A stretch of DNA of 64,000 nt from Cypionkella sp. (lineage in GTDB: Bacteria > Pseudomonadota > Alphaproteobacteria > Rhodobacterales > Rhodobacteraceae), in the NCBI RefSeq assembly GCF_030652235.1, contig NZ_JAUSBA010000022.1, positions 1 to 64,000 of the forward strand, written 5' to 3'. The notes beneath the pieces were generated by a model, which saw only the letters and a program-made list of their open reading frames with translations, did no database searches and was not told where the DNA came from. Positions 1-64,000 of the stretch are shown here, in pieces (within the stretch, counting starts at the first letter, position 1; each line of letters begins with the position of its first letter). The position numbers were made by a program, and so were the translations under genes.

Positions 1-114
1 AAAGGACGCGTTACTCATGCCGTGCGCGCGGCACAACTCGGCCACCGGCATCCCGCCTTCAGCCTGACGCAGGATCGCGAGGATCTGCGCCTCAGTGTAT
101 CTGCTTGTCTTCAT
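1..114 (-). CDS. IS3-family transposase OrfA, N-terminal part (runs off the window)
   Basis: Only the first 38 codons lie in the window. They read as the helix-turn-helix start of an IS3-family OrfA: MKTSRYTEAQILAIL, then RQAEGGMPVAELCRAHGM, which is the Sin/IS407-type DNA-binding fold. The start is the ATG at 114, with AGGAG seven bases upstream on the minus strand. No stop or frameshift is seen in this short piece, so this element may be intact beyond position 1. It points away from the other two IS remnants and seems to be the youngest insertion, because it truncates the neighbouring OrfB remnant at about 195. Confidence 0.8.
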   Translation of the reverse strand, partial: MKTSRYTEAQILAILRQAEGGMPVAELCRAHGMSNASF

Positions 115-185
115 TCGGAATCTCCTCATGCATCTTGCCGAGAAAATTCTACTTATGCAGCCCCTTACTTTCGGGGGGGATTACC
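1..185 (-). mobile_element. IS3-family element, 5' end only
   Basis: OrfA starts at 114, and the element's 5' terminus must lie between there and about 195, where sequence of another transposase begins. A C-rich stretch at 163-180 (minus strand CCCCCCCGAAAGTAAGGGGC) is a plausible terminal region, but the exact inverted repeat cannot be set because the other end is outside the window. Confidence 0.5.
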
Positions 186-219
186 GGATAACAAGAGCTT
201 GGTCCATCACTCTGACCGC

Positions 220-258
220 CCCTCTCACGGTTTGAAGGCAAACCGTTGCCGGGCAACG
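220..258 (+). repeat. 39-bp palindromic insertion in transposase remnant A
   Basis: Thirteen extra codons lie between R and G of the HHSDRGSQY motif. The insert holds two overlapping perfect palindromes: CGGTTTG-AAGG-CAAACCG (228-245) and CCGTTGCC-G-GGCAACGG (243-259). Aligned without gaps to the reverse complement of the 732-770 insert, 23 of 39 positions match, including the 10-mer TTGAAGGCAA at the same offset (13-22). The insert length is inferred from the known family motif; the palindromes are read directly. Confidence 0.75.
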
Positions 259-459
259 GGATCACAATACCTGTCGATCAAGTATACCGAGCGTCTGGCC
301 GAGGCAGAAATCGACCTTTCAGTCGGCACCGTCGGTGACGCCTATGACAACGCCTTGGCCGAATGCGTCATCGGTATCTTCAGAACTGAGGTCATCAACC
401 AGATCGGCCCCTGGAAATCAACGCGCGAAGTCGAATGGGAGACCCTCAAATGGGTCGAT

Positions 460-489
460 TAAGCCGTTTCCTAGAAAACGGCTCTGTAT
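460..489 (+). repeat. Hairpin insertion in transposase remnant A (about 24 bp net)
   Basis: Between WVD and NNRRLLGPIG, where the family has two residues (usually WF or WY), there are 30 bases. They contain the perfect stem AGCCGTTT-CCTAGA-AAACGGCT (462-483). The net gain is about 24 bp, and it introduces TAA at 460-462. The loop starts CCT, like the CCTT loop of the 732-770 insert, but the stem sequence differs. Confidence 0.6.
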
Positions 490-631
490 AACAACCGCCG
501 ACTTCTTGGCCCCATCGGATACATCCCGCCCGCAGAAGCAGAGGAGGCGTTCTATGCAAACCTGAACTCAATCGATATGGTCGCTTAGTCGTTGAACAAA
601 CCACCCTCCGGCAAACCCGGGTCGGTTCATA

Positions 632-1238
632 ACTGCTGGGCGGACTGCGGATCGACAGGCCCAACCAGGTCTGGTGTGCCGACATCACTTACCTGCCGAT
701 GCGGAAAGGCTTCCTCTATCTGGTGGCCATCCTTAGGCCGGTAGGCGATTGCCTTCAATCGCCGTAAGACATGGACTGGTTCACCCGCAAGGTGCTGGCC
801 TGACGCATCTCCAACACGCTGGAGGCCGAGTTCTGCCTCGAGGCGCTGAACGAGGCGATCCACAAGTTCGGCCCGCCCGAGATCATGAACACCGACCAGG
901 GCAGTCAGTTCACTTCCTTCGACTGGACCGACCGGCTGAAGCGGGCCAAGACCAAGATCTCCATGGACTGCAAAGCCCGATACCTCGACAACCCTCGGGT
1001 ATTCACTCGGACCAATGGCGATCATGCCCTCGACATGTCACGTCTCTGGCGGTCGCTGAAGTATGAATGCGTCTACCTGCGCGTCTGGGAAACCGGGTCA
1101 CAGGCCAAGGCCGGCGTCGGGCGCTGGATCACCTTCTACAACCACTTGCGGCCCCACGCTGCCCATGGCGGACAACCACCCGCCGTGGGCAACTTCAACA
1201 ACATCGAAACCGATCAGCAGGTGCAGGCAGTAGCTTAA
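632..1238 (+). pseudogene. IS3-family transposase OrfB remnant B (rve core, interrupted)
   Basis: The fragment starts inside the protein and runs through RPNQVWCADITYLPM, FLYLVAI, MDWFTRKVLA, TLEAEFCLEALNEAIHKFG, MNTDQGSQFTSFDWTDRL, RLWRSLKYECVYL and RWITFYNHLRPHAAHGGQPP to TAA at 1236. The three acidic residues of the DDE core lie in ADITYLP, MNTDQGSQF and the displaced E region. Defects are a 39-bp insertion at 732-770 with an in-frame TAA, a second in-frame TGA at 801 (VLA*RISN, where the family has W), and an aberrant stretch at 990-1037 replacing the conserved IFVE before RLWRSLK. It is a non-functional relic. Confidence 0.85.
732..770 (+). repeat. 39-bp palindromic insertion in transposase remnant B
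   Basis: The family reads LVAIMDWFTRK; here 39 bp separate ATC (I) from ATG (M). The insert contains the perfect 8-bp stem GGCGATTG-CCTT-CAATCGCC (744-763), flanked by a short outer repeat CTTA (732-735) and TAAG (765-768). It carries an in-frame TAA. It has the same length as the 220-258 insert and lies in opposite orientation, sharing TTGAAGGCAA at the identical offset. Confidence 0.75.
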
Positions 1239-1328
1239 ATCACCCGGAAATCTGTCCAAGAGTTGGGGAGTAGCTCAGTACAAACGACATTTTGTAATCC
1301 ATTAATTTCATTGACGTTAGAAAGCAAT

Positions 1329-1742
1329 TGGCAGAACATGCACATATGCGTGCCGCATGTCTATCAGATGGCGGCTTTGGCAACTCTGGACTGTGTAGAG
1401 GGGAAGCAGGCTAATCGTGCGGCCCGTGCCGAGCAGCGTCGGCTGATGCTGGAAGGTCTGCCGCTTGCGGGGCACGATAAGATCGCACCCCTGAATAGGA
1501 TGCCCTACATCTATGCCGATGTCAGCGATTTCACCGATGATACTTTGGGTTTTGCACGCGATGTTCTGCACATGGCCGGGGTGGCGGTGACCCAAGGGTT
1601 GAATTTTGAGCCAGTGCAGCGCACGCAGACCTTGCGGTGTTCCTATGCAAGCGGCACGGCGGATATTGTCGAAGGGCCGGAGCGATTGGCCGCGTATTGG
1701 GCGCCGTTGGGCTTAAAAAGAGCCTCCGGCGGGAGTATTTAG
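1329..1742 (+). pseudogene. Class I/II aminotransferase, C-terminal remnant
   Basis: The reading frame from about 1335 (CVPHVYQMAALATLDC) through LMLEGLPLAG, YIYADVSDFTDDTLGFARD, GVAVTQGLNFEP and TLRCSYASGTADIVEG matches the C-terminal third of PLP-dependent class I/II (fold type I) aminotransferases. The PLP lysine and the whole large domain are missing. The frame can be extended 5' into IS-flanking DNA, but those residues are not part of the family. The last codons (ASGGSI, stop at 1740) lie in an intergenic repeat, so the natural stop is probably lost too. IS insertion and deletion most likely removed the 5' end. Confidence 0.7.
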
Positions 1743-1753
1743 GCCAAGATGAA
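1722..1753 (+). repeat. Rhodobacteraceae-type intergenic repeat, copy 1
   Basis: The repeat begins GCCTCCGGCGGGAGTATTT and continues AGGCCAAGATGAA. Inverted copies lie at 39120-39142 and 51924-51956. Here it supplies both the end of the aminotransferase remnant's frame and the ATG of the amidase gene. Confidence 0.65.
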
Positions 1754-2957
1754 AGCGCTTTTTAGTCTTGTTTTAGTGATCTGCGCACTTGCCTTCGCTG
1801 GGCAAGGCCGGGCGCAGCAATTGTCGGGTTTGGCGAAATTTAATCCCGGTGCGTCTGAAATTGTCGACGCGGGATCAGGCGTGCAGATTGATCTGGGCCT
1901 GTCGCAAGCGGTGCCATGGCGGGTGCGGGTGCTGGATGATCCGGCGCGGCTTGTGGTGGATTTCCGCGAGGTCGATTGGACCGGGCTGGCCGATATGCCC
2001 TTGGACAGCGAAGCGGTTGTGGCCTTGCGCGCCGGGGTGTTTCGCCCCGGCTGGTCGCGCTTGGTGATCGAACTTTCGGGGCCGATGCAGGTGGCGTCTG
2101 CCGAGATGCGCACCAGTGATGGGGTCGGTGTGCATCTGCTGTTGGAGCCCGCGACCCAAACAGCCTTTGCGGCATTGGCCGCGCTGCCAGAGCCTGCAGA
2201 TTGGACCTTGCTAAAGCCGGTCGACGTGCCCGCAGCGCCTGTGAAAAAGGCTGGCAAGCTGGTGGTGGTGCTGGACCCCGGCCACGGCGGCATTGATCCG
2301 GGGGCCGAGAGCGACGGGCAGAACGAGAAAACCTTGGTGCTGAGGTTCGCGCGAGAGTTGAAAGAGTCGCTGCTGCGCGATGGCGGTTTTGCGGTGGTGA
2401 TGACGCGCGACGCGGATGTGTTTGTGCCGTTGGAAACCCGGATTTCGATTGCGCATCAGGCGGGTGCAGATGTGTTCCTCTCGCTGCACGCTGATGCGAT
2501 TGCGCAAGGAGATGCGGTGGGGGCGACGATCTATAGCCTGTCTGCGGATGCCAGCGATGCGGCCTCGGCGGCTTTGGCCGAACGTCATGACCGCGATGAT
2601 TTGCTGGCTGGTGTTGATCTGACGCAAGCTGATGATCTGGTGGCCGAAGTGCTGATGGATATGGCGCGCACCGACACCAGCCCCCGCACCGAGCGGTTGG
2701 CGATGGCGTTGGAGGTGGCGATCAAAGCGCAGGGGCTGAAAATGCACCGCCATCCCCGGCAGCAGGCGAGCTTTTCGGTGCTGAAGTCGGCGGATATCCC
2801 GTCAGTTTTGTTGGAGCTGGGGTTTTTGTCGTCCGAGCGTGATCTGAAACGGTTGAACGACCCAGCATGGCGGGCGAAGATGGCAGAGGCTTTGGTCTCG
2901 GCGTTGAAGACTTGGGCCAAGCAGGATGCGGGCTTGCAGGCTTTGCCGCTGAAGTGA
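1749..2957 (+). CDS. amiC: N-acetylmuramoyl-L-alanine amidase (AMIN + Amidase_3)
   Basis: This 402-residue periplasmic amidase cleaves the amide bond between MurNAc and the stem peptide during cell separation. Residues 1-22 form a signal peptide (MKALFSLVLVICALAFAG). An AMIN domain (about 35-135) would target the septum or peptidoglycan. The zinc-dependent Amidase_3 domain fills the C-terminal half: LDPGHGGIDPGAES (about 174-187), HADA with the second metal His (about 247), and LELGFLSS with the catalytic Glu (about 356). The ATG falls inside an intergenic repeat and has no strong Shine-Dalgarno. It precedes the PBP1A gene by 111 bases, a pairing common in alphaproteobacteria. I did not see its EnvC/NlpD activator beside it. 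Confidence 0.9.
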   Translation: MKALFSLVLVICALAFAGQGRAQQLSGLAKFNPGASEIVDAGSGVQIDLGLSQAVPWRVRVLDDPARLVVDFREVDWTGLADMPLDSEAVVALRAGVFRPGWSRLVIELSGPMQVASAEMRTSDGVGVHLLLEPATQTAFAALAALPEPADWTLLKPVDVPAAPVKKAGKLVVVLDPGHGGIDPGAESDGQNEKTLVLRFARELKESLLRDGGFAVVMTRDADVFVPLETRISIAHQAGADVFLSLHADAIAQGDAVGATIYSLSADASDAASAALAERHDRDDLLAGVDLTQADDLVAEVLMDMARTDTSPRTERLAMALEVAIKAQGLKMHRHPRQQASFSVLKSADIPSVLLELGFLSSERDLKRLNDPAWRAKMAEALVSALKTWAKQDAGLQALPLK

Positions 2958-3068
2958 CGGCAGCACTTCGCCCGGTTTGAAAAATCGCAGCGGAGTGTTT
3001 TGACCTTTCCGCCCACCCGCGTGTATAAGCGCGCGTGCGCTGGCAAAGGGTCGGACGCTTTGACGGGA

Positions 3069-5627
3069 ATGACAGGCGTGCTCAGGTTTATCGGCTCTTT
3101 CCTTGGGGGCATTTTCACGACGATCACGCTTGGTCTGTTGTTCGGCGCTTTGACGTTGGGCGCGGTGTTCTGGATGTATTCGGCGGACCTGCCGAGCCAT
3201 GAGAGCCTTGCGCGCTATTCGCCGCCCACGATCAGCCGAATTTATTCCGGTGAGGGCCGGATTATTGACGAATTCGCCAAAGAACGCCGCTTGTTCGTGC
3301 CGATCGAGGATATTCCAGTGCTGGTGCGCGATGCGTTCATCTCGGCGGAAGACAAACATTTCTACACCCATCGCGGCTATGACGTGCAGGGTATGATTTC
3401 GGCGGCGTGGGATGCGATCAAGTCGCGCGGCAAGAACACCCGGGGCGCGTCGACCATCACCCAGCAGGTGATGAAGAACTTCCTGCTGGATGGCTCTCGA
3501 TCTGTCGAGCGTAAGGTCAAGGAATTGATTCTGGCCTCGCGGTTGGAGCAGACTTTGTCCAAGGATAAGATCCTTGAGTTGTACATGAACGAGATTTTTC
3601 TGGGGCAGAACAGCTATGGCGTGGCCGCTGCTGCGCAGACCTATTTCAACAAATCGCTGGATCAGCTGAGCCCTGCTGAGGCCGCAACTTTGGCTTCGAT
3701 GCCGAAGGCGCCCAGCGATTACAATCCGGTGACGCAGAAAGAACGCCTGACCGCGCGGCGGAACTATGTGCTGAATGAGATGTTCCAGAACGGTTATATT
3801 GACGAGCCGACCTTTATTGCCGCCAAGGATGAGCCGCTGAAATCGGTACAGAACGGTGATTATCCGGCGTTCCGCGAGGCCCTGCCGCCGCGCGATTACT
3901 TCACCGATGAGATAAGGCGTCAGTTGTCGGGCACCTTCGGCGAGGAAGAATTCTTCGGCGGCGGTCTGTCGATCCGCGCCACCGCTGACCCCGAATTGCA
4001 GGAAATCGCCGCCGTGGCTTTGCGCCGCGGCCTCGAGAAATACGACCGCAGTCAGGGCGTTTGGCGTGGCACTGGCAAAGTGCTGCCGATCGAGGTTCTG
4101 GGCAATGAGGCCGCATGGCGCAAGGCGCTGTCCGAGGTCAAGGACATGCCGCGCGATGTGTCAGGTTGGCATGTGGCCGTTGTGCTGGCCTTGGGCGATA
4201 AGACCGCCGAGGTCGGGATTGAAAGCGTAGATGGCACGCAGGAAATTCCCGCTACGGACGTGACTTGGGCGCGCAAGCGGCTTGAGGGCGGCAAGCTGGG
4301 CAAGAAAGCCCGCGTGCCTGCCGACCTGGTTTCTGTCGGCGATGTGGTTCTGGTGCGCCAGATCACCGATGACAAAACCAATGAATTCGTCCGCTGGTCG
4401 CTGCGGCAAATACCGGAAGTACAGGGCGGTTTCATGGCGATGGACGTGACCACGGGCCGCGTCATGGCGATGCAGGGCGGGTTCAGCTATCAATCTTCGG
4501 TGTTCAACCGCGCCACCCAAGCCACCCGCCAGCCGGGGTCTTCGTTCAAGCCGTTTGTCTATGCCGCCGCCTTGGATTCGGGCTTTACCCCCGCCACGAT
4601 CATCGTCGATGCGCCGATTGAGGTCGAAACCCCGCAAGGGCTGTGGACGCCGAAGAACGCGACCAACAAATTCTACGGCCCTACGCCGATGCGGACGGGG
4701 ATCGAGCAATCGCGCAACCTGATGACGGTGCGGATCGCACAGGAAATCGGCATGCCGCTGGTCGCGACTTATGCCGAGAAATTTGGTGTCTACAAACCGA
4801 TGCAGCCCTTCCTCGCCAATGCGTTGGGCGCGCAGGAAACCACGCTGTACAAGATGGTTGCGGCCTATGCGATGTTCGCCAACGGCGGCGAGCGCGTCGA
4901 ACCCACGCTGGTTGACCGCGTGCAAGACCGCTACGGTAAGACCATCTACCGCCACGATCAGCGCAAATGCGAGGATTGCAACTCTCCGCGCCTGCCGCAA
5001 GGCGACGGTGTGAAAATTGACAGCAACCGCGAACGCGTGATGGATGCGATCACGGCCTATCAGCTGACCTCAATGATGCAGGGCGTGATCCAACGTGGCT
5101 CTGGCACCGGGGTCAAACTGCCGGTGCCTGTGGCGGGCAAGACCGGCACCACCAACGATGCGAAAGATGTGTGGTTTATTGGCTATACCTCGAACACCGT
5201 GGCGGGTTGCTATATGGGCTTTGATCAGCCGCGCACACTGGGGCCGGGGGCGTTTGGCGGCACCCTCTGCGTGCCAATTTTTCAGGAATTTATGAAAGAA
5301 GTCGTCAAGCGCCGCGGTGGCACCACCTTCAAAGTGCCGCCGGGCGGCTATTTCCAGAATATCGACCGCTTTACCGGCGCATTGCTGGGCCCCGATGCCT
5401 CGGGCGCCAATGTGGTCGCTGAATACTTCCGCGAGGGTGTGGACTCTCTGTTTGCCTTGGGGGAAATCATCGACGGCGGCTTTGCGATGGGCTCGAACCT
5501 GCCGCTGTTTGCCAATGGCGAAAGCGATGGCGGCGGGACGGATACGGTGATCACCTCGGATGGCCAACAGAAATCGGTGCCGAAGAAGGCGAACTTCGGC
5601 ACGCTTTCCTCGGGCGGGCTGTATTAG
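3069..5627 (+). CDS. mrcA: Penicillin-binding protein 1A (bifunctional class A PBP)
   Basis: This inner-membrane enzyme polymerises glycan strands and cross-links peptides. An N-terminal anchor (about residues 5-38) is followed by the GT51 transglycosylase domain, with EDKHFYTHRGYD (catalytic Glu near 93) and RGASTITQQVMKN. An insert/OB region follows, then the transpeptidase domain with SxxK in PGSSFKPF (about 489), SRN in the SxN position, and KTGTTN (about 690). At 852 residues it is a normal size for alphaproteobacterial PBP1A. I chose the ATG at 3069 because the protein then starts MTGVLRFIGSF as homologues do; an in-frame upstream start at 3000 would add 23 unconserved residues. Confidence 0.93.
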   Translation: MTGVLRFIGSFLGGIFTTITLGLLFGALTLGAVFWMYSADLPSHESLARYSPPTISRIYSGEGRIIDEFAKERRLFVPIEDIPVLVRDAFISAEDKHFYTHRGYDVQGMISAAWDAIKSRGKNTRGASTITQQVMKNFLLDGSRSVERKVKELILASRLEQTLSKDKILELYMNEIFLGQNSYGVAAAAQTYFNKSLDQLSPAEAATLASMPKAPSDYNPVTQKERLTARRNYVLNEMFQNGYIDEPTFIAAKDEPLKSVQNGDYPAFREALPPRDYFTDEIRRQLSGTFGEEEFFGGGLSIRATADPELQEIAAVALRRGLEKYDRSQGVWRGTGKVLPIEVLGNEAAWRKALSEVKDMPRDVSGWHVAVVLALGDKTAEVGIESVDGTQEIPATDVTWARKRLEGGKLGKKARVPADLVSVGDVVLVRQITDDKTNEFVRWSLRQIPEVQGGFMAMDVTTGRVMAMQGGFSYQSSVFNRATQATRQPGSSFKPFVYAAALDSGFTPATIIVDAPIEVETPQGLWTPKNATNKFYGPTPMRTGIEQSRNLMTVRIAQEIGMPLVATYAEKFGVYKPMQPFLANALGAQETTLYKMVAAYAMFANGGERVEPTLVDRVQDRYGKTIYRHDQRKCEDCNSPRLPQGDGVKIDSNRERVMDAITAYQLTSMMQGVIQRGSGTGVKLPVPVAGKTGTTNDAKDVWFIGYTSNTVAGCYMGFDQPRTLGPGAFGGTLCVPIFQEFMKEVVKRRGGTTFKVPPGGYFQNIDRFTGALLGPDASGANVVAEYFREGVDSLFALGEIIDGGFAMGSNLPLFANGESDGGGTDTVITSDGQQKSVPKKANFGTLSSGGLY

Positions 5628-5698
5628 CGGCGCTTGCCGCTTGCCGCTGACCGCGCTATCACCGCCGCCAAATGACGATCTGTTAGGGACTCCGCCTC

Positions 5699-6826
5699 AT
5701 GCGCACCGAGACGCAATACAATGTCGATGCCATCACCAAATCTCTGCGCCTTTTGGGCCAGCGGATGGATTGGGAGACGGCTGCGCATCGGTTGGAAGAA
5801 TTCGACGCGATGATTGAGGCCCCCGATCTGTGGAACGATCCCGCCCGCGCGCAAAAGCTGATGCGCGCGCGGCAGGGGCTGTTGGACCAGATGTCAACCT
5901 ACCGCTTGATTGAGCAGGGCTTGCGCGACAATGTCGAGTTGATTGAACTGGGTGAGGCCGAGGCCGATGAGGAAATCATCACCGAGGCCGAGGAGGCTTT
6001 GAAGGCGCTGGTAGAGCTTTCGGGCGCGAAAGAGTTGGAGGCTTTGCTGAATGGCGAGGCCGATGGCAACGACACATTCTTGGAGATCAACGCGGGCGCG
6101 GGCGGTACCGAGTCGTGCGATTGGGCCTCGATGCTGGCGCGGATGTATGTGCGGTGGGCCGAGAAGAAGGGCTACAAGGTTGAATTGCAGTCGGAATCGG
6201 CAGGCGATGAAACCGGGATCAAATCGGCGGGTTACAAGATTTCCGGTCTGAACGCCTATGGCTGGCTGAAATCTGAATCCGGTGTGCATCGCTTGGTGCG
6301 GATCAGCCCTTATGGGTCGGCTGACAAACGGCAAACCTCATTTGCCTCGGTCTGGGTCTATCCAGTGGTCGATGACAATATCGAAATCGACATCCCCGAC
6401 CGCGATATCCGCATCGACACCTATCGGTCTTCCGGCGCGGGCGGCCAGCACGTCAACACCACCGACTCGGCGGTGCGGATCACCCACTTGCCGACCAATA
6501 TCGTGGTAACCTCGTCGATGAAATCGCAGCACCAGAACCGCGAGGCCTGCATGAACGCTTTGCGTTCGCGGCTGTATCAGGTGGAACTCGACAAGCGCAA
6601 CGCCAGCATCAACGCGCAGCACGATGCCAAGGGCGATGCGGGCTGGGGCAACCAGATCCGGTCCTATGTGTTGCAGCCCTATCAAATGGTGAAAGATCTG
6701 CGCACCGGGCATGAAACCAGCGATACCGGCGGTGTGCTGGATGGCGATCTGGACAAGTTCATGGCCGCGACCTTGGCGATGGACGTAGCCGGGAAATCCC
6801 GTGCAGAGGCAAATGCCGAGGATTAA
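5699..6826 (+). CDS. prfB: Peptide chain release factor 2
   Basis: RF2 recognises UGA and UAA and triggers peptidyl-tRNA hydrolysis. The GGQ loop is in [17 protein letters not shown] (about 247-263). The stop-codon reading loop carries SPY (about 202) where E. coli has SPF; as far as I recall this is usual in alphaproteobacteria. The gene is one uninterrupted 375-codon frame, so the autoregulatory +1 frameshift found in many bacterial prfB genes is absent. It follows mrcA by 71 bases. The UAA/UAG-reading partner prfA is at 54375. Confidence 0.95.
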   Translation: MRTETQYNVDAITKSLRLLGQRMDWETAAHRLEEFDAMIEAPDLWNDPARAQKLMRARQGLLDQMSTYRLIEQGLRDNVELIELGEAEADEEIITEAEEALKALVELSGAKELEALLNGEADGNDTFLEINAGAGGTESCDWASMLARMYVRWAEKKGYKVELQSESAGDETGIKSAGYKISGLNAYGWLKSESGVHRLVRISPYGSADKRQTSFASVWVYPVVDDNIEIDIPDRDIRIDTYRSSGAGGQHVNTTDSAVRITHLPTNIVVTSSMKSQHQNREACMNALRSRLYQVELDKRNASINAQHDAKGDAGWGNQIRSYVLQPYQMVKDLRTGHETSDTGGVLDGDLDKFMAATLAMDVAGKSRAEANAED

Positions 6827-6908
6827 GGCCTGATCTTCTCAGGTTAAGATCGACGCTTAATGCCCTGTCAAAAATACATCTTTCTTAAAATGACCTTCCC
6901 CGCATAGG

Positions 6909-6923
6909 CTGCTTAAAAAGCAG
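6909..6923 (+). other. Small hairpin just before the DUF2189 ribosome binding site
   Basis: CTGCTT-AAA-AAGCAG is a perfect 6-bp stem that directly abuts GGGGAG, the likely Shine-Dalgarno of the next gene. It could modulate translation. No function is known. Confidence 0.35.
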
Positions 6924-6932
6924 GGGAGACGC

Positions 6933-7706
6933 ATGGAACAGCTGCCAGCCGACAGGCCAGAGGTGATGCATGTGGAACTCAGTGATCTGAGGGCCGCCTT
7001 GCGCGCGGGTTGGCGGGATTTTTTGGCTGCTCCGCAGTATGGGCTGCTATTTGCCGGTATCTATGTGATCGGCGGCTGGCTGATCTATTTCGCGCTGACC
7101 GGAACGGGCCAGTTGTGGTGGACGCTTGCTGCCGCCGCAGGCTTCCCGATTCTGGGGCCGTTCATCGCCTGTGGGCTTTACGATGTGTCGCGCAGGCTCG
7201 AGGCGGGGCTGCCGATGGATCGACACGCGACCTTGCTGGTGATCTTCCGGCAGAAAGATCGGCAAATCCCCTCGATGGCGGCGGTGATTGTGGTGTTCTT
7301 TCTGTTTTGGAATTTCCTATCGCATATGATCTTCGCACTATTTTTGGGCACTGCGGTGATGACCAATGTGTCGTCGTCGCTGGCGGTGTTTGCCACGCCT
7401 GCAGGGCTGACCATGCTGGCTGTGGGCACGAGCGTCGGGGCGGTGTTCTCGACTTTGCTGTTCAGCCTGACGGTGGTCAGCCTGCCGATGCTGCTGGAGC
7501 GCGAGGTCGATTTTGTCACCGCGATGCTGACCTCGTTTGCGGTGGTGATGGAAAGTCCGCTGGTGATGCTGGGCTGGGGCGCGTTCATTGCGGTGGCGCT
7601 GTTTGTGGCGATGTTGCCGGGGTTTCTGGGGTTGTTTGTGGTGCTGCCTGTGCTTGGCCATGCCAGTTGGCATCTCTATCGCAGCGCGGTCAGTTGGAAC
7701 GTCTGA
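6933..7706 (+). CDS. DUF2189 family integral membrane protein
   Basis: This 257-residue protein has about six hydrophobic segments and the family hallmarks DLRAALRAGWRDFLAAPQYG near the N-terminus, GPFIACGLYDVSRRLEAG, and a C-terminal GHASWHLYR. The family is widespread in alphaproteobacteria and its function is unknown, so none is assigned. The ATG is preceded by GGGGAG. The gene ends tail to tail with the MFS gene on the other strand, and the two coding regions overlap by 17 bases. Confidence 0.85.
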   Translation: MEQLPADRPEVMHVELSDLRAALRAGWRDFLAAPQYGLLFAGIYVIGGWLIYFALTGTGQLWWTLAAAAGFPILGPFIACGLYDVSRRLEAGLPMDRHATLLVIFRQKDRQIPSMAAVIVVFFLFWNFLSHMIFALFLGTAVMTNVSSSLAVFATPAGLTMLAVGTSVGAVFSTLLFSLTVVSLPMLLEREVDFVTAMLTSFAVVMESPLVMLGWGAFIAVALFVAMLPGFLGLFVVLPVLGHASWHLYRSAVSWNV

Positions 7707-9138
7707 GACCCCAAGCCGACACAAGCGCCGAGGCAAGAGAGGCTACGGCGGCCAGCGCTGAGAGACGCGCAAAGCCCACGCTGGTCGCCGCGATATGCGC
7801 AGGGCCGTGGGCTATCACGCCAAAGCCCGGGGTCTCTGCCCCAATCGCGCCATAGCCCGCCGCAGCCATCCGCCCCATCAAGGCAATCGCCAGCAGGCTC
7901 GCCGCGCGTGCGACGGCATTGTTGATCCCCGAGGCAGCGCCCTGATCGGCGTCACTGGCCGAGGTCATCACCACGGTGGTCAATGGGGCCACCAGCAGCG
8001 CCATCCCAAAACCAGACAGCCACATCAGCGGCACAGCGCGGGTCCAATACAAAGCTTCATGCGCGGTGATCGCCAAGCCGGCTTGCGCCAAGCCCACCAG
8101 CACCGCGCCCCAAATCAGAAACGGCGCAGGGCCGATGCGATCCGCCAGTTTGCCCATCCGCGTGGACAAAGTGGCGATCATCAGCGCCCCCGGCAGGAAC
8201 GCCGCCACCATTGCCAAAGCATCCGCGCCCCAGGCTGAAACGGCGGTCATTGGCAGATAAAATCCGATGCCGGTCACCGCGAAATACAACAGGAAGGTTG
8301 CAAGGTTGATGGTGGAAAACCTGCGCACCCGGAACATGCTCAACTGGATCATCGGGGCAGGGCAGCGGGCCTCCCATGCCAGAAAACCCGCCAGAACAAC
8401 AAATCCCGTCGTCATCAGTGCCAGCGATTCTCCGGTCTCGGCGCTGAGACCATAGGCGACCAATCCGAAACCTAATGTTGCCAGAGCAGCCCCGATGAAA
8501 TCAATCGGCACGCCGGGGCGACCATGATCTGCCAGCGCAAAGCGGGCGAGCAACCACAGCGACACGCCACCCAGGGGCAGGTTCAAAGCGAAAATCCAGC
8601 GCCACCCCGACAACGGGTCAACCATCAAACACAGCCCCGCGAGGATCGGCCCCGCCGAAGCGGTGGCGATGGAGGCCGCCGCCCAAAGCCCCAGCGCCGC
8701 GCCACGTTCCTCGCGCGGGAAGGCGCGACCGATGATTGCCATCGAGCCCGGCACCATCAGCGCCGCCGCCACGCCTTGCAAGCCCCGCGCCACGATCATC
8801 CCCATCGGGCTGAACGCCAAAGCGCAGCCTAACGAACTGACCACAAACAAAATAATCCCCAAGCCAAAGCCGCGCGCGGTGCCAAAACGGTCGCCCAACG
8901 CGCCACCGACCAAGATCAGCGAGGTCAGCGCCAACAAGTAAATCCCGCTGAACCATTGCGCCTGTGGCAACGATGCCGCCAAAGACGCGCGCATCGCGGG
9001 CAGGGCGTTGGCGGTGACTGATGAGTCAATAAACCCCATCGACGAGGCCAAAATCGCCGCCCATAAAATCGCGCGTCGATGTTCAGGCGCACAAATGGCA
9101 ACGGGCACCAAGGTTTCCCCCGATGCCCGTGCTGTCAT
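7690..9138 (-). CDS. MFS transporter, DHA2 (EmrB/QacA-type) drug exporter
   Basis: A 482-residue protein with about 14 predicted membrane helices. It shows the DHA2 patterns GFIDSSVTANALPAM in helix 1, GALGDRFGTARGFGLG as motif A, and GPILAGL in helix 5 (motif C region). The likely role is proton-driven efflux of hydrophobic compounds; the substrate cannot be told from sequence. The ATG at 9138 is chosen; an in-frame GTG at 9153 is an alternative, and neither has a strong Shine-Dalgarno. It follows the bactofilin gene on the same strand by 27 bases and might be cotranscribed. Confidence 0.85.
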   Translation of the reverse strand: MTARASGETLVPVAICAPEHRRAILWAAILASSMGFIDSSVTANALPAMRASLAASLPQAQWFSGIYLLALTSLILVGGALGDRFGTARGFGLGIILFVVSSLGCALAFSPMGMIVARGLQGVAAALMVPGSMAIIGRAFPREERGAALGLWAAASIATASAGPILAGLCLMVDPLSGWRWIFALNLPLGGVSLWLLARFALADHGRPGVPIDFIGAALATLGFGLVAYGLSAETGESLALMTTGFVVLAGFLAWEARCPAPMIQLSMFRVRRFSTINLATFLLYFAVTGIGFYLPMTAVSAWGADALAMVAAFLPGALMIATLSTRMGKLADRIGPAPFLIWGAVLVGLAQAGLAITAHEALYWTRAVPLMWLSGFGMALLVAPLTTVVMTSASDADQGAASGINNAVARAASLLAIALMGRMAAAGYGAIGAETPGFGVIAHGPAHIAATSVGFARLSALAAVASLASALVSAWGLRRSN

Positions 9139-9165
9139 TTCCGTCTTGGACACTTGTGCGAAAAC

Positions 9166-9675
9166 TTAGGAGTCTTCGCTGGAGGCCGGAGCCTGCACGA
9201 TCCGACTGGTCGGGGTCGCAACCCGCCCGGTCGACAACGGATCATCCTGACGCTGCACCGAGCCTTCAAAATGCGCGCCCGACTCGATTGCGATGGTCTT
9301 GTGAATGATGTCGCCTTCCACCTTGGCGGTCGAGGTCAGGCGCACTTTCAAACCACGCACCCGGCCAATCACCCGGCCATTGACGACGATATCGTCAGCG
9401 ACGATCTCACCACGGATCGTCGCGGTTTCGCCCACGGTCAACAGATGTGCGCGGATATCGCCTTCAACCGTGCCTTCGACCTGAATATCACCGGTGGTGC
9501 GCAGATTGCCCACCACGGTCAGATCGGCGGACAGCACCGAGGCCGCCACTTTGCCCTTCGGCGCCGAAGGGGTGAATTCCATCGAGGGTTTGCTCACAGG
9601 GGCCTCCGGGGCTTTGGGTTTATCGCTCTCGCCAGCCTTGGGGCCCGGTTCGTTGATGCGGCTTTTAGAAAACAT
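9166..9675 (-). CDS. Bactofilin family cytoskeletal protein
   Basis: A 169-residue polymer-forming protein. A proline-rich flexible N-terminus (about 1-45) precedes the right-handed beta-helix core, seen as repeating turns such as GNLRTTGDIQVEGTVEGDI and TIRGEIVADDIVVNGRVIG, and a disordered tail. Bactofilins form non-polar filaments at the membrane and position cell-wall enzymes. The start overlaps the upstream M23 peptidase gene by 11 bases, which ties the two together as a scaffold and hydrolase pair. A Shine-Dalgarno-like AAAGGC lies upstream of the ATG. Confidence 0.9.
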   Translation of the reverse strand: MFSKSRINEPGPKAGESDKPKAPEAPVSKPSMEFTPSAPKGKVAASVLSADLTVVGNLRTTGDIQVEGTVEGDIRAHLLTVGETATIRGEIVADDIVVNGRVIGRVRGLKVRLTSTAKVEGDIIHKTIAIESGAHFEGSVQRQDDPLSTGRVATPTSRIVQAPASSEDS

Positions 9676-11041
9676 TGGTCGCTGCCTTTATGAAGGTCAT
9701 CGGATTTATCGCAGATCCACCGATGCGGATCTCGTAGTGAAGATGTGTGCCAGTCGAGCGGCCCGAGTTGCCCATATCACCGATCCGGTCGCCGCGCGAT
9801 ACCTTTTGGCCGACTTCAACGCGGATCTGCGACATATGAGCGTAACGGGTTTCAATACCAAAGGCATGCTGTACCTTGACCAGCCGACCATAGCCGTTTG
9901 ACCAGCCAGCAAAAGTCACAACGCCGTCAGCAGTGGAATAAATTGGCGCGCCGTAGTCGCCCGCCAAATCTTGACCCTCATGCATCCGCGGGCCTCGGCC
10001 CAAGGGATCATCCCGCCCGCCAAATCCCGAAGTGTAGCGCACAGTGGTTTTCACTGGCATCCCGAACGGCGCTTTGAAAGCGGCAATGCGGTATATGTTC
10101 ATGTTATCAAGGCTTTTCAGAATAGCATTGGCGCGCAGTTCATCCATCGACGCCGTTTGCCCCGAGGTCGACAGCGAGATCGGCATCAGCGGACCACCTT
10201 GGCCACTATAGCCTTTGCGCACGTCTGAGAGCAGCTTGTCAGGCGACAGCCCCGCGTCACGGAACATCTTGTCCAGAGGCTCTACGGAAACCGTCAGTGC
10301 TTGTTCCAAAGAAGCAAAAATTACATCATTGCTGGCTTGAAGCTGTTGTTTTTCTTGGGTCACCTTCGCTGTGCGCGCGTCGGCTTTCTCGGCTTCGGTC
10401 TGCATCACATCGCGGGCTTGCGCGGTTTCACCCAAGCTGGCGGTCATCATTTCCAGCGTGGCATCGGCATCTGCCAGCTTTTCTGCCTCAGTCCGGCCCG
10501 CTGTGGGGGCAGTGGACAAGGAGGCTACCTGATCGCGTGCAGAATCGCGTTCCTTGATCACGCCGCGCAGGGTGTTTTGGATGACGTCGATGCCGGTTTC
10601 CAACTCGCGCCGGCGATCTTCCGAGGCCAGCAGTCGCGCCTGCATCTGGGACACTTGTGCAAGAGCCAGATTGAACCGCCCTTGGGCAGAGGCCGCTTCA
10701 TCCGCGCGCAGATCGCGGTCGGCCGACAGATCATTCAGGCGTTGTTCGTAAAGCCCCTGCTGGCGTGCCACTTGCTGCCGCGAGGTGCCGGCCGAAATGG
10801 AATCCAGCAGCAGAACAGCGGTTGCCAATATCGTCCAAGCCAAGGCCAGCGAGCCGAACACCAAAGCGATCGCTTGCGTGCTGGGGCGCAACCGGATGAA
10901 ACGCGTCTCGGTTTCCGATTTCAGGAACAGACGTTGTTCCGGAAGATACCGCTCCAACGTGGTGTGAATCCGATAGGTGAGGCGTGTCAGCACAGCGGCA
11001 TGTTCCGGTTCTTTAGGCACAAAGGGCGGTGGGGTGCCCAT
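9665..11041 (-). CDS. Membrane-anchored M23 (LytM-type) peptidoglycan endopeptidase
   Basis: A 458-residue protein with a cytoplasmic N-terminus (about 1-55), one membrane helix (about 56-82, IALVFGSLALAWTILATAVL), an extended coiled coil (about 95-220, rich in Gln/Glu/Arg), and a C-terminal Peptidase_M23 domain. The zinc ligands are intact: HEGQDLAG (about 350) and HLHYEIR (about 432), with a further HMSQI histidine. It should therefore be an active DD-endopeptidase rather than a degenerate EnvC-type activator. The coiled coil plus M23 layout and the 11-base overlap with the bactofilin gene resemble known bactofilin-LytM pairs that shape the cell locally. Confidence 0.88.
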   Translation of the reverse strand: MGTPPPFVPKEPEHAAVLTRLTYRIHTTLERYLPEQRLFLKSETETRFIRLRPSTQAIALVFGSLALAWTILATAVLLLDSISAGTSRQQVARQQGLYEQRLNDLSADRDLRADEAASAQGRFNLALAQVSQMQARLLASEDRRRELETGIDVIQNTLRGVIKERDSARDQVASLSTAPTAGRTEAEKLADADATLEMMTASLGETAQARDVMQTEAEKADARTAKVTQEKQQLQASNDVIFASLEQALTVSVEPLDKMFRDAGLSPDKLLSDVRKGYSGQGGPLMPISLSTSGQTASMDELRANAILKSLDNMNIYRIAAFKAPFGMPVKTTVRYTSGFGGRDDPLGRGPRMHEGQDLAGDYGAPIYSTADGVVTFAGWSNGYGRLVKVQHAFGIETRYAHMSQIRVEVGQKVSRGDRIGDMGNSGRSTGTHLHYEIRIGGSAINPMTFIKAATNVF

Positions 11042-11114
11042 TTGCCGGGCTCATGCCTGATTAGCCAGCGCTTGGGTCCCTCGCAACAAATTTGACCTAA
11101 TCGCTGGGAACCGG

Positions 11115-11148
11115 GGCGGAATCTCGCCAATCTCGGCGAGATTCCGCC
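11115..11148 (-). terminator. Strong hairpin after the DUF455 gene
   Basis: GGCGGAATCTCGCC and GGCGAGATTCCGCC form a perfect 14-bp stem with a 6-base loop, 15 bases past the DUF455 stop. There is no clear U-tract, so it may be a 3' stabiliser or a weak terminator before the M23 gene. Confidence 0.5.
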
Positions 11149-11162
11149 GATAACTCTTACGC

Positions 11163-11963
11163 CTAATCGACGAGGGGCCAATAGAAATCAGGCGGCAATC
11201 CGGCCTCGGCGCGCTTTTCTTCGTTGAACGGCGGCTTCAGATTGCCGTGGAAGTACTTGCGTACAAGCGTGTGGAATACCTCCTTAGGATCATCGCCGGC
11301 GCGGCCGCACAGCCAGTTGAACCATTTCGCGCCATAAGCCACGTGTGCCACTTCCTCGGCGTAGATCGTGTTCAGCGCCGCGATGGCTTGAGTTTCTTTG
11401 GCTTGAGTGAACAACGCGATCATCCCTGGCGTCACATCCAGCCCGCGCGCCTCCAGCACCATCGGCACCACGGCGAGGCGGCCCAGCAGATCAGCGGCGG
11501 TATCCTCGGCGGCTTGCCACATGAAAGCATGCGCGGGCATCGCGCCATAATGGCTGCCCATCGTTTCAAGACAATCACACAGCAGATTAAAATGCTTCGA
11601 TTCGTCATCCGCCGCCTGCACCCAATCGTCATAAAAGCCCAAGGGCATCACGGTGTCGGTGAAGCGGGCAATGATATCCCAATGCAGATCAACGGCGTTC
11701 AACTCAATATGCGCCACCGCATGCAGCAAAGCGATGCGACCCAAGGGCGAGCCGGGACGGCGGCGCGGCACTTCGCGCGGGTCAAGAAGATCCGGCTTTT
11801 CGGGGCGGGCAGGGCGCTGCGGTGGGCTGGCTTGCCCGACGGCCAAAGGCGCACCCGCCGCCCGTGCAGTCCGCCAACGCGCGGCATGGGCATGGGACAA
11901 AGCGGTTTTCGCGCGCCCGTCAGCGGTGGTCAAAACCTCGACCGCCATCTCGGCCAAAGTCAT
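11163..11963 (-). CDS. DUF455 ferritin-like protein
   Basis: A 266-residue member of the DUF455 family, a ferritin-like four-helix fold with candidate di-iron ligands: HIELNAVDL, DDESKHFNLL, LEARGLDVTPG and YAEEVAHVAYG. No reaction is established for the family. The ATG at 11963 overlaps the bcp stop as TGATG, so the two genes are probably translationally coupled; a GTG one codon upstream is also possible. Pairing with a thiol peroxidase would fit an oxidative or iron-related role, but that is inference from context only. Confidence 0.82.
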   Translation of the reverse strand: MTLAEMAVEVLTTADGRAKTALSHAHAARWRTARAAGAPLAVGQASPPQRPARPEKPDLLDPREVPRRRPGSPLGRIALLHAVAHIELNAVDLHWDIIARFTDTVMPLGFYDDWVQAADDESKHFNLLCDCLETMGSHYGAMPAHAFMWQAAEDTAADLLGRLAVVPMVLEARGLDVTPGMIALFTQAKETQAIAALNTIYAEEVAHVAYGAKWFNWLCGRAGDDPKEVFHTLVRKYFHGNLKPPFNEEKRAEAGLPPDFYWPLVD

Positions 11964-12424
11964 CACAGCGCCCGCACCGCCGTCAGAACCGCATCGGCAT
12001 GCCCCTTGACCGAAACCTTGTTCCAGACCTGCGACACCTGACCTGCGCCGTCGATCAGCACCGTGGTCCGCTCAATCCCCATATAGGTCTTGCCGTACAT
12101 GCTTTTTTCCAGCCAAACGCCATAATCTTCGCAGGTGGTCCCCGCCTCATCTGACGCCAGCACAATCGACAGCCCATGCTTTTTGCAGAACTTGTCATGC
12201 GCCTTCACCGAATCCTTGGAAATCCCGATCACGGTGCAGCCCGCAGCGGTGAAATCCGCCAGATGCGCGTTGAAATCCTGCGCTTCCAGCGTGCAACCCG
12301 GCGTGTCGTCTTTGGGATAGAAATACAGCACCACTTTGCTGGGGCGCAGGCCCGATAGCGTCACGTTGCCACCGCCATCGCGCGGCAAGATGAAATCGGG
12401 GGCGGTTTGGCCAGAGGTTATCAT
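11963..12424 (-). CDS. bcp: Peroxiredoxin, Bcp/PrxQ family
   Basis: This thiol peroxidase reduces hydrogen and organic peroxides. It is 153 residues, the usual length. The peroxidatic cysteine is in DDTPGCTLEAQDF (about residue 43) with the conserved Thr and Pro. The E. coli-type resolving cysteine five residues later is replaced by Gln; two other cysteines, in AAGCTVIG and DKFCKKHG, remain, so it may work as a 1-Cys or atypical enzyme. The ATG has AAGGAG upstream. It diverges from the AsmA-like gene across a 139-base gap that must hold both promoters. Confidence 0.93.
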   Translation of the reverse strand: MITSGQTAPDFILPRDGGGNVTLSGLRPSKVVLYFYPKDDTPGCTLEAQDFNAHLADFTAAGCTVIGISKDSVKAHDKFCKKHGLSIVLASDEAGTTCEDYGVWLEKSMYGKTYMGIERTTVLIDGAGQVSQVWNKVSVKGHADAVLTAVRAL

Positions 12425-12563
12425 GCGCGGCTCCTTGCTATTTGAATATCAACCCTTTGCGATCTAGTTGCCTTTGGGCAAAGATAAAGGCAAGCCCCAG
12501 CGAAGGAACGGCCAGCATCCGCATCGGCGGTATGGGTCGGCATTGGGAAAGGCAGCGGCAACG

Positions 12564-15500
12564 ATGACGACCGATCAGCAGAGCGAGGCTGCCCCCGATC
12601 CGGGTCATGCTTCTGTTGTGTCGGATGTACCGGCCACTGCAACCGCCGCAGCCAAGGAAACCAAAAAACGCCACCGCACCGGCCTTGGCGCGCGGCTGTT
12701 CAGTCTGGCGCTGATCTTCGGGGTTATTTTTGGCATCTTCGCGCTCTCTGGCAAACCCATCCCGATGCCGACCTGGGTGGTGGCCGAGATCGAGCAGCGC
12801 GCCAACAAATCCCTCGCCAAGGCCCTGCCGGAAGCCGCTATCGCTATTGGCGGGGTTGAGATCACCGTCGAAGATTGGGTGCCCCGCCTGCGCCTGGACG
12901 ATCTGCGCTTGCTGAAAACCAACAACCAAGCGCTGCTGACCCTGCCAGATCTGCGCGTCACACTGGACCCCGGCGCTTTGCTGCACGGCCAATTCCGCGC
13001 CCGCAGCCTGAAAATCGTCGGAGCACACCTGCAAGTCATCCGCGACCGCGATGGCAATTTTGATCTGTCGCTGGGCGGCACCGAAATGCAGCCGAACATT
13101 CGCAGCCTACCGGAACTTTTCGATGCGGTGGACCGCGCCTTCGCCAGCCCCGTCGCCGCCCACTTGACCACGATTGAGGCCGAGGCGCTGACCCTCACAT
13201 TGCAAGACCAAAAGTCGGGCCGGCAGTTTGATCTGGGCGATGGCCGCTTGCAGTTGGAAAACCGCGCCACGGAAGTTGCAGCAGAGGTCAGCCTGTCGCT
13301 GATCAGCAGTGCGACGCCTGCGCGCGCGGTGCTGACCATCGTGTCACAAAAGACCGATGATCAGGCGCGGATTTCGGCGCAGATTGACGGTGTGGCCGCC
13401 AAGGATGTCGCAGCCCTTGCCGCCCCCTTTGCCTTTGCCGGGGTACTGGATGCGCCAATCTCGGGCGAGATTCACACCACTCTGCGCGCCGAAGGCATCT
13501 CGGCGCTGGAGGCCAGCTTAAGCTTTGGCAAGGGCGCTTTGCAGCCCAACCCGGAAGCCCGCCCGATCGCCTTTGACAGTGCCAGCATGGCGATGCGCTT
13601 TGTGCCCGACCAAGGTCGGATGGATCTGACAGCACTTTCGGTGCAAAGCCCGACGTTGCGGGTGAAAGCCTCGGGCCACAGCTATCTGATCCGCGCCGAT
13701 GGCAGCCGCATCTTTGGCGCTTTGGCGCGTGAGGTGCCGGACGCATATCTCACTCAGTTGGAATTCAGCCAAGTGATGATTGACCCCGAAGGTTTGTTCC
13801 AAGAACCTGTTGAGTTCAGCCATGGCGCGCTGGACACGCGGATGCGCTTGCAGCCGTTCTCGGTCGAGATCGGCCAACTGGCGCTGACCGAAGCCGGGCG
13901 GCGGCTGACGGCTTCGGGGAAGATTGGTGCCGATCAGCAGGGCTGGCGCGCGGCGATTGATCTGGCGCTGAACGAGATCCAGCATGATCGACTGGTGGCA
14001 CTGTGGCCGGTGACTTTGCTGCCAAACACCCGGCTTTGGGTCGACAAGAACGTGCTCAGCGGCTCGCTGACCGACGTGCGCGCGGCGTTGCGGATCGAGC
14101 CAGGCCAAGCCCCGCGCCTGCATCTGGGCTATAATTTCAATGACGCCGATGTGCGGTTTCTGGCGACGTTGCCGCCGATCAAGGCGGGCGATGGCTATGC
14201 TTCGGTTGACGGGCAAACCTACACGATGGTGATGTCGAGCGGCACGGTGGCCCCGCCCGAGGGGGGAGAGATCAATGTCGCAGGCTCGGTTTTTGCCATC
14301 CCCGATGTGACACAACGCCCTGCCACGGCTGAAATCACCCTGAAAACCCAATCCAGCCTGACCGCCGCTTTGTCGCTGCTGGATCAGCCGCCGTTTCACT
14401 TCATGTCAAAAGCCGACCAGCCGGTGACCTTGGGGCAGGGCACCGCCGCGATCGAGACTCATCTGAAGATGCCATTGCAAAAGAAAATCGCGCTGAAAGA
14501 TGTGCAATATCAGGTGGCGGGCACGGTTTCGGGGTTTTCCTCGGACACCGTCGTGCCGGGGCGCAAGATCACCGCCGATAGTTTGGCCGTCTCGGCCGAT
14601 ACCACCGGACTGACCATCGCAGGCGCGGGGTTGATTGGGGCGGTGCCATTTGACGTGACTTACCGTCAAGGCTTCGCGCTCGATCAGAAGGGCAAGGCGC
14701 GGATCGAAGGCGCTGTCACGCTGTCGCAGAAAACCGCGTCAGAGTTCGGTCTGGGCCTGCCGGATGGCATGGTGTCGGGGCAGGGCCGCGGTCAGGTCAA
14801 GATTGACCTCGTGCGCGGCCAACCGGGGCATCTGTCGCTGGTGTCCGATCTGACCAATATCGGTCTGACCATCCCCGAGGTGGGCTGGTCGAAGCCGAAA
14901 GCCGCCAAGGGCCAGTTGACCGCCGAAGTCCGCTTGGGCAAGCCGCCTTTGGTGGAAAGCATCAGCCTGAAAGCATCTGGCTTGGATGCGACGGGTTCTG
15001 TGACACTGAAAGCCGGGGGCGGCTTGGATGTGGCGAAGTTCAACCGGGTGCGCTTGGGGGGGTGGCTGGATGCGCCGGTGGAAATTCGCGGACGCGGGCA
15101 GGGCAATTCCGTGGGCTTGGCGGTGACGGGGGGATCGGTGGATATGCGCCGGATGCCTTCGGCGTCCGAGCGTAAATCAAGCGGCAAATCCGGCGGCAGC
15201 CCGCTTGCACTGCGGCTGGACAGTTTGCAGGTGTCGCAGAGCATCGCTTTGACCAATTTTCGCGGCGATTTTTCGCTGACAGGTGGCCTGAACGGCAATT
15301 TCATCGCGGCGGTCAATGGCACAGCGCAGGTGAAAGGCACGGTCGTACCTGCCCGCAACGGCACGGCGGTGCGGCTGGTGTCAGAGGATGCGGGGGCGGT
15401 GATGGCGGCGTCAGGCATTTTCGCCTCGGCGCGGGGCGGGTCTTTGGATCTGACGCTGCAACCCCGACCCGAGGCGGGCAACTATGACGGCGTGGTGAAA

Positions 15501-15959
15501 ATGGGCGCTCTGCGGGTGCGCAACACCAATGTTCTGGCCGAGCTTTTGAACGCCATCTCGGTGGTGGGGATACTGGAGCAGCTCAATGGCGAGGGGCTGT
15601 TGTTCAACAACGTCGAGGCTGCCTTCCTGCTGACGCCAAATGCGATACAGGTGCACAATGGATCGGCAATTGGTGCCTCCTTGGGGGTGTCGATGGCGGG
15701 GGTCTACAAAAGCGCCAGCGCCGAGTTGTTCATGCAGGGCACGATCTCGCCGATCTATCTTCTAAACGGCATTGGATCTGTGCTGACCCGGCGCGGCGAG
15801 GGGCTGTTTGGCTTCAACTATGCACTCAGCGGCACCGCCGCCGATCCGCAGGTCAGTGTAAACCCGCTGTCGATCTTGACGCCGGGGATGTTCCGCGAGA
15901 TTTTCCGCAGCCCCGCGCCGGTGATCGGCAGCAAAAACACAGAAGGAAATGGCGGATGA
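12564..15959 (+). CDS. Giant AsmA/YhdP-like protein (DUF3971)
   Basis: 1131 residues with a cytoplasmic N-terminus, one membrane helix (about 43-65, [19 protein letters not shown]), then a very long periplasmic region of beta-rich repeats typical of DUF3971/AsmA_2 (for example [20 protein letters not shown] near the start, [17 protein letters not shown] near the end). By analogy with E. coli YhdP, TamB and AsmA, such bridge-like proteins are thought to carry phospholipids between membranes. I use the ATG at 12564; an in-frame start at 12468 would add 32 basic residues. It overlaps queA by four bases (ATGA), so the two are cotranscribed. Confidence 0.85.
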
Positions 15960-16987
15960 AGCTGTCGGATTTTGACTTTGATCTGCCTGAAGCTCTGATC
16001 GCCACCCGCCCGGCACGCCCGCGCACGGCGGCGCGGTTGCTGCTGGCGCAAGGTGATCAGATCACGGACCTGCATGTCGCTGATCTGATCGACATCTTCC
16101 GCCCCGGTGATCGCATGGTGCTGAACAACACCCGCGTAATCCCGGCGCGTCTGTTCGGGCACAGACAGCGCGGCGAGGCGGTGGCCAAAGTCGAAATCAC
16201 CCTGCTGGAACCACAAGCGCAGGGCTGGCGTGCGCTTGCCAAACCTCTGCGCAAGGTCAATATTGGCGAGGTGATCCGGTTTTCCGATCAGCTTTCCGCA
16301 ACTGTCGCCGCCAAATCCGAAACCGATCTGCGGCTGGAATTCAACCTGACCGGCGATGACTTCGACGCCGCCTTGAACGCCGCCGGAGCCATGCCGCTGC
16401 CGCCCTATATCGCCGCCAAACGTCCCGCCGATGCGCAGGATAACACCGATTATCAAACCGTTTTCGCCCGCCATGCCGGGGCCGTCGCCGCCCCCACCGC
16501 AAGCCTGCATTTCGACGCAGAGTTGCTGGCAGCTTTAGCAGCGAAAGGTGTGGCGTTCACCGAAGTCACCCTGCATGTCGGCGCAGGCACCTTCCTGCCC
16601 GTCAAAGTTGAAGACGTCACCACCCATAAAATGCACGCCGAATGGGGTCAGGTCAGCCCGCAGGCGGCCTCTGAGATCAACGCCACCAAAGCCGCAGGCG
16701 GTCGGGTGATCCCGGTCGGCACCACCGCGCTGCGGCTGATTGAATCGGCAGCGGTGACGGGCCGGGTTGAGGCGTGGGAAGGCACCACCGACATTTTCAT
16801 CTATCCCGGCTACCAATTCCGCGTCACCGATGCGCTGATGACCAACTTCCATCTGCCGAAATCGACGCTGCTGATGCTGGTTTCGGCGCTGATGGGCAAG
16901 GCGCGGATGGACCGGATCTATGCCCATGCCGTGACCCATGAGTATCGTTTCTTTTCCTACGGCGATGCTTCGCTGTTGATACCGTAG
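15956..16987 (+). CDS. queA: S-adenosylmethionine:tRNA ribosyltransferase-isomerase
   Basis: QueA transfers and isomerises the ribose of SAM onto preQ1-modified tRNA to make epoxyqueuosine at position 34. The 343-residue protein has the family start [56 protein letters not shown] and the C-terminal [17 protein letters not shown]. Start and upstream stop overlap as ATGA. The usual partner tgt does not follow; an MFS gene lies 102 bases downstream. Confidence 0.95.
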
Positions 16988-17089
16988 CGGTGCACGCAAG
17001 CGCACCCTACACATTGTCACGCTGTCGCAAATCAATCACTCAGCACGGTTTACTATGCTAACCTTGTCCCAGACACCCGGAGCCTCTGA

Positions 17090-18316
17090 ATGCTAAAAGT
17101 TCTCGCCCATTCCTGGCCCTTGCTGCTGGGCGTCATGCTGCTGATGGTTGGCAATGGCGTGCAAAGCTCGCTGCTTGGTATCCGGGGCGCGCTGGAAGGC
17201 TTTAGCACCTTCCAGCTTTCTATCGTGATGTCGGCCTATTTTCTCGGCTTCCTCGGGGGCTCTCGGCTTGCGCCCGAAATGATCCGTCGCGTCGGCCATG
17301 TCAGGGTGTTTTCCGCCCTAGGTTCGATGATTTCCGCCGTGCTTGTGCTGTATCCGCTGATGCTGGATTGGCAGGCTTGGGCGGTGATGCGGGTGCTGAT
17401 CGGGTTTTGTTTCTCGGGCATCTATGTGACTTCTGAAAGCTGGCTGAACAACACCGCCAGCAATGAAACCCGTGGTCAGACCCTATCCGCCTATATGATC
17501 GTGCAAATGCTCGGCATCATCGCGTCGCAGGGGCTTTTGGCGATGGGCGACCCCAACGGATTTGGGCTCTTCATCATCCCATCCGTCCTCGTCTCGCTGG
17601 CTTTCATGCCAATCCTGTTGGCCGACACCCCCGCGCCCACCTTCGCCACCATCAATGCCATGAGTTTTACGCAACTGTTCCGCATCTCACCGCTTGGCTG
17701 CGCCGGGATGCTGCTGACGGGCGGCGTGTTCGCCGCGATGTTTGGCATGGCCTCGGTTTATGGTGCGATGTCGTCGATGAGCCTCGGCCAGATCGCCATT
17801 TTCGTCGCCGCGATGTATGTTGGCGGCCTTGTGCTGCAATACCCGGTTGGCTGGCTGTCTGATCGCGTCGACCGCCGCGTGCTGATCTTGTGGATGTCCA
17901 CCGCCGGGGCTGTGGTGATGGCCGTCGCCGCCGCCACGCCCTTGCCCTTCACGCTGGAGGTGCTGGTGGCAGCCCTGCTGGGCGGCATCATCAACCCTTT
18001 GTATTCGCTGCTGATTGCCCACACCAATGACTTCCTAAGCAAAGAAGACATGCCCGGTGCATCGGCTGGCCTGATCTTCCTCAACGGGTTCGGCGCAATC
18101 TTTGGCCCGCTTTTGGCAGGCTGGCTGATGAGCGTGATCGGCCCGGAAGGCTATTTCCTGATCATCGGCGGCTTTTTCGCGGCCCTTGCTGGCTATGCCG
18201 CTTACCGGATGACCAAGCGCGACGCCCCGGTGCACACCAACACCTACGCAGGCCTGACGCCGACCGCTTCGGCGCTGACGGTGGATGCGGTGCTGCAGGA
18301 AGAGCCGCGCCGCTGA
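17090..18316 (+). CDS. MFS transporter, YcaD-like
   Basis: 408 residues with 12 likely membrane helices and signatures GNGVQSSLLGIRGALEGF in helix 1 and LGFLGGSRLAPEMIRRVGH (motif A region). The pattern resembles the YcaD/UMF2 branch of MFS carriers, whose substrates are unknown. GGAG lies upstream of the ATG. It could share the queA transcript, but the 102-base gap allows its own promoter. Confidence 0.82.
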   Translation: MLKVLAHSWPLLLGVMLLMVGNGVQSSLLGIRGALEGFSTFQLSIVMSAYFLGFLGGSRLAPEMIRRVGHVRVFSALGSMISAVLVLYPLMLDWQAWAVMRVLIGFCFSGIYVTSESWLNNTASNETRGQTLSAYMIVQMLGIIASQGLLAMGDPNGFGLFIIPSVLVSLAFMPILLADTPAPTFATINAMSFTQLFRISPLGCAGMLLTGGVFAAMFGMASVYGAMSSMSLGQIAIFVAAMYVGGLVLQYPVGWLSDRVDRRVLILWMSTAGAVVMAVAAATPLPFTLEVLVAALLGGIINPLYSLLIAHTNDFLSKEDMPGASAGLIFLNGFGAIFGPLLAGWLMSVIGPEGYFLIIGGFFAALAGYAAYRMTKRDAPVHTNTYAGLTPTASALTVDAVLQEEPRR

Positions 18317-18379
18317 AGGTTTCCAAAGCGGTTGCGGGGACTGTGTGAACCTGCCACCTTGCTGCAAAGAGGGATGCTT

Positions 18380-18967
18380 ATGTCTGATCCGATTGAGATT
18401 CTTGACTTCTGGCTGGGCGAGATCGGCCCCGAAGGCTGGTATGCGGGCGGCGACGAGATTGACGCCAGCATCCGCGAGCGTTTCGCTGAAATTTGGCAAG
18501 CCGCCTTCGATGGCGGGCTGGAACATTGGGTCGAAGGCACCGTAGGCTCTCTGGCCTATTTGATCCTATGCGACCAATTCTCGCGCAACATGCACCGCGA
18601 TACGGCGAAGGCCTTCGCGACCGATCCGCAAGCACTGGCTGCCGCAAAAAAGGCGGTCGCAGAGGGCTGGGATCTGGATGCTCCCGAACCCGAGCGCCAA
18701 TTTTTTTACATGCCGTTTGAACATGCCGAGGATATCGCCGATCAAGACCGCGCGGTAGAACTGCTGACCGAGCGCATGGCGTCAGATCCCGAAATGGCGC
18801 TGCACGCTGAAGCCCACCGCGAAATCATCACGCGCTTTGGCCGTTTTCCCAACCGCAACGCTGCTATGGGCCGGGAAAATACCGCAGAGGAGGCTGAATT
18901 TCTGGCTGTTGGCGGCTATGGCGCGGTGGTCACCGCGCTGAAAGCCAGCCATGCAGCCAGCGCATAG
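18380..18967 (+). CDS. DUF924 family protein
   Basis: 195 residues with the DUF924 hallmarks ILDFWLGEIGPEGWY, LILCDQFSRNMHRDTAKAFA, FFYMPFEHAEDIADQDRAV and the C-terminal RFGRFPNRNAAMGRENTAEE. The family is alpha-helical and TPR-like; its function is unknown. I chose the second of two close ATGs because GAGGG lies six bases before it and the protein then starts SDPIEILDFW. It stands between an MFS gene and lpd without clear linkage to either. Confidence 0.82.
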   Translation: MSDPIEILDFWLGEIGPEGWYAGGDEIDASIRERFAEIWQAAFDGGLEHWVEGTVGSLAYLILCDQFSRNMHRDTAKAFATDPQALAAAKKAVAEGWDLDAPEPERQFFYMPFEHAEDIADQDRAVELLTERMASDPEMALHAEAHREIITRFGRFPNRNAAMGRENTAEEAEFLAVGGYGAVVTALKASHAASA

Positions 18968-19042
18968 GCCCGCAGCGCTGCCAATGTTGCTTGAGTTTTG
19001 AAAATAGTTTAATGGCAAACTACTTTTTCTGAGGAGGGAAAG

Positions 19043-20437
19043 ATGGCTGCTCAAAATTTTGACGTGATCGTAATCGGCGCAGGTCCGGGGGGCTATGTTG
19101 CCGCCATAAGGGCCAGCCAGCTTGGCCTGAAAGTGGCGATCATCGAGCGTGAAAACCTCGGCGGCATCTGCCTGAACTGGGGCTGTATCCCGACCAAGGC
19201 GCTGCTGCGCAGCGCAGAAGTGTTCCACCTGATGCACCGTGCCAAGGAATTTGGCCTGTCGGTGACCGGGTTGGATTTCGACTTGAACGCCGTGGTCGCG
19301 CGCTCGCGTGGGGTCGCCAAACAGCTGTCGGGCGGCATCGGCCATCTGATGAAGAAGAACAAAGTCACCGTGTTTATGGGGGCTGCGACGCTGCCGAAAG
19401 CCGGAACCGTGACGGTGAAAACCGATAAAGGCACCGATGAGTTGACCGCCAAGTCGATCATCCTTGCCACGGGTGCGCGCGCCCGCGAACTGCCGGGGTT
19501 GGAGGCGGACGGCGATCTGGTCTGGACCTACCGCCATGCTTTGCAGCCAAAACGGATGCCGAAAAAGCTGCTGGTGATTGGATCTGGGGCCATTGGTATC
19601 GAATTTGCAAGCTTCTTCAACACCTTGGGCGCGGATACCACTGTCGTTGAAGTGATGGACCGCGTGCTGCCCGTAGAAGATGCCGAGGTTTCCGCCTTCG
19701 CCAAGAAAGCCTTCGTCAAGCAAGGCATGAAGATTCTCGAAAACACCACGGTGAAGAAACTTGATCGCTCTCCGGGTAAAGTTGTCGCCCATCTGGAAGA
19801 CGCCAAAGGCACCACCACCCAAGAATTTGACACTGTGATTTCTGCCGTTGGCATCATTGGCAATATCGAAAACCTGGGCCTTGAAGCCTTGGGTGTGAAA
19901 ATCGACCGCACTCATGTCGTCACAGACGAATTTTGCCGCACCGGAGTCTCCGGCCTTTACGCCATCGGCGACATCGCAGGCGCGCCATGGCTTGCGCACA
20001 AAGCCAGCCATGAAGGCGTGATGGTGGCCGAACTCATCGCGGGCAAACACCCGCATCCGATCAAGCCGAATTCTATCGCGGGTTGCACCTATTGTTACCC
20101 GCAAGTTGCCTCCGTTGGTCTGACCGAAGCCAAAGCCAAAGAGGCGGGTTTTGAAATCAAAGTCGGCCGCTTCCCCTTTATCGGCAACGGCAAAGCGATT
20201 GCTTTGGGCGAGGCCGAGGGTTTCATCAAGACCATCTTCGACGCCAAAACCGGCGAGATGCTGGGCGCGCATATGATCGGTGCCGAAGTCACCGAACTGA
20301 TCCAAGGCTATGTCGTGGCACGCGGGCTCGAGTCCACTGAGGAAGACCTGATGAACACCGTCTTCCCGCATCCGACCCTGTCGGAAATGATGCACGAATC
20401 CGTACTGGACGCCTATGGGCGCGCTTTGCATATGTAA
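19043..20437 (+). CDS. lpd: Dihydrolipoyl dehydrogenase (E3)
   Basis: E3 reoxidises the lipoyl groups of 2-oxoacid dehydrogenase complexes or the glycine cleavage system and passes electrons to NAD+. The 464-residue protein has the FAD fold VIGAGPGGYVAAIRASQLG, the redox disulfide GGICLNWGCIPTKALL (cysteines near 42 and 47), the NAD fold VIGSGAIGIEFASFF, and the catalytic HPHPTLSEMMHE. There is no lipoyl domain. GAGGAGGGAAAG is a strong ribosome binding site. No E1 or E2 genes are nearby, so which complex it serves cannot be told here. Confidence 0.93.
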   Translation: MAAQNFDVIVIGAGPGGYVAAIRASQLGLKVAIIERENLGGICLNWGCIPTKALLRSAEVFHLMHRAKEFGLSVTGLDFDLNAVVARSRGVAKQLSGGIGHLMKKNKVTVFMGAATLPKAGTVTVKTDKGTDELTAKSIILATGARARELPGLEADGDLVWTYRHALQPKRMPKKLLVIGSGAIGIEFASFFNTLGADTTVVEVMDRVLPVEDAEVSAFAKKAFVKQGMKILENTTVKKLDRSPGKVVAHLEDAKGTTTQEFDTVISAVGIIGNIENLGLEALGVKIDRTHVVTDEFCRTGVSGLYAIGDIAGAPWLAHKASHEGVMVAELIAGKHPHPIKPNSIAGCTYCYPQVASVGLTEAKAKEAGFEIKVGRFPFIGNGKAIALGEAEGFIKTIFDAKTGEMLGAHMIGAEVTELIQGYVVARGLESTEEDLMNTVFPHPTLSEMMHESVLDAYGRALHM

Positions 20438-20459
20438 GAGCGATCTCTTGCGAACAATC

Positions 20460-20479
20460 AGGGGGGCTTCTGCCCCCCT
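20460..20479 (+). terminator. Hairpin after lpd
   Basis: AGGGGGGC-TTCT-GCCCCCCT is a perfect 8-bp GC stem 22 bases past the lpd stop. There is no U-tract. Similar G-rich hairpins occur at 36651, 45520 and 58605 in this window. Confidence 0.55.
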
Positions 20480-20526
20480 CGGCTTGGCCCAACGCCCTGA
20501 GGATATTTGGGCACAAAGGATGACCG

Positions 20527-21693
20527 ATGCGCGCCATATTAACCGTTCTGGCGCTTTGGGCGGCAGGTCTTGGGGCGGCGGCGCAGTTCGGTAAAATTTC
20601 CGTTCTCTATCAAACGCTTCAAACCACCTACGCCGCCCATGCGGGCGTCGGCATTGGGCTTATGGTATCCATCGTTGGCATCGTTGGGCTGATCTTTGGC
20701 ACCACGGCGGGTCTGCTGGTGGCCAAAATCGGCCCGCGCCGTGCCATCCTGTCGGCCTTGGCTTTGGGCGCTGCGGTCAGCCTGATCCAATCGAGTTTTC
20801 CCAGCTATCCGCTGATGATGCTGACCCGCGTGCTAGAGGGCGTGTCGCATTTGACCATCGTCGTCGTCGGCCCCACCGCGATTGCGGGCGTGACGTCACA
20901 GCGGCATCAAGGCTTGGCGATGACTTTGTGGTCGTCATTTTTCGGTGTGACCTATGCGGCGCTGGCGTTTTTCGCGCCCAGTTTGATCGCATTGCATGGC
21001 CCGGGCGCGCTGTTTCAACTGCATGGGCTATGGATGCTGCTGTGCTTTGGTGCCCTGTTTGCCCTGCTCCCGCCTGACCCCTCGCACCGTCCAACACCGG
21101 GTCAGGGCAACCTGCTGGCCCAGCACGCGGCGATCTATGCCTCACCCTATCTCGCAGCGCCAGCGATGGGTTTCGTATGCTATACAGTGACTTACGTCGC
21201 GGTGCTGACCCTGTTGCCCGCCGCCGTCACGCCCGGTTGGGGCCCGTTCATCGGCATTTTCATGCCCTTGGTGTCGATCACCGTCTCGCTGACCCTCGGC
21301 GTCTGGCTGCTGTCGAAAATCGCGGCCTTCCGTCTTGTGCAAGCGGGTTTTGCGGTGGCCATGCTCGCCAGCCTCGGCCTTTGGGCAACATGGGGGCAGG
21401 GCGCGCCAGAGGCCGCGTTTGCGCTGTTGATGGCTGCCGCTTTGGGCGTGGTGCAGGGCGCAAGTTTCGCCAGCCTTGCGCAGATCAACCCCTCGGCTGA
21501 AGATCGTGCGCGTGGCGCCGGGGCAATTGCGCAACTGGGCAATCTCGGCACCACCACTGGCACGCCCTTGCTGGCGCTGATCATGGTGCAGGCGGGAGCT
21601 GCGGGTTTTGCGCTGTTTCTGATCGGATTTTCGGCTTTGGGCATCGCGATCCATGCGTGGCAGGCCCGTCGCAGGCAGCAACAACCGCGTTAA
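20527..21693 (+). CDS. MFS transporter, CynX/NimT-like
   Basis: 388 residues with 12 hydrophobic segments. GLIFGTTAGLLVAKIGPRRAIL is motif A, and LEGVSHLTIVVVGPTAIAG follows. The overall pattern is that of the CynX/NimT branch. The substrate is not known. The ATG is preceded by AAAGGATG. A hairpin separates it from lpd, so it is probably transcribed on its own. Confidence 0.8.
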   Translation: MRAILTVLALWAAGLGAAAQFGKISVLYQTLQTTYAAHAGVGIGLMVSIVGIVGLIFGTTAGLLVAKIGPRRAILSALALGAAVSLIQSSFPSYPLMMLTRVLEGVSHLTIVVVGPTAIAGVTSQRHQGLAMTLWSSFFGVTYAALAFFAPSLIALHGPGALFQLHGLWMLLCFGALFALLPPDPSHRPTPGQGNLLAQHAAIYASPYLAAPAMGFVCYTVTYVAVLTLLPAAVTPGWGPFIGIFMPLVSITVSLTLGVWLLSKIAAFRLVQAGFAVAMLASLGLWATWGQGAPEAAFALLMAAALGVVQGASFASLAQINPSAEDRARGAGAIAQLGNLGTTTGTPLLALIMVQAGAAGFALFLIGFSALGIAIHAWQARRRQQQPR

Positions 21694-21723
21694 CCCTAGA
21701 AAATATGCTGCACCCCGGCGATT

Positions 21724-21738
21724 GTTCACACTTCGTTC
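21724..21738 (+). promoter_or_regulatory. LexA (SOS) box before uvrA
   Basis: GTTC-ACACTTC-GTTC exactly matches the alphaproteobacterial direct-repeat LexA box GTTC-N7-GTTC. It lies 63 bases before the uvrA start, in the promoter region. Confidence 0.8.
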
Positions 21739-21801
21739 ACATTTTGCAGTTGGAGACCCACCACATTCACACTATCTATACGGCGTTAATTGAGGTGGGT
21801 C

Positions 21802-24666
21802 ATGGCCGAACATAAGTTTATCGAAGTGCGCGGCGCGCGCGAGCATAACCTGAAAAATGTCGATGTGGATATTCCGCGCGACCAGTTCGTGGTGATCACC
21901 GGGCTGTCGGGTTCGGGCAAATCCAGTCTGGCGTTTGATACGATCTATGCCGAGGGCCAGCGCCGCTATGTCGAAAGCCTGTCGGCCTATGCGCGGCAAT
22001 TCCTTGATATGGCAGGGAAACCTGATGTGGATCACATCAGCGGCCTCAGCCCCGCGATTTCCATCGAGCAGAAAACCACCTCGAAAAACCCGCGTTCCAC
22101 CGTCGGCACCGTGACCGAGATTTACGATTATCTGCGCCTGCTGTTCGCCCGCGTCGGCACGCCGTTCAGCCCCGCCACAGGCCTGCCGATCACCGCGATG
22201 CAGGTGCAGGATATGGTCGATGCGGTGATGGCGATGCCCGAGGGCAGCCGGGCTTACCTGCTTGCCCCGATCATCCGCGACCGCAAGGGTGAATACAAGA
22301 AAGAATTTATCGACCTGCGCAAGCAAGGCTTCCAGCGCATTAAGGTAAACGGCGAGTTTTATGAATTGGAAGAGCCGCCAACCCTCGACAAGAAATTCCG
22401 CCACAATATCGACGTGGTGGTTGATCGCATCGTGGTGCGCGAAGGCCTTGAAACCCGTCTGGCCGACAGCTTCCGTACCGCCTTGAACCTTGCCGATGGT
22501 ATCGCGGTGATTGAAACTGCCCCTGCCGAGGGCGAAGGCGACCCGCAGCGCATCACCTATTCCGAGAAATTCGCCTGCCCGGTGTCCGGTTTCACCATCG
22601 CCGAAATCGAACCCCGGTTGTTCTCGTTCAACGCCCCCTATGGCGCGTGTCCGGTCTGCGATGGCTTGGGGATGGAGCTGTTTTTCGATGAACGCTTGGT
22701 CGTGCCTGACCAATCGTTAACCTTGCTGGGTGGTGCCATCGCGCCGTGGTCCAAATCGAAAAGCCCGTATTTCACCCAGACCATCGAGGCGATCTCAAAG
22801 CACTACGCCTTTGATAAGAAGACCAAATGGAAAGATCTGCCCGAAAACGTCAAGCAGGTGTTTTTGCGCGGCTCGGGTGGCGATGAGATCTTGTTCCGTT
22901 ATGACGAAGGTGGCCGGGTTTACCAAGTCTCGCGCGTGTTTGAAGGCGTCATCCCCAATATGGAACGCCGCTACCGCGAAACCGACAGCTCGTGGAGCCG
23001 TGAGGAAATGGAGCGGTTTCAGAACAACCGGCCCTGCGGCGCTTGCGGCGGTTACCGTCTGAAACCCGAGGCCCTCGCGGTGAAAATAGGCGGCTTGCAC
23101 GCGGGGCAGGTGGTGCAGATGTCGATCTCGGAAGCGCATGATTGGATCAGCACCGCCCCCGAACATCTGACCAAACAAAAGAATGAAATCGCCAAGGCGA
23201 TCCTCAAGGAAATCCGCGAGCGTTTGGGTTTCTTGGTGAACGTCGGGTTGAACTACCTCACACTGTCGCGCAATGCGGGCACGCTTTCGGGCGGCGAAAG
23301 CCAGCGAATTCGCTTGGCCTCGCAGATCGGCTCTGGCCTGACAGGTGTGCTCTATGTTCTGGATGAACCCTCTATCGGTCTGCACCAACGCGACAATGAC
23401 CGCTTGCTCACCACGCTGAAAAACCTGCGCGATGCAGGCAATACGGTGCTGGTTGTCGAGCATGACGAAGATGCCATCCGCGAGGCCGATTACGTGTTTG
23501 ACATGGGGCCAGGGGCCGGCGTGCACGGCGGTTTTGTCGTCAGCCACGGCACTCCGGCGCAGGTGGCCGCCGACCCTAACAGCCTGACAGGCCAGTATCT
23601 TTCCGGCGCGCGCGAGGTCCGTGTGCCCAAAGCCCGCCGCAAGGGCAATGGCAAGAAACTGACCGTTGTCGGCGCTACCGGCAACAATCTGAAAAACGTC
23701 ACCGCCGAATTTCCGCTGGGGATGTTCGTCTGCGTGACAGGCGTTTCGGGCGGCGGTAAATCCACTCTGACGATTGAGACGCTGTTCAAAACGGCTGCTA
23801 CCCGCCTCAACGGTGCGCATGAAACGCCGGCACCTTGCGAGACGATCAAGGGCTTTGAGCATCTCGACAAGGTGATCGACATCGACCAGCGCGCGATTGG
23901 CCGCACGCCGCGTTCCAACCCCGCGACCTATACCGGCGCGTTTACGCCGATCCGCGATTGGTTTGCCGGTCTGCCCGAAGCCAAAGCCCGCGGCTATCTG
24001 CCCGGTCGTTTCAGCTTTAATGTCAAAGGCGGGCGCTGCGAGGCGTGTCAAGGCGACGGCGTTCTCAAGATTGAAATGAACTTCCTGCCGGATGTGTATG
24101 TGACGTGCGAGACATGCAAAGGCGCGCGCTATAACCGCGAGACTTTGGAAGTTAAGTTCAAAAACAAGAGCATAGCCGACGTTCTTGATATGACATGTGA
24201 AGATGCGCAGGGGTTTTTCCAAGCCGTGCCCAGCATCCGTGAGAAGATGGATGCGCTGTGTCAGGTTGGGCTTGGCTATATCAAGGTTGGCCAGCAGGCG
24301 ACAACTTTGTCAGGCGGCGAAGCACAGCGGGTGAAGCTCTCCAAAGAACTTTCCCGCCGCGCCACCGGACGCACTTTGTATATTCTCGACGAGCCGACCA
24401 CCGGACTGCATTTTGAAGATGTACGCAAGCTGTTGGAAGTGCTGCATGAATTGGTCGATCAGGGCAATACCGTGGTGGTCATTGAGCATAACCTCGATGT
24501 GGTGAAGACCGCCGATTGGGTGATCGACATTGGCCCAGAGGGTGGCGATGGCGGCGGCCAGATCGTTGCCACAGGCACCCCGGAAGCCATCGCAAAGGCT
24601 GCGCACAGCCACACCGGGCATTACCTGAAAGACCTGCTTACTCCACGCCGGGCGGCGGCGGAGTAA
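21802..24666 (+). CDS. uvrA: Excinuclease ABC subunit A
   Basis: UvrA is the damage-scanning ATPase of nucleotide excision repair. The 954-residue protein has two ABC modules. The first has Walker [14 protein letters not shown], signature [16 protein letters not shown], and zinc-finger cysteines in CPVCDGLG and CGACGGYR. The second has Walker [11 protein letters not shown], a zinc finger in [17 protein letters not shown], and signature [15 protein letters not shown]. The second Walker A reads SGGGKST where SGSGKST is more common. The ATG at 21802 has GAGGTGG upstream. The SOS box indicates damage induction. Confidence 0.96.
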
Positions 24667-24668
24667 GC

Positions 24669-24694
24669 AGGCCCCGGTCTAAGTTACCGGGCCT
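24669..24694. terminator. Convergent terminator between uvrA and the secreted-protein gene
   Basis: AGGCCCCGGT and ACCGGGCCT pair around CTAAGTT with one bulged C. The two genes converge here and their stops flank the hairpin, so it can serve both strands. Confidence 0.55.
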
Positions 24695-25098
24695 CAGTTA
24701 GCGGCCAGAACTTGCAAAATCGTCAGGATCGCGCGGGTTTGCGGATCAATCCGCAGCAGCCGGTCTTCATAGCGGCAATAGGTGCCAGCGGGCAGCGATC
24801 TGTAACGGGTGTATGAGACGGTCATGCAATCGTCGCGCACCACATCACCGACGTGGTAGTAGATTACGTGGTCGTCATGATTATCGTGATCGTCATGCCC
24901 CATCTTCTTGGCCTGACCCGGCGGGCGGCAAGCGGGAGATTTCTTCGCCAGGCCTGGCGGGCAAAACTGCGCGGAGTGATGCGCTTTGGGTTTTTTACCA
25001 TGGCCCTTGTTGCCGTGGCCTTTGCCCTCTGCCAAGGCCGCGCCCGTCGAAAGCGCAAGAACGGTGAGGGGGATACAAAGCAATTTGAGCATGTTCAT
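24694..25098 (-). CDS. Small secreted protein with His/Lys-rich middle and CPPGLAKK motif
   Basis: 134 residues. A signal peptide (about 1-23, ending ALA) leads to a Gly/His/Lys-rich segment, two similar Pro/Gly motifs CPPGLAKK and CRPPGQAKK, an acidic His/Asp run (HDDHDNHDDH, metal-binding in appearance), and a C-terminal domain (about 80-134) resembling the RcnB-like part of exported proteins (YYHVGDVVRD, CRYEDRLLRIDPQTRAIL). Proteins of this layout occur widely in Rhodobacterales without known function. Periplasmic metal binding is a guess from composition. It converges on uvrA. Confidence 0.75.
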   Translation of the reverse strand: MNMLKLLCIPLTVLALSTGAALAEGKGHGNKGHGKKPKAHHSAQFCPPGLAKKSPACRPPGQAKKMGHDDHDNHDDHVIYYHVGDVVRDDCMTVSYTRYRSLPAGTYCRYEDRLLRIDPQTRAILTILQVLAAN

Positions 25099-25531
25099 GG
25101 CGGATTCCTGCGAATTTTATTCGATACGGTTGCATCTCTAGCGCCGATCGCGGTCTTATGTTCCTGCGCTATCCTCGCCTCGGCGGTTCGGCGCGCATTG
25201 GGCGGGTCAGCGCACTGCGGTGGCGCGACGACAAATCACCGCAAATCCCGTTCTATTTTCTCCCAAAATCAGGGCAATTCTGCGGGCTTACCCGAAACAT
25301 TTTCAAAAAAATCCGAAAGGTCCATTTGAGATTAGCCTAATTGTGCGGCGGCGCGATCGGGCGCACCTTACGCGCGGGATTGATCCGGCAAAAGACCGGA
25401 CCCACGACCGATCGCCTCACAGCCATTCGGTAAACCAGCACAGGCCAAAACGGCCATCACGGTTTCGCAAGATGCGGGGCGCACTTTTGCGTCCACAAAG
25501 CGTATCTGCGCCATAGGATAGGGACAGCACG
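25099..25531. other. 433-base gene-free stretch with candidate structured leader
   Basis: No gene-like frame with a family match was seen. The left part must contain the promoter of the secreted-protein gene. The right part is the leader of the NCS1 transporter and contains the three-way-junction candidate at 25353-25415 and two later hairpins: GGCC-AAAAC-GGCC (25443-25455) and GGGCGCA-CTTT-TGCGTCC (25478-25495, one G-U pair). AGGATAGGGA precedes the ATG. Confidence 0.5.
25353..25415 (+). promoter_or_regulatory. Possible three-way-junction RNA in the NCS1 transporter leader
   Basis: GCGATCGG (25353) pairs with CCGATCGC (25408) and encloses two hairpins, GCGC-ACCTTAC-GCGC and TCCGG-CAAAAGA-CCGGA. 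Both loops have seven bases, with CUU/AAG complementarity between them. The conserved purine riboswitch core is not present. This is a fold drawn by eye, and CGATCG is self-complementary, so chance is not excluded. Confidence 0.3.
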
Positions 25532-26962
25532 ATGCAATTGACCAACCCGTCACCCTCGCTTCACAACGAGGATCTGGCGCCCGCGACCGAGCGAAAGTGG
25601 GGCGCATTTTCTATTTTCAACGTTTGGACCTCGGACGTCCACAGCCTTTGGGGCTATTATCTTGCCGCCAGCCTGTTTCTACTCTGCGGCAGTTTCGTCA
25701 ACTTTGTAATCGCGATTGGTGCGGGGTCTTTGGTGATCTTCGTGCTGATGAGCATGGTCGGCAACGCAGGCGTCCGTACCGGCGTGCCGTTCCCGGTGCT
25801 GGCGCGGGCCTCGTTTGGCACCTTTGGCGCCAATGCTCCGGCCTTGGTCCGGGCGATTGTCGCCTGTTTCTGGTACGGCGCGCAGACCTCGGCGGCCTCG
25901 GGGGCCATCGTCGCCCTGCTGATCCGCAGCCCCGGCATGTTGGAGTTTCACCAGACAAGCCAGATGCTCGGCCATTCGACACTTGAGGTGATCTGCTTCT
26001 TCGTCGTCTGGTGCTTGCAACTTCTGATCATCCAAAGTGGCATGGAAACCGTGCGCAAGTTCCAAGATTGGGCAGGCCCTGCGGTCTGGATCGCCATGCT
26101 GTTGCTTGCCGTCTATCTGGTGGTCAAGGCTGGCACCTTCTCGTTTGGCGCGGAAATCCCGCAAGACGTGTTGCTGAAAGCCACTGCGGATGCAGGCGTT
26201 CCCGGAGTGCCCGGTTCCACCGCAGCCCTCGCCGCTGTCGCAGCCACCTGGATCACCTATTTCGCCGCCCTCTACCTGAACTTCTGCGACTTCTCGCGCT
26301 ATGCCACCTCGGAATCCGCCCTGCGCAAAGGCAACCTCTGGGGCCTGCCGATCAATCTGCTGGCGTTCTGCTTGGTGGCCGGCATCACCACCACCGCTGC
26401 CTTTACCGTCTACGGCGAGGTTCTGCTGCACCCCGAGCAAATCAGCGCCAAATTCGACAGCTGGTTCTTGGCGGCTTTGGCAGCGCTGACCTTCGCCGTC
26501 GCCACCTTGGGCATCAACGTGGTGGCCAACTTCGTCTCTCCGGCTTTTGATTTCGCCAACGTGTTCCCGCGCCACATCAGCTTTAAACGTGGCGGCTATA
26601 TCGCCGCAGGCATCGCGCTGATCCTGTATCCTTGGGCCCCGTGGGAGACCGGTGCCGCGCATTTCGTCAACTTTATCGGCTCTACCATGGGCCCGATCTT
26701 TGGCATCATGATGGTCGATTATTACCTGATCCGCCACGGCAAGATCGACGTCAACGCGCTCTATCAAGAAAACGGCGAGTTCCGATTTGAGGGCGGCTGG
26801 CACGTCAAAGCCTTTGTCGCCTTGGGCATCGGCATGGTGTTCTCGTCTATCCTGCCGACCTTCACCACCCTGCTGCCCACATGGTGGGGCACCTATGGCT
26901 GGTTCTTCGGCGTCGGCATCGGCGGCGGGGTGTATTTCCTACTGCGGATGGGAGATCGGTAA
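25532..26962 (+). CDS. NCS1-family nucleobase/hydantoin/allantoin-type symporter
   Basis: 476 residues with about 12 membrane helices. The N-terminus RKWGAFSIFNVWTSDVHSLWGYY and the motifs PVLARASFGTFGAN and GSTMGPIFGIMMVDYYLIR mark the NCS1 (Mhp1-like) family, which imports purines, pyrimidines, allantoin, hydantoins or related compounds with cations. The substrate is unclear, and no degradation genes stand beside it. The leader is long. A good terminator follows. Confidence 0.87.
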   Translation: MQLTNPSPSLHNEDLAPATERKWGAFSIFNVWTSDVHSLWGYYLAASLFLLCGSFVNFVIAIGAGSLVIFVLMSMVGNAGVRTGVPFPVLARASFGTFGANAPALVRAIVACFWYGAQTSAASGAIVALLIRSPGMLEFHQTSQMLGHSTLEVICFFVVWCLQLLIIQSGMETVRKFQDWAGPAVWIAMLLLAVYLVVKAGTFSFGAEIPQDVLLKATADAGVPGVPGSTAALAAVAATWITYFAALYLNFCDFSRYATSESALRKGNLWGLPINLLAFCLVAGITTTAAFTVYGEVLLHPEQISAKFDSWFLAALAALTFAVATLGINVVANFVSPAFDFANVFPRHISFKRGGYIAAGIALILYPWAPWETGAAHFVNFIGSTMGPIFGIMMVDYYLIRHGKIDVNALYQENGEFRFEGGWHVKAFVALGIGMVFSSILPTFTTLLPTWWGTYGWFFGVGIGGGVYFLLRMGDR

Positions 26963-26970
26963 AAGACAAC

Positions 26971-27000
26971 GGCAGGGCTGGGGTTTCCCGGCCCTGCCTT
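26971..27000. terminator. Rho-independent-type terminator after the NCS1 gene
   Basis: GGCAGGGC and GCCCTGCC form a perfect 8-bp stem with extra G/C pairing in the loop, nine bases past the stop. It lies between convergent genes. Confidence 0.7.
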
Positions 27001-27006
27001 TACAGG

Positions 27007-27213
27007 TCAGCGTTTCATCTCACATGTGCTGACGCCAAGCAGCGTGTAGGCCGGACAAGTGCCGAACACCCCGGTCAGTAAAGGAACGAGACCGATCAGC
27101 TTGGCAAAGTGCCAAAACCCTGTTCCTTGATCCAGAAGAAACCACAACAGAAGTGCTGCACCGACAACCACGCGCAGGATGCGATCAACACTTCCGACAT
27201 TGGTTTTGAACAT
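27007..27213 (-). CDS. YgaP-like inner membrane protein (DUF2892)
   Basis: 68 residues: NVGSVDRILRVVVGAALL, a second hydrophobic segment, and a C-terminal FGTCPAYTLLGVSTC. This is the DUF2892 two-helix domain that is fused to rhodanese in E. coli YgaP; here it stands alone. The cysteines near the C-terminus are typical. Its function in stand-alone form is unknown. GGAAG lies before the ATG. Confidence 0.85.
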   Translation of the reverse strand: MFKTNVGSVDRILRVVVGAALLLWFLLDQGTGFWHFAKLIGLVPLLTGVFGTCPAYTLLGVSTCEMKR

Positions 27214-27288
27214 GATGGCTTCCTTTCAGATTTGGCTGCGAAATAGCAGCATTACCTGAAATCTAACCCATATCCGCCACATCGACTT

Positions 27289-27320
27289 TGATCTGACCCC
27301 AGATTTCTGGGGTCAGATCA
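27289..27320 (-). terminator. 32-base near-perfect palindrome after mmsA
   Basis: TGATCTGACCCCAGA-TT-TCTGGGGTCAGATCA is a 15-bp perfect stem ending seven bases from the mmsA stop. On the mmsA strand no U-tract follows; the T-run lies on the plus-strand side. It is probably a strong 3' hairpin for mmsA. Confidence 0.6.
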
Positions 27321-27326
27321 GCGTTT

Positions 27327-28826
27327 TTACTCCATCTGCTTGAAGTTAAACTCGCCACCTTCTTTGATCCCCGACGGCCAACGCGCGGTGATGGTTTTGG
27401 TGCGGGTGTAGAAGCGGAAGCTGTCCGGCCCGTGCTGGTTAAGATCGCCGAACGAAGATTTCTTCCAGCCGCCGAAAGTATGATACGCCAAAGGCACCGG
27501 GATCGGCACGTTGATGCCGATCATGCCGACATTGATCCGGGCGGCAAAGTCACGCGCGGTGTCGCCGTCACGGGTATAGATCGCGGTGCCGTTGCCATAT
27601 TCATGATCCATCGCCATGCCAAGCGCCTGCTCATAGCTTTCCGCGCGCACCACCGACAGCACTGGGCCGAAAATTTCCTTACGGTAAATCTCCATATCCG
27701 TGGTCACGTTGTCGAACAGATGCGGCCCCACAAAGAAGCCGTCCTCATAGCCCTGCAGTTTGAAATCGCGGCCATCGACCACCAGATTGGCGCCCTGCGC
27801 CACACCGGATTCAATCAGCTTCAGGATGTTGGCCTTGGCAGCCCCGGTCACAACCGGGCCGTAATCCACATCATTGCCCGCCGTGTAAGGGCCAACTTTC
27901 AGCTTCTCAATCCGGGGGATCAAGCGCTCGATCAACGCATCCGCCGTGGCTTGCCCCACCGGAACCGCCACCGAAATCGCCATGCACCGCTCGCCTGCCG
28001 CGCCAAAACCTGCGCCAACCAAAGCATCTGCCGCCTGATCCAAGTCAGCATCCGGCATGATGATCATGTGGTTCTTGGCACCGCCAAAGCACTGCACCCG
28101 TTTGCCGTTCGCCGTGCCGCGCGCATAGATATATTGCGCAATCGGGGTCGAGCCGACAAAGCCCACACCCGAAATCGTCTCATTGTCCAGGATAGCGTCG
28201 ACCGATTCCTTGTCGCCATTGATCACCTGCAACACGCCATCGGGCAGGCCAGCCTCTTTCATCAACGCCGCCAGCATCAAGGGCACCGTCGGCGCGCGCT
28301 CGGACGGCTTCAGGATGAACGCGTTGCCGCAAGCCAGCGCAGGCCCCATTTTCCACATCGGGATCATCGCCGGAAAGTTGAACGGGGTGATCCCCGCAGC
28401 CACGCCAATCGGCTGGCGCATCGAATACATGTCAATGCCGGGGCCAGCAGAATCGGTGAACTCGCCCTTCAGCAAATGTGGCGCGCCGATGCAAAACTCG
28501 ATCACTTCCAGCCCGCGCTGAATGTCGCCCTTGGCATCCGGGATGGTCTTGCCATGCTCGGACGAAAGCGCTTCCGCCAGCTTTTCCATATCGCGGTTCA
28601 GAAGACCAACCATCGCCATCATCACCCGCGCGCGGCGCTGTGGATTGGTGGCGCCCCATTTGACCTGCGCTTTGGCCGCATCAGCGGTTGCCGCATCCAG
28701 CTCTGCTTTGCTGGCCAAAGCCACCCGCGCCTGCACTTCGCCCGTCGCCGGGTTGAACACATCGGCAAACTTGCCCGAAGTACCCGCAACCAGTTGGCCG
28801 TTGATCCAGTGACCGATCTCTCTCAT
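27327..28826 (-). CDS. mmsA: CoA-acylating methylmalonate-semialdehyde dehydrogenase
   Basis: This enzyme oxidises methylmalonate or malonate semialdehyde to propionyl- or acetyl-CoA in valine and inositol breakdown (as IolA in the latter). The 499-residue ALDH-fold protein has GHWINGQLVAGTSG at the start, TPFNFPAMIPMW, GFVGSTPIAQYIY, the catalytic Cys in GERCMAIS (about 280), and the family-typical FTRTKTITARWP-like end (FYTRTKTITARWP). Of two adjacent ATGs I use the second, seven bases after GGGAG. It diverges from a LysR gene and lies a few kb from iolCDEB, so it can serve the last step of myo-inositol catabolism. Confidence 0.93.
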   Translation of the reverse strand: MREIGHWINGQLVAGTSGKFADVFNPATGEVQARVALASKAELDAATADAAKAQVKWGATNPQRRARVMMAMVGLLNRDMEKLAEALSSEHGKTIPDAKGDIQRGLEVIEFCIGAPHLLKGEFTDSAGPGIDMYSMRQPIGVAAGITPFNFPAMIPMWKMGPALACGNAFILKPSERAPTVPLMLAALMKEAGLPDGVLQVINGDKESVDAILDNETISGVGFVGSTPIAQYIYARGTANGKRVQCFGGAKNHMIIMPDADLDQAADALVGAGFGAAGERCMAISVAVPVGQATADALIERLIPRIEKLKVGPYTAGNDVDYGPVVTGAAKANILKLIESGVAQGANLVVDGRDFKLQGYEDGFFVGPHLFDNVTTDMEIYRKEIFGPVLSVVRAESYEQALGMAMDHEYGNGTAIYTRDGDTARDFAARINVGMIGINVPIPVPLAYHTFGGWKKSSFGDLNQHGPDSFRFYTRTKTITARWPSGIKEGGEFNFKQME

Positions 28827-28994
28827 CATATCTCTCCCAAAAGTTGCCTTCACAATAGCCTTGCGAAATCGCCAAGGGTAGCGGTAAGATTTCAAATACG
28901 CTTTGCGTTTTTGCATGGGTCTGCGGGAATGCTTTTAACACGAGCACAACATCTGGTGCAAAGCTGCACTTTTAGCCGCCCAAAACACAAGTCG

Positions 28995-29008
28995 TTCCCC
29001 GCGGGGAA
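28995..29008. promoter_or_regulatory. Palindromic LysR-type operator between mmsA and lysR
   Basis: TTCCCCGCGGGGAA is a perfect 14-bp palindrome with T-N11-A geometry, in the 206-base divergent promoter region, 24 bases before the regulator's ATG. The position suits autoregulation and control of mmsA. Confidence 0.5.
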
Positions 29009-29032
29009 TGAATACCGCGAAAGGTCGCAGCA

Positions 29033-29920
29033 ATGGATTGGGATGATCTGCGGGTATTCCTTGCCGTGGCACGCTCTGAAAGCCTGTCCGGGGCAGGGCG
29101 GCGGTTAAAGATCGACCCCGCCACCGTAGGCCGCCGCATCGCACGTTTGGAAGAATCGATCGACGCGCGGCTGTTCGCCAAAACCCCGCAAGGCTATAGC
29201 CTGACCGAACAAGGCACCCGCCTGTTGACCCACGCTGTTCGCACTGAAGCGGCGGTAGATGGTGCGTCCGAGGCGCTGAGCGGCCCCGAAGGCCTCACGG
29301 GCCAAATCCGCATTGGTGCGCCCGATGGCTGCGCCAACTACCTGCTGCCGCAAGTCATCGCCCGCATCTGCGACGCCAATCCAGGGTTAGAGGTGCAGAT
29401 CGTGGCACTCCCACGCGTGTTCAACCTGTCAAAACGCGAAGCTGACATGGCCATCGCGGTCAGTCGCCCCGAGGCTGGCCGTCTGACCGTGCAAAAGCTG
29501 ACCGATTACCACCTGCACCTCGCAGCCTCCCGCGACTACCTTGCCGCCCACCCGCCAATCCTGACGCCGCAAGATCTGAAATCCCACCGCCTTGTCGGTT
29601 ATATCCCTGATATGATCTTCGACAAAGAACTCGACTATCTGACCGAAATCGGTGCCTCCGCCCCGCCTTTGGCCTCGAACTCCGTCTCGGTGCAACTGAA
29701 CTTCCTGCGTCATGGCGCGGGCATCGGCGTGGTGCATGACTTCGCTTTGCCCGCCGCGCCCGAACTCGCCCGCATTATCCCCGATCAAATCCACCTCTCC
29801 CGCGCCTTCTGGCTGATCCGCCACGCCGATGATGGCCGGGTCGAACGCCTCAATCGCTTCGCCGCACAACTTATGCTTGAGGTGAAGAAAGAAATGCAAA
29901 GGCTTGAAGCAATTCCTTGA
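29033..29920 (+). CDS. LysR-family transcriptional regulator
   Basis: 295 residues. The winged helix (1-60) starts DWDDLRVFLAVARSESLSGA, followed by RLKIDPATVGRRIARLE, and a LysR substrate-binding domain from about 90 onward (GQIRIGAPDGCANYLLP). It is transcribed away from mmsA, so control of mmsA is the obvious hypothesis. The effector is unknown; an intermediate of valine or inositol breakdown would fit. The ATG follows CGCAGCA without a strong Shine-Dalgarno. Confidence 0.9.
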   Translation: MDWDDLRVFLAVARSESLSGAGRRLKIDPATVGRRIARLEESIDARLFAKTPQGYSLTEQGTRLLTHAVRTEAAVDGASEALSGPEGLTGQIRIGAPDGCANYLLPQVIARICDANPGLEVQIVALPRVFNLSKREADMAIAVSRPEAGRLTVQKLTDYHLHLAASRDYLAAHPPILTPQDLKSHRLVGYIPDMIFDKELDYLTEIGASAPPLASNSVSVQLNFLRHGAGIGVVHDFALPAAPELARIIPDQIHLSRAFWLIRHADDGRVERLNRFAAQLMLEVKKEMQRLEAIP

Positions 29921-29972
29921 CAGAATCTTACGCTGCCCTGACGCTGTTCCTGACAGATAGGGAGGAATCTTC

Positions 29973-30407
29973 ATGCTTGTCAGCCAAATCCTGAAATCGA
30001 AATCCGATGACGGGGTCGTCACTCTGCCACCCGGCACCCTCATTGCCCGCGTCGCCGAAGTGCTGTCCGCCCGTCGCATCGGGGCGGTGGTGATCTCGCC
30101 AGATGGCAAGAAACTCGCTGGAATCGTCTCGGAACGCGACATCGTGCGTGAAATCGGCCGTCGTGGTGGGGCCTGCCTGACCGAAAATGTTGATACGATC
30201 ATGACCGCCAAAGTCGTCGCCTGCGCGCGTGGCGACAATGCCGATGATGTGCTGCAAACGATGACCGACGGTCGCTTCCGCCACATTCCGGTGCTGGAGG
30301 GGGATGAACTGATCGGCCTGATCTCGATTGGCGATGTGGTGAAAGCCCGGCTGTCCGAGTTGCACATGGAGAAAGACGCGCTGGAAGGCATGATCAAAGG
30401 CTTCTAG
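29973..30407 (+). CDS. Tandem CBS-domain protein
   Basis: 144 residues made almost wholly of two CBS motifs forming one Bateman module: VVTLPPGTLIARVAEVLS with GAVVISPDGKKLAGIVSERDIV, then IMTAKVVACARGDNADDVL with FRHIPVLEGDELIGLISIGDVV. Such modules usually bind adenosine nucleotides. No catalytic domain is attached. AGGGAGGA precedes the ATG. coaD follows after a hairpin; a link to CoA synthesis is only positional. Confidence 0.88.
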   Translation: MLVSQILKSKSDDGVVTLPPGTLIARVAEVLSARRIGAVVISPDGKKLAGIVSERDIVREIGRRGGACLTENVDTIMTAKVVACARGDNADDVLQTMTDGRFRHIPVLEGDELIGLISIGDVVKARLSELHMEKDALEGMIKGF

Positions 30408-30421
30408 GAATCCGCTTGCAT

Positions 30422-30450
30422 CCCGACACGTAATATTGTTGCGTGTCGGG
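30422..30450 (+). terminator. Hairpin between the CBS gene and coaD
   Basis: CCCGACACG and CGTGTCGGG form a perfect 9-bp stem around an 11-base AT-rich loop, ending 22 bases before the coaD ATG. With no U-tract it could be an attenuating or stabilising structure. Confidence 0.5.
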
Positions 30451-30471
30451 GACTTAGGCGAGGAACCTGCC

Positions 30472-30975
30472 ATGCGTATCGGTCTTTATCCCGGCACTTT
30501 TGACCCCATCACCTTGGGGCATGTCGATATCATCCAGCGCGCGATGGCACTGGTGGATCGTTTGGTGATTGGTGTGGCCATCAATCGTGACAAAGGCCCG
30601 GCCTTCCCGCTGGAAGAACGCGTGGCGATGGTGGAAGCCGAATGTGCCGGTATCCTCGCCAAAACCGGCGGTGAGATTATCGTGCATCCGTTTGAAAACC
30701 TGCTGATCGACTGTGCCCGTGATGTGGGCGCAAGCGTGATCGTGCGCGGCCTGCGGGCTGTGGCAGATTTTGAGTATGAATTCCAAATGGTTGGCATGAA
30801 CCGCGCGATGGATGCGAGCGTAGAAACCGTGTTCCTGATGGCCGATGCACGCAGGCAGGCGATTGCCTCGAAACTGGTGAAAGAAATTGCGCGCTTGGGC
30901 GGCGATATTTCCAAATTCGTCACCCCCCCGGTGGCCGAGGCTTTGGCGCGACGCTATCCTAGGCCGCAGAAATAA
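30472..30975 (+). CDS. coaD: Phosphopantetheine adenylyltransferase
   Basis: CoaD joins 4'-phosphopantetheine and ATP to give dephospho-CoA, the penultimate step of CoA synthesis. The 167-residue protein starts MRIGLYPGTFDPITLGHVDI, with the TxGH nucleotidyltransferase motif, and has VRGLRAVADFEYEFQMVGMNR and the C-terminal ASKLVKEIARLGGD in place of the common SSTxVRE. GAGGAACC lies before the ATG at 30472. Confidence 0.95.
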   Translation: MRIGLYPGTFDPITLGHVDIIQRAMALVDRLVIGVAINRDKGPAFPLEERVAMVEAECAGILAKTGGEIIVHPFENLLIDCARDVGASVIVRGLRAVADFEYEFQMVGMNRAMDASVETVFLMADARRQAIASKLVKEIARLGGDISKFVTPPVAEALARRYPRPQK

Positions 30976-30980
30976 CTGTT

Positions 30981-30994
30981 GGAATGTTTGTTCC
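30981..30994 (+). promoter_or_regulatory. IolR-type operator before iolR
   Basis: GGAA-TGTTTG-TTCC matches the GGAA-N6-TTCC palindrome described for the RpiR-type inositol repressor IolR of rhizobia. It is 54 bases before the iolR ATG and directly after coaD, which implies autoregulation. Confidence 0.6.
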
Positions 30995-31048
30995 ACAGCG
31001 TTACCCTGCGATCACTCACAAGAAACTCCGCAGAATGATCGCAGATAT

Positions 31049-31876
31049 ATGACCGCCTTGGATTCCGACGACCTTGCCGCGCCCGCCACGATCGAGGAAT
31101 TCCGCGAGCGTCTGGCCGCGATCAGCGAAGGCCTGCCACGCCGCCTGCGGCAATGCGCTGATCATATCGCCGCCAACATCGACCGGATTGCGGTGTCCAC
31201 CGTGGCCGAACTCGCCGCCGGGGCCGATGTGCCGCCCTCGGCGTTGATGCGTTTTTGCCAAATCCTCGGCTATTCCGGCTTTTCTGAAATGCAAAAGCTG
31301 TTCCGTGACGCCTATTCGCCCGGTTTTCCCGATTACTCCACCCGGTTGCAAAATCTGAAAGATGGCGGCACGGGCACCCCCTCAGCGCTGCTCGGTGAGT
31401 TCATCGAAGCCGGGCGACTGTCGCTGGAAGCCTTGGCGAAATCGGCGGATGAAGCCGCCCTCGCCCAAGCCGTAGACCTGCTTTCCGCCGCCGATACCAT
31501 CCATGTCATTGGCCTGCGTCGTGCCTTTCCAGTCGCCGCATATCTCGCCTATGTCTTTGATAAAATGGCGGTTCCGGCGATGCTGCACGAAGGCACAGGC
31601 AAGCTCGATCACCGCCACGCCCTGCGCCCCGGTGATGCGGTGCTGGCGATCACCTTCGCGCCCTATTCCGAAGAAACCATCGCCTTGGCCCAAGACGCCC
31701 GCGCGCGTGGCCTGCCGGTGGTGGCGCTGACCGACCGTATCACCAGCCCGCTGGCCCGCGCCTCGGACGCGATCCTGACTGTGCCCGAGGTCGATTTCGG
31801 CGCGTTTCGCTCGCTTTCGGCCACCCTCGCGCTGGCGATTGCGCTGGCCGTGGCGGTTGGATCGGTGCGCGGTTAG
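31049..31876 (+). CDS. iolR: RpiR/MurR-family regulator, probable inositol repressor IolR
   Basis: 275 residues: an N-terminal HTH_6 domain (about 15-90, AVSTVAELAAGADVPPSALM and RFCQILGYSGFSEMQKLF) and a C-terminal SIS sugar-phosphate-binding domain (about 125-260, TIHVIGLRRAFPVAAYLAYV). It lies immediately upstream of iolCDEB in the same direction, with matching palindromes before it and before iolC. The rhizobial relative responds to an inositol pathway intermediate; the ligand here is inferred. The ATG at 31049 has no strong Shine-Dalgarno. Confidence 0.85.
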   Translation: MTALDSDDLAAPATIEEFRERLAAISEGLPRRLRQCADHIAANIDRIAVSTVAELAAGADVPPSALMRFCQILGYSGFSEMQKLFRDAYSPGFPDYSTRLQNLKDGGTGTPSALLGEFIEAGRLSLEALAKSADEAALAQAVDLLSAADTIHVIGLRRAFPVAAYLAYVFDKMAVPAMLHEGTGKLDHRHALRPGDAVLAITFAPYSEETIALAQDARARGLPVVALTDRITSPLARASDAILTVPEVDFGAFRSLSATLALAIALAVAVGSVRG

Positions 31877-31912
31877 ATCGGCAAAGAAAATGCTTTTGCT
31901 TCGCGTAAAAAT

Positions 31913-31926
31913 GGAATAAATATTCC
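31913..31926 (+). promoter_or_regulatory. IolR-type operator before iolC
   Basis: GGAA-TAAATA-TTCC, within the longer inverted repeat TGGAAT-AAAT-ATTCCA, is the same palindrome class as at 30981. It is 55 bases before the iolC start, a good place for repression. Confidence 0.65.
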
Positions 31927-31981
31927 AAAACGCTTGCGCAACTGAGTCTTGCCGCAGCGCCTGTCCCCGGAGGAGCCTGCC

Positions 31982-33895
31982 ATGAAAACGCTCGACACCA
32001 TCACCATCGGCCGATCCTCGGTGGATCTTTACGGCGCGCAGATCGGTGGGCGGCTGGAAGATATGGCGAGTTTCCAGAAATATATCGGCGGCTCGCCGAC
32101 CAATATCGCCGCTGGCACCGCGCGTCTGGGCCTGAAATCGGCGTTGATCACCCGTGTCGGCGATGAGCATATGGGCCGTTTCATTCGTGAAGAACTGGCG
32201 CGCGAAGGCGTCGATGTGCGCGGCGTGAAAACCGACCCCGCGCGGCTGACGGCGCTTGTCATCCTTGGTATCCGTGATGAAACTCAGTTTCCGTTGATTT
32301 TCTACCGTGAAAACTGCGCCGATATGGCTTTGTGCGAAGACGATATCGATGAGATTTTCATCGCTGAAACCCGTTCGATCATCGTCACAGGCACGCATCT
32401 GTCGCATACCAATACCGAAGCCGCCGTGCTGAAAGCCTTGAAACTTGCCCGCAAACACGGGGCGAAAACCGCCTTAGACATCGACTATCGCCCGAATCTT
32501 TGGGGTCTTGCGGGCCATGGCGATGGCGAATCGCGCTTCATCGAATCCGCCGCTGTGACCGCTAAGCTGCAGGCCAGCCTGCATTATTTTGACCTGATCG
32601 TCGGCACCGAGGAAGAATTCCACATCGCAGGCGGTTCGACCAACACCATCGAAGCCCTGCGCGCGGTGCGCAAAGTCTCAAACGCCACCTTGGTGTGCAA
32701 ACGCGGTGCGGTAGGGGCTGCCGCTTTTGAAGGCGCGATCCCTGACAGCCTCGATCAAGGCCAAACCGGCCCCGGCTTTCCCATCGAAGTCTTTAACGTC
32801 TTGGGCGCAGGCGACGGTTTCATGTCGGGCCTGATCAAAGGCTGGCTTGACGGCGAAAGCTGGCCCACAGCCCTGAAATACGCCAACGCCTGCGGTGCTT
32901 TCGCGGTGTCGCGCCACGGCTGCACCCCGGCTTACCCGTCGTTGGAGGAACTTAATTTCTTCTTGAGTCGCGGCGTGAAAGCCCCAGCCTTGCGCAAAGA
33001 TGCCGAGTTAGAGCAAATCCACTGGTCGACCAACCGCCGCAAACAATGGTCTGAAGTGCGCGCCTTCGCCTATGACCACCGCTCGCAACTGGAAGAAATT
33101 CCCGGCGCCAATCCCGAAAACATTGGCCGTTTCAAAGAGTTGTGTCTGGAAGCTACAATGGCGGTTTCCCAAGGCCGCGAAGGTTACGGCCTGCTCTGCG
33201 ACAACCGCCTCGGCAAATCCGCACTGCACAAAGCCTCGGGCCAAGGCCTGTGGATCGGTCGCCCGGTCGAATGGCCCGGCTCACGCCCGCTGATGCTAGA
33301 GCCTGAAATTGGCCCCGATTTCGGCGGCCTCTCGGAATGGGCGCTGGAGGACGTGGTTAAGGTTCTGTGCTTCTGCCACCCCGATGACAGCGCAGAAATG
33401 CAAGCGGAACAAGAGGCCGTCGTCACCCGGCTGTTCCACGCATGTCGCCGTAACCGCTTGGAAATGCTTCTGGAAATCATCCCGTCGAAAGTCGGTCCGG
33501 TGGATGACCACACCAACGCCAAGCTGATCAGCCGCTTCTACGATATCGGCATCTACCCCGATTGGTGGAAGCTGGAGCCGATGCAAACCCGCGAAGCTTG
33601 GGCGGCCACCTGCGACGCCATCACCCGCCGCGACGCGCATACCCAAGGCATCGTGATCTTGGGCCTCGGTCAATCCGAAGCCGAACTGGCGTCTGCGTTC
33701 AAACTCGCCGCCGATTTCCCGCTGGTCAAAGGCTTTGCGGTCGGGCGCACCATTCACGCCGATGTTGGCCGCCAATGGATTGCAGGCAAGATCGACGACG
33801 CCAGTGCCGTGGCCACCATGGCCGAAAATTTCCGCCGCCTCTGCGGCATCTGGGACGCTGCCCGAACTGGGGCCCGCGCAGGAGTGAAACCATGA
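31982..33895 (+). CDS. iolC: IolC 5-dehydro-2-deoxygluconokinase fused to DUF2090
   Basis: 637 residues. The N-terminal half (about 1-320) is a PfkB sugar kinase that phosphorylates 5-dehydro-2-deoxy-D-gluconate: GGSPTNIAAGTARLG near the start and the GAGDGFMSGL anion hole with the catalytic Asp at about 277. The C-terminal half (about 330-637) is DUF2090, an aldolase-like TIM-barrel domain thought to supply the IolJ step, cleaving the phosphorylated product to malonate semialdehyde and DHAP. No separate iolJ is seen. GGAGGAGCC precedes the ATG. Its end overlaps iolD by four bases. Confidence 0.92.
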   Translation: MKTLDTITIGRSSVDLYGAQIGGRLEDMASFQKYIGGSPTNIAAGTARLGLKSALITRVGDEHMGRFIREELAREGVDVRGVKTDPARLTALVILGIRDETQFPLIFYRENCADMALCEDDIDEIFIAETRSIIVTGTHLSHTNTEAAVLKALKLARKHGAKTALDIDYRPNLWGLAGHGDGESRFIESAAVTAKLQASLHYFDLIVGTEEEFHIAGGSTNTIEALRAVRKVSNATLVCKRGAVGAAAFEGAIPDSLDQGQTGPGFPIEVFNVLGAGDGFMSGLIKGWLDGESWPTALKYANACGAFAVSRHGCTPAYPSLEELNFFLSRGVKAPALRKDAELEQIHWSTNRRKQWSEVRAFAYDHRSQLEEIPGANPENIGRFKELCLEATMAVSQGREGYGLLCDNRLGKSALHKASGQGLWIGRPVEWPGSRPLMLEPEIGPDFGGLSEWALEDVVKVLCFCHPDDSAEMQAEQEAVVTRLFHACRRNRLEMLLEIIPSKVGPVDDHTNAKLISRFYDIGIYPDWWKLEPMQTREAWAATCDAITRRDAHTQGIVILGLGQSEAELASAFKLAADFPLVKGFAVGRTIHADVGRQWIAGKIDDASAVATMAENFRRLCGIWDAARTGARAGVKP

Positions 33896-35715
33896 ACACC
33901 ATCCGTTTGACCGCCGCCCAAGCCATGGTGCGCTGGCTTTCCGTGCAGATGACCGAAGACGGCGAGCGGTTTATCGAGGGCATATGGGCGATTTTCGGCC
34001 ACGGCAACGTGGCAGGAATCGGCGAAGCTTTGCACGGCGCCAAGGATACATTCCCGACTTGGCGCGGCCATAACGAGCAAACCATGGCCCATGCCGCCAT
34101 CGCTTTTGCCAAGGCACACAAACGCCGCCGCGCGATGGCGGTGACAACCTCGATTGGGCCGGGTGCGCTGAATGTGGTCACGGCTGCGGGCGTGGCCTAT
34201 GCCAACCGCTTGCCTTTGCTGATCATTCCAGGCGATGTTTTCGCCAACCGCGCGCCGGATCCGGTGTTGCAGCAGCTTGAAGATTTCAACGACGGCACGG
34301 TTTCCGCCAATGATTGCTTTCGCCCGGTTACCCGCTATTTCGACCGGATTTCCCGCCCCGAACATATCCTGACGGCTTTGCCGCGCGCCTTCCGGGTGAT
34401 GACCGATCCCGCCGATTGCGGCCCGGTGTGCCTGGCGTTCTGCCAAGACGTACAAGCCGAAGCCTTTGATTATCCTGAAAGTTTCTTCGCACCAAAGGTC
34501 TGGAAAATCCGTCGCCCCGCAGCCGATGCGGATGAACTCGCCGCAGCGATTGCCGCGATCAAGGGCGCGAAATCTCCGGTGATCGTGGCAGGTGGTGGCG
34601 TGATCTATTCAGGGGCCGAAGCGGAATTGGCGGCTTTCGCCTCTGCGCATCATATTCCGGTGGTCGAAACCCAAGCCGGTAAATCCAGTCTTGATTTCGA
34701 CCATGCTTTGAACTTTGGCCCGGTGGGTGTGACGGGGGCTGCGAGTGCCAACACAATCTGCGAAAACGCTGATCTGGTGATTGGGCTTGGCACGCGGTTT
34801 CAGGATTTCACCACTGGGTCATGGTCGCTGTTCAAGAACCCGAACCGTCGTATTCTGTCGATCAATGTGGCGGCGTATGATTCCTACAAACACGGCGCAA
34901 TTAACTTAACTTCGGATGCGAAGATCGCCTTGCAAGCCCTTGCAAAAGCTTTAGGAAGCCAGAAATGGCCCAGCATTCCCAGCCTGCAAGCCGATTGGGC
35001 CGTTGCCACCGCAGCGGTGAAAGCCGCACCCACCAGCAACGCTTTGCCGACCGATATGCAGGTGATTGGCGCGGTGCAGCGCACGGCCTCTAAGGCCACC
35101 GTGGTAATGTCTGCCGCTGGCACCATGCCGGGCGAGCTTCACAAGATCTGGGATGCGCCGACAGGCGGTTACCACATGGAATATGGGTTTTCCTGCATGG
35201 GCTATGAGATTGCCGGAGCCATGGGGATCAAAATGGCGCGGCCTGCGGCCGATGTGATCTGTATGCTGGGCGATGGCAGCTACATGATGGCGAACTCAGA
35301 ACTTGCCACTGCCGTGATGATGGGCGTGCCGTTTACTGTGGTGATTACCGATAACCGTGGTTACGGCTGCATCAACCGGCTGCAAAAAGGCACTGGTGGG
35401 GCAGGGTTCAACAACCTGCTCGATGACTCCTACCATGTTAACCCGTCCCATATCGACTTTACCGCTCATGCCGCCGCGATGGGGGCCAATGCTGTCAAAG
35501 TCACCACGATTGCCGAACTAGAGGCAGCTCTCGCCGCCGCCAAGGGCGCAAAAATTCCCCAGGTGATCGTGATCGACACCGATCCGTGGCCCGGCACGCA
35601 GGCGGGTGGCACATGGTGGGACGTCGGCATCCCGCAAGTCTCGCCGCGTGCAGAAGTCAATCAGGCCCGCGCCAGTTATGAAGAAAAACAAAAAGATCAG
35701 CGGCTTGTCGACTGA
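33892..35715 (+). CDS. iolD: 3D-(3,5/4)-trihydroxycyclohexane-1,2-dione hydrolase
   Basis: IolD is a ThDP enzyme that opens the ring of trihydroxycyclohexane-1,2-dione to 5-deoxyglucuronate. The 607-residue protein has the AHAS-like three-domain layout: FGHGNVAGIGEAL and TMAHAAIAFAKAH in the Pyr domain, a central domain, and GDGSYMMANSELATAVMMGV (about 459) binding ThDP and Mg2+. ATG overlaps the iolC stop as ATGA. Thirty-three bases later iolE begins. Confidence 0.94.
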   Translation: MNTIRLTAAQAMVRWLSVQMTEDGERFIEGIWAIFGHGNVAGIGEALHGAKDTFPTWRGHNEQTMAHAAIAFAKAHKRRRAMAVTTSIGPGALNVVTAAGVAYANRLPLLIIPGDVFANRAPDPVLQQLEDFNDGTVSANDCFRPVTRYFDRISRPEHILTALPRAFRVMTDPADCGPVCLAFCQDVQAEAFDYPESFFAPKVWKIRRPAADADELAAAIAAIKGAKSPVIVAGGGVIYSGAEAELAAFASAHHIPVVETQAGKSSLDFDHALNFGPVGVTGAASANTICENADLVIGLGTRFQDFTTGSWSLFKNPNRRILSINVAAYDSYKHGAINLTSDAKIALQALAKALGSQKWPSIPSLQADWAVATAAVKAAPTSNALPTDMQVIGAVQRTASKATVVMSAAGTMPGELHKIWDAPTGGYHMEYGFSCMGYEIAGAMGIKMARPAADVICMLGDGSYMMANSELATAVMMGVPFTVVITDNRGYGCINRLQKGTGGAGFNNLLDDSYHVNPSHIDFTAHAAAMGANAVKVTTIAELEAALAAAKGAKIPQVIVIDTDPWPGTQAGGTWWDVGIPQVSPRAEVNQARASYEEKQKDQRLVD

Positions 35716-35748
35716 TCTTCGCGCTACCTTTAAAAATTTGAGGAAATA

Positions 35749-36645
35749 ATGATCCACTACGGCACCAACCCGATCGCTTGGACCAATGACGACGACCGCA
35801 GTCTTGGCGCGCATATCTCGCTTGAGCAATGCTTGGATGAAACCGCCGCAATCGGCTTTGATGGCATTGAAAAGGGCCATAAAATGCCGCTGACGGTCGA
35901 AGGGCTGAACGCCTTGTTCCAACCGCGCGGGCTGAAATACATCTCGGGTTGGCATTCGACTAATTTGCTGCTGAACTCGGTCGAAGACGAAAAGACCGCG
36001 ATGCAGCCCTACCTCGACCTGTTGAAAGCCATGGGTTGCAAGGTCATCATCGTTTGCGAGACCTCTAATGCCATCCATGGCGCTGACGATAAAGCGGTAA
36101 ATGATCGCCCGCATCTGCCCGATGCAGACTGGAAGAAGTTCGGCCAAGGCATTGAAGCACTGGCAGAATTCAGTGCGGCCCAAGGCGTCAAGTTGGTCTA
36201 CCATCACCACATGGGCACCATTGTTGAGGCCGAGTGGGAGATTGATCGTCTGATGGCCGAGACCGGGCCACATACCCATTTGCTGCTTGACACCGGCCAT
36301 TGTTATTACGGCGGCGGCGATCCGCTGCGGGTGGCAAAAAACCACATGGCGCGCGTCGGTCATATCCATGCCAAAAACGTCCGCCCCGACATTATGAAAC
36401 AGGTGCGCGAGCAGGGGCTGTCGTTCTTGGAAGGCGTGCGGCGTGGCTCTTTCACCGTGCCGGGTGATGCCGAAGGGGCTGTGGATTTCTTCAGCGTTCT
36501 CGAAGTGGCGGCGCAGCACAATTATTCCGGCTGGCTGGTGATTGAAGCCGAGCAAGACCCATCTGTGCGGATTCCGATGGATTATCAAAGCCTTGGTTTG
36601 CGCAGTCTGAAGGGCTTTGCCAAGCGGGCTGGCCTCGACAAATAA
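35749..36645 (+). CDS. iolE: Myo-inosose-2 dehydratase
   Basis: IolE dehydrates scyllo-inosose to the trihydroxycyclohexane-dione. 298 residues in a xylose-isomerase-like TIM barrel: [16 protein letters not shown] at the start, [35 protein letters not shown] and [10 protein letters not shown] contain the metal ligands. GAGGAAATA is a strong ribosome binding site. It belongs to the iolCDEB operon. Confidence 0.94.
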
Positions 36646-36650
36646 AGGTT

Positions 36651-36664
36651 GGGGGCACGCCCCC
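36651..36664 (+). other. GC hairpin between iolE and iolB
   Basis: GGGGGC-AC-GCCCCC immediately after iolE, 26 bases before iolB. The stem is short and there is no U-tract, so full termination inside the operon is unlikely. Confidence 0.4.
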
Positions 36665-36689
36665 CAGACCCCGTATCTGGGAGAAGAAC

Positions 36690-37505
36690 ATGGCCGATCT
36701 ATTGCGTAAACCCAAGGGCACCTCAGGCAAGGTGCATGACATCACGCCCGAAAGCGCGGGTTGGGGCTATGTCGGTTTCGGTCTCTATCGTCTGCAACCG
36801 GGTGAAACCGCTGCCGAAGTCACTGGCGACCGCGAAGTCATCCTCGTGCTGGTCGAAGGCAAAGCCCAAATCCATGCCGCAGGCCAAGATTGGGGCGTGC
36901 TCGGCGACCGTATGGATGTGTTTGAGAAAACCCCACCGCATTGCCTGTATATCCCCAACGACTCTGATTGGTCTGCCACAGCCACCACCGCCTGTACCTT
37001 GGCGATCTGCACCGCCCCCGGCACATCCGGCCACAAGGCCGCGCAAATCGGCCCCGCTGGCATCACCCTGACCCAGCGTGGCACCGGCGCGAACACCCGT
37101 TTCATCAACAACATCGCGATGGAAGGCTTGGATGTGGCCGACAGCCTGCTGGTCACCGAAGTCTTCACGCCCTCCGGCAATTGGTCGTCCTATCCCAGCC
37201 ACCGTCACGACGAAGACGATTTCCCCCGCATGACCTATCTTGAGGAAAGCTATTACATGCGGCTGAACCCTGCGCAGGGTTTCGGCATCCAACGCGTCTA
37301 TACCGAAGATGGCAGCCTTGATGAGACGATGGCGGTGAAAAATCACGATGTCACCCTGGTGCCCAAGGGCCATCATCCTTGCGGGGCGCCTTACGGTTAT
37401 GAGATGTATTATCTGAACGTCATGGCAGGCCCCCGCCGCAACTGGCGGTTTCAGAACGACCCGGATCATGACTGGATCTATCAGCGCGACACCACTGCGG
37501 TCTAA
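36690..37505 (+). CDS. iolB: 5-deoxy-glucuronate isomerase
   Basis: IolB isomerises 5-deoxyglucuronate to 5-dehydro-2-deoxygluconate, the IolC substrate. The 271-residue bicupin protein has GWGYVGFGLYRLQPGETAAE, the metal-binding SSYPSHRHDEDDFPRMTYLEE (written here as its two halves, SSYPSHRHDED and DFPRMTYLEE), and CGAPYGYEMYYLNVMAGP near the end. GGGAGAAGAAC precedes the ATG. It is the last gene of the iol run; iolG (inositol dehydrogenase) and a transporter are not in the window. Confidence 0.93.
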   Translation: MADLLRKPKGTSGKVHDITPESAGWGYVGFGLYRLQPGETAAEVTGDREVILVLVEGKAQIHAAGQDWGVLGDRMDVFEKTPPHCLYIPNDSDWSATATTACTLAICTAPGTSGHKAAQIGPAGITLTQRGTGANTRFINNIAMEGLDVADSLLVTEVFTPSGNWSSYPSHRHDEDDFPRMTYLEESYYMRLNPAQGFGIQRVYTEDGSLDETMAVKNHDVTLVPKGHHPCGAPYGYEMYYLNVMAGPRRNWRFQNDPDHDWIYQRDTTAV

Positions 37506-37508
37506 ACC

Positions 37509-37868
37509 CTAGTATCGCGGCGCGTCCGATGTCAAAAGCTCCACCTGCATGGCGCCCTTGTAGCCGCGCAACTCGGCCTCGATCAATTGCGGTTTTGGCA
37601 GGCGAGGCGTCAGCACAAGGCAGCGGCCACAATAACCCAATGCGTTCAGCCGGGTCAGCACCACGATTGCATCCAAACTGGCGTTGAACAACGGAAACAC
37701 CACCAAATCGGGGGCGATACGGGCCAGTTCTTCCGGGCAAAGCTGCGTGAAGGGCAGCGAGAAGATCATCGCATCCTGCGACACCGGCACAGCCTCGCCC
37801 CCCGCCAGATACAGGATTCGGCGACTTGGCGGCTTTTGGTTTGGCAAAGGTTCCGTCTGCGGTGGCAC
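37509..37868 (-). CDS. Hypothetical protein, receiver-like fold suspected
   Basis: 119 residues from a GTG with GGGAGG six bases upstream; a TTG at 37916 would add 16 residues. The pattern RRILYLAGGEAVPV, LARIAPDLVVFPLFN, DAIVVLTRLNALGYCGRCLVLTP alternates short strands and helices like a degenerate response-regulator receiver, with no phospho-acceptor Asp in the usual context. I do not recognise a family. It converges on iolB with a 3-base gap and diverges from phoR. Confidence 0.55.
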   Translation of the reverse strand: MPPQTEPLPNQKPPSRRILYLAGGEAVPVSQDAMIFSLPFTQLCPEELARIAPDLVVFPLFNASLDAIVVLTRLNALGYCGRCLVLTPRLPKPQLIEAELRGYKGAMQVELLTSDAPRY

Positions 37869-38059
37869 ACCCGCCTCCCACTGTTTTTTTGCGCTTGCGG
37901 GGAAAATACGCGTCAATCACATGCGCCTCTACACCCGAAGCGCGAATTTTCGTTACGACAATCACCTAATGTTATGCAACCCCGGCCGCTTCGGCAAGCT
38001 CGAACTGGCATGATCAGGGACGGCGGGGTAAAGATTGGCAAAGCGCAAAGGGCCGGGTG

Positions 38060-39088
38060 ATGGATCAAGAAGCCACTAAAGCATTGCTGGGCGGGCTGCC
38101 GCTGCCAGTGATCCTGATCGCGTCAGATGAGCGGATCGTGCAGGCCAATGCGCCCGCCGTGGCGCTGTTTGGTGCGGCGATCTTGGACCGGCACCATGCG
38201 CTCAGCTTTCGGCAGCCCGAGTTTTTGCGCGCGATTGCGGCAGTGATGCAGCACGCCGAGACTGGTCGGGTGCGCCTGACCCTCGCCGGGGCCGCGCAGG
38301 ACACCACCTACGAGGTTTCTGTCAGCCCGGTGCCGCAGGGTGTGCTCTGCGCCTTCGAGGATCGCTCGGCATGGGAGCAGATGGATCTGATGCGCCGCGA
38401 TTTTGTCGCCAACGTCAGCCACGAGCTGCGCACGCCGCTGACCGCCTTACTGGGCTTTATCGAAACCCTGCGCGGCCCGGCTCGCAATGATGCCCCGGCC
38501 CGCGAACGGTTCCTTGGCATCATGGCAAGTGAAGCCGAGCGGATGAACCGTCTGGTGCGCGATCTGCTGCACCTTAGCCGAGTCGAGTCTGAAGAACGCG
38601 TGCAGCCCTCGGATGAGGTTGATATTGCAGCACTTTTACGCAGATCGGTGGCCAGCCTGCGCCCGGTTGCCGAAGCTGCGCGCGTCACAATCTGCATCGA
38701 GGGCGCCGATCAAACGATGACCATCCGCGCCGATGCCGATCAGATGACGCAGGTGCTGACCAACCTTGTCGAGAATGCGGTGAAATACGGCAGCCCAGCG
38801 GGGGCAGAGGTGCGCATCGCCTTGACCCTTGAGAAAGGCCCGCGCGGCCAGCAGTTGCGCCTGTCCGTCACCGACCAAGGCGAAGGCATTGATCCGTTCC
38901 ATATCCCGCGCCTGACCGAACGCTTCTACCGCGTCGACGGCCACCGCTCGCGCGAAAAGGGCGGCACCGGATTGGGCCTCGCCATCGTCAAACACATAGT
39001 CAATCGCCACCGGGGTAGGCTGGTGATCGAAAGTGCCAAAGGCAAAGGCAGCCGATTCTCGGTGCTGTTGCCGTACGAGGCGCGCTGA
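38060..39088 (+). CDS. phoR: Phosphate regulon sensor histidine kinase PhoR
   Basis: 342 residues: a PAS-like domain (about 8-110), the dimerisation/H-box FVANVSHELRTPLTALLGF (His near 123), and the HATPase with NLVENAVKYG, VTDQGEGID and GGTGLGLAIVKHIVNRH. It would phosphorylate PhoB. No membrane helix is present, unlike E. coli PhoR, so it should be soluble or held at the membrane by the Pst/PhoU complex. The ATG at 38060 follows AAAGGG. It precedes pstS by 220 bases holding a Pho box, so it has a separate promoter from the pst genes. Confidence 0.9.
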   Translation: MDQEATKALLGGLPLPVILIASDERIVQANAPAVALFGAAILDRHHALSFRQPEFLRAIAAVMQHAETGRVRLTLAGAAQDTTYEVSVSPVPQGVLCAFEDRSAWEQMDLMRRDFVANVSHELRTPLTALLGFIETLRGPARNDAPARERFLGIMASEAERMNRLVRDLLHLSRVESEERVQPSDEVDIAALLRRSVASLRPVAEAARVTICIEGADQTMTIRADADQMTQVLTNLVENAVKYGSPAGAEVRIALTLEKGPRGQQLRLSVTDQGEGIDPFHIPRLTERFYRVDGHRSREKGGTGLGLAIVKHIVNRHRGRLVIESAKGKGSRFSVLLPYEAR

Positions 39089-39119
39089 CCAGGATTGCGC
39101 GAGAAGGGCTTTCCTACGG

Positions 39120-39142
39120 GCCTAAATACTCCTGCCGGAGGC
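39120..39142 (-). repeat. Intergenic repeat, copy 2 (inverted)
   Basis: The plus strand reads GCCTAAATACTCCTGCCGG then AGGC, the inverse of the 1722-1753 repeat with one mismatch. It sits 31 bases after phoR. Confidence 0.6.
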
Positions 39143-39197
39143 TCCCCCACCTCGTCATGCGCCCTATTTCTGACCATTTCACCCCAGCCCCTCCATC

Positions 39198-39226
39198 CTG
39201 TCATATATTCGTTACAAAACTGTCGC
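39198..39226 (+). promoter_or_regulatory. Pho box before pstS
   Basis: Three 7-bp units spaced 11 bases apart: CTGTCAT (39198), TCGTTAC (39209) and CTGTCGC (39220), separated by AT-rich 4-mers. This is the PhoB direct-repeat layout. TAGGAT at 39234 is a possible -10. It is 82 bases before the pstS ATG. Confidence 0.75.
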
Positions 39227-39308
39227 AAAACCATAGGATAACCTGCCTAGACGGGGCGGTGAAGGGCAGGCCATCCGGGCAGCCCTCGGGAATTAACTGG
39301 AGAGCACA

Positions 39309-40364
39309 ATGTCTCTGATCAAACTGATCCCTTCTGCTGTGGCGATTCTTGCCGCTACGACCGTCATCGCCTCGGCGCGTGACCAGCTGCAAATCTCGGG
39401 TTCTTCGACCGTGCTGCCGTACTCGACCATCGTGGCCGAAGCGTTTGGCGAAAACGGCGATTTCAAAACGCCTGTCGTTGAAGGCGGCGGTTCGGGCGCA
39501 GGCCGTAAGAAGCTTTGCGAAGGTGTTGGCGAAGCCACCATCGACATCGCGAACTCGTCCTCGCGCATCAGCCAGTCCGACATCGACCTGTGCAACACCA
39601 ATGGCGTCACCGACATCATGGAAGTGCGCATCGGCTATGATGGCATCGTGTTTGCCTCCGACATCAACGGCCCGGATTTCGTGCTGACCCCGGTTGACGT
39701 GTTCAACGCCATCGGCGGCACCGTTGTCAAAGACGGCGCTCTGGTCGCCAACACCGCCAAGACCTGGGCTGACGCCAATGCGTCGTTGCCAGCTCAAGAC
39801 ATTCTGGCCTTCATCCCCGGCACCAAGCACGGCACGCGCGAAGTGTTCGACACCAAGGTCCTGCTGGAAGGTTGCAAAACCGCCGGCGCTTATGATCTGT
39901 TCTTGGCTGCTTCCACCGAAGCTGATGACGGTGCCAAGAAAAAAGACGCTGAAAAGCAGTGCTTCACCACCCGGACGGATGGCACTTCGGTCGACATCGA
40001 CGGCGACTACACTGAAACCCTGTCGCGCATCGCGGCCAACAAGAACGCCATGGGCGTGTTCGGCCTGTCGTTTTACGAGAACAACACCGACAAGCTGAAA
40101 GTTGCCACCATGAACGGCATCAGCCCAAGCGTGGAGACGATCTCGAAGGGCGAATACCCAGTGTCGCGCCCGCTCTACTTCTACGTCAAGAAAGCCCATA
40201 TCGGCGTGATCCCCGGCCTGAAAGAATACATCGCCTTCTTCGTGTCCGATGAAATGGCTGGCCCGGGTGGCAAATTGGCAGATTACGGTCTGGTTCCTGA
40301 TCCGGAACTGGCAGCAACCCAGTCGGCTGTTGAAGCCGAAACCGTAATGGGTCCGTTGCAGTAA
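39309..40364 (+). CDS. pstS: Phosphate ABC transporter substrate-binding protein
   Basis: PstS captures phosphate in the periplasm for PstCAB. 351 residues: a signal peptide (about 1-23, ending IASA), QISGSSTVLPYSTIVAEAF, EGGGSGAGRKKLC and IANSSSRISQSD in the phosphate-binding cleft. GGAGAGCACA precedes the ATG. A Pho box lies upstream, and a strong hairpin separates it from pstC, which should let it be made in excess. Confidence 0.94.
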   Translation: MSLIKLIPSAVAILAATTVIASARDQLQISGSSTVLPYSTIVAEAFGENGDFKTPVVEGGGSGAGRKKLCEGVGEATIDIANSSSRISQSDIDLCNTNGVTDIMEVRIGYDGIVFASDINGPDFVLTPVDVFNAIGGTVVKDGALVANTAKTWADANASLPAQDILAFIPGTKHGTREVFDTKVLLEGCKTAGAYDLFLAASTEADDGAKKKDAEKQCFTTRTDGTSVDIDGDYTETLSRIAANKNAMGVFGLSFYENNTDKLKVATMNGISPSVETISKGEYPVSRPLYFYVKKAHIGVIPGLKEYIAFFVSDEMAGPGGKLADYGLVPDPELAATQSAVEAETVMGPLQ

Positions 40365-40375
40365 GACTTAGAAAG

Positions 40376-40399
40376 GCGGCGCGAGATTTCTCGCGCCGC
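40376..40399 (+). terminator. Intercistronic hairpin pstS-pstC
   Basis: GCGGCGCGAGA-TT-TCTCGCGCCGC is an 11-bp perfect stem 12 bases past the pstS stop. It probably stabilises the pstS 3' end and lets only part of transcription into pstC. Confidence 0.65.
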
Positions 40400-40440
40400 T
40401 TGTCTCTTCAGCGCCTGTCCCTCTCATTGGTAGGATCCCC

Positions 40441-41889
40441 ATGAGCATCGGCCTTCTCTCTTTGATTATTCTCGTCCTTGCCGCCCTGGGCTATGTTATT
40501 GGCCGCCGCAAGGCTGTCGGCCAAGTCGAAGGCGACATTCGCAAATTGCATTCCCTGCCGCCGTTTTATGGCCGCATCACCGCTTTGCTCACCGCTGTGC
40601 CTGCGTTCTTTCTGATCGCCGCATGGCTTTTGGCGCAACCTTTGTTTCTGGAAAACAAAGCGATCAGCTTGATCGACCCTGCAGAGCTGCCCGCAGGCAA
40701 ATCGGCAGAACTGATGATGGCCGATGTCCGCCGCGTGGCCGCTGGCCTGAACATGTTGGAAGCGCGCGGCGATGAAGTCGGCCCCTTGCTCGCCAGCCCA
40801 ACCGCGCTGAAAACCGCATTGAATGGTGCGGGAGTGGTGCTTGAAACCGAACCCACGCCCTCAACTCTCGCCGCAACGGCGGCTTTGCGTGACGCAGGCG
40901 ATACCTCTCGCCTTGCCATGACGGGGGCCGCGCTTTTGCTGGCGCTGGCTGGTCTGGCCTTCGGCTTCAGTCGCATCAACCCCGAATACCGTGCCCGCAA
41001 TGCCACCGAGCAATTTGCGATGTGGCTGCTGATGACCTCAAGCCTGATCGCGGTGCTGACAACGGTGGGCATCGTTGGCTCCTTGCTGTTCGAGTCGATC
41101 CACTTCTTTCGCCTCTACCCTGCATCCGAGTTCTTCTTCTCAACCACTTGGAAGCCGCAGTTCGGCGGCGGCTCCAGCCTTGGCATCCTGCCGCTCTTGT
41201 GGGGCACACTCTATGTCTCGGTGATCGCTCTTGTCGTCGCTGTGCCAATTGGCCTGATGTCCGCGATTTATCTTGCCGAATACGCCTCACGCTCGACCCG
41301 CGCTTGGGTGAAACCCGCCATCGAAATCCTCGCGGGTATCCCAACCATCGTTTACGGCCTGTTCGCGCTGATCACCGTCGGCCCCTTGCTGCGCGATTAC
41401 TTTGCCTCGCCGCTTGGCCTTGGCACCTCGTCGTCCTCGGTGATGACCGCTGGCCTTGTGATGGGCATTATGGTGATCCCCTTCGTCTCATCTTTGTCCG
41501 ACGACATTATCAACGCCGTACCGCAGTCTTTGCGCGATGGCTCGCTCGGCCTGGGCGCCACCCCGTCTGAAACCATCAAACAGGTGGTGATCCCCGCAGC
41601 GCTTCCTGGCATTGTCGGTGCAGTCTTGCTGGCAGCCTCCCGCGCGATTGGCGAAACCATGATCGTCGTCTTGGGGGCAGGGGCAGCCGCCCAACTCTCG
41701 ATGAACCCGTTCGAGGCGATGACGACGGTGACCGTGAAAATCGTCAGCCAGTTGACCGGCGATACCGAATTCGCCAGCCCAGAAACCTTGGTCGCCTTCG
41801 CTTTGGGTCTGACATTGTTCTGCCTGACCTTGGCCTTGAACATCATCGCCCTCGTGATTGTGCGTAAATACCGGGAGCAATACGAATGA
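40441..41889 (+). CDS. pstC: Phosphate ABC transporter permease PstC
   Basis: 482 residues. Two N-terminal helices and a periplasmic segment (to about 200) form the extra domain typical of alphaproteobacterial PstC, then the BPD transporter core with GILPLLWGTLYVSVIALVVA, the EILAGIPTIVYGLFAL segment and the coupling loop LGATPSETIKQVVIPAALPG. It forms the membrane channel with PstA. AGGATCCCC precedes the ATG; the end overlaps pstA by four bases. Confidence 0.93.
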   Translation: MSIGLLSLIILVLAALGYVIGRRKAVGQVEGDIRKLHSLPPFYGRITALLTAVPAFFLIAAWLLAQPLFLENKAISLIDPAELPAGKSAELMMADVRRVAAGLNMLEARGDEVGPLLASPTALKTALNGAGVVLETEPTPSTLAATAALRDAGDTSRLAMTGAALLLALAGLAFGFSRINPEYRARNATEQFAMWLLMTSSLIAVLTTVGIVGSLLFESIHFFRLYPASEFFFSTTWKPQFGGGSSLGILPLLWGTLYVSVIALVVAVPIGLMSAIYLAEYASRSTRAWVKPAIEILAGIPTIVYGLFALITVGPLLRDYFASPLGLGTSSSSVMTAGLVMGIMVIPFVSSLSDDIINAVPQSLRDGSLGLGATPSETIKQVVIPAALPGIVGAVLLAASRAIGETMIVVLGAGAAAQLSMNPFEAMTTVTVKIVSQLTGDTEFASPETLVAFALGLTLFCLTLALNIIALVIVRKYREQYE

Positions 41890-43238
41890 CAGCCCGCCCG
41901 CTGAACCCCCGCGCAGCGCTTGACACCCGCGAGTCGCTGCTGGTGCAAGACCCGCGCACCAAAGCCCGCAACGCCACCGAGAAACGCTTCCGCGCCTATG
42001 GCCTAACGGCCATTGTTGTAGCCCTTCTCGCGCTGGTCTGGCTGCTGGTCTCGATCTTCGGAAACGGTCTGCCTGCCTTCCGCCAAACCTTCATGACCTT
42101 CCCGGTGACGCTGGATGCAGCCCTGCTGGACAAGGGCGGCAAACGCGATCCGGCTGATCTGGCGAAGGCTACAACGTTCACCTATGGCAAGGTGCTGGCC
42201 ACCTCGCTTGGGGCCGAAGTCACCGCGAAAGGCATCGACCTTGGCGCGGTGCAGCCCAAAGATCTGATCAAAATGATCTCCGAGGAATCCCCGGCGACCT
42301 TGCGCAACCTTGTGCTGGCCGATCCGTCTTTGATCGGCACCACCATCGATTTTACCGTTCTGGCCTCGGGCCGCATCGACGGCTACTACAAAGGCCGTGT
42401 GACGATGGAATCGGCGGCATTGGACAAAAACATCTCGCCTGACCAACTTGCTTTGGCAGATCGGCTGAAAACCGCAGGCGTGCTTGGCATGAAGTTCAAC
42501 GCGGGCTTCCTCACGATGCCCGACGCGTCGGACAAACGCCCCGAAGCCGCAGGGCTTGGCGTTGCCATCGTAGGCTCGCTTTACATGATGTTCGTCGTGC
42601 TGATCCTCGCACTGCCGATCGGCGTCGCCACCTCCGTCTATCTGGAAGAGTTTGCCCCGCAAAACAAGTTCACCGACTTGATTGAGGTCAACATCGCCAA
42701 CCTCGCTGCTGTGCCCTCTATCGTCTATGGCATCCTCGGTTTGGCGATTTTCATCAACTTTGCAGGTCTACCGCAATCCGCCCCCATCGTCGGCGGTCTG
42801 GTGCTGACCCTGATGACCCTGCCGCGGATCATCATTCCGACGCGCGCAGCCCTCAAGGCCGTGCCGCCCAGCATAAGGGACGCGGCCCTCGGCGTGGGCG
42901 CAAGCCGCCTGCAAACCATCACCCACCATGTGCTGCCGCTCGCGATGCCCGGCATCTTGACCGGCACCATCATCGGCCTCGCGCAAGCCTTGGGCGAAAC
43001 TGCCCCGCTCTTGCTGATCGGCATGGTCGCCTTCGTGCGTGACTTCCCCGGTGCCCCGCCCGACGGCCTGTTCGACCCCGCCGCGGCTCTGCCTGTGCAA
43101 ATCTACAACTGGACCCAACGCGGCGACCCCGGCTTTGTCGAACGCGCCTCTGGGGCCATCATCGTGCTGCTGGTCTTCCTGATCGCAATGAACGCCGTGG
43201 CGATCTACTTCCGCCGCAAATTTGAACGCCGCTGGTAA
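41886..43238 (+). CDS. pstA: Phosphate ABC transporter permease PstA
   Basis: 450 residues, longer than the E. coli protein because of an N-terminal DUF3333 region (about 20-210, one helix plus a periplasmic part). The permease core contains [38 protein letters not shown] and the coupling loop [25 protein letters not shown] overlaps the pstC stop. pstB follows after 11 bases. Confidence 0.93.
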
Positions 43239-43249
43239 GGGAAAATCAC

Positions 43250-44044
43250 ATGAAAGACCAAAGATTGGAGACCCGCGTGGACACCCAGACCATCAAGATT
43301 GAGGCCCGCAAGGCGCAGGTCTATTACGGCACCAACCACGCCATCATAGACGTCGATGTTGACATCATGGACAAGACGGTAACGGCTTTCATCGGCCCGT
43401 CGGGTTGCGGCAAATCCACCTTCCTGCGCTGTTTGAACCGGATGAACGACACCATCCCGTCCTGCCGGGTTGAGGGCAGCATCACGTTGGAAGGTGAAAA
43501 CATCTACGACCCCCGCGTCGATCCGGTGCAACTGCGCGCCCGCATCGGTATGGTGTTCCAAAAGCCAAATCCGTTCCCGAAGTCGATCTATGACAACGTC
43601 GCTTATGGACCAAAAATCCACGGCTTAACCCGCAACAAGGCCGAACTCGACGAAGTGGTCGAGACCTGCCTGCGCAAGGCAGCCCTGTGGAATGAGGTGA
43701 AAGACCGCCTGCAATCCCCGGGTACCGGGCTTTCGGGTGGCCAACAACAGCGCCTGTGCATCGCCCGCGCCATCGCGACCTCGCCCGAGGTTCTGCTGAT
43801 GGACGAGCCTTGCTCGGCGCTTGATCCGATTGCCACCGCACAGGTCGAAGAACTGATCGACGAGTTGCGCAGCCAATTCTCGGTGGTCATCGTCACCCAC
43901 TCGATGCAGCAAGCAGCCAGGGTCAGCCAACGCACCGCGTTCTTCCACCTCGGCTACCTTGTCGAATTTGGCGAAACCGGGCAGATCTTTACCAATCCGA
44001 AAGATCCGCGCACGGAATCCTATATCTCTGGCCGGATCGGTTAA
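43250..44044 (+). CDS. pstB: Phosphate ABC transporter ATPase PstB
   Basis: 264 residues. Walker [10 protein letters not shown] (about 50), [20 protein letters not shown] (family hallmark), signature [16 protein letters not shown] (about 160), Walker [13 protein letters not shown] and the H-loop [10 protein letters not shown]. It powers PstCA. A later in-frame methionine, after the first 30 residues, is less likely as the start because AAGGGAAAATCAC lies before the first. Confidence 0.95.
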
Positions 44045-44055
44045 GGAAGAAACAC

Positions 44056-44760
44056 ATGTTGAATGATCCCCATATCGCCTCGGTTTTCGACCGTGATCTT
44101 GAAGCGGTGCAAGCCATGATCATGAAAATGGGCGGGCTTGTTGAAGCCGCCCTGTCCGATGCCGCCAAGGCGCTGGACACCCAGGACGAAAGCCTCGCCG
44201 AACGGGTGCGCAACAACGACACCGCGATTGATCAACTGGAAGAATTGATCAACACCGAATGTGCCCGGCTGATCGCTTTGCGCGCGCCGATTGCCACCGA
44301 TCTGCGCACCGTGCTGACCGTGATGAAAATCGCCTCCAGCCTCGAGCGTTGCGGCGACTATGCCAAAAACCTTGCCAAACGCGCGCTGGTGCTGAACGCG
44401 ATGACGCCAATTCCGGGTGCCGCAGGCTCGATCCGCCGCATGGCGCGTCAGGTTGGTCTGTTGCTGAAGGACGCGCTCGATGCCTTCGTGTCGCGCGATG
44501 CGGGCCTTGCGGCCGAAGTGCGCCTGCGCGATGAAGAAGTCGATCAGATGTATAACGCTTTGTTCCGCGAATTCCTGACCCATATGATGGAAGACACCCG
44601 CAACATCTCGGCCTGTATGCACCTGCATTTCATCGCCAAAAACATCGAACGCGTTGGCGACCATGCCACCACCATCGCCGAACAGGTGATCTACCTGACC
44701 ACCGGATCGCTGCCCGATGAGGCCCGCCCGAAAGCCGAACTTGCTGGGGGTAATGCCTGA
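44056..44760 (+). CDS. phoU: Phosphate signalling protein PhoU
   Basis: 234 residues forming two three-helix bundles, each with the PhoU metal-binding pattern (LRTVLTVMKIASSLERCGDYAKNLA, written as LRTVLTVMKIASSLE and RCGDYAKNLA, and HFIAKNIERVGDHATTIAEQ). It links Pst transport activity to PhoR and keeps the regulon off when phosphate is ample. AAGGAAGAAAC precedes the ATG, and its stop overlaps phoB (TGATG). Confidence 0.95.
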   Translation: MLNDPHIASVFDRDLEAVQAMIMKMGGLVEAALSDAAKALDTQDESLAERVRNNDTAIDQLEELINTECARLIALRAPIATDLRTVLTVMKIASSLERCGDYAKNLAKRALVLNAMTPIPGAAGSIRRMARQVGLLLKDALDAFVSRDAGLAAEVRLRDEEVDQMYNALFREFLTHMMEDTRNISACMHLHFIAKNIERVGDHATTIAEQVIYLTTGSLPDEARPKAELAGGNA

Positions 44761-45446
44761 TGGCACCGCGGCCATCGGTTCTGCTGGTCGAGGATGAACC
44801 AGCACAACGCGCAGTCCTGTCCTATAACCTTGAAGCCGAAGGCTTCGAGGTGCGCACCGCAGACAACGGCGAAGACGCACTGGCTTTGATCGGCGAGGAA
44901 GCCCCCGATCTGATCCTGCTCGACTGGATGATGCCGCATGTCTCTGGCATCGAAGTCTGCCGCCGCCTGAAAGCCCGCCCCGAAACCCGTGGCATCCCGA
45001 TCATCATGCTGTCGGCACGCTCGGAAGAAGTCGATAAGGTGCGCGGCTTGGAAACCGGGGCGGATGATTACGTCATCAAACCCTATTCCGTGGTCGAGCT
45101 GATGGCCCGCCTGCGCGCACAACTGCGCCGCGTGCGTCCCGCCACCGCAGGGTTGCTGCTGGAATGGGGCGACATTCGCCTCGATACCGAAACCCACCGC
45201 GTCTACCGCAGCGATAAAGTTCTGAAACTTGGCCCCACCGAGTTTCGCCTGCTGGCCACTTTTATGGAAAAGCCGGGCAGGGTGTTCTCGCGTGAAAGCC
45301 TGCTCGACCGCGTCTGGGGCCGCGATATCTACGTCGATACGCGCACGGTAGACGTTCACATTGGCCGCCTGCGCAAATCGCTCTGCACCTTTGGCGGCGA
45401 CGACCCTTTGCGCACGGTGCGCGGCGCGGGCTATGCGCTGGGGTGA
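44760..45446 (+). CDS. phoB: Phosphate regulon response regulator PhoB
   Basis: 228 residues: a receiver domain with LVEDEP, LILLDWMMP (phospho-acceptor Asp near 54) and YVIKPYS, then an OmpR-type winged helix from about 130 (LGPTEFRLLATFMEKPGRVFSRE, written in parts LGPTEFRLLATF and PGRVFSRE; recognition segment VDTRTVDVHIGRLRKSL). It binds Pho boxes such as that before pstS. It is translationally coupled to phoU, while its kinase gene phoR is at the other end of the cluster. Confidence 0.95.
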   Translation: MAPRPSVLLVEDEPAQRAVLSYNLEAEGFEVRTADNGEDALALIGEEAPDLILLDWMMPHVSGIEVCRRLKARPETRGIPIIMLSARSEEVDKVRGLETGADDYVIKPYSVVELMARLRAQLRRVRPATAGLLLEWGDIRLDTETHRVYRSDKVLKLGPTEFRLLATFMEKPGRVFSRESLLDRVWGRDIYVDTRTVDVHIGRLRKSLCTFGGDDPLRTVRGAGYALG

Positions 45447-45519
45447 AATCGCGGGCCAAACCCCGAATTGGCCTATCGCTTCGCATATAATTTCTCATTG
45501 GTATAAATATTCCGGGGGG

Positions 45520-45537
45520 CCGGGGGCTGGCCCCCGG
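45520..45537. terminator. GC hairpin after phoB
   Basis: CCGGGGGC-TG-GCCCCCGG is a perfect 8-bp stem 74 bases after phoB. It follows TAAATATTCCGGGG, a context also seen before the 58605 hairpin (ATATCCCGGGG). Confidence 0.55.
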
Positions 45538-45615
45538 TCCGACGCATCATCGGCGAAACCTTAACAATCCCTTACCGCTGCCCCATAACCCCCTGATTTC
45601 GCTAACCCCAAAAAC

Positions 45616-45632
45616 GGTCCCAACTCGGGACC
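45616..45632 (-). terminator. Rho-independent terminator of the nucleoside hydrolase gene
   Basis: On the minus strand GGTCCC-GAGTT-GGGACC is followed directly by GTTTTT, ten bases past the stop. Confidence 0.7.
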
Positions 45633-45641
45633 GCGCTAATT

Positions 45642-46589
45642 TCACAACCGCGCCAACCTTTCCGTCAGCAAATCAAAGAACCCCTGCGCGTCCACATCCC
45701 CGATAAACAGCGCATTTTTGACCCGGTCCGTCACCCCCCACCAATCCGCCACCGTCATCCCCAAGGTCAGCTCTGACTGGGTTTCAATCTCGACATTGAT
45801 CAGCCGCCCCGAGAACAACTCCGGCTTGATCAAATAAGCCACCACCGTCGGATCATGCAGCGGCCCACCCTCGCTGCCATATTTCACCACATCAAACCGC
45901 TCAAAGAAATCCGCCCAGTCCGCCGCCACCCGACCGACCTCGGTGCCCATCGCCCGAAACGCCTGAACCCGCGCCTTGGTGGTCAACACCTTATGGGTCA
46001 CATCCAGCGGCATCACCACCAACGGCACCCCGGATCGGAACACGATCTCTGCCGCCTCGGGATCAACATAGATGTTGAACTCGGCGGCAGGCGTGATGTT
46101 GCCACCCTCAAAATAGCCCCCGCCCATCAGCACGATCTCCTGCACCCGCCCCACCACATCGGGGGCCTGCAAGAACGCTTGGGCTATGTTGGTCAGCGGC
46201 CCCAGCGGGCACAATGTCACCGATCCAGCAGGCTCGCGCCGCAAGGTCTCGATGATGAACGCCACACCATGTTGGGTCTGCAATGGCATCACAGGTTCAG
46301 GCAGCACTGGGCCATCCAGACCAGTTTTGCCATGCACATGCTCGGCGGTGACCAGCTTGCGCTTCAAGGGCCGATCACAGCCTGCGAAAACTTTCACATC
46401 CGACCGCCCGGCCAGCTCACAAATCATCCGGCTGTTCTTCTGGGTCAAAGCCAGCGGCACATTGCCTGCAACGGCGACGATGCCCAACACCTCGATATCT
46501 TCCGGGCTGCCCAAAGCCAGCAGGATCGCAAAAGCGTCGTCTTGGCCGGGGTCGGTATCGATGATGATTTTGCGTGCGGGATGTAGCAT
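45642..46589 (-). CDS. Nucleoside hydrolase (IunH/RihA-type)
   Basis: 315 residues. The N-terminal Ca2+-binding motif IIIDTDPGQDDAFAILLAL (DxDPGxDD) defines inosine/uridine-preferring nucleoside N-ribohydrolases; GNVPLALTQKNSRMI, ILMG-like VLMGGGYFEGGNITPAAEFN and the catalytic-site VHGKTGLDGP agree. It splits ribonucleosides into base and ribose for salvage. GAGGAG precedes the ATG. Base preference cannot be told. It stands alone between two terminators. Confidence 0.9.
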   Translation of the reverse strand: MLHPARKIIIDTDPGQDDAFAILLALGSPEDIEVLGIVAVAGNVPLALTQKNSRMICELAGRSDVKVFAGCDRPLKRKLVTAEHVHGKTGLDGPVLPEPVMPLQTQHGVAFIIETLRREPAGSVTLCPLGPLTNIAQAFLQAPDVVGRVQEIVLMGGGYFEGGNITPAAEFNIYVDPEAAEIVFRSGVPLVVMPLDVTHKVLTTKARVQAFRAMGTEVGRVAADWADFFERFDVVKYGSEGGPLHDPTVVAYLIKPELFSGRLINVEIETQSELTLGMTVADWWGVTDRVKNALFIGDVDAQGFFDLLTERLARL

Positions 46590-46654
46590 GGTCTGCTCCT
46601 CATTTTTCGGCCAGAAAACGCCATTCCCCCGATCTTGTCCACCTGGTCAAAAAA

Positions 46655-46680
46655 GAAAAAGGCGCGGATGCGCCTTTTTC
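46655..46680. terminator. Strong terminator between the iron-binding protein and nucleoside hydrolase genes
   Basis: GAAAAAGGCGC-GGAT-GCGCCTTTTTC is an 11-bp perfect stem with A and T runs on either side, able to terminate on either strand. It is 28 bases past the iron-binding protein gene stop. Confidence 0.85.
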
Positions 46681-46707
46681 AACTCTTAAACAGATCGCTG
46701 GTTCGGA

Positions 46708-47715
46708 TCAGTTGTCGAAATCGACTTCCTCGATCAGTTTCAACGCCGCCGGCCGCTGCGCCGCGACATCGGCTAAAGCCAAGCTGTCCGGTGTGAATTC
46801 ACCCCAGCCTTTCACCAAGGCCGAACGTTCCACCCCCAGCTCGACCGGGAATTCGTAGTTGGTTTCGGCGTAGATCTTCTGCGCCTCATCCGACGACAGC
46901 CATTCCATCAGCTTGAGCGCCGCATCATGGTTCGGCGCCGCTTTGGTCATCGCCACACCCGAGATGTTCATATGGGTGCCGCCGTCTTCAAACACCGGGA
47001 AGATGATGCGGACGGCGTTGGCCCAGTCTTTCTGCTCGGGGTCAGCCAGCATTTGCCCGATGTAATAGGTGTTGCCGATGGCAATGTCGCATTCGCCTGC
47101 CCAAATCGCTTTGACCTGATCGCGGTCGCCGCCATTGGGTTTACGGGCGAGATTAGCCTTCAGCCCCCCTAGCCAGGTCTTGGTGTAGGCCGCGTCGTGA
47201 TGCGCCAGCATCGCTCCGGTCAGCGCCACGTTATAATCGTTGGTGCCCGAGCGCATACACAGCCGACCCTTCCATTTCGGGTTGGCAAGGTCTTCATAGG
47301 TGGTGACTTCGCCATCCTTCACCCGGTCTTTCGCGGCATAGACGATGCGCGAACGCGCCGTCAGGCCGAACCATTGCTTGCCCGGATCGCGGTATTCTGC
47401 CGGAATGTTCTTTTCCAGAACCGCCGAGTCCACCGGCTGCGTCACGCCTGCATTGACCACTTCCATCAGCCGCGCGATGTCCACCGTCAGGATCAAATCG
47501 GCAGGAGAGCGATCACCTTCCGCCACCAAACGCTCGGCCATGCCCTTGTCGACAAAAGCGATATTCACCGTGATTCCGGTTTCCTTGGTGAAGGCATCGA
47601 TCAGCGGCTGAATCAGTTCGGGCTGGCGGTGCGAGTAGATATTAACCTCCTCGGCCAGTGCAGGCAGAGCGGTGCTGGCGAGGGCAAGCGCGAATAGGGA
47701 AAAGCGCAGCTTCAT
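46708..47715 (-). CDS. Ferric iron ABC transporter substrate-binding protein (FbpA/FutA-type)
   Basis: 335 residues. A signal peptide (about 1-21, ALPALA) is followed by EVNIYSHRQPELIQPLIDAF and FVDKGMAERLVAEGDRSPADL, and by the paired tyrosine iron ligands in IGNTYYIGQML. It binds Fe3+ in the periplasm. No permease or ATPase gene stands next to it, so the transporter is elsewhere or it docks on a shared one. Its leader can fold into a long hairpin ending just before AGGA. A good terminator follows. Confidence 0.88.
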   Translation of the reverse strand: MKLRFSLFALALASTALPALAEEVNIYSHRQPELIQPLIDAFTKETGITVNIAFVDKGMAERLVAEGDRSPADLILTVDIARLMEVVNAGVTQPVDSAVLEKNIPAEYRDPGKQWFGLTARSRIVYAAKDRVKDGEVTTYEDLANPKWKGRLCMRSGTNDYNVALTGAMLAHHDAAYTKTWLGGLKANLARKPNGGDRDQVKAIWAGECDIAIGNTYYIGQMLADPEQKDWANAVRIIFPVFEDGGTHMNISGVAMTKAAPNHDAALKLMEWLSSDEAQKIYAETNYEFPVELGVERSALVKGWGEFTPDSLALADVAAQRPAALKLIEEVDFDN

Positions 47716-47730
47716 GGTTGAGTCCTTTTG

Positions 47731-47783
47731 TCAGGTATCTGCCCGCGCTTAAAGCGCAAGCATCAGAGGGCGTCAATACCTGA
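47731..47783 (-). promoter_or_regulatory. Structured leader of the ferric-binding protein gene
   Basis: Nested inverted repeats: outer TCAGGTAT/ATACCTGA, middle GCCC/GGGC, inner GCGCTT-T-AAGCGC on the minus strand. They form one irregular 53-base hairpin that ends five bases before AGGA and 15 bases before the ATG. There is no U-tract, so it is not a standard terminator of mazG. Confidence 0.5.
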
Positions 47784-47816
47784 GTAAATAACTTTGACGG
47801 CTGCGCGCGCCGTCGC

Positions 47817-48662
47817 TCAGCCCAATTTCGCGGCCTTCTCCTCGGCCTTGGCGCGATTCCACAGAGCATCCATTTCCGCCAGATCGCTGTCGGCGGGGGC
47901 GCGGTCATCCTCGGCCAACCAATCCTCAATCCGGCCAAAGCGGCGGCTGAATTTGGCATTGGCACTGCGCAAAGCGGTTTCGGGATCTACATCCAGATGC
48001 CGCGCCAAATTGGCAATCACAAACAGTAAATCGCCAAATTCTTCAGTCACTTCGGCGTGGCTCAACGTATCGCGCGCCTCGACCAATTCGGCGGCTTCCT
48101 CGGCAATTTTGGCCACCACCTCATCGGTTGAGGGCCAGTCAAACCCCACTCGCGCCGCCCGCTTTTGCAGCTTGACCGCTCGGGTCAGCCCCGGCAATCC
48201 CAGCGCCACACCATCCAGCACGCGGGCGTTCTGTGCACCGCGCTCGGCTGCCTTGATCCTCTCCCAATCCACGGTCTGCTGCGCGGGCGTTTTGTCGCGG
48301 CTTTCGGTGCCAAATACATGCGGATGCCGTGCGACCATCTTGTCCGATATCGCTTGCACCACCTCTTGAAAGCCAAACAGGCCTTGATCGCTGGCCATCT
48401 GCGCATGAAACACCACCTGCAACAGCAGATCGCCCAACTCTCCCGGCAACTCGTGCCAGGCCTGCCGCGCGATCGCATCGGCGACCTCATGCGCCTCCTC
48501 AATCGTGTAAGGCACAATGCTGGCAAAATCCTGCGCAATATCCCACGGGCATCCCGCAACCGGGTCGCGCAACCGCCGCATAATCTCCAGCAAACGCGCG
48601 ATCCCGCCGTCTGGGTCAGGCACAAGTTGATCAGACAAGTCGTCAGAATGGGGCAGGGGCAT
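47817..48662 (-). CDS. mazG: Nucleoside triphosphate pyrophosphohydrolase MazG
   Basis: 281 residues with two MazG domains. The first is catalytic: CPWDIAQDFASIVPYTIEEAHEV with ELPGELGDLLLQVVFHA gives the ExxE and ExxD metal sites. The second repeats the pattern with EEAAELVEA and EFGDLLFVIANLARHL. It hydrolyses NTPs, possibly including damaged ones, to NMP and PPi. GGAAGGG precedes the ATG. It diverges from the M20 gene with 55 bases between them. Confidence 0.93.
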   Translation of the reverse strand: MPLPHSDDLSDQLVPDPDGGIARLLEIMRRLRDPVAGCPWDIAQDFASIVPYTIEEAHEVADAIARQAWHELPGELGDLLLQVVFHAQMASDQGLFGFQEVVQAISDKMVARHPHVFGTESRDKTPAQQTVDWERIKAAERGAQNARVLDGVALGLPGLTRAVKLQKRAARVGFDWPSTDEVVAKIAEEAAELVEARDTLSHAEVTEEFGDLLFVIANLARHLDVDPETALRSANAKFSRRFGRIEDWLAEDDRAPADSDLAEMDALWNRAKAEEKAAKLG

Positions 48663-48717
48663 TGCCGATCCCTTCCAGATAAGATTTGATCAAAGGCCAG
48701 CAAATCAGGAGACCGCC

Positions 48718-49896
48718 ATGCCCGTCCTCAACCGTATCGCCGCTTATGCCGAGGAAATGAAGGGCTGGCGCAGGCATTTGCACGCGAATCCCGAACTGTC
48801 TTTCGACTGCTTCACCACCGCCGCCTATATCGTTGATCGCCTGAAAGAGATTGGCGTTGATGAGATTCACCCCGGCATCGCCAAAACCGGCATCGTCGCC
48901 ATCATCAACGGCCAAGATTACGATGCCAAGGTGGGGGGGCCCACCATTGGCCTGCGCGCCGATATGGATGCGCTGCCGATCCTAGAGATCACCGGGGCCG
49001 AATATGCCTCGACAGTTCCAGGCAAAATGCACGCCTGCGGCCATGACGGCCATGTGACGATGCTTCTGGGTGCTGCAAAATATCTGGCCGAGACCCGACG
49101 TTTCAAAGGCCGCGTCGCGCTGATGTTCCAACCCGCCGAAGAAGATGGCGCGGGCGGCCGTGAGATGGTGAACGAAGGCGTGATGGACCGTTTTGCGGTC
49201 GAGCAAGTCTATGGCATCCACAATGCGCCCAACGTGCCGTTCGGGCATTTCCTGACAACGCCGGGCGCGCTGATGGCCTCGGTCGATACCGCCTATGTCT
49301 ATCTCACCGGCAAAGGCGGCCACGGTGCCACCCCGCATGATTGCGTCGATCCTATCGTGGCTTTGGTCGGAATGATCTCGGCAATCCAGACCATCATTCC
49401 GCGCAATATCTATGCGTTAGACGAGGCGGTGTTGTCGGTCACCATGGTAAACTCCGGCACCGCCAGCAACATCATCCCCGAAGAGGCGATGTTCGCCGCC
49501 ACCATTCGCTGCTTTAAGCCAGAGGTGCGGGCGTTGTTGAAAAAGCGTTTTCATGAAATTGTTGAGGGTCATGCCAGCGCCTACGGCGTGCAAGCGCGGA
49601 TCGACTATGACTGGGGCTACCCCGCCACCATCAACCACGCTGATCAAGCAGCCTTTGCGGTAGAAGTCGCCGCAGAAATCGTTGGCGAAACCTCGGTGAA
49701 CGGCAATTCGGTGCGCGAAATGGGCTCGGAAGATTTCTCCTACATGCTAGAGGCGCGCAAGGGCGCCTATCTGTTCATGGGCACCGGGCCGGGGGCTGGT
49801 CTGCACCACGCGGCTTACGATTTCAACGATGAAGCCGCCCCGATTGGCGCATCCTTCTTCGCAAGACTGGTCGAGCGCGCGCAGCCTTTGAACTAA
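48718..49896 (+). CDS. M20-family amidohydrolase (hippurate hydrolase-like)
   Basis: 392 residues. The catalytic domain has WRRHLHANPELSF, LRADMDALPI, MHACGHDGHVTMLLG and FQPAEEDGAGG (dinuclear metal ligands and the catalytic Glu pair), with a lid domain in the middle and a C-terminal GSEDFSYML. Such enzymes hydrolyse N-acyl amino acids (hippurate, N-acetyl or indole-acetyl conjugates); the exact substrate is unknown. AGGAGACCGCC precedes the ATG. Confidence 0.88.
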   Translation: MPVLNRIAAYAEEMKGWRRHLHANPELSFDCFTTAAYIVDRLKEIGVDEIHPGIAKTGIVAIINGQDYDAKVGGPTIGLRADMDALPILEITGAEYASTVPGKMHACGHDGHVTMLLGAAKYLAETRRFKGRVALMFQPAEEDGAGGREMVNEGVMDRFAVEQVYGIHNAPNVPFGHFLTTPGALMASVDTAYVYLTGKGGHGATPHDCVDPIVALVGMISAIQTIIPRNIYALDEAVLSVTMVNSGTASNIIPEEAMFAATIRCFKPEVRALLKKRFHEIVEGHASAYGVQARIDYDWGYPATINHADQAAFAVEVAAEIVGETSVNGNSVREMGSEDFSYMLEARKGAYLFMGTGPGAGLHHAAYDFNDEAAPIGASFFARLVERAQPLN

Positions 49897-49968
49897 CAGA
49901 TCACAACGCCCTAGCGCGGCCTCCACTTGCTGCGCTAGGCTGGTTCCACCCACTTGATAGGAGCCGTT

Positions 49969-50385
49969 ATGATCCGCCTGATGATTGCCCTGTGCTTGCT
50001 CGCTGGAGCCATGCTGCCGAACGCGGCAATGGCCGATGATTACCTCGCCTTCCATTCGCCCTCGGGCAATATCCAATGCGCGATCATGACCGGAGACTAC
50101 GCACAAGCGCGGTGTGATATGTCGGCGCTTTCACCGACCTACCGCCAAGCCCCCGCCAACTGCGAATTCGACTGGGGCAGCAGCTTTGCGGTCGATGCCG
50201 GCGGCTCGGGCTATCTCGCTTGCGTTTCCGATTCAGTCGCCGATCCGGGCGGGGTGGAATTGGACTACGGCAAGTCGATCTCACTGGGGCCATTCACCTG
50301 CACGTCTGAGAAGTCGGGGATGGAATGTAGCAACCTTGGCGGGCATGGCTTTAAGCTGTCAAAGGCCATGCAAAAGCTGTTCTGA
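49969..50385 (+). CDS. Secreted DUF6636 protein
   Basis: 138 residues with a signal peptide (about 1-22, ending AMA) and the pattern LAFHSPSGNIQCAIM, ARCDMSAL, CEFDWGSSF, YLACVSDSV, GPFTCTSEKSGMECSN. Six cysteines suggest disulfides in the periplasm. The family is common in Rhodobacterales and has no known role. The ATG at 49969 has ATAGGAG upstream. Confidence 0.75.
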   Translation: MIRLMIALCLLAGAMLPNAAMADDYLAFHSPSGNIQCAIMTGDYAQARCDMSALSPTYRQAPANCEFDWGSSFAVDAGGSGYLACVSDSVADPGGVELDYGKSISLGPFTCTSEKSGMECSNLGGHGFKLSKAMQKLF

Positions 50386-50461
50386 AATTTGATCAAATAC
50401 CCTCTGGTGTTTTTATGCGCTTTGGCTATCTTGGCTAAATCATATTGACTGGAGATTCAAA

Positions 50462-51859
50462 ATGAACGCGCCCGCAAGCCTGCCCAACACTTCCGCCTTC
50501 GAGATGGACCGCGCCCATGTCTTGCACCCTTGGGCGAACTTTGGGCCGTTTGAAAAGGCCGGTTCCTTGGTGATCGCGCGCGGGCAGGGCGCAAAGCTGT
50601 GGGATGAACAGGGGCGTGAATATTTCGACGCCGTGGGTGGCATGTGGTGCACCAACATCGGCCTTGGTCGTCGGGAAATGGCCGATGCAATTGCCGAACA
50701 AGCCGAACGCCTCGCCTTCGCCAACCATTTTGTTGATATGACCAATGATCCCGCCGCGCGTCTGGCCGCCAACCTGGCAGACCTCGCGCCGGGCGATCTC
50801 AATCGCGTGCATTTCACCACAGGCGGCTCTACCGCCGTCGATACAGCCGTGCGCGTTGTCAGCTATTACCATCACGCGCGCGGCAACCCGGATAAAACCG
50901 ACATCGTCGCACGCGAAAACTCTTACCACGGCTCGACTTACCTCACCCAATCGGTCGGTAAGCGCAATGGCGACCGCATTGAGGAATTCCGCTACAAGAC
51001 CGAAGGCATCCACCACCTCAGCTGCCCCAACCCCTATCGCCGCCCCGATCATCAGACCGAGGCGCAATTCTGCGATGATCTGATCGCCGAATTTGAGGCG
51101 CTGATCGCAAAAGTCGGTGCTGACCGTATCGGTGGCTTTATCGCGGAACCGATCCAAGCTTCTGGCGGCATCATCATCCCGCCACAAGGCTATCTCAAAC
51201 GCATGTGGGAGGTCTGCAAACGCCACGACATCCTGTTTATCGCTGATGAAGTGGTCACCGCCTTTGGACGCATCGGCCATTGGTTCGCCTCGGAGGATGC
51301 CTTCGGGGTGCAACCCGACATGATCACCACCGCCAAAGGCCTGACCTCGGGCTATCTGCCCTTGGGCGCGCTGATCCTGTCGGACCGGATTTGGGCCGCG
51401 ATGGCAGACGGTGGCCACCGCTGGTTCACCACTGGGCTGACCTATTCCGGCCATCCGGTGTCTTGCGCCTGCGCTTTGAAAAACATTCAAATCCTTGACC
51501 GCGAAGACCTGCTCGGCAACGCGACAAAGGTCGGTGCCTATTTCAACACCCGTTTGAAAGCGCTGGAAAACCTGCCGCTCGTCGGCAATGTGCGCGGGCA
51601 GGGCTTGATGCTGTGTGTCGAGAACGTCGCCAACAAGACCACAAAAGAATTGCTGCCCGATGAGGTCAACGAAAGCAAACGCATCTCAAACGTGGCGGAA
51701 TCCTTGGGCTTGCTGGTGCGCCCGATCGGCCATCTGAACGTGATGTCGCCGCCACTGATCATCACCGAGGCGGAGGTGGATTTTGTGGTCGACACGCTGG
51801 AGCAAGCCATCCGCCGGGTCAGCGATGATCTGGTGCGCGAGGGCTATCGGTTGGGGTAA
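50462..51859 (+). CDS. Class III PLP-dependent aminotransferase
   Basis: 465 residues of the omega-aminotransferase type: GGMWCTNIGLGRREMADAI, TTGGSTAVDTAVRVVSYYHH, NSYHGSTYLTQSVGK, FIAEPIQASGGIIIPP, FIADEVVTAFGRIGHWF and the PLP lysine in TTAKGLTSGYLPLGA (about 291). Relatives use putrescine, taurine, beta-alanine or aminobutyrate with pyruvate. The ureohydrolase just downstream makes an amine or amino-acid substrate such as putrescine or 4-aminobutyrate attractive, but unproven. TGGAG lies nine bases before the ATG. Confidence 0.87.
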   Translation: MNAPASLPNTSAFEMDRAHVLHPWANFGPFEKAGSLVIARGQGAKLWDEQGREYFDAVGGMWCTNIGLGRREMADAIAEQAERLAFANHFVDMTNDPAARLAANLADLAPGDLNRVHFTTGGSTAVDTAVRVVSYYHHARGNPDKTDIVARENSYHGSTYLTQSVGKRNGDRIEEFRYKTEGIHHLSCPNPYRRPDHQTEAQFCDDLIAEFEALIAKVGADRIGGFIAEPIQASGGIIIPPQGYLKRMWEVCKRHDILFIADEVVTAFGRIGHWFASEDAFGVQPDMITTAKGLTSGYLPLGALILSDRIWAAMADGGHRWFTTGLTYSGHPVSCACALKNIQILDREDLLGNATKVGAYFNTRLKALENLPLVGNVRGQGLMLCVENVANKTTKELLPDEVNESKRISNVAESLGLLVRPIGHLNVMSPPLIITEAEVDFVVDTLEQAIRRVSDDLVREGYRLG

Positions 51860-51923
51860 CATTGTTACCTGTTACGACCAGCGGCGGATGCGCTCCGCGC
51901 TGGAGTATTTTGGAAAGAGCAAT

Positions 51924-51956
51924 TTCATCTTGGCCTAAATACTCCCGCCGGAGGCT
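51924..51956 (-). repeat. Intergenic repeat, copy 3 (inverted)
   Basis: The plus strand reads TTCATCTTGGCCTAAATACT then CCCGCCGGAGGCT, the exact inverse of the 1722-1753 repeat. A related fragment CTGGAGTATTTTGG lies just upstream (51900-51913). Confidence 0.65.
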
Positions 51957-52097
51957 CCGGCCTTGCCGCATATTCACCGCATCAGGCTTGACATCCCCAC
52001 AAGCCTGCCTTCCTTTGAACTACCCGGATCCGCGCGTCTCCGGCTTGGGCTGTGGACCAAGGATAAAGACGCAAGCGCCGTTATCTCCGAGAGAATC

Positions 52098-53063
52098 ATG
52101 GCCTTAGAAGACGCTAAAACCGAAATCGACACCGCTTTCAACCGCACCACCCAGCGCGGTTATGCCTTTGAGAATGCGTTCTCTGGCGCGACCTCGTTCC
52201 TGCGCCGCACTTACAGCAAAAACCTCACCGGGGTTGATCTAGCCATCACCGGCGTGGCCTTTGATCAAGCCGTCACCCACCGCACCGGCACCCGCTTTGG
52301 CCCCCGTGCGATCCGCGAGGCGTCGACCTTACAACCCTATGATCCGCCCTACGGTTGGCCCACCAACCCACTGGAAGACCTCAACATCATCGACTATGGC
52401 GACTGCGCCTTCGACTATGCCAAGACATCAGATTTCCCCGAAACCCTGACGGCGCATATCCGCAAAATCTTGGCGGCAGGGGCGGGCACGATCACGCTCG
52501 GCGGCGATCACTACATCACGCTGCCGATCCTGCGCGCCTATGCCGAGAAGTTCGGTCCCCTCAGCGTGATCCATTTCGACGCCCATTCTGATCTCTGGCC
52601 AGATGACGACATGACCCGGATCGACCACGGCACCATGATGTATAAGGCGGTCAAGCAGGGCTATGTTGACCCCACACGCTCGGTGCAGATCGGCATCCGC
52701 ACCACGACCGAGGATTACCTTGGCTTCAACGTCATCGACGCCCGCTGGGTGCATGAAAAAGGCACGGCGGCGGTGGTGGCAAAGATCAAAGACATCGTTG
52801 ATGATCACCAGACCTATCTGACCTTCGATATCGACGCGCTCGACCCCTCGGTTGCCCCCGGCACCGGCACCCCGGTCTGGGGAGGGTTGCATTCGTGGCA
52901 AGCTGCAGCCATCTTGCGTGACTTGGCGGGGATCAACATGGTCGGCGGCGATATTGTTGAAGTCTCACCACCCTATGACACCACGGGGGCCACCGCGATT
53001 GCAGGCGCGCATGTCGGCTACGAATTGATCTGTCTCTATCATTGGGCGAAAACACAAAGATGA
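52098..53063 (+). CDS. speB: Ureohydrolase, agmatinase/guanidinobutyrase type
   Basis: 321 residues. The binuclear manganese site is complete: GGDHYITLP (about 135), HFDAHSDLW (about 161) and TFDIDALDPSVAPGTGTP (about 245). The N-terminal GVAFDQAVTHRTGTRFGPRAIREAS matches agmatinase and related guanidino-acid hydrolases, which release urea. The paralogues cannot be separated by eye, so speB is a best guess. I use the ATG at 52098; an upstream in-frame start would run into the intergenic repeat. The stop overlaps the next gene. Confidence 0.85.
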   Translation: MALEDAKTEIDTAFNRTTQRGYAFENAFSGATSFLRRTYSKNLTGVDLAITGVAFDQAVTHRTGTRFGPRAIREASTLQPYDPPYGWPTNPLEDLNIIDYGDCAFDYAKTSDFPETLTAHIRKILAAGAGTITLGGDHYITLPILRAYAEKFGPLSVIHFDAHSDLWPDDDMTRIDHGTMMYKAVKQGYVDPTRSVQIGIRTTTEDYLGFNVIDARWVHEKGTAAVVAKIKDIVDDHQTYLTFDIDALDPSVAPGTGTPVWGGLHSWQAAAILRDLAGINMVGGDIVEVSPPYDTTGATAIAGAHVGYELICLYHWAKTQR

Positions 53064-53515
53064 CCAAACTCATGACCCTCGCCGTTTTGATCTTGATCTT
53101 TGCGGCGGGGGCCATGGCGTTTATTCGCCTTGCCCCGACCCATCCATCCGTGTGGCATGTGCCGCTTGATCCGCGCCCTCTGGATATCGCGACCCCCAGC
53201 CCTGACCAGGTCACCGTCTTTGCGAATGGGGCCTATGTTGATCTGACAGCAGCACTCGATCAGACCCAAGCGCTGCTGGCCAAATTGGATGGTATCGCGC
53301 TGGCCACCCCGCGCACCCTGCGCATCGCAGGCAGTGCGGAAACCGGGCGGATCACCTGGCAAACCCGCTCGGCATTCTGGGGCTTTCCCGACTATACCAC
53401 CGCCGAATCGACCCCCGACGGCGTGACGCTCTATGCCCGCCAGCGCTTTGGTGCAGGCGATTGGGGTGTCAATGCGGCCCGTTTAACGGCGTGGATCAGA
53501 GCATTAGACGCCTGA
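53060..53515 (+). CDS. DUF1499 family membrane-anchored protein
   Basis: 151 residues. An N-terminal helix (about 3-20) anchors a DUF1499 domain: HPSVWHVPLDP, TLRIAGSAETGRITWQTRSAFWGFPDYTTAE (seen as ITWQTRSAFWGFPDY) and ARQRFGAGDWGVNAARLTAW. The function of the family is unknown. ATG overlaps the ureohydrolase stop as ATGA, so it is translated with it, though no functional link is evident. Confidence 0.82.
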   Translation: MTKLMTLAVLILIFAAGAMAFIRLAPTHPSVWHVPLDPRPLDIATPSPDQVTVFANGAYVDLTAALDQTQALLAKLDGIALATPRTLRIAGSAETGRITWQTRSAFWGFPDYTTAESTPDGVTLYARQRFGAGDWGVNAARLTAWIRALDA

Positions 53516-53562
53516 AACTGCGTTTGGTTCCCTGCAATCGCCAATAATGCGCCGATTTCGCA

Positions 53563-53580
53563 GAAACCTGCGGCGGTTTC
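53563..53580 (+). terminator. Weak hairpin after the DUF1499 gene
   Basis: GAAACC-TGCGGC-GGTTTC, 48 bases past the stop, without a U-tract. Confidence 0.3.
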
Positions 53581-53709
53581 TCGCCCACAGATATTTCAGT
53601 TTGTTGAACTTTGTCACGGATCAGTGAATGTCTGCCGCAGTGCAGAAACAACTTGGGCGAACCAAGGCCTCTGTGCGGAATAGAACACAAAAAGACTTGG
53701 GACATTCAC

Positions 53710-54303
53710 ATGGCTGTAACCTTCCTTAACTTGCCGCGCTTGGCCGCTTTGTGCGGCGTTCTGGCCCTCAGTGCCGCCTGCGTGCCAAGCACTTCGGAAG
53801 TGACGATGCTGTCAGCCCACCCCGATCTGATCCAGCCGGGGCTGAACCCGAACTTCGTTTCGAAAGCCATTGGCAATGCCAAAGCGCTGAAGGCCCGCGG
53901 TAAAAAAGTCTGGTGTGTGCCATTTGCCCGCGATGCGAGTGGCGTTGAGATCAAGGGCAATGCGGGCACCTGGTGGGATCAGGCCAAGGGCAAATTCATA
54001 CGTGGCCACGCGCCCGTGGTCGGCGCGGTGATGGCGTTCTCTTCGACCCGCAAACTGCCGAAAGGCCATGTCGCTGTGGTGTCAGAAGTGGTGTCGGATC
54101 GCGAGATTCTGATTGACCACGCCAACTGGAAGCCCAGCCAGATTTCTTTGGGTATGACCGTGGTGGATGTCTCGACCAAGAACGATTGGTCGGTGGTGAA
54201 AGTCGCAAGCGCGGGCGACACTTTCGGCCACCCGTACCAGATTGACGGCTTTATCTGGAACCCGCCGGCACCGCGGGCTACGTTGCTTGCGACCACGCCC
54301 TAA
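53710..54303 (+). CDS. CHAP-domain lipoprotein
   Basis: 197 residues. A lipobox LSAAC (Cys 24) follows a hydrophobic N-terminus, so it should be a lipoprotein. The CHAP domain has the catalytic Cys in VWCVPFARDASG (about 79) and the His in PKGHVAVVSEV, with IDHANW near the end. CHAP enzymes are amidases or peptidases acting on peptidoglycan or glutathionyl-spermidine-type amides. I use the ATG at 53710 because the longer frame from 53611 starts with unconserved residues. Confidence 0.8.
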   Translation: MAVTFLNLPRLAALCGVLALSAACVPSTSEVTMLSAHPDLIQPGLNPNFVSKAIGNAKALKARGKKVWCVPFARDASGVEIKGNAGTWWDQAKGKFIRGHAPVVGAVMAFSSTRKLPKGHVAVVSEVVSDREILIDHANWKPSQISLGMTVVDVSTKNDWSVVKVASAGDTFGHPYQIDGFIWNPPAPRATLLATTP

Positions 54304-54374
54304 GTGGGTGCACCAAAGATGCAGGTGTCGCTCTTGGACTTGACCAAAGCCGCTGAACTCTGCAAACCCCCTTC

Positions 54375-55430
54375 ATGGTTCCGTTAGAAAAACTCGCCCA
54401 GATCACCCAGCGTTTCGAGTTTCTCGAAGCCAAGCTGAACGCAGGTGCCTCGCCCTCCCAGATTGCGATTCTGTCGCGCGAATACTCCGATCTGAAGCCC
54501 GTGGCCGATGAAATCGTCGCCTATCGCCGCGCCTTGGATGATTTGGCCGAGGCTGAGATCATGCTCGCCGATCCCGAAATGAAGTCTTTGGCGGAAGATG
54601 AGATGCCGCTGCTGAAAGCCCGCATCCCCGAGATGGAATCCCGGCTTCAAATTGCGCTTTTGCCGAAAGATGCCGCCGACGCCCGCCCTGCAATTTTGGA
54701 AATCCGCCCCGGTACGGGCGGCGACGAAGCCGCCTTGTTCGCAGCCGATTTGCTGCGGATGTATCAGCGCTATGCCGAGAAAATGGGCTGGACGTTTGAG
54801 GTTCTCGAACAGCAAGACAGCGAACTCGGCGGTATTAAGGATGTGCAGGTGCATATCGCGGGCGAGGGCGTTTTCGCCAAACTGAAGTTTGAATCCGGCG
54901 TGCATCGCGTCCAGCGCGTGCCGGAAACCGAAGCCCAAGGCCGCGTGCATACCTCTGCCGCCACAGTCGCCGTGCTGCCCGAGGCCGAGGAGGTTGATCT
55001 GGTGATCCCGGCATCCGACATCCGCATCGACACCATGCGGGCGTCTGGGGCAGGCGGCCAGCATGTCAACACCACAGACTCAGCCGTGCGGATCACCCAT
55101 ATTCCCACTGGTATGATTGTGGTTTCGGCGCAGAAATCGCAGCACCGCAACAAGGAAATCGCGATGCAAGTGCTGCGCGCCCGCCTTTTCGATCTGGAAC
55201 GCGCCCGCGTCGACAACGCCCGTGCAGCGGAACGAAAATCTCAAGTAGGCTCGGGGGATCGCTCTGAACGCATCCGCACCTACAACTTCCCGCAAGGGCG
55301 GATGACCGACCACCGCATCAACCTGACGCTGTATTCTTTGGGCCAGATCATGCAGGGCGATCTGGGCGAAGTGGTCGATGCTTTGGTCGCCCATGACCAG
55401 GCCAGCAAACTGGCCGAGATGGAAGGATGA
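54375..55430 (+). CDS. prfA: Peptide chain release factor 1
   Basis: RF1 recognises UAA and UAG. 351 residues: the PxT-type reading motif is PET ([17 protein letters not shown], about 182) and the hydrolysis motif is [17 protein letters not shown] (about 223-239). Its GGQ glutamine is the substrate of the methylase encoded by the overlapping downstream gene. No obvious Shine-Dalgarno precedes the ATG. Confidence 0.95.
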
Positions 55431-56284
55431 CGGCGCAAGACGCCCTGCGCTTGGCCATCCGCCGCCTGACTGCCGCAGGCATCGACAACGCCCCCCGAGA
55501 TGCCCGCCTGCTGCTCGCCTATGCGATGGGCATCGCCGCTGATCGCCTTACCCTACACCTGCCAGATCCACTGACCGAAGCCGCAGCCATCGCTTACGCC
55601 AGCGCCATAACTGCCCGCACAACCCACCAGCCCGTCTCGCAGATCACCGGACAACGCCAGTTCTGGGGCCGCAGCTTCAAAATCACCCAAGACACCCTCG
55701 ACCCGCGCCCCGAAACCGAAATCCTTGTCGCCGAAGCCCTAACCCGCCCCTTCCTGAAACTGCTAGACCTCGGCACTGGCACCGGTTGCATCCTGCTGTC
55801 CTGCCTTGCAGATATGCCAATGGCGAGCGGTCTGGGCTCTGACCTGTCCACCAAAGCCCTCGACGTGGCCAAAGAAAACGCCGCCGCCCTGAACTTGACC
55901 ACCCGTGCCAAATTCCAACAATCCGACTGGTGCGCCAATATCCACGGCCGCTTCGATCTGATCACCTCGAACCCGCCCTATATCGCCGCCGCCGAGATGC
56001 CTGGCCTTTCCCCCGATGTGCTGCAATGGGAACCCCACGCAGCCCTCACCCCCGGCGGTGATGGCTTGGATGCCTACCGCAAAATCGCCGCCCAAACTCC
56101 TGCCCGCCTGATGCCCCAAGGTCGCCTGCTGCTCGAAATCGGCCCGACCCAAAGCGCCGCCGTCACCGCCTTGCTGCACGCCCAAGGCCTGATCAACATC
56201 CGCACCTTGGCTGACCTTGATGGTCGCGACCGCGTCATCTGCGCCCAAAAGCCGCAGGACGTGGATTCTAGCGGCAATCCATAG
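55427..56284 (+). CDS. prmC: Release factor glutamine methyltransferase
   Basis: PrmC methylates the GGQ glutamine of RF1 and RF2 using SAM. 285 residues: an N-terminal helical domain, [16 protein letters not shown] and [14 protein letters not shown], the SAM motif [16 protein letters not shown], and the catalytic NPPY in [13 protein letters not shown] (about 182). ATG overlaps the prfA stop (ATGA), giving coupled synthesis of enzyme and substrate. Confidence 0.95.
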
Positions 56285-56475
56285 CCGTTTTTGCGCGAAA
56301 ACCGTAAAATCTGCTTGTCAGAACGCCCCCCCTGTGATTATTCCTACTGACGCGATATTCGGTGCAATTCGGCACTGACACGCGCAAACCCGGTCATTGC
56401 TGCCATGCCCCATGGGCTGACGATCCCCGAAAGGATCAGGCGCAACCTCCCGGACCATCTGGATCAAAGGACAAG

Positions 56476-57657
56476 ATGCGCTCTTCCAAGTCCCGTTCGC
56501 GTTCAAAGACGAATCGCCCGCGCACCCTCGGCAATATCATCAACCGCGTCTTCGACAGCTCTGGCCCCGAAGGCAAAGTGCGCGGTACGCCGCAACAGAT
56601 CATCGAGAAATATCAAATGCTGGCGGGTGACGCACAGCGGTCCAACGACCGTGTGGCCGCTGAAAACTTCAGCCAACACGCCGAGCATTACACCCGCATG
56701 TTGGCCGAAGCCACGCGTGAGATGGCAGCCGAGCAAGAAAGCCGCCAGCAGTTTCAGGGCGGTCAAAATAATCAGAACGCCCAGAATAACCAAAACAACC
56801 AAAACGGCGGCCAAAATGGCAACCGTGATCGGCAAGACTATCGCAATGAGCGTGGCGATTACCGTCCCGAACGCAGTGACGCGGGTGATGCCGAACAGCC
56901 CTACACCGGCGGCTTTAGTGCGGTCGATGAAGAAGAGCACAGCCTCGTCGATCTGCCCGAGGTGAGCCGCCCGCAGCCGCGCCAAGACAATACCCGCCGC
57001 GACAACCACCAGCGCGATCACCAGCAGCGCGACAACAATCAGCCGCGCGACGGTACTCAGCAGAATAACCAACAGCGTGATCACAATCAGCCGCGCGACA
57101 ACAACCAACAACGCGATAACAATCAGCCGCGCCGCCAAGACAACAACCGCCCGCGTGATGACAAAAACCGCGAGCAACGTGCGCCGCGCAACGATCAGCC
57201 ACGCGCCGAGCAACCGCGCAACGATCAGCCACGCGTCGAGCAAACGCGCAACGATCAGCCACGCGCCGAGCAACCGCGCAACGACCAGCCACGCGCCGAG
57301 CAACAGCGCAATGATGCCCCGCGCAGCGAAAAACCGCGCGCTGAGGCACCACGTTTCGCAACCACGCGCGAAGATGCCGCCGTTGAGACGCCCCGCGTCG
57401 ACACCCCCCGTGTTGAAGCCCCGCGTGTTGAAGCCCCGCGCACAGAAGCACCGCGCTTTGAATCGCCTGCTGCGCTGGTTGCCCAAGTTGAAGCCGCTGC
57501 TGCTGCTCCGGTGAAAGCCCGCGCGCCGCGTGCGCCTAAACCAGTGGCCGAGACGTTGCCCGGACTGGAAGCCGCGCCAAAAACCACCCGCGCGCCCCGC
57601 CAGAAAAAGCCTGCCGCTGCGGAATCCACCCCGGACAAATCCGAAGCCGCAGAATAA
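56476..57657 (+). CDS. DUF4167 protein with long disordered repeat region
   Basis: 393 residues. The conserved DUF4167 domain is N-terminal (about 12-85: RPRTLGNIINRVFDSSGPEG, GTPQQIIEKYQMLAGDAQRS, HAEHYTRMLAEA). The rest is disordered: an Asn/Gln/Gly-rich part (about 95-125), an Arg/Asp/Gln/Asn-rich part (about 170-275), a 10-residue tandem repeat RNDQPRAEQP (about four copies, 238-280), then Ala/Pro/Val-rich RVEAPRVEAPR-type repeats and a Lys/Ala tail. Such composition is typical of RNA-associated or condensate-forming proteins, but no function is known. The ATG at 56476 is chosen because the family starts RSSKSRSR. Confidence 0.82.
   Translation: MRSSKSRSRSKTNRPRTLGNIINRVFDSSGPEGKVRGTPQQIIEKYQMLAGDAQRSNDRVAAENFSQHAEHYTRMLAEATREMAAEQESRQQFQGGQNNQNAQNNQNNQNGGQNGNRDRQDYRNERGDYRPERSDAGDAEQPYTGGFSAVDEEEHSLVDLPEVSRPQPRQDNTRRDNHQRDHQQRDNNQPRDGTQQNNQQRDHNQPRDNNQQRDNNQPRRQDNNRPRDDKNREQRAPRNDQPRAEQPRNDQPRVEQTRNDQPRAEQPRNDQPRAEQQRNDAPRSEKPRAEAPRFATTREDAAVETPRVDTPRVEAPRVEAPRTEAPRFESPAALVAQVEAAAAAPVKARAPRAPKPVAETLPGLEAAPKTTRAPRQKKPAAAESTPDKSEAAE
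57187..57306 (+). repeat. 30-bp tandem repeat inside the DUF4167 gene
   Basis: Four consecutive 30-base units, each starting CGCAACGA(T/C)CAGCCACGCG and encoding RNDQPR(A/V)EQ(P/T), differ by only a few bases; a decayed fifth follows. The near-identity at DNA level suggests recent expansion. Confidence 0.85.
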
Positions 57658-57677
57658 ACGCTCAACAAATCCCCACC

Positions 57678-57704
57678 AAAAAGCCCGCCAAGTGCGGGCT
57701 TTTT
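57678..57704. terminator. Rho-independent terminator between DUF4167 and rsmA
   Basis: AAAAAGCCCGC-CAAGT-GCGGGCTTTTT is an 11-bp stem with A/T runs on both sides, between convergent genes, 20 bases past the DUF4167 stop. Confidence 0.88.
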
Positions 57705-57729
57705 GCGTTCCAAGGTTGGGAGAAAAGCG

Positions 57730-58572
57730 TCAGCCTGCGGCCACAATCCGCGCCAAGGCGCAAAACCGCTCCAACTCGATCTCTTCCGCCCGCGCAGTAG
57801 GCGGTATCCCCGCCGCCGCCAGTTGGGCCTCAATCGCTGGTCCCATGCCCTTTAGACTAGAGCGCAGCATCTTGCGGCGCTGCCCGAAGGCCATGGTGGT
57901 GATGCGGTTCAGCATCGCTTCATCTGCGGCAAACCGAGGCTCTTCCAACCGCGTCAAATGCACGACCGCCGAATGGACCTTGGGCGCAGGGGTGAAGGCC
58001 TCGGGCGGCAGATGCATGACGATCTTGGCATCACAGCGCCAACCCACCAGCAGCGCCAAACGGCCGTAATGATCGGTGCGCGGCTTGGCGACAATCCGCT
58101 CGGCCACCTCTTTCTGGAACATCAGCGTCAGGCTTTGCCAGAACGGCGGCCAGACTTTCGGTGTCAGCCAGCGGATCAGCAACTCGGTGCCGACATTATA
58201 AGGCAGGTTCGCCACCACCCGCACTGGCGCATTGAGATGCCCCAGCACGTCGATCTCCATCGCATCGGCGTTGATAATCTGCAACCGCCCCGGATAGGCG
58301 GCGCCGATCTCCTGCAGCGCAGGCACACAGCGTGGGTCTTTCTCGACCGCCAGCACCCGCCGCGCACCCTCCACCAGCAGCCCACGCGTCAAGCCGCCGG
58401 GGCCGGGGCCCACCTCAAGCACATCACAAGCCGAGAGATCCCCGGCCAACCGCGCGATTTTGGCGGTCAGGTTCAGATCGAGCAAAAAGTTCTGCCCTAA
58501 CTGCTTTTTTGCCACCAGATCATGCGCCTTGATCACCTCACGCAGAGGCGGCAACCCGTCAATCGTGCCCAT
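57730..58572 (-). CDS. rsmA: 16S rRNA (adenine1518/1519-N6)-dimethyltransferase
   Basis: RsmA (KsgA) dimethylates two adjacent adenines in helix 45 of 16S rRNA, a late 30S check. 280 residues: [19 protein letters not shown], the SAM motif [16 protein letters not shown], the catalytic [15 protein letters not shown] and [14 protein letters not shown]. It is the last gene of the lptG-lptD-surA-pdxA-rsmA run and lies 52 bases after pdxA. Confidence 0.95.
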
Positions 58573-58604
58573 AACTCATCCTCTGTGTTCAAATATCCCG
58601 GGGT

Positions 58605-58620
58605 CTGGGGCTGGCCCCAG
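58605..58620. terminator. GC hairpin between pdxA and rsmA
   Basis: CTGGGGC-TG-GCCCCAG is a perfect 7-bp stem with the same TG loop and flanking ATATCCCGGGG as the hairpin at 45520. It may partly separate rsmA from the operon. Confidence 0.45.
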
Positions 58621-58624
58621 CGGT

Positions 58625-59593
58625 TTACCCCAAGCGCGCCGCTGCCATCTGATGCGCCATCTTCAACGCCGCAATCAAACTGTCAGGCCGCGCCAACCCT
58701 TTGCCCGCAATGTCATAAGCCGTGCCATGATCCGGTGAAGTGCGCACAAACGGCAGCCCCAGAGTAACATTCACCCCGCCATCGAAATCCAGCGTCTTGA
58801 TCGGGATCAGCGCTTGATCATGATACATGCAGATCGCCGCATCGTAGGCTTCGCGCGCGCGCGAATGGAACATCGTATCGGCGGAAGACGGCCCACGCAG
58901 GTCAAACCCCTCCGCCCGCAGCCGCTCTAGCACGGGGGTGATCAGAGTAATCTCTTCAACCCCCATCGCCCCGCCTTCGCCGGCATGCGGGTTCAACCCC
59001 GCCACCGCCAACCGAGGCCGCGCCAGCCCGAAATCCCGTCGCAGCCCGGTATCGGTGATCCGAATCGTGTCTTCCAGCAATTCCGCCGTCAAAGCCGCTG
59101 GCACGTCCACAATCGCGATATGGATGGTCACCGGCACCACCCGCAGCAAGGGCGAGGCGAGCATCATCACCACGCGGTCCACCCCTGCCAGATGTGCCAG
59201 AAACTCGGTATGGCCGGGAAACGCAAACCCCGCGCCATCCTTCAGCGCTTTCTTATGGATTGGTGCGGTGCAGATTGCCGAAGCCTCGCCCCTTTGCACC
59301 AAAGCCACCGCCCGCTCAATCACCGCGATCACCCCTGCGGCGTTTTCCGGCGCCGGTTGGCCGGGCAGGGCAGGGCCGGCAAAGCGGTGCGGCAGAACCG
59401 GCAGCAGATGCGCAGGCACCAAGACCGCCTCAGCGGGCGAGGCAATCTCTTGAAACGCGTCAAATCCCAAATGCCGTGGATCGCCAATCCAGAACAGCGG
59501 CAGCGCCGCCCCTAAAACCGCGCGTGCCGCAAATGCCAATTCCGGGCCAACCCCAGATGGGTCGCCACAGGTCAGCGCAACCGGCAGTCTCAT
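58625..59593 (-). CDS. pdxA: 4-hydroxythreonine-4-phosphate dehydrogenase
   Basis: PdxA oxidises 4-phosphohydroxy-threonine in DXP-independent... that is, the DXP-dependent pyridoxal phosphate pathway, giving the substrate for PdxJ. 322 residues: ALTCGDPSGVGPEL at the start, FPGHTEFLAHLAG, GLNPHAGEGGAMGVEE and MYHDQALIPIKTL hold the three metal-binding histidines, and FVRTSPDHGTAYDIAG follows. It starts 11 bases after the surA stop. Confidence 0.94.
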   Translation of the reverse strand: MRLPVALTCGDPSGVGPELAFAARAVLGAALPLFWIGDPRHLGFDAFQEIASPAEAVLVPAHLLPVLPHRFAGPALPGQPAPENAAGVIAVIERAVALVQRGEASAICTAPIHKKALKDGAGFAFPGHTEFLAHLAGVDRVVMMLASPLLRVVPVTIHIAIVDVPAALTAELLEDTIRITDTGLRRDFGLARPRLAVAGLNPHAGEGGAMGVEEITLITPVLERLRAEGFDLRGPSSADTMFHSRAREAYDAAICMYHDQALIPIKTLDFDGGVNVTLGLPFVRTSPDHGTAYDIAGKGLARPDSLIAALKMAHQMAAARLG

Positions 59594-59603
59594 GGCGTGC
59601 GGA

Positions 59604-60803
59604 TCATGGTGTACGAATCTGGGCTTCAGAACGCAATTCTTCCAGATAAATATCCGCCTGCGCGCCCAAAACCTGATTGGTCAGCTGCAGCTTGACCTCA
59701 TCGCGGCTGGGCATCTCGTCTTCCGGCGGACCTCTGCGGCACAGCATCAAGAACACCCGCCAGCCGCCCCGCGTGACAGCGGTAGACGCCTCGCCCGCAT
59801 CCAGCACAGACAACGTCCCGGCGATATCGCGTGGCACCTGTCCCTGCGCCACGGTTTCCCGGATCAACCGATCCGCCGGAAGCCCCTTGGCCACCGCGTA
59901 AAGGTCGTTACAGGTATCCACCTTAGCCCGCACTTTGGCGGCAGAGCCGCCATCATCCGGCACCAAAAACGCGGCGTAATCCACCACGATGCCGCCCGAA
60001 GGCTTCACCATCTCCTGCTTTTGTTCCTGCAACTGATAGATCACTACCTGATCATCCAGCACCACCGGCGCTGAAACCTGACCCGAAGCCAATCCCCGCA
60101 CCGCTTTCGCAGCATCCGGTTTCAACGCGGTCAGCAGCATCCAATCCAAAGACCCGCCGCGCCCCGCAGAGGCCGCACTGGAATTCTGCCGTGCCAAGGC
60201 CGCGAAATCCTCACCACCGCGCAGCAACAGCCGCAAATGGTCGGCTTTTTGCAGTGCCGCGGTGCGACCAGCCCCCACCGCCGGGATTACAATCTCTGAC
60301 AGCTTGACCTGCAACGCTGCCATCGGGCGGCCATTCGCCAAAGCCCGGTCGATCTGAGTTTCTGAGATCGACACCGTTGGCGCGAATTTGCCACGCACAA
60401 TCTCGCGCCAGACCAGCCCGGATTCGACGAAATCGCGGAAAGTTTCTGGCTGCACACCAGCTTGACCGATGATCTCAACGAACTTCTCGGCGGTCAGATT
60501 GGCGCGGGCGGCGAATTCTTCCATCCCGGCTTTCAACTGCTCGGGCGACATCTTGACGCCAAACTGCTTGGCCGCCGACATGCGTAAGCGGTCATCCAAC
60601 AGCGATGACATTGCCGCGTTTTCAAGATCACCCGGCTGGCGCAAAAGCTGCATGAACAGCACGCGCTGCTCAAACTCAAACTGCGTGATCGCTTGATCAT
60701 TGACGATCTTGATCGGTGTAAAAGGCCCGGCCGCAACAGGTGCGCCAAAGCCAATCGACGCGATCAGCGCCAAAACCATCGTTATACCTGCGGGTCGCAC
60801 CAT
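59604..60803 (-). CDS. surA: SurA-like periplasmic peptidyl-prolyl isomerase/chaperone
   Basis: 399 residues with a signal peptide (about 1-25, APVAA), a SurA N-terminal chaperone domain (about 30-150, IKIVNDQAITQFEFEQRV), and one parvulin-type domain (about 165-270, VKLSEIVIPA, LRLLLRGGEDFAALARQNS, GGSLDWMLLTAL). It helps outer-membrane proteins, LptD included, to fold. The ATG at 60803 has GGCAGGTGATC upstream; the longer frame would run into lptD. Its place between lptD and pdxA matches the conserved operon. Confidence 0.9.
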   Translation of the reverse strand: MVRPAGITMVLALIASIGFGAPVAAGPFTPIKIVNDQAITQFEFEQRVLFMQLLRQPGDLENAAMSSLLDDRLRMSAAKQFGVKMSPEQLKAGMEEFAARANLTAEKFVEIIGQAGVQPETFRDFVESGLVWREIVRGKFAPTVSISETQIDRALANGRPMAALQVKLSEIVIPAVGAGRTAALQKADHLRLLLRGGEDFAALARQNSSAASAGRGGSLDWMLLTALKPDAAKAVRGLASGQVSAPVVLDDQVVIYQLQEQKQEMVKPSGGIVVDYAAFLVPDDGGSAAKVRAKVDTCNDLYAVAKGLPADRLIRETVAQGQVPRDIAGTLSVLDAGEASTAVTRGGWRVFLMLCRRGPPEDEMPSRDEVKLQLTNQVLGAQADIYLEELRSEAQIRTP

Positions 60804-60831
60804 GATCACCTGCCGTCGTCCGTTTCTTATC

Positions 60832-62964
60832 CTAGCGCCTGCATTGACGCGCGGGCCCCGGCGCAGAGCTGCCGCCAAAGCCCAATAGTTCCACCGAAAG
60901 CCCGAAATCCGTGGTCGGTTTCACACTAGTCGAGGACGTGAACCGACGCGAGAGAGAAAGATCGACCAGCAAACATTCGTTGCGGAAGGTCAGCCCCAGC
61001 CCGGCTGTCGCCGCCCGCTCGGCCTCAAAATCATAACGGCTGGCGATGCGGCCCGTCCAGTTGTCGGCCAACTGATAGCTGGTCGCCAAAGTCAGCTCGG
61101 ATATCGGGGTCAGTCGATTTTCCGTCGCATCCGCTTCGGTATGGACATAGCCCGTCGCTACTGTGAAGCGATTACCGGTATAGGCCGCCTGCAATTCGGC
61201 TTTGGTCATGTTGAACTGATCATCAAACAACAGCCGATTGGCCAGATTAAATCCGGCCATATCCACCTGCCACGACGTCATCCAATCTGAACTGACCCCG
61301 CCAAGGCCCGATCCTGCGCTGAATTGATCCAGATCTTCAGTCCGCAGCACACGTCCCACGGTGACCCCCAAGGTCCAGCCGTTCGGGTCTAGTCGCAGGT
61401 AACTGACGCCCAAGTTCGCCCGCGTGCCATTTTCCACAGCATCCGCCCCCGGAAAGCGGCTGAGGTCAAACAGATTGGCCTCGTCAAATTCCACCAGCGC
61501 CGAATCCTCGTTCGGGATAGTACTGCCCGTGCGCGAGGCCAGCACGATCTGTATCACCGGCTCGATCACTTGGCTGACGCCATTGGCCTGCGATTTCACC
61601 CAAGGCCAACGCAATTCGGCCCCAACTGCCGCATGAGATCGGGTCTTGCTGCCTTCATAGACCGCATCCTGCCCGATCATATAGAAATCTGCCGCAGCCT
61701 CGCCCAGCACTGCCGCTTCCATGCCATTGTCCAGCAGGAAGTTCTTGCGCCAGTCGGCGCGCAGCGACACCCGTTGCATGTCGCGTCCATCTGCGATGCC
61801 ATCGCTGTTGCTGTCGGACAAGGCATCAGTCGAGGTGCGCTCATGGCCATGCGCCTGCAACTCAAAGCCGCCTTCGCCGCCCCAACCGCCCAAGGTAAAG
61901 CGGCGATGATAGGTCAGATCTGCCATCCGTGACGGCAGGGTGGCGTTGTCTTCGCCGTCGCGGATCGAGTGAAACGCGATCAGCCGCCCCGAGATGTATT
62001 CATTGCGCCGCGTCCGGCTGACCTCGGCGCGGCTCTCCAGACGGTCGACCGTCGGATAATCGTAATCAAGGATATAGGCCGGATCGCTGACCGCCTCGAC
62101 CCGCAAATCCAGCGTAAAGCCGCGCGGCAAAGTAAATTCGCCAGTGCCCAGCACATAGCCGCGTGTCTCACCGGGGCGCAGATCATCGCGCGACACCCCG
62201 CCCGAGATGTCTATGCCGCCAGTCGCAAACGCCTGCCGATAGCGCAGATTGACCGTGCGGCTGCCCTTGGTGGTGAAGAACGGCGTCACGGTTAAATCGC
62301 GGCTGTCCCCCATTTTGATGAAATACGGCAGCATCAGCCCGGTGCCAAAGTTGGAATTGTTCTTCAGCGACGGCAGCAAGAACCCCGAGGCGCGCTTCAA
62401 GGTCGGATCGGGCATCCGCAGACGCGGAATATAGGCGATGGCGACGCCGCCCAAGCGAAACTGTGCATGATCGAAATAAAGCTGCCGCTCGGTCTGATCA
62501 TGCACCACACGGCGGGCGCGGATTTCCCACAGCGGCGTCGAACTGCCTGCGCAAATTTTGCAACTGGAGGCCACCACCCGCTGCATCGCAGTATAGCGTC
62601 CATCGACCCGCTGAATTTCTGCCGCCGCCAATTGCAACTGTTGCTGCAATACCAACCGCGCCGAGGTCAAAACCCCTTGGGTGAAATCAGCACTCATATC
62701 GGCTTGGCTGGCCAAAATCACCATGCCCTTGCCATCGCTCAGCACAATCGGGCCTTCAATCAGCAGCCGATCCTTGGCCTGATCATAGGTCACGCTCTGC
62801 GCTGTCAGCTTCTGGCCCTGGTAGAAAATCTCGACATGGCCGCGCGCGATCAGCGTCGAATTGTCCTGAATTTGCAGTGCGTCGGCGACCAAAGTGGCCT
62901 TATCCTGCGCCAAAGCGGGCAGGGCGCACAGGAGCGCGGCGATAAAACTCAGGAGGCGCAACAT
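60832..62964 (-). CDS. lptD: LPS-assembly outer-membrane protein LptD
   Basis: LptD inserts LPS into the outer leaflet. 710 residues: a signal peptide (about 1-19, ALPALA), a periplasmic LptA/OstA-like jellyroll (about 25-190, with DALQIQDNSTLIARGHVEIFY, read as LQIQDNSTLIARGHVEIFY), then the beta-barrel. Cysteines in SSCKIC and two near the C-terminus (NECLL and the final CRR) are in position for the LptD disulfides. The ATG at 62964 shares one base with the lptG stop (TGATG) and has GGAGG upstream. Confidence 0.93.
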   Translation of the reverse strand: MLRLLSFIAALLCALPALAQDKATLVADALQIQDNSTLIARGHVEIFYQGQKLTAQSVTYDQAKDRLLIEGPIVLSDGKGMVILASQADMSADFTQGVLTSARLVLQQQLQLAAAEIQRVDGRYTAMQRVVASSCKICAGSSTPLWEIRARRVVHDQTERQLYFDHAQFRLGGVAIAYIPRLRMPDPTLKRASGFLLPSLKNNSNFGTGLMLPYFIKMGDSRDLTVTPFFTTKGSRTVNLRYRQAFATGGIDISGGVSRDDLRPGETRGYVLGTGEFTLPRGFTLDLRVEAVSDPAYILDYDYPTVDRLESRAEVSRTRRNEYISGRLIAFHSIRDGEDNATLPSRMADLTYHRRFTLGGWGGEGGFELQAHGHERTSTDALSDSNSDGIADGRDMQRVSLRADWRKNFLLDNGMEAAVLGEAAADFYMIGQDAVYEGSKTRSHAAVGAELRWPWVKSQANGVSQVIEPVIQIVLASRTGSTIPNEDSALVEFDEANLFDLSRFPGADAVENGTRANLGVSYLRLDPNGWTLGVTVGRVLRTEDLDQFSAGSGLGGVSSDWMTSWQVDMAGFNLANRLLFDDQFNMTKAELQAAYTGNRFTVATGYVHTEADATENRLTPISELTLATSYQLADNWTGRIASRYDFEAERAATAGLGLTFRNECLLVDLSLSRRFTSSTSVKPTTDFGLSVELLGFGGSSAPGPARQCRR

Positions 62965-64000
62965 CAGCCATCCTCCAGATGCAGTAGTAACCCAAGTGCC
63001 AGAAACGTCGCCGCAATCGGTGGGCTCCACGCCGCCAGTAAGATCGGAATCTGGCCATTTTGCCCCAAAACCTGCGCGAAGTTGCGCAGGAAAAAGATCA
63101 AAAATCCGCCAAGCAACGCCAACAGCACCATCTGCCCGGTCTTGCCAAATCGCGCATGGCGCATGGTAAAGCCCGCCGCAATCAGCACCATCGCCGCCAG
63201 CAAGACCGGCAAGGCCAGCTCCATCTGCGTCCACACCTGATAGCTGCGCGCCGAAAAGCCAGCCCGCTCCAAGGCTTTGATATACGAGGGCAGCGCCCAA
63301 AACGCCACAGACGAAGGATCGCCAAAGCCGTCGCGTAGGCGGTCTTGCGTCAGATCAGTGGGCAGGCGCATCTCCACCGCCGTCGCAAGGGCTGTCTGTT
63401 CAGGATTAGCATCGGTCAATGACCAGCGCTTGGCGCCATGCAACACCCATTCCCCCGGCAACAATTGCGCCGACGTGGCCTCGATGCGCTGCGTTGGCGT
63501 ACCTTCCGGGTTAAAGGTGATCACCGTGACGCCCTGCAACGTCGTGCCACCCGGATCACTGCGCGTAGCCTTGATCACCGACTGACCCGCCGCATTGCCC
63601 TGCCGCATCCACAAACCATCCTCTGACAGCGACAGCAGCGATCCCTCTTGCCCACGCTGCGCTGCCAGTCGGTCATAGGCCTTCGAGGTCGCCGCCACCA
63701 ACGGATTGAACACCGCCACCGCCACCGCGCCGATCAGCAAAGCCATCACCACCGGTGCCAGCAGAAACTGCAACCCTGACCGCCCTGAGGCGCGCACCAC
63801 CACCAGCTCCGAGGACCGCGCCAGCCCCAAAAACAGCGCAATCGCCGTCAAGATCATGATCAGGGGCAGGATCTGATACAGGCTCTCCGGCACATTCAGC
63901 AGCGACAGATACAAAGCCCCGCCCAATGTCACCCCAACCTTACGCAGCTGATCAATCACATCGATCAGCAGCAAAATCGCCGCGAACACGCCAAACACCA
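62964..64000 (-). CDS. lptG: LPS export permease LptG, 5' end outside the window
   Basis: The visible 345 codons cover most of the YjgP/YjgQ-family permease: VIDQLRK, LNVPESLYQILPLIMILTAI, SSELVVVRASGRSGLQFL, a periplasmic jellyroll (about mid-protein), and three C-terminal helices (PVLLAAMVLIAAGFTMRH, LLALLGGFLIFFLRNFAQVL). Because family members start 15-20 residues earlier, the true start lies past 64000. With LptF it forms the channel of LptB2FG, which drives LPS to LptD, encoded next. Confidence 0.92.
   Translation of the reverse strand, partial: VFGVFAAILLLIDVIDQLRKVGVTLGGALYLSLLNVPESLYQILPLIMILTAIALFLGLARSSELVVVRASGRSGLQFLLAPVVMALLIGAVAVAVFNPLVAATSKAYDRLAAQRGQEGSLLSLSEDGLWMRQGNAAGQSVIKATRSDPGGTTLQGVTVITFNPEGTPTQRIEATSAQLLPGEWVLHGAKRWSLTDANPEQTALATAVEMRLPTDLTQDRLRDGFGDPSSVAFWALPSYIKALERAGFSARSYQVWTQMELALPVLLAAMVLIAAGFTMRHARFGKTGQMVLLALLGGFLIFFLRNFAQVLGQNGQIPILLAAWSPPIAATFLALGLLLHLEDG

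Follow-up and report, generated by a model that had tools for sequence, protein, structure and literature searches.

A family of structure-defined miniature hairpin elements residing mostly in insertion sequences of Rhodobacteraceae

The window, the whole stretch of 64,000 nucleotides of Cypionkella sp. contig NZ_JAUSBA010000022.1 that was analysed, carries near its left end two remnants of IS3-type transposase genes, each interrupted by a short palindromic insert. The features are as follows.

1..459, plus strand: open frame with an IS3-type transposase remnant, host of copy A, interrupted at HHSDR^GSQY
220..258, plus strand: copy A, subfamily 1, net insert 39 nt
220-226, plus strand: arm CCCTCTC of copy A, read from the sequence
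227-234 with 239-246, plus strand: stem of copy A, with the loop AAGG at 235-238, read from the sequence
from 247, plus strand: 3' part of copy A, TGCCGGGCAACG; model base 40 is the G at 259
220..253, plus strand: whole fold of copy A, with outer helix 220-222 with 251-253, internal loop and inner stem
650..1238, plus strand: IS3-type transposase remnant, host of copy B, interrupted at VAI^MDWF; left edge approximate
732..770, minus strand: copy B, subfamily 2, net insert 39 nt
770-764, minus strand: arm GTCTTAC of copy B, read from the sequence
763-756 with 751-744, minus strand: stem of copy B, with the loop at 755-752
from 743, minus strand: 3' part of copy B, TACCGGCCTAAG; model base 40 at 731
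737..770, minus strand: whole fold of copy B, with outer helix 770-768 (GTC) with 739-737 (GGC), one pair being G-T; assigned from the sequence under the outer pairs that covary across the family

The original prediction described two 39-base inserts in opposite orientation, and both lie at 220-258 (+) and 732-770 (-). The decamer TTGAAGGCAA that they were said to share occurs at 232-241 (+) and 749-758 (-), a recount of the ungapped alignment again gave 23 of 39 agreeing positions, and in both copies a perfect hairpin with an 8-bp stem surrounds AAGG. In host A, transposase homology starts at about position 200 of the frame; rve_3 was matched with E 1.3e-4 and 22.1 bits, below the cut-off of 26.5 bits, and an annotated IS3 transposase matched by tblastn across the joined site with E 1.9e-9. 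Host B matched rve and rve_3 on 804-1220 of the window, and its tblastn match across the joined site had E 2.0e-24. The predicted empty sites were found in uninterrupted homologues of both hosts: for copy A, locus L162 reads CTGACCGA^GGATCACAA (86% over 118 nt, net 0), and for copy B, locus L227 reads CAGTCCAT^GACGGCGACC (89% over 151 nt, net 0). Both inserts represent a single element, defined by its structure. The decamer alone does not identify this element: 31 of the decamer's 34 exact occurrences in the genome lack the family hairpin, so the excess of 34 matches over 2 for a reversed control was discounted.

To search for further copies, we built a covariance model from 45 copies. Copies A and B scored E 3.5e-11 and 8.4e-5 in the 4.8-Mb genome, values that are not independent evidence because both were in the training set. 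When 150 of 4494 candidates in the window's genome were scored, 28 matches had an E of 10 or lower. We dropped four of these, a truncated half and three echoes on the reverse strand. The 24 copies kept as credible comprise 23 with E no higher than 0.026 and one, in an IS3-type gene, with E 2.1; 22 of the 24 are additional to A and B. Two further observations concern the window's contig outside the window: a copy at G000:C61:119296-119333 lies in an IS481/IS3-type gene (rve_3), and a subfamily 2 copy at G000:C61:120227-120266 lies in a host gene that matched no library. Elsewhere in this genome, L134 (G000:C39:344836-344870) is a truncated copy that retains the right half and the same IS3-type end as L051, its left half being replaced.

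The element recurs in other genomes of its bacterial family. With the copy-A pattern and up to 3 mismatches, matches occurred in 5 of 147 genomes (6 in the window's genome, 8 in G005, and a single copy apiece in G010, G036 and G053), and the reversed pattern gave 0 in every genome. In a collection of 84,980 species, each represented by one genome, the strict AAGG-loop pattern was absent, and the free-loop pattern was found in 30 stretches, every one from a record named Rhodobacteraceae bacterium or bearing one of the following genus names: Pseudorhodobacter, Cypionkella, Tabrizicola, Pseudotabrizicola, Gemmobacter, Rhodobacter, Jannaschia, Sagittula, Donghicola and Pseudooceanicola. With 22 candidates scored per genome, the covariance model at E 0.001 matched at least 68 of 295 genomes of the family Rhodobacteraceae, or at least 59 of 260 among good assemblies, and 2 of 190 genomes in a class-wide sample, namely the window's genome and G069, both Rhodobacteraceae. 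One stem type sought in viral contigs gave 0 matches; one consensus matched no phage and 4 of 72,556 plasmid records. In total, 281 matches in 186 loci, some of them overlapping, correspond to 243 distinct copies at 173 distinct sites, a set in which one palindrome of L185 appears twice, once for each strand (919 and 925). Thus, the search for relatives with compensated stems, suggested together with the original prediction, returned many of them in related genomes.

The family has one layout, in which a conserved 5' arm and a conserved 3' part enclose a hairpin that varies in sequence and stays self-complementary. Subfamily 1, to which copy A belongs, reads CCCTCTC-hairpin-TGCCGGGCARYG; subfamily 2, to which copy B belongs, reads GCCTTRC-hairpin-TACCGGCCRAYG, and intermediates between the two occur. 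The flanks of subfamily 2 recur in L120, L127, L174, L198, L199 and L206. In the inner stem, 98.3% of cells are paired and 6 of 8 pairs show double changes, a result reached by 0 of 500 shuffles. There is also an outer helix that was not built into the model, in which positions 1-3 pair with 32-34 (pairs 1-34, 2-33 and 3-32) in the versions CCC/GGG, GCC/GGC, CAC/GTG, CCT/AGG and CGC/GCG. In addition, pair 5-29 covaries as C-G or T-A. Among 122 distinct 40-mers, pairs 1-34, 2-33, 3-32 and 5-29 show 13, 5, 3 and 10 double changes, respectively, and each count was reached by 0 of 1000 shuffles; pairs 4-31, 5-30, 6-29 and 7-28 show zero. Kinship of the sequences makes such shuffle counts overstate the significance, and the variety of compensated pairs is the stronger point. 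Since both the outer and the inner pairs covary, bases 1-34 form one irregular hairpin followed by a 5-base tail. An alternative hairpin, 24-30 with 34-40, showed no excess over shuffles and was rejected. Open reading frames are in surplus (a mean of 4.82 of 6 frames open in the 122 distinct 40-mers versus 4.01 in pair-keeping shuffles), which we do not use as evidence because the flanks are shared by descent.

Two variants of the fold were seen. Copies of a class of about 42 nt keep an unpaired A after the third stem pair despite differing stems (GGC-A-GATTGC, GGG-A-CATTGC, GGG-A-TCATGC); they are L241:904-945, L243:902-943, L248:902-943, L250:902-943, L259:907-948, L260:901-942, L170:1162-1203 and L064:1729-1770. 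In the copies L061:114-153, L086:4354-4393 and L185:919-958, which read CCCTCTCGTGG...CCACGAGAGGG, the right arm is reverse-complementary to the left throughout (one base off in L086), and bases 1-34 make one continuous stem.

Among the loci analysed, an uninterrupted homologue spans the junction for 154 of the 243 copies. With the added length taken as the model length minus its last base, the best alignments were net 0 in 118, +1 in 16, -1 in 15, +2 in 2 and -4 in 3; the 36 that are not net 0 may reflect alignment noise or real variation. Net 0 in most alignments means that the element was added whole, with neither duplication nor loss of the target. At 72 distinct gap-free empty sites, the base after the junction is G in 55, followed by A in 41, T in 36 and G in 38, and the base before it is C in 38. 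The target is C^GATG-like, and the other strand reads CATC^element. Relative to the host gene, 61 of 103 sites have the element in the same and 42 in the opposite orientation, and the presence of both orientations indicates insertion at the DNA level.

To classify the host genes, we used tblastn with a library of transposases annotated in Rhodobacteraceae plasmids and of Pfam-supported fragments of the window's genome, extended in three rounds. Copies lying no more than 30 bp from a match (E 1e-5) were counted, which gave 182 of the 243 copies, 155 of them with one match across the junction. The library comes partly from the genome's own copies, whose own match is thus trivial, and those fragments carry Pfam support: 16 of 20 own-genome fragments match transposase-type domains (rve, rve_3, HTH_21, HTH_Tnp_1, DDE_Tnp, IS66, IstB), two of them, L053 and window 1-459, only below the curated cut-off. 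The remaining 61 copies were judged by eye: 40 appear to be in IS or IS-linked genes, 12 do not and 9 are undecided. An HMM scan of 28 different proteins (chosen from the by-eye set and a few own-genome cases) matched 19 to mobile-element families, some below cut-off (DDE_Tnp_1, Y2_Tnp, Mu-transpos_C_2, DEDD_Tnp_IS110, Transposase_mut, DDE_3, DUF772, DUF4096, HTH_Tnp_1, IS5 models and tyrosine recombinase), and 9 matched nothing. In the sample chosen by score only (L162-L261, 138 copies), 95 copies were assigned to IS by tblastn and 29 by eye, with 10 not in IS and 4 undecided. In the window's genome, 22 of 23 copies are in IS by tblastn, the copy at C61:120227 is undecided, and the 24th lies in an IS3-type gene by Pfam. 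As a control, the 31 remaining occurrences of the decamer in this genome were compared with the library at a looser limit of 1e-3, and 1 had a weak match (E 6.7e-4). A smaller first library placed just 110 of the 243 copies and was superseded; clustering of open reading frames was abandoned since the element's own translation blurred it.

One IS can hold several copies (five in L179, three in the IS66 of L055), and IstB helper genes, which are not transposases, also carry them. Several sites in IS3, IS5, IS6 and IS66-type genes directly precede a conserved Asp codon, which we take to be catalytic; this position follows from the C^GATG target. Non-IS copies L164:910, L187:902, L234:907, L261:909 and L157:1501 adjoin a GC-rich motif, GGGGGCGG...GGCGCTGCCCGGCGG, which looks like another intergenic repeat and of which L164 contains an uninterrupted copy. 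Non-IS copies L253:902 and L257:909 lie beside the repeat GCGCGGCGGGCTAAAGCCC or a similar one, with an empty repeat copy inside L257. In genome G179, L138:1501, L216:909, L219:902 and L249:903 are all followed by the stretch GAGTTTATTTnGCAAGA, not recognised as IS.

Entry into coding sequence in frame had been proposed as a rule, and this does not hold: net insert lengths range from 36 to 44, 39 being the commonest (142 of 243), and many copies shift the frame. In the transposase frame, copy B reads ...TCG CCG TAA GAC. A joined frame of at least 250 aa was found for 52 of 111 in-frame copies and 26 of 77 others, so intactness is not clearly higher in the former. Frame-breaking copies also occur in otherwise open genes (461 aa joined versus 370 with the insert in L248, 413 versus 308 in L072). 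On a Tabrizicola piscis plasmid, an annotated 525-aa IS66 TnpC is open throughout, with the element translated in frame.

The supposed tie to IS elements was borne out, both by the locations above and by units that recur with the element inside. Genome G259 has, at two places with different outer flanks, a unit of about 1.15 kb that contains the element and whose ends match in inverted orientation (GGCTCTGTTGC...); with a 301-bp probe the two copies are 100% identical, and other matches are partial at 80-85%. The longest frame of this unit has 205 aa, whether or not the element is included; the unit seems broken and was perhaps mobilised in trans. In G089, a unit that is IS3-type by eye, with up to five copies of the element, occurs at several loci and matches the Phaeobacter porticola plasmid pP97_b. 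IS units with frame-shifting copies recur within one genome. The recurrences in G259 and G089 show that IS units moved with the copies inside.

The element thus has the dispersed copies, self-complementarity and compensatory changes of a small palindromic repeat. Elements of the IS200/IS605 type have a hairpin, make no target duplication and use a fixed short target beside one end. The present element likewise inserts without duplication beside a short fixed target and probably works like single-strand elements derived from this group, but it has one hairpin only, and no linked tnpA or tnpB was found. Byps, the mobile translational bypassing elements of yeast mitochondria, are also short hairpin inserts in coding sequence, whereas the present element is bacterial, acts at the DNA level, occurs in both orientations and lies in IS genes. 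It resembles MITEs in being small, non-autonomous and dispersed, but makes no target duplication (net 0 in 118 of 154 alignments and ±1 in 31), as a MITE of a TSD-making DDE transposon would, and no long form with the same ends was seen in the window's genome.

According to PMC3733652, REPs are non-autonomous hairpins of 20-40 bp whose heterogeneous stems are kept complementary; they lie predominantly downstream of coding regions, and some are inside genes. Our element is similar to GTAG REP/RAYT systems as a small non-autonomous hairpin with varied but complementary stems. It differs in its location in IS genes, in carriers that mostly lack Y1_Tnp, and in its tag: its ends are CCCTCTC or GCCTTRC and CRYG, and the other strand begins CRYTG instead of with GTAG. 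PMC3733652 describes CGTC REPs, including some Rickettsia palindromic elements (RPE), as small palindromes that have no transposase dedicated to them, are most frequent in alpha-Proteobacteria and are sometimes intragenic. The element is likewise a small palindrome sometimes inside genes, but it lacks the CGTC tag as defined there, possesses an outer helix as well as an internal loop, and ends in a different tail. The original comparison with RPE therefore stands in kind, and fails in tag, outer structure and location. Rfam gave no family above its gathering score for window 100-1300 (best RF03094, 18.6 bits versus a cut-off of 94.9, E 0.89), and in the literature searched we recognised no paper describing this hairpin family. 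The element fails the tested defining features of GTAG REP/RAYT systems, of CGTC-REPs/RPEs and of TSD-making MITEs.

We looked for an enzyme of the RAYT/Y1 type. The window's genome has no Y1_Tnp gene above cut-off. At E 1e-5, Y1_Tnp was found in 26 of 295 Rhodobacteraceae genomes: in 10 of 68 carriers of the element versus 16 of 227 non-carriers, or, counted the other way, carriers make up 10 of the 26 genomes with Y1_Tnp versus 58 of the 269 without. This is a weak association and no requirement. None of 20 neighbourhoods of Y1 genes has a flanking pair of elements, and 2 have one element or a part of one (L281:884-925 in G160; L280:2-27, at a contig start, in G078). RAYT/Y1 was rejected as the mobiliser because 58 of 68 carrier genomes lack Y1_Tnp at E 1e-5 and flanking pairs are absent from the 20 neighbourhoods. 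HUH enzymes use a single-strand route, marked by a folded strand, no duplication and fixed bases beside one end; the traits of the element would fit such a route.

The reading that we prefer, with a probability of roughly 60%, is a non-autonomous hairpin mobile element that lives in insertion sequences and travels with them, owing its mobility to the IS ride and to a recombinase acting in trans. The element would be moved as a folded single strand by a candidate recombinase that reads the outer helix, the internal loop with its conserved letters and the variable inner hairpin, and joins the fold at a C^GATG-like target, so that on the other strand the element is immediately preceded by CATC. 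The surrounding IS would then carry it to new loci and hosts. Insertions in useful genes would be purged, which would leave those in IS to persist, and a real bias towards IS DNA could contribute to this persistence.

Survivorship alone could also produce such a distribution, if the element inserts anywhere and is kept only in neutral DNA such as IS genes and remnants, with neither IS preference nor hitchhiking. Many hosts are indeed degenerate IS remnants, both window hosts included, and 12 copies lie outside IS. However, intergenic DNA would be expected to offer a larger neutral target than IS DNA, copies in IS outnumber the clearly non-IS ones by 222 to 12, and IS units moved with copies inside, so we consider this explanation unlikely. 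That a host system silences IS by planting hairpins in their genes, the location being the function, would agree with the entry into several unrelated IS families, often more than once per IS, with the many broken hosts and with the sites before the Asp codon. It is improbable, as the target sequence explains the Asp sites, IstB helper genes are also entered, the intact Tabrizicola IS66 insert keeps the frame and no candidate system was seen. Fixed ends, a variable middle and precise insertion without duplication might also be expected of the footprint left by a larger element that targets IS genes and excises. This is very improbable: the right end TGCCGGGCARCGG occurs 18 times in the window's genome, each time in a hairpin copy, in the one truncated half or in unrelated sequence, and never in a long form; moreover, a scar of two fixed ends would not give compensated stem variation. 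Removal at the RNA or translation level by splicing or bypassing, which would keep the host IS active and account for frame-breaking copies in otherwise open genes (L248, L072) and for recurring IS units with frame-shifting copies, is scarcely credible when 42 of 103 sites are opposite to the gene and the G259 unit, possibly moved in trans, has the same longest frame either way.

The mobile element that rides in insertion sequences is thus the reading we retain. Precise insertion without target duplication occurred at many Rhodobacteraceae sites, mostly inside genes of several unrelated IS families. These structure-defined miniature elements form a real family that bears every mark of having been mobile. 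It is a variant of the REP/RPE kind, unusual in having other mobile elements as its home. Only tentatively do we go further and suggest that these may be hyper-miniature elements that specifically parasitise other mobile elements. Each would be a bare 34-nt fold with a 5-nt tail that rides on the IS as its vehicle, and an undescribed enzyme dedicated to it would place it in genes of about ten unrelated IS families.

Small inserts in transposases that lacked an explanation can be ascribed to this family; one such insert lies in an intact annotated gene. How small palindromic repeats spread is poorly understood, and they have been known chiefly as passengers of intergenic DNA or of host genes. 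Because the present family lies mostly inside IS genes and its empty sites are defined to a single base at about 170 distinct places, it offers a clean way of studying what moves such repeats, and allows one to ask whether they prefer moving DNA and whether they tame insertion sequences or exploit them.
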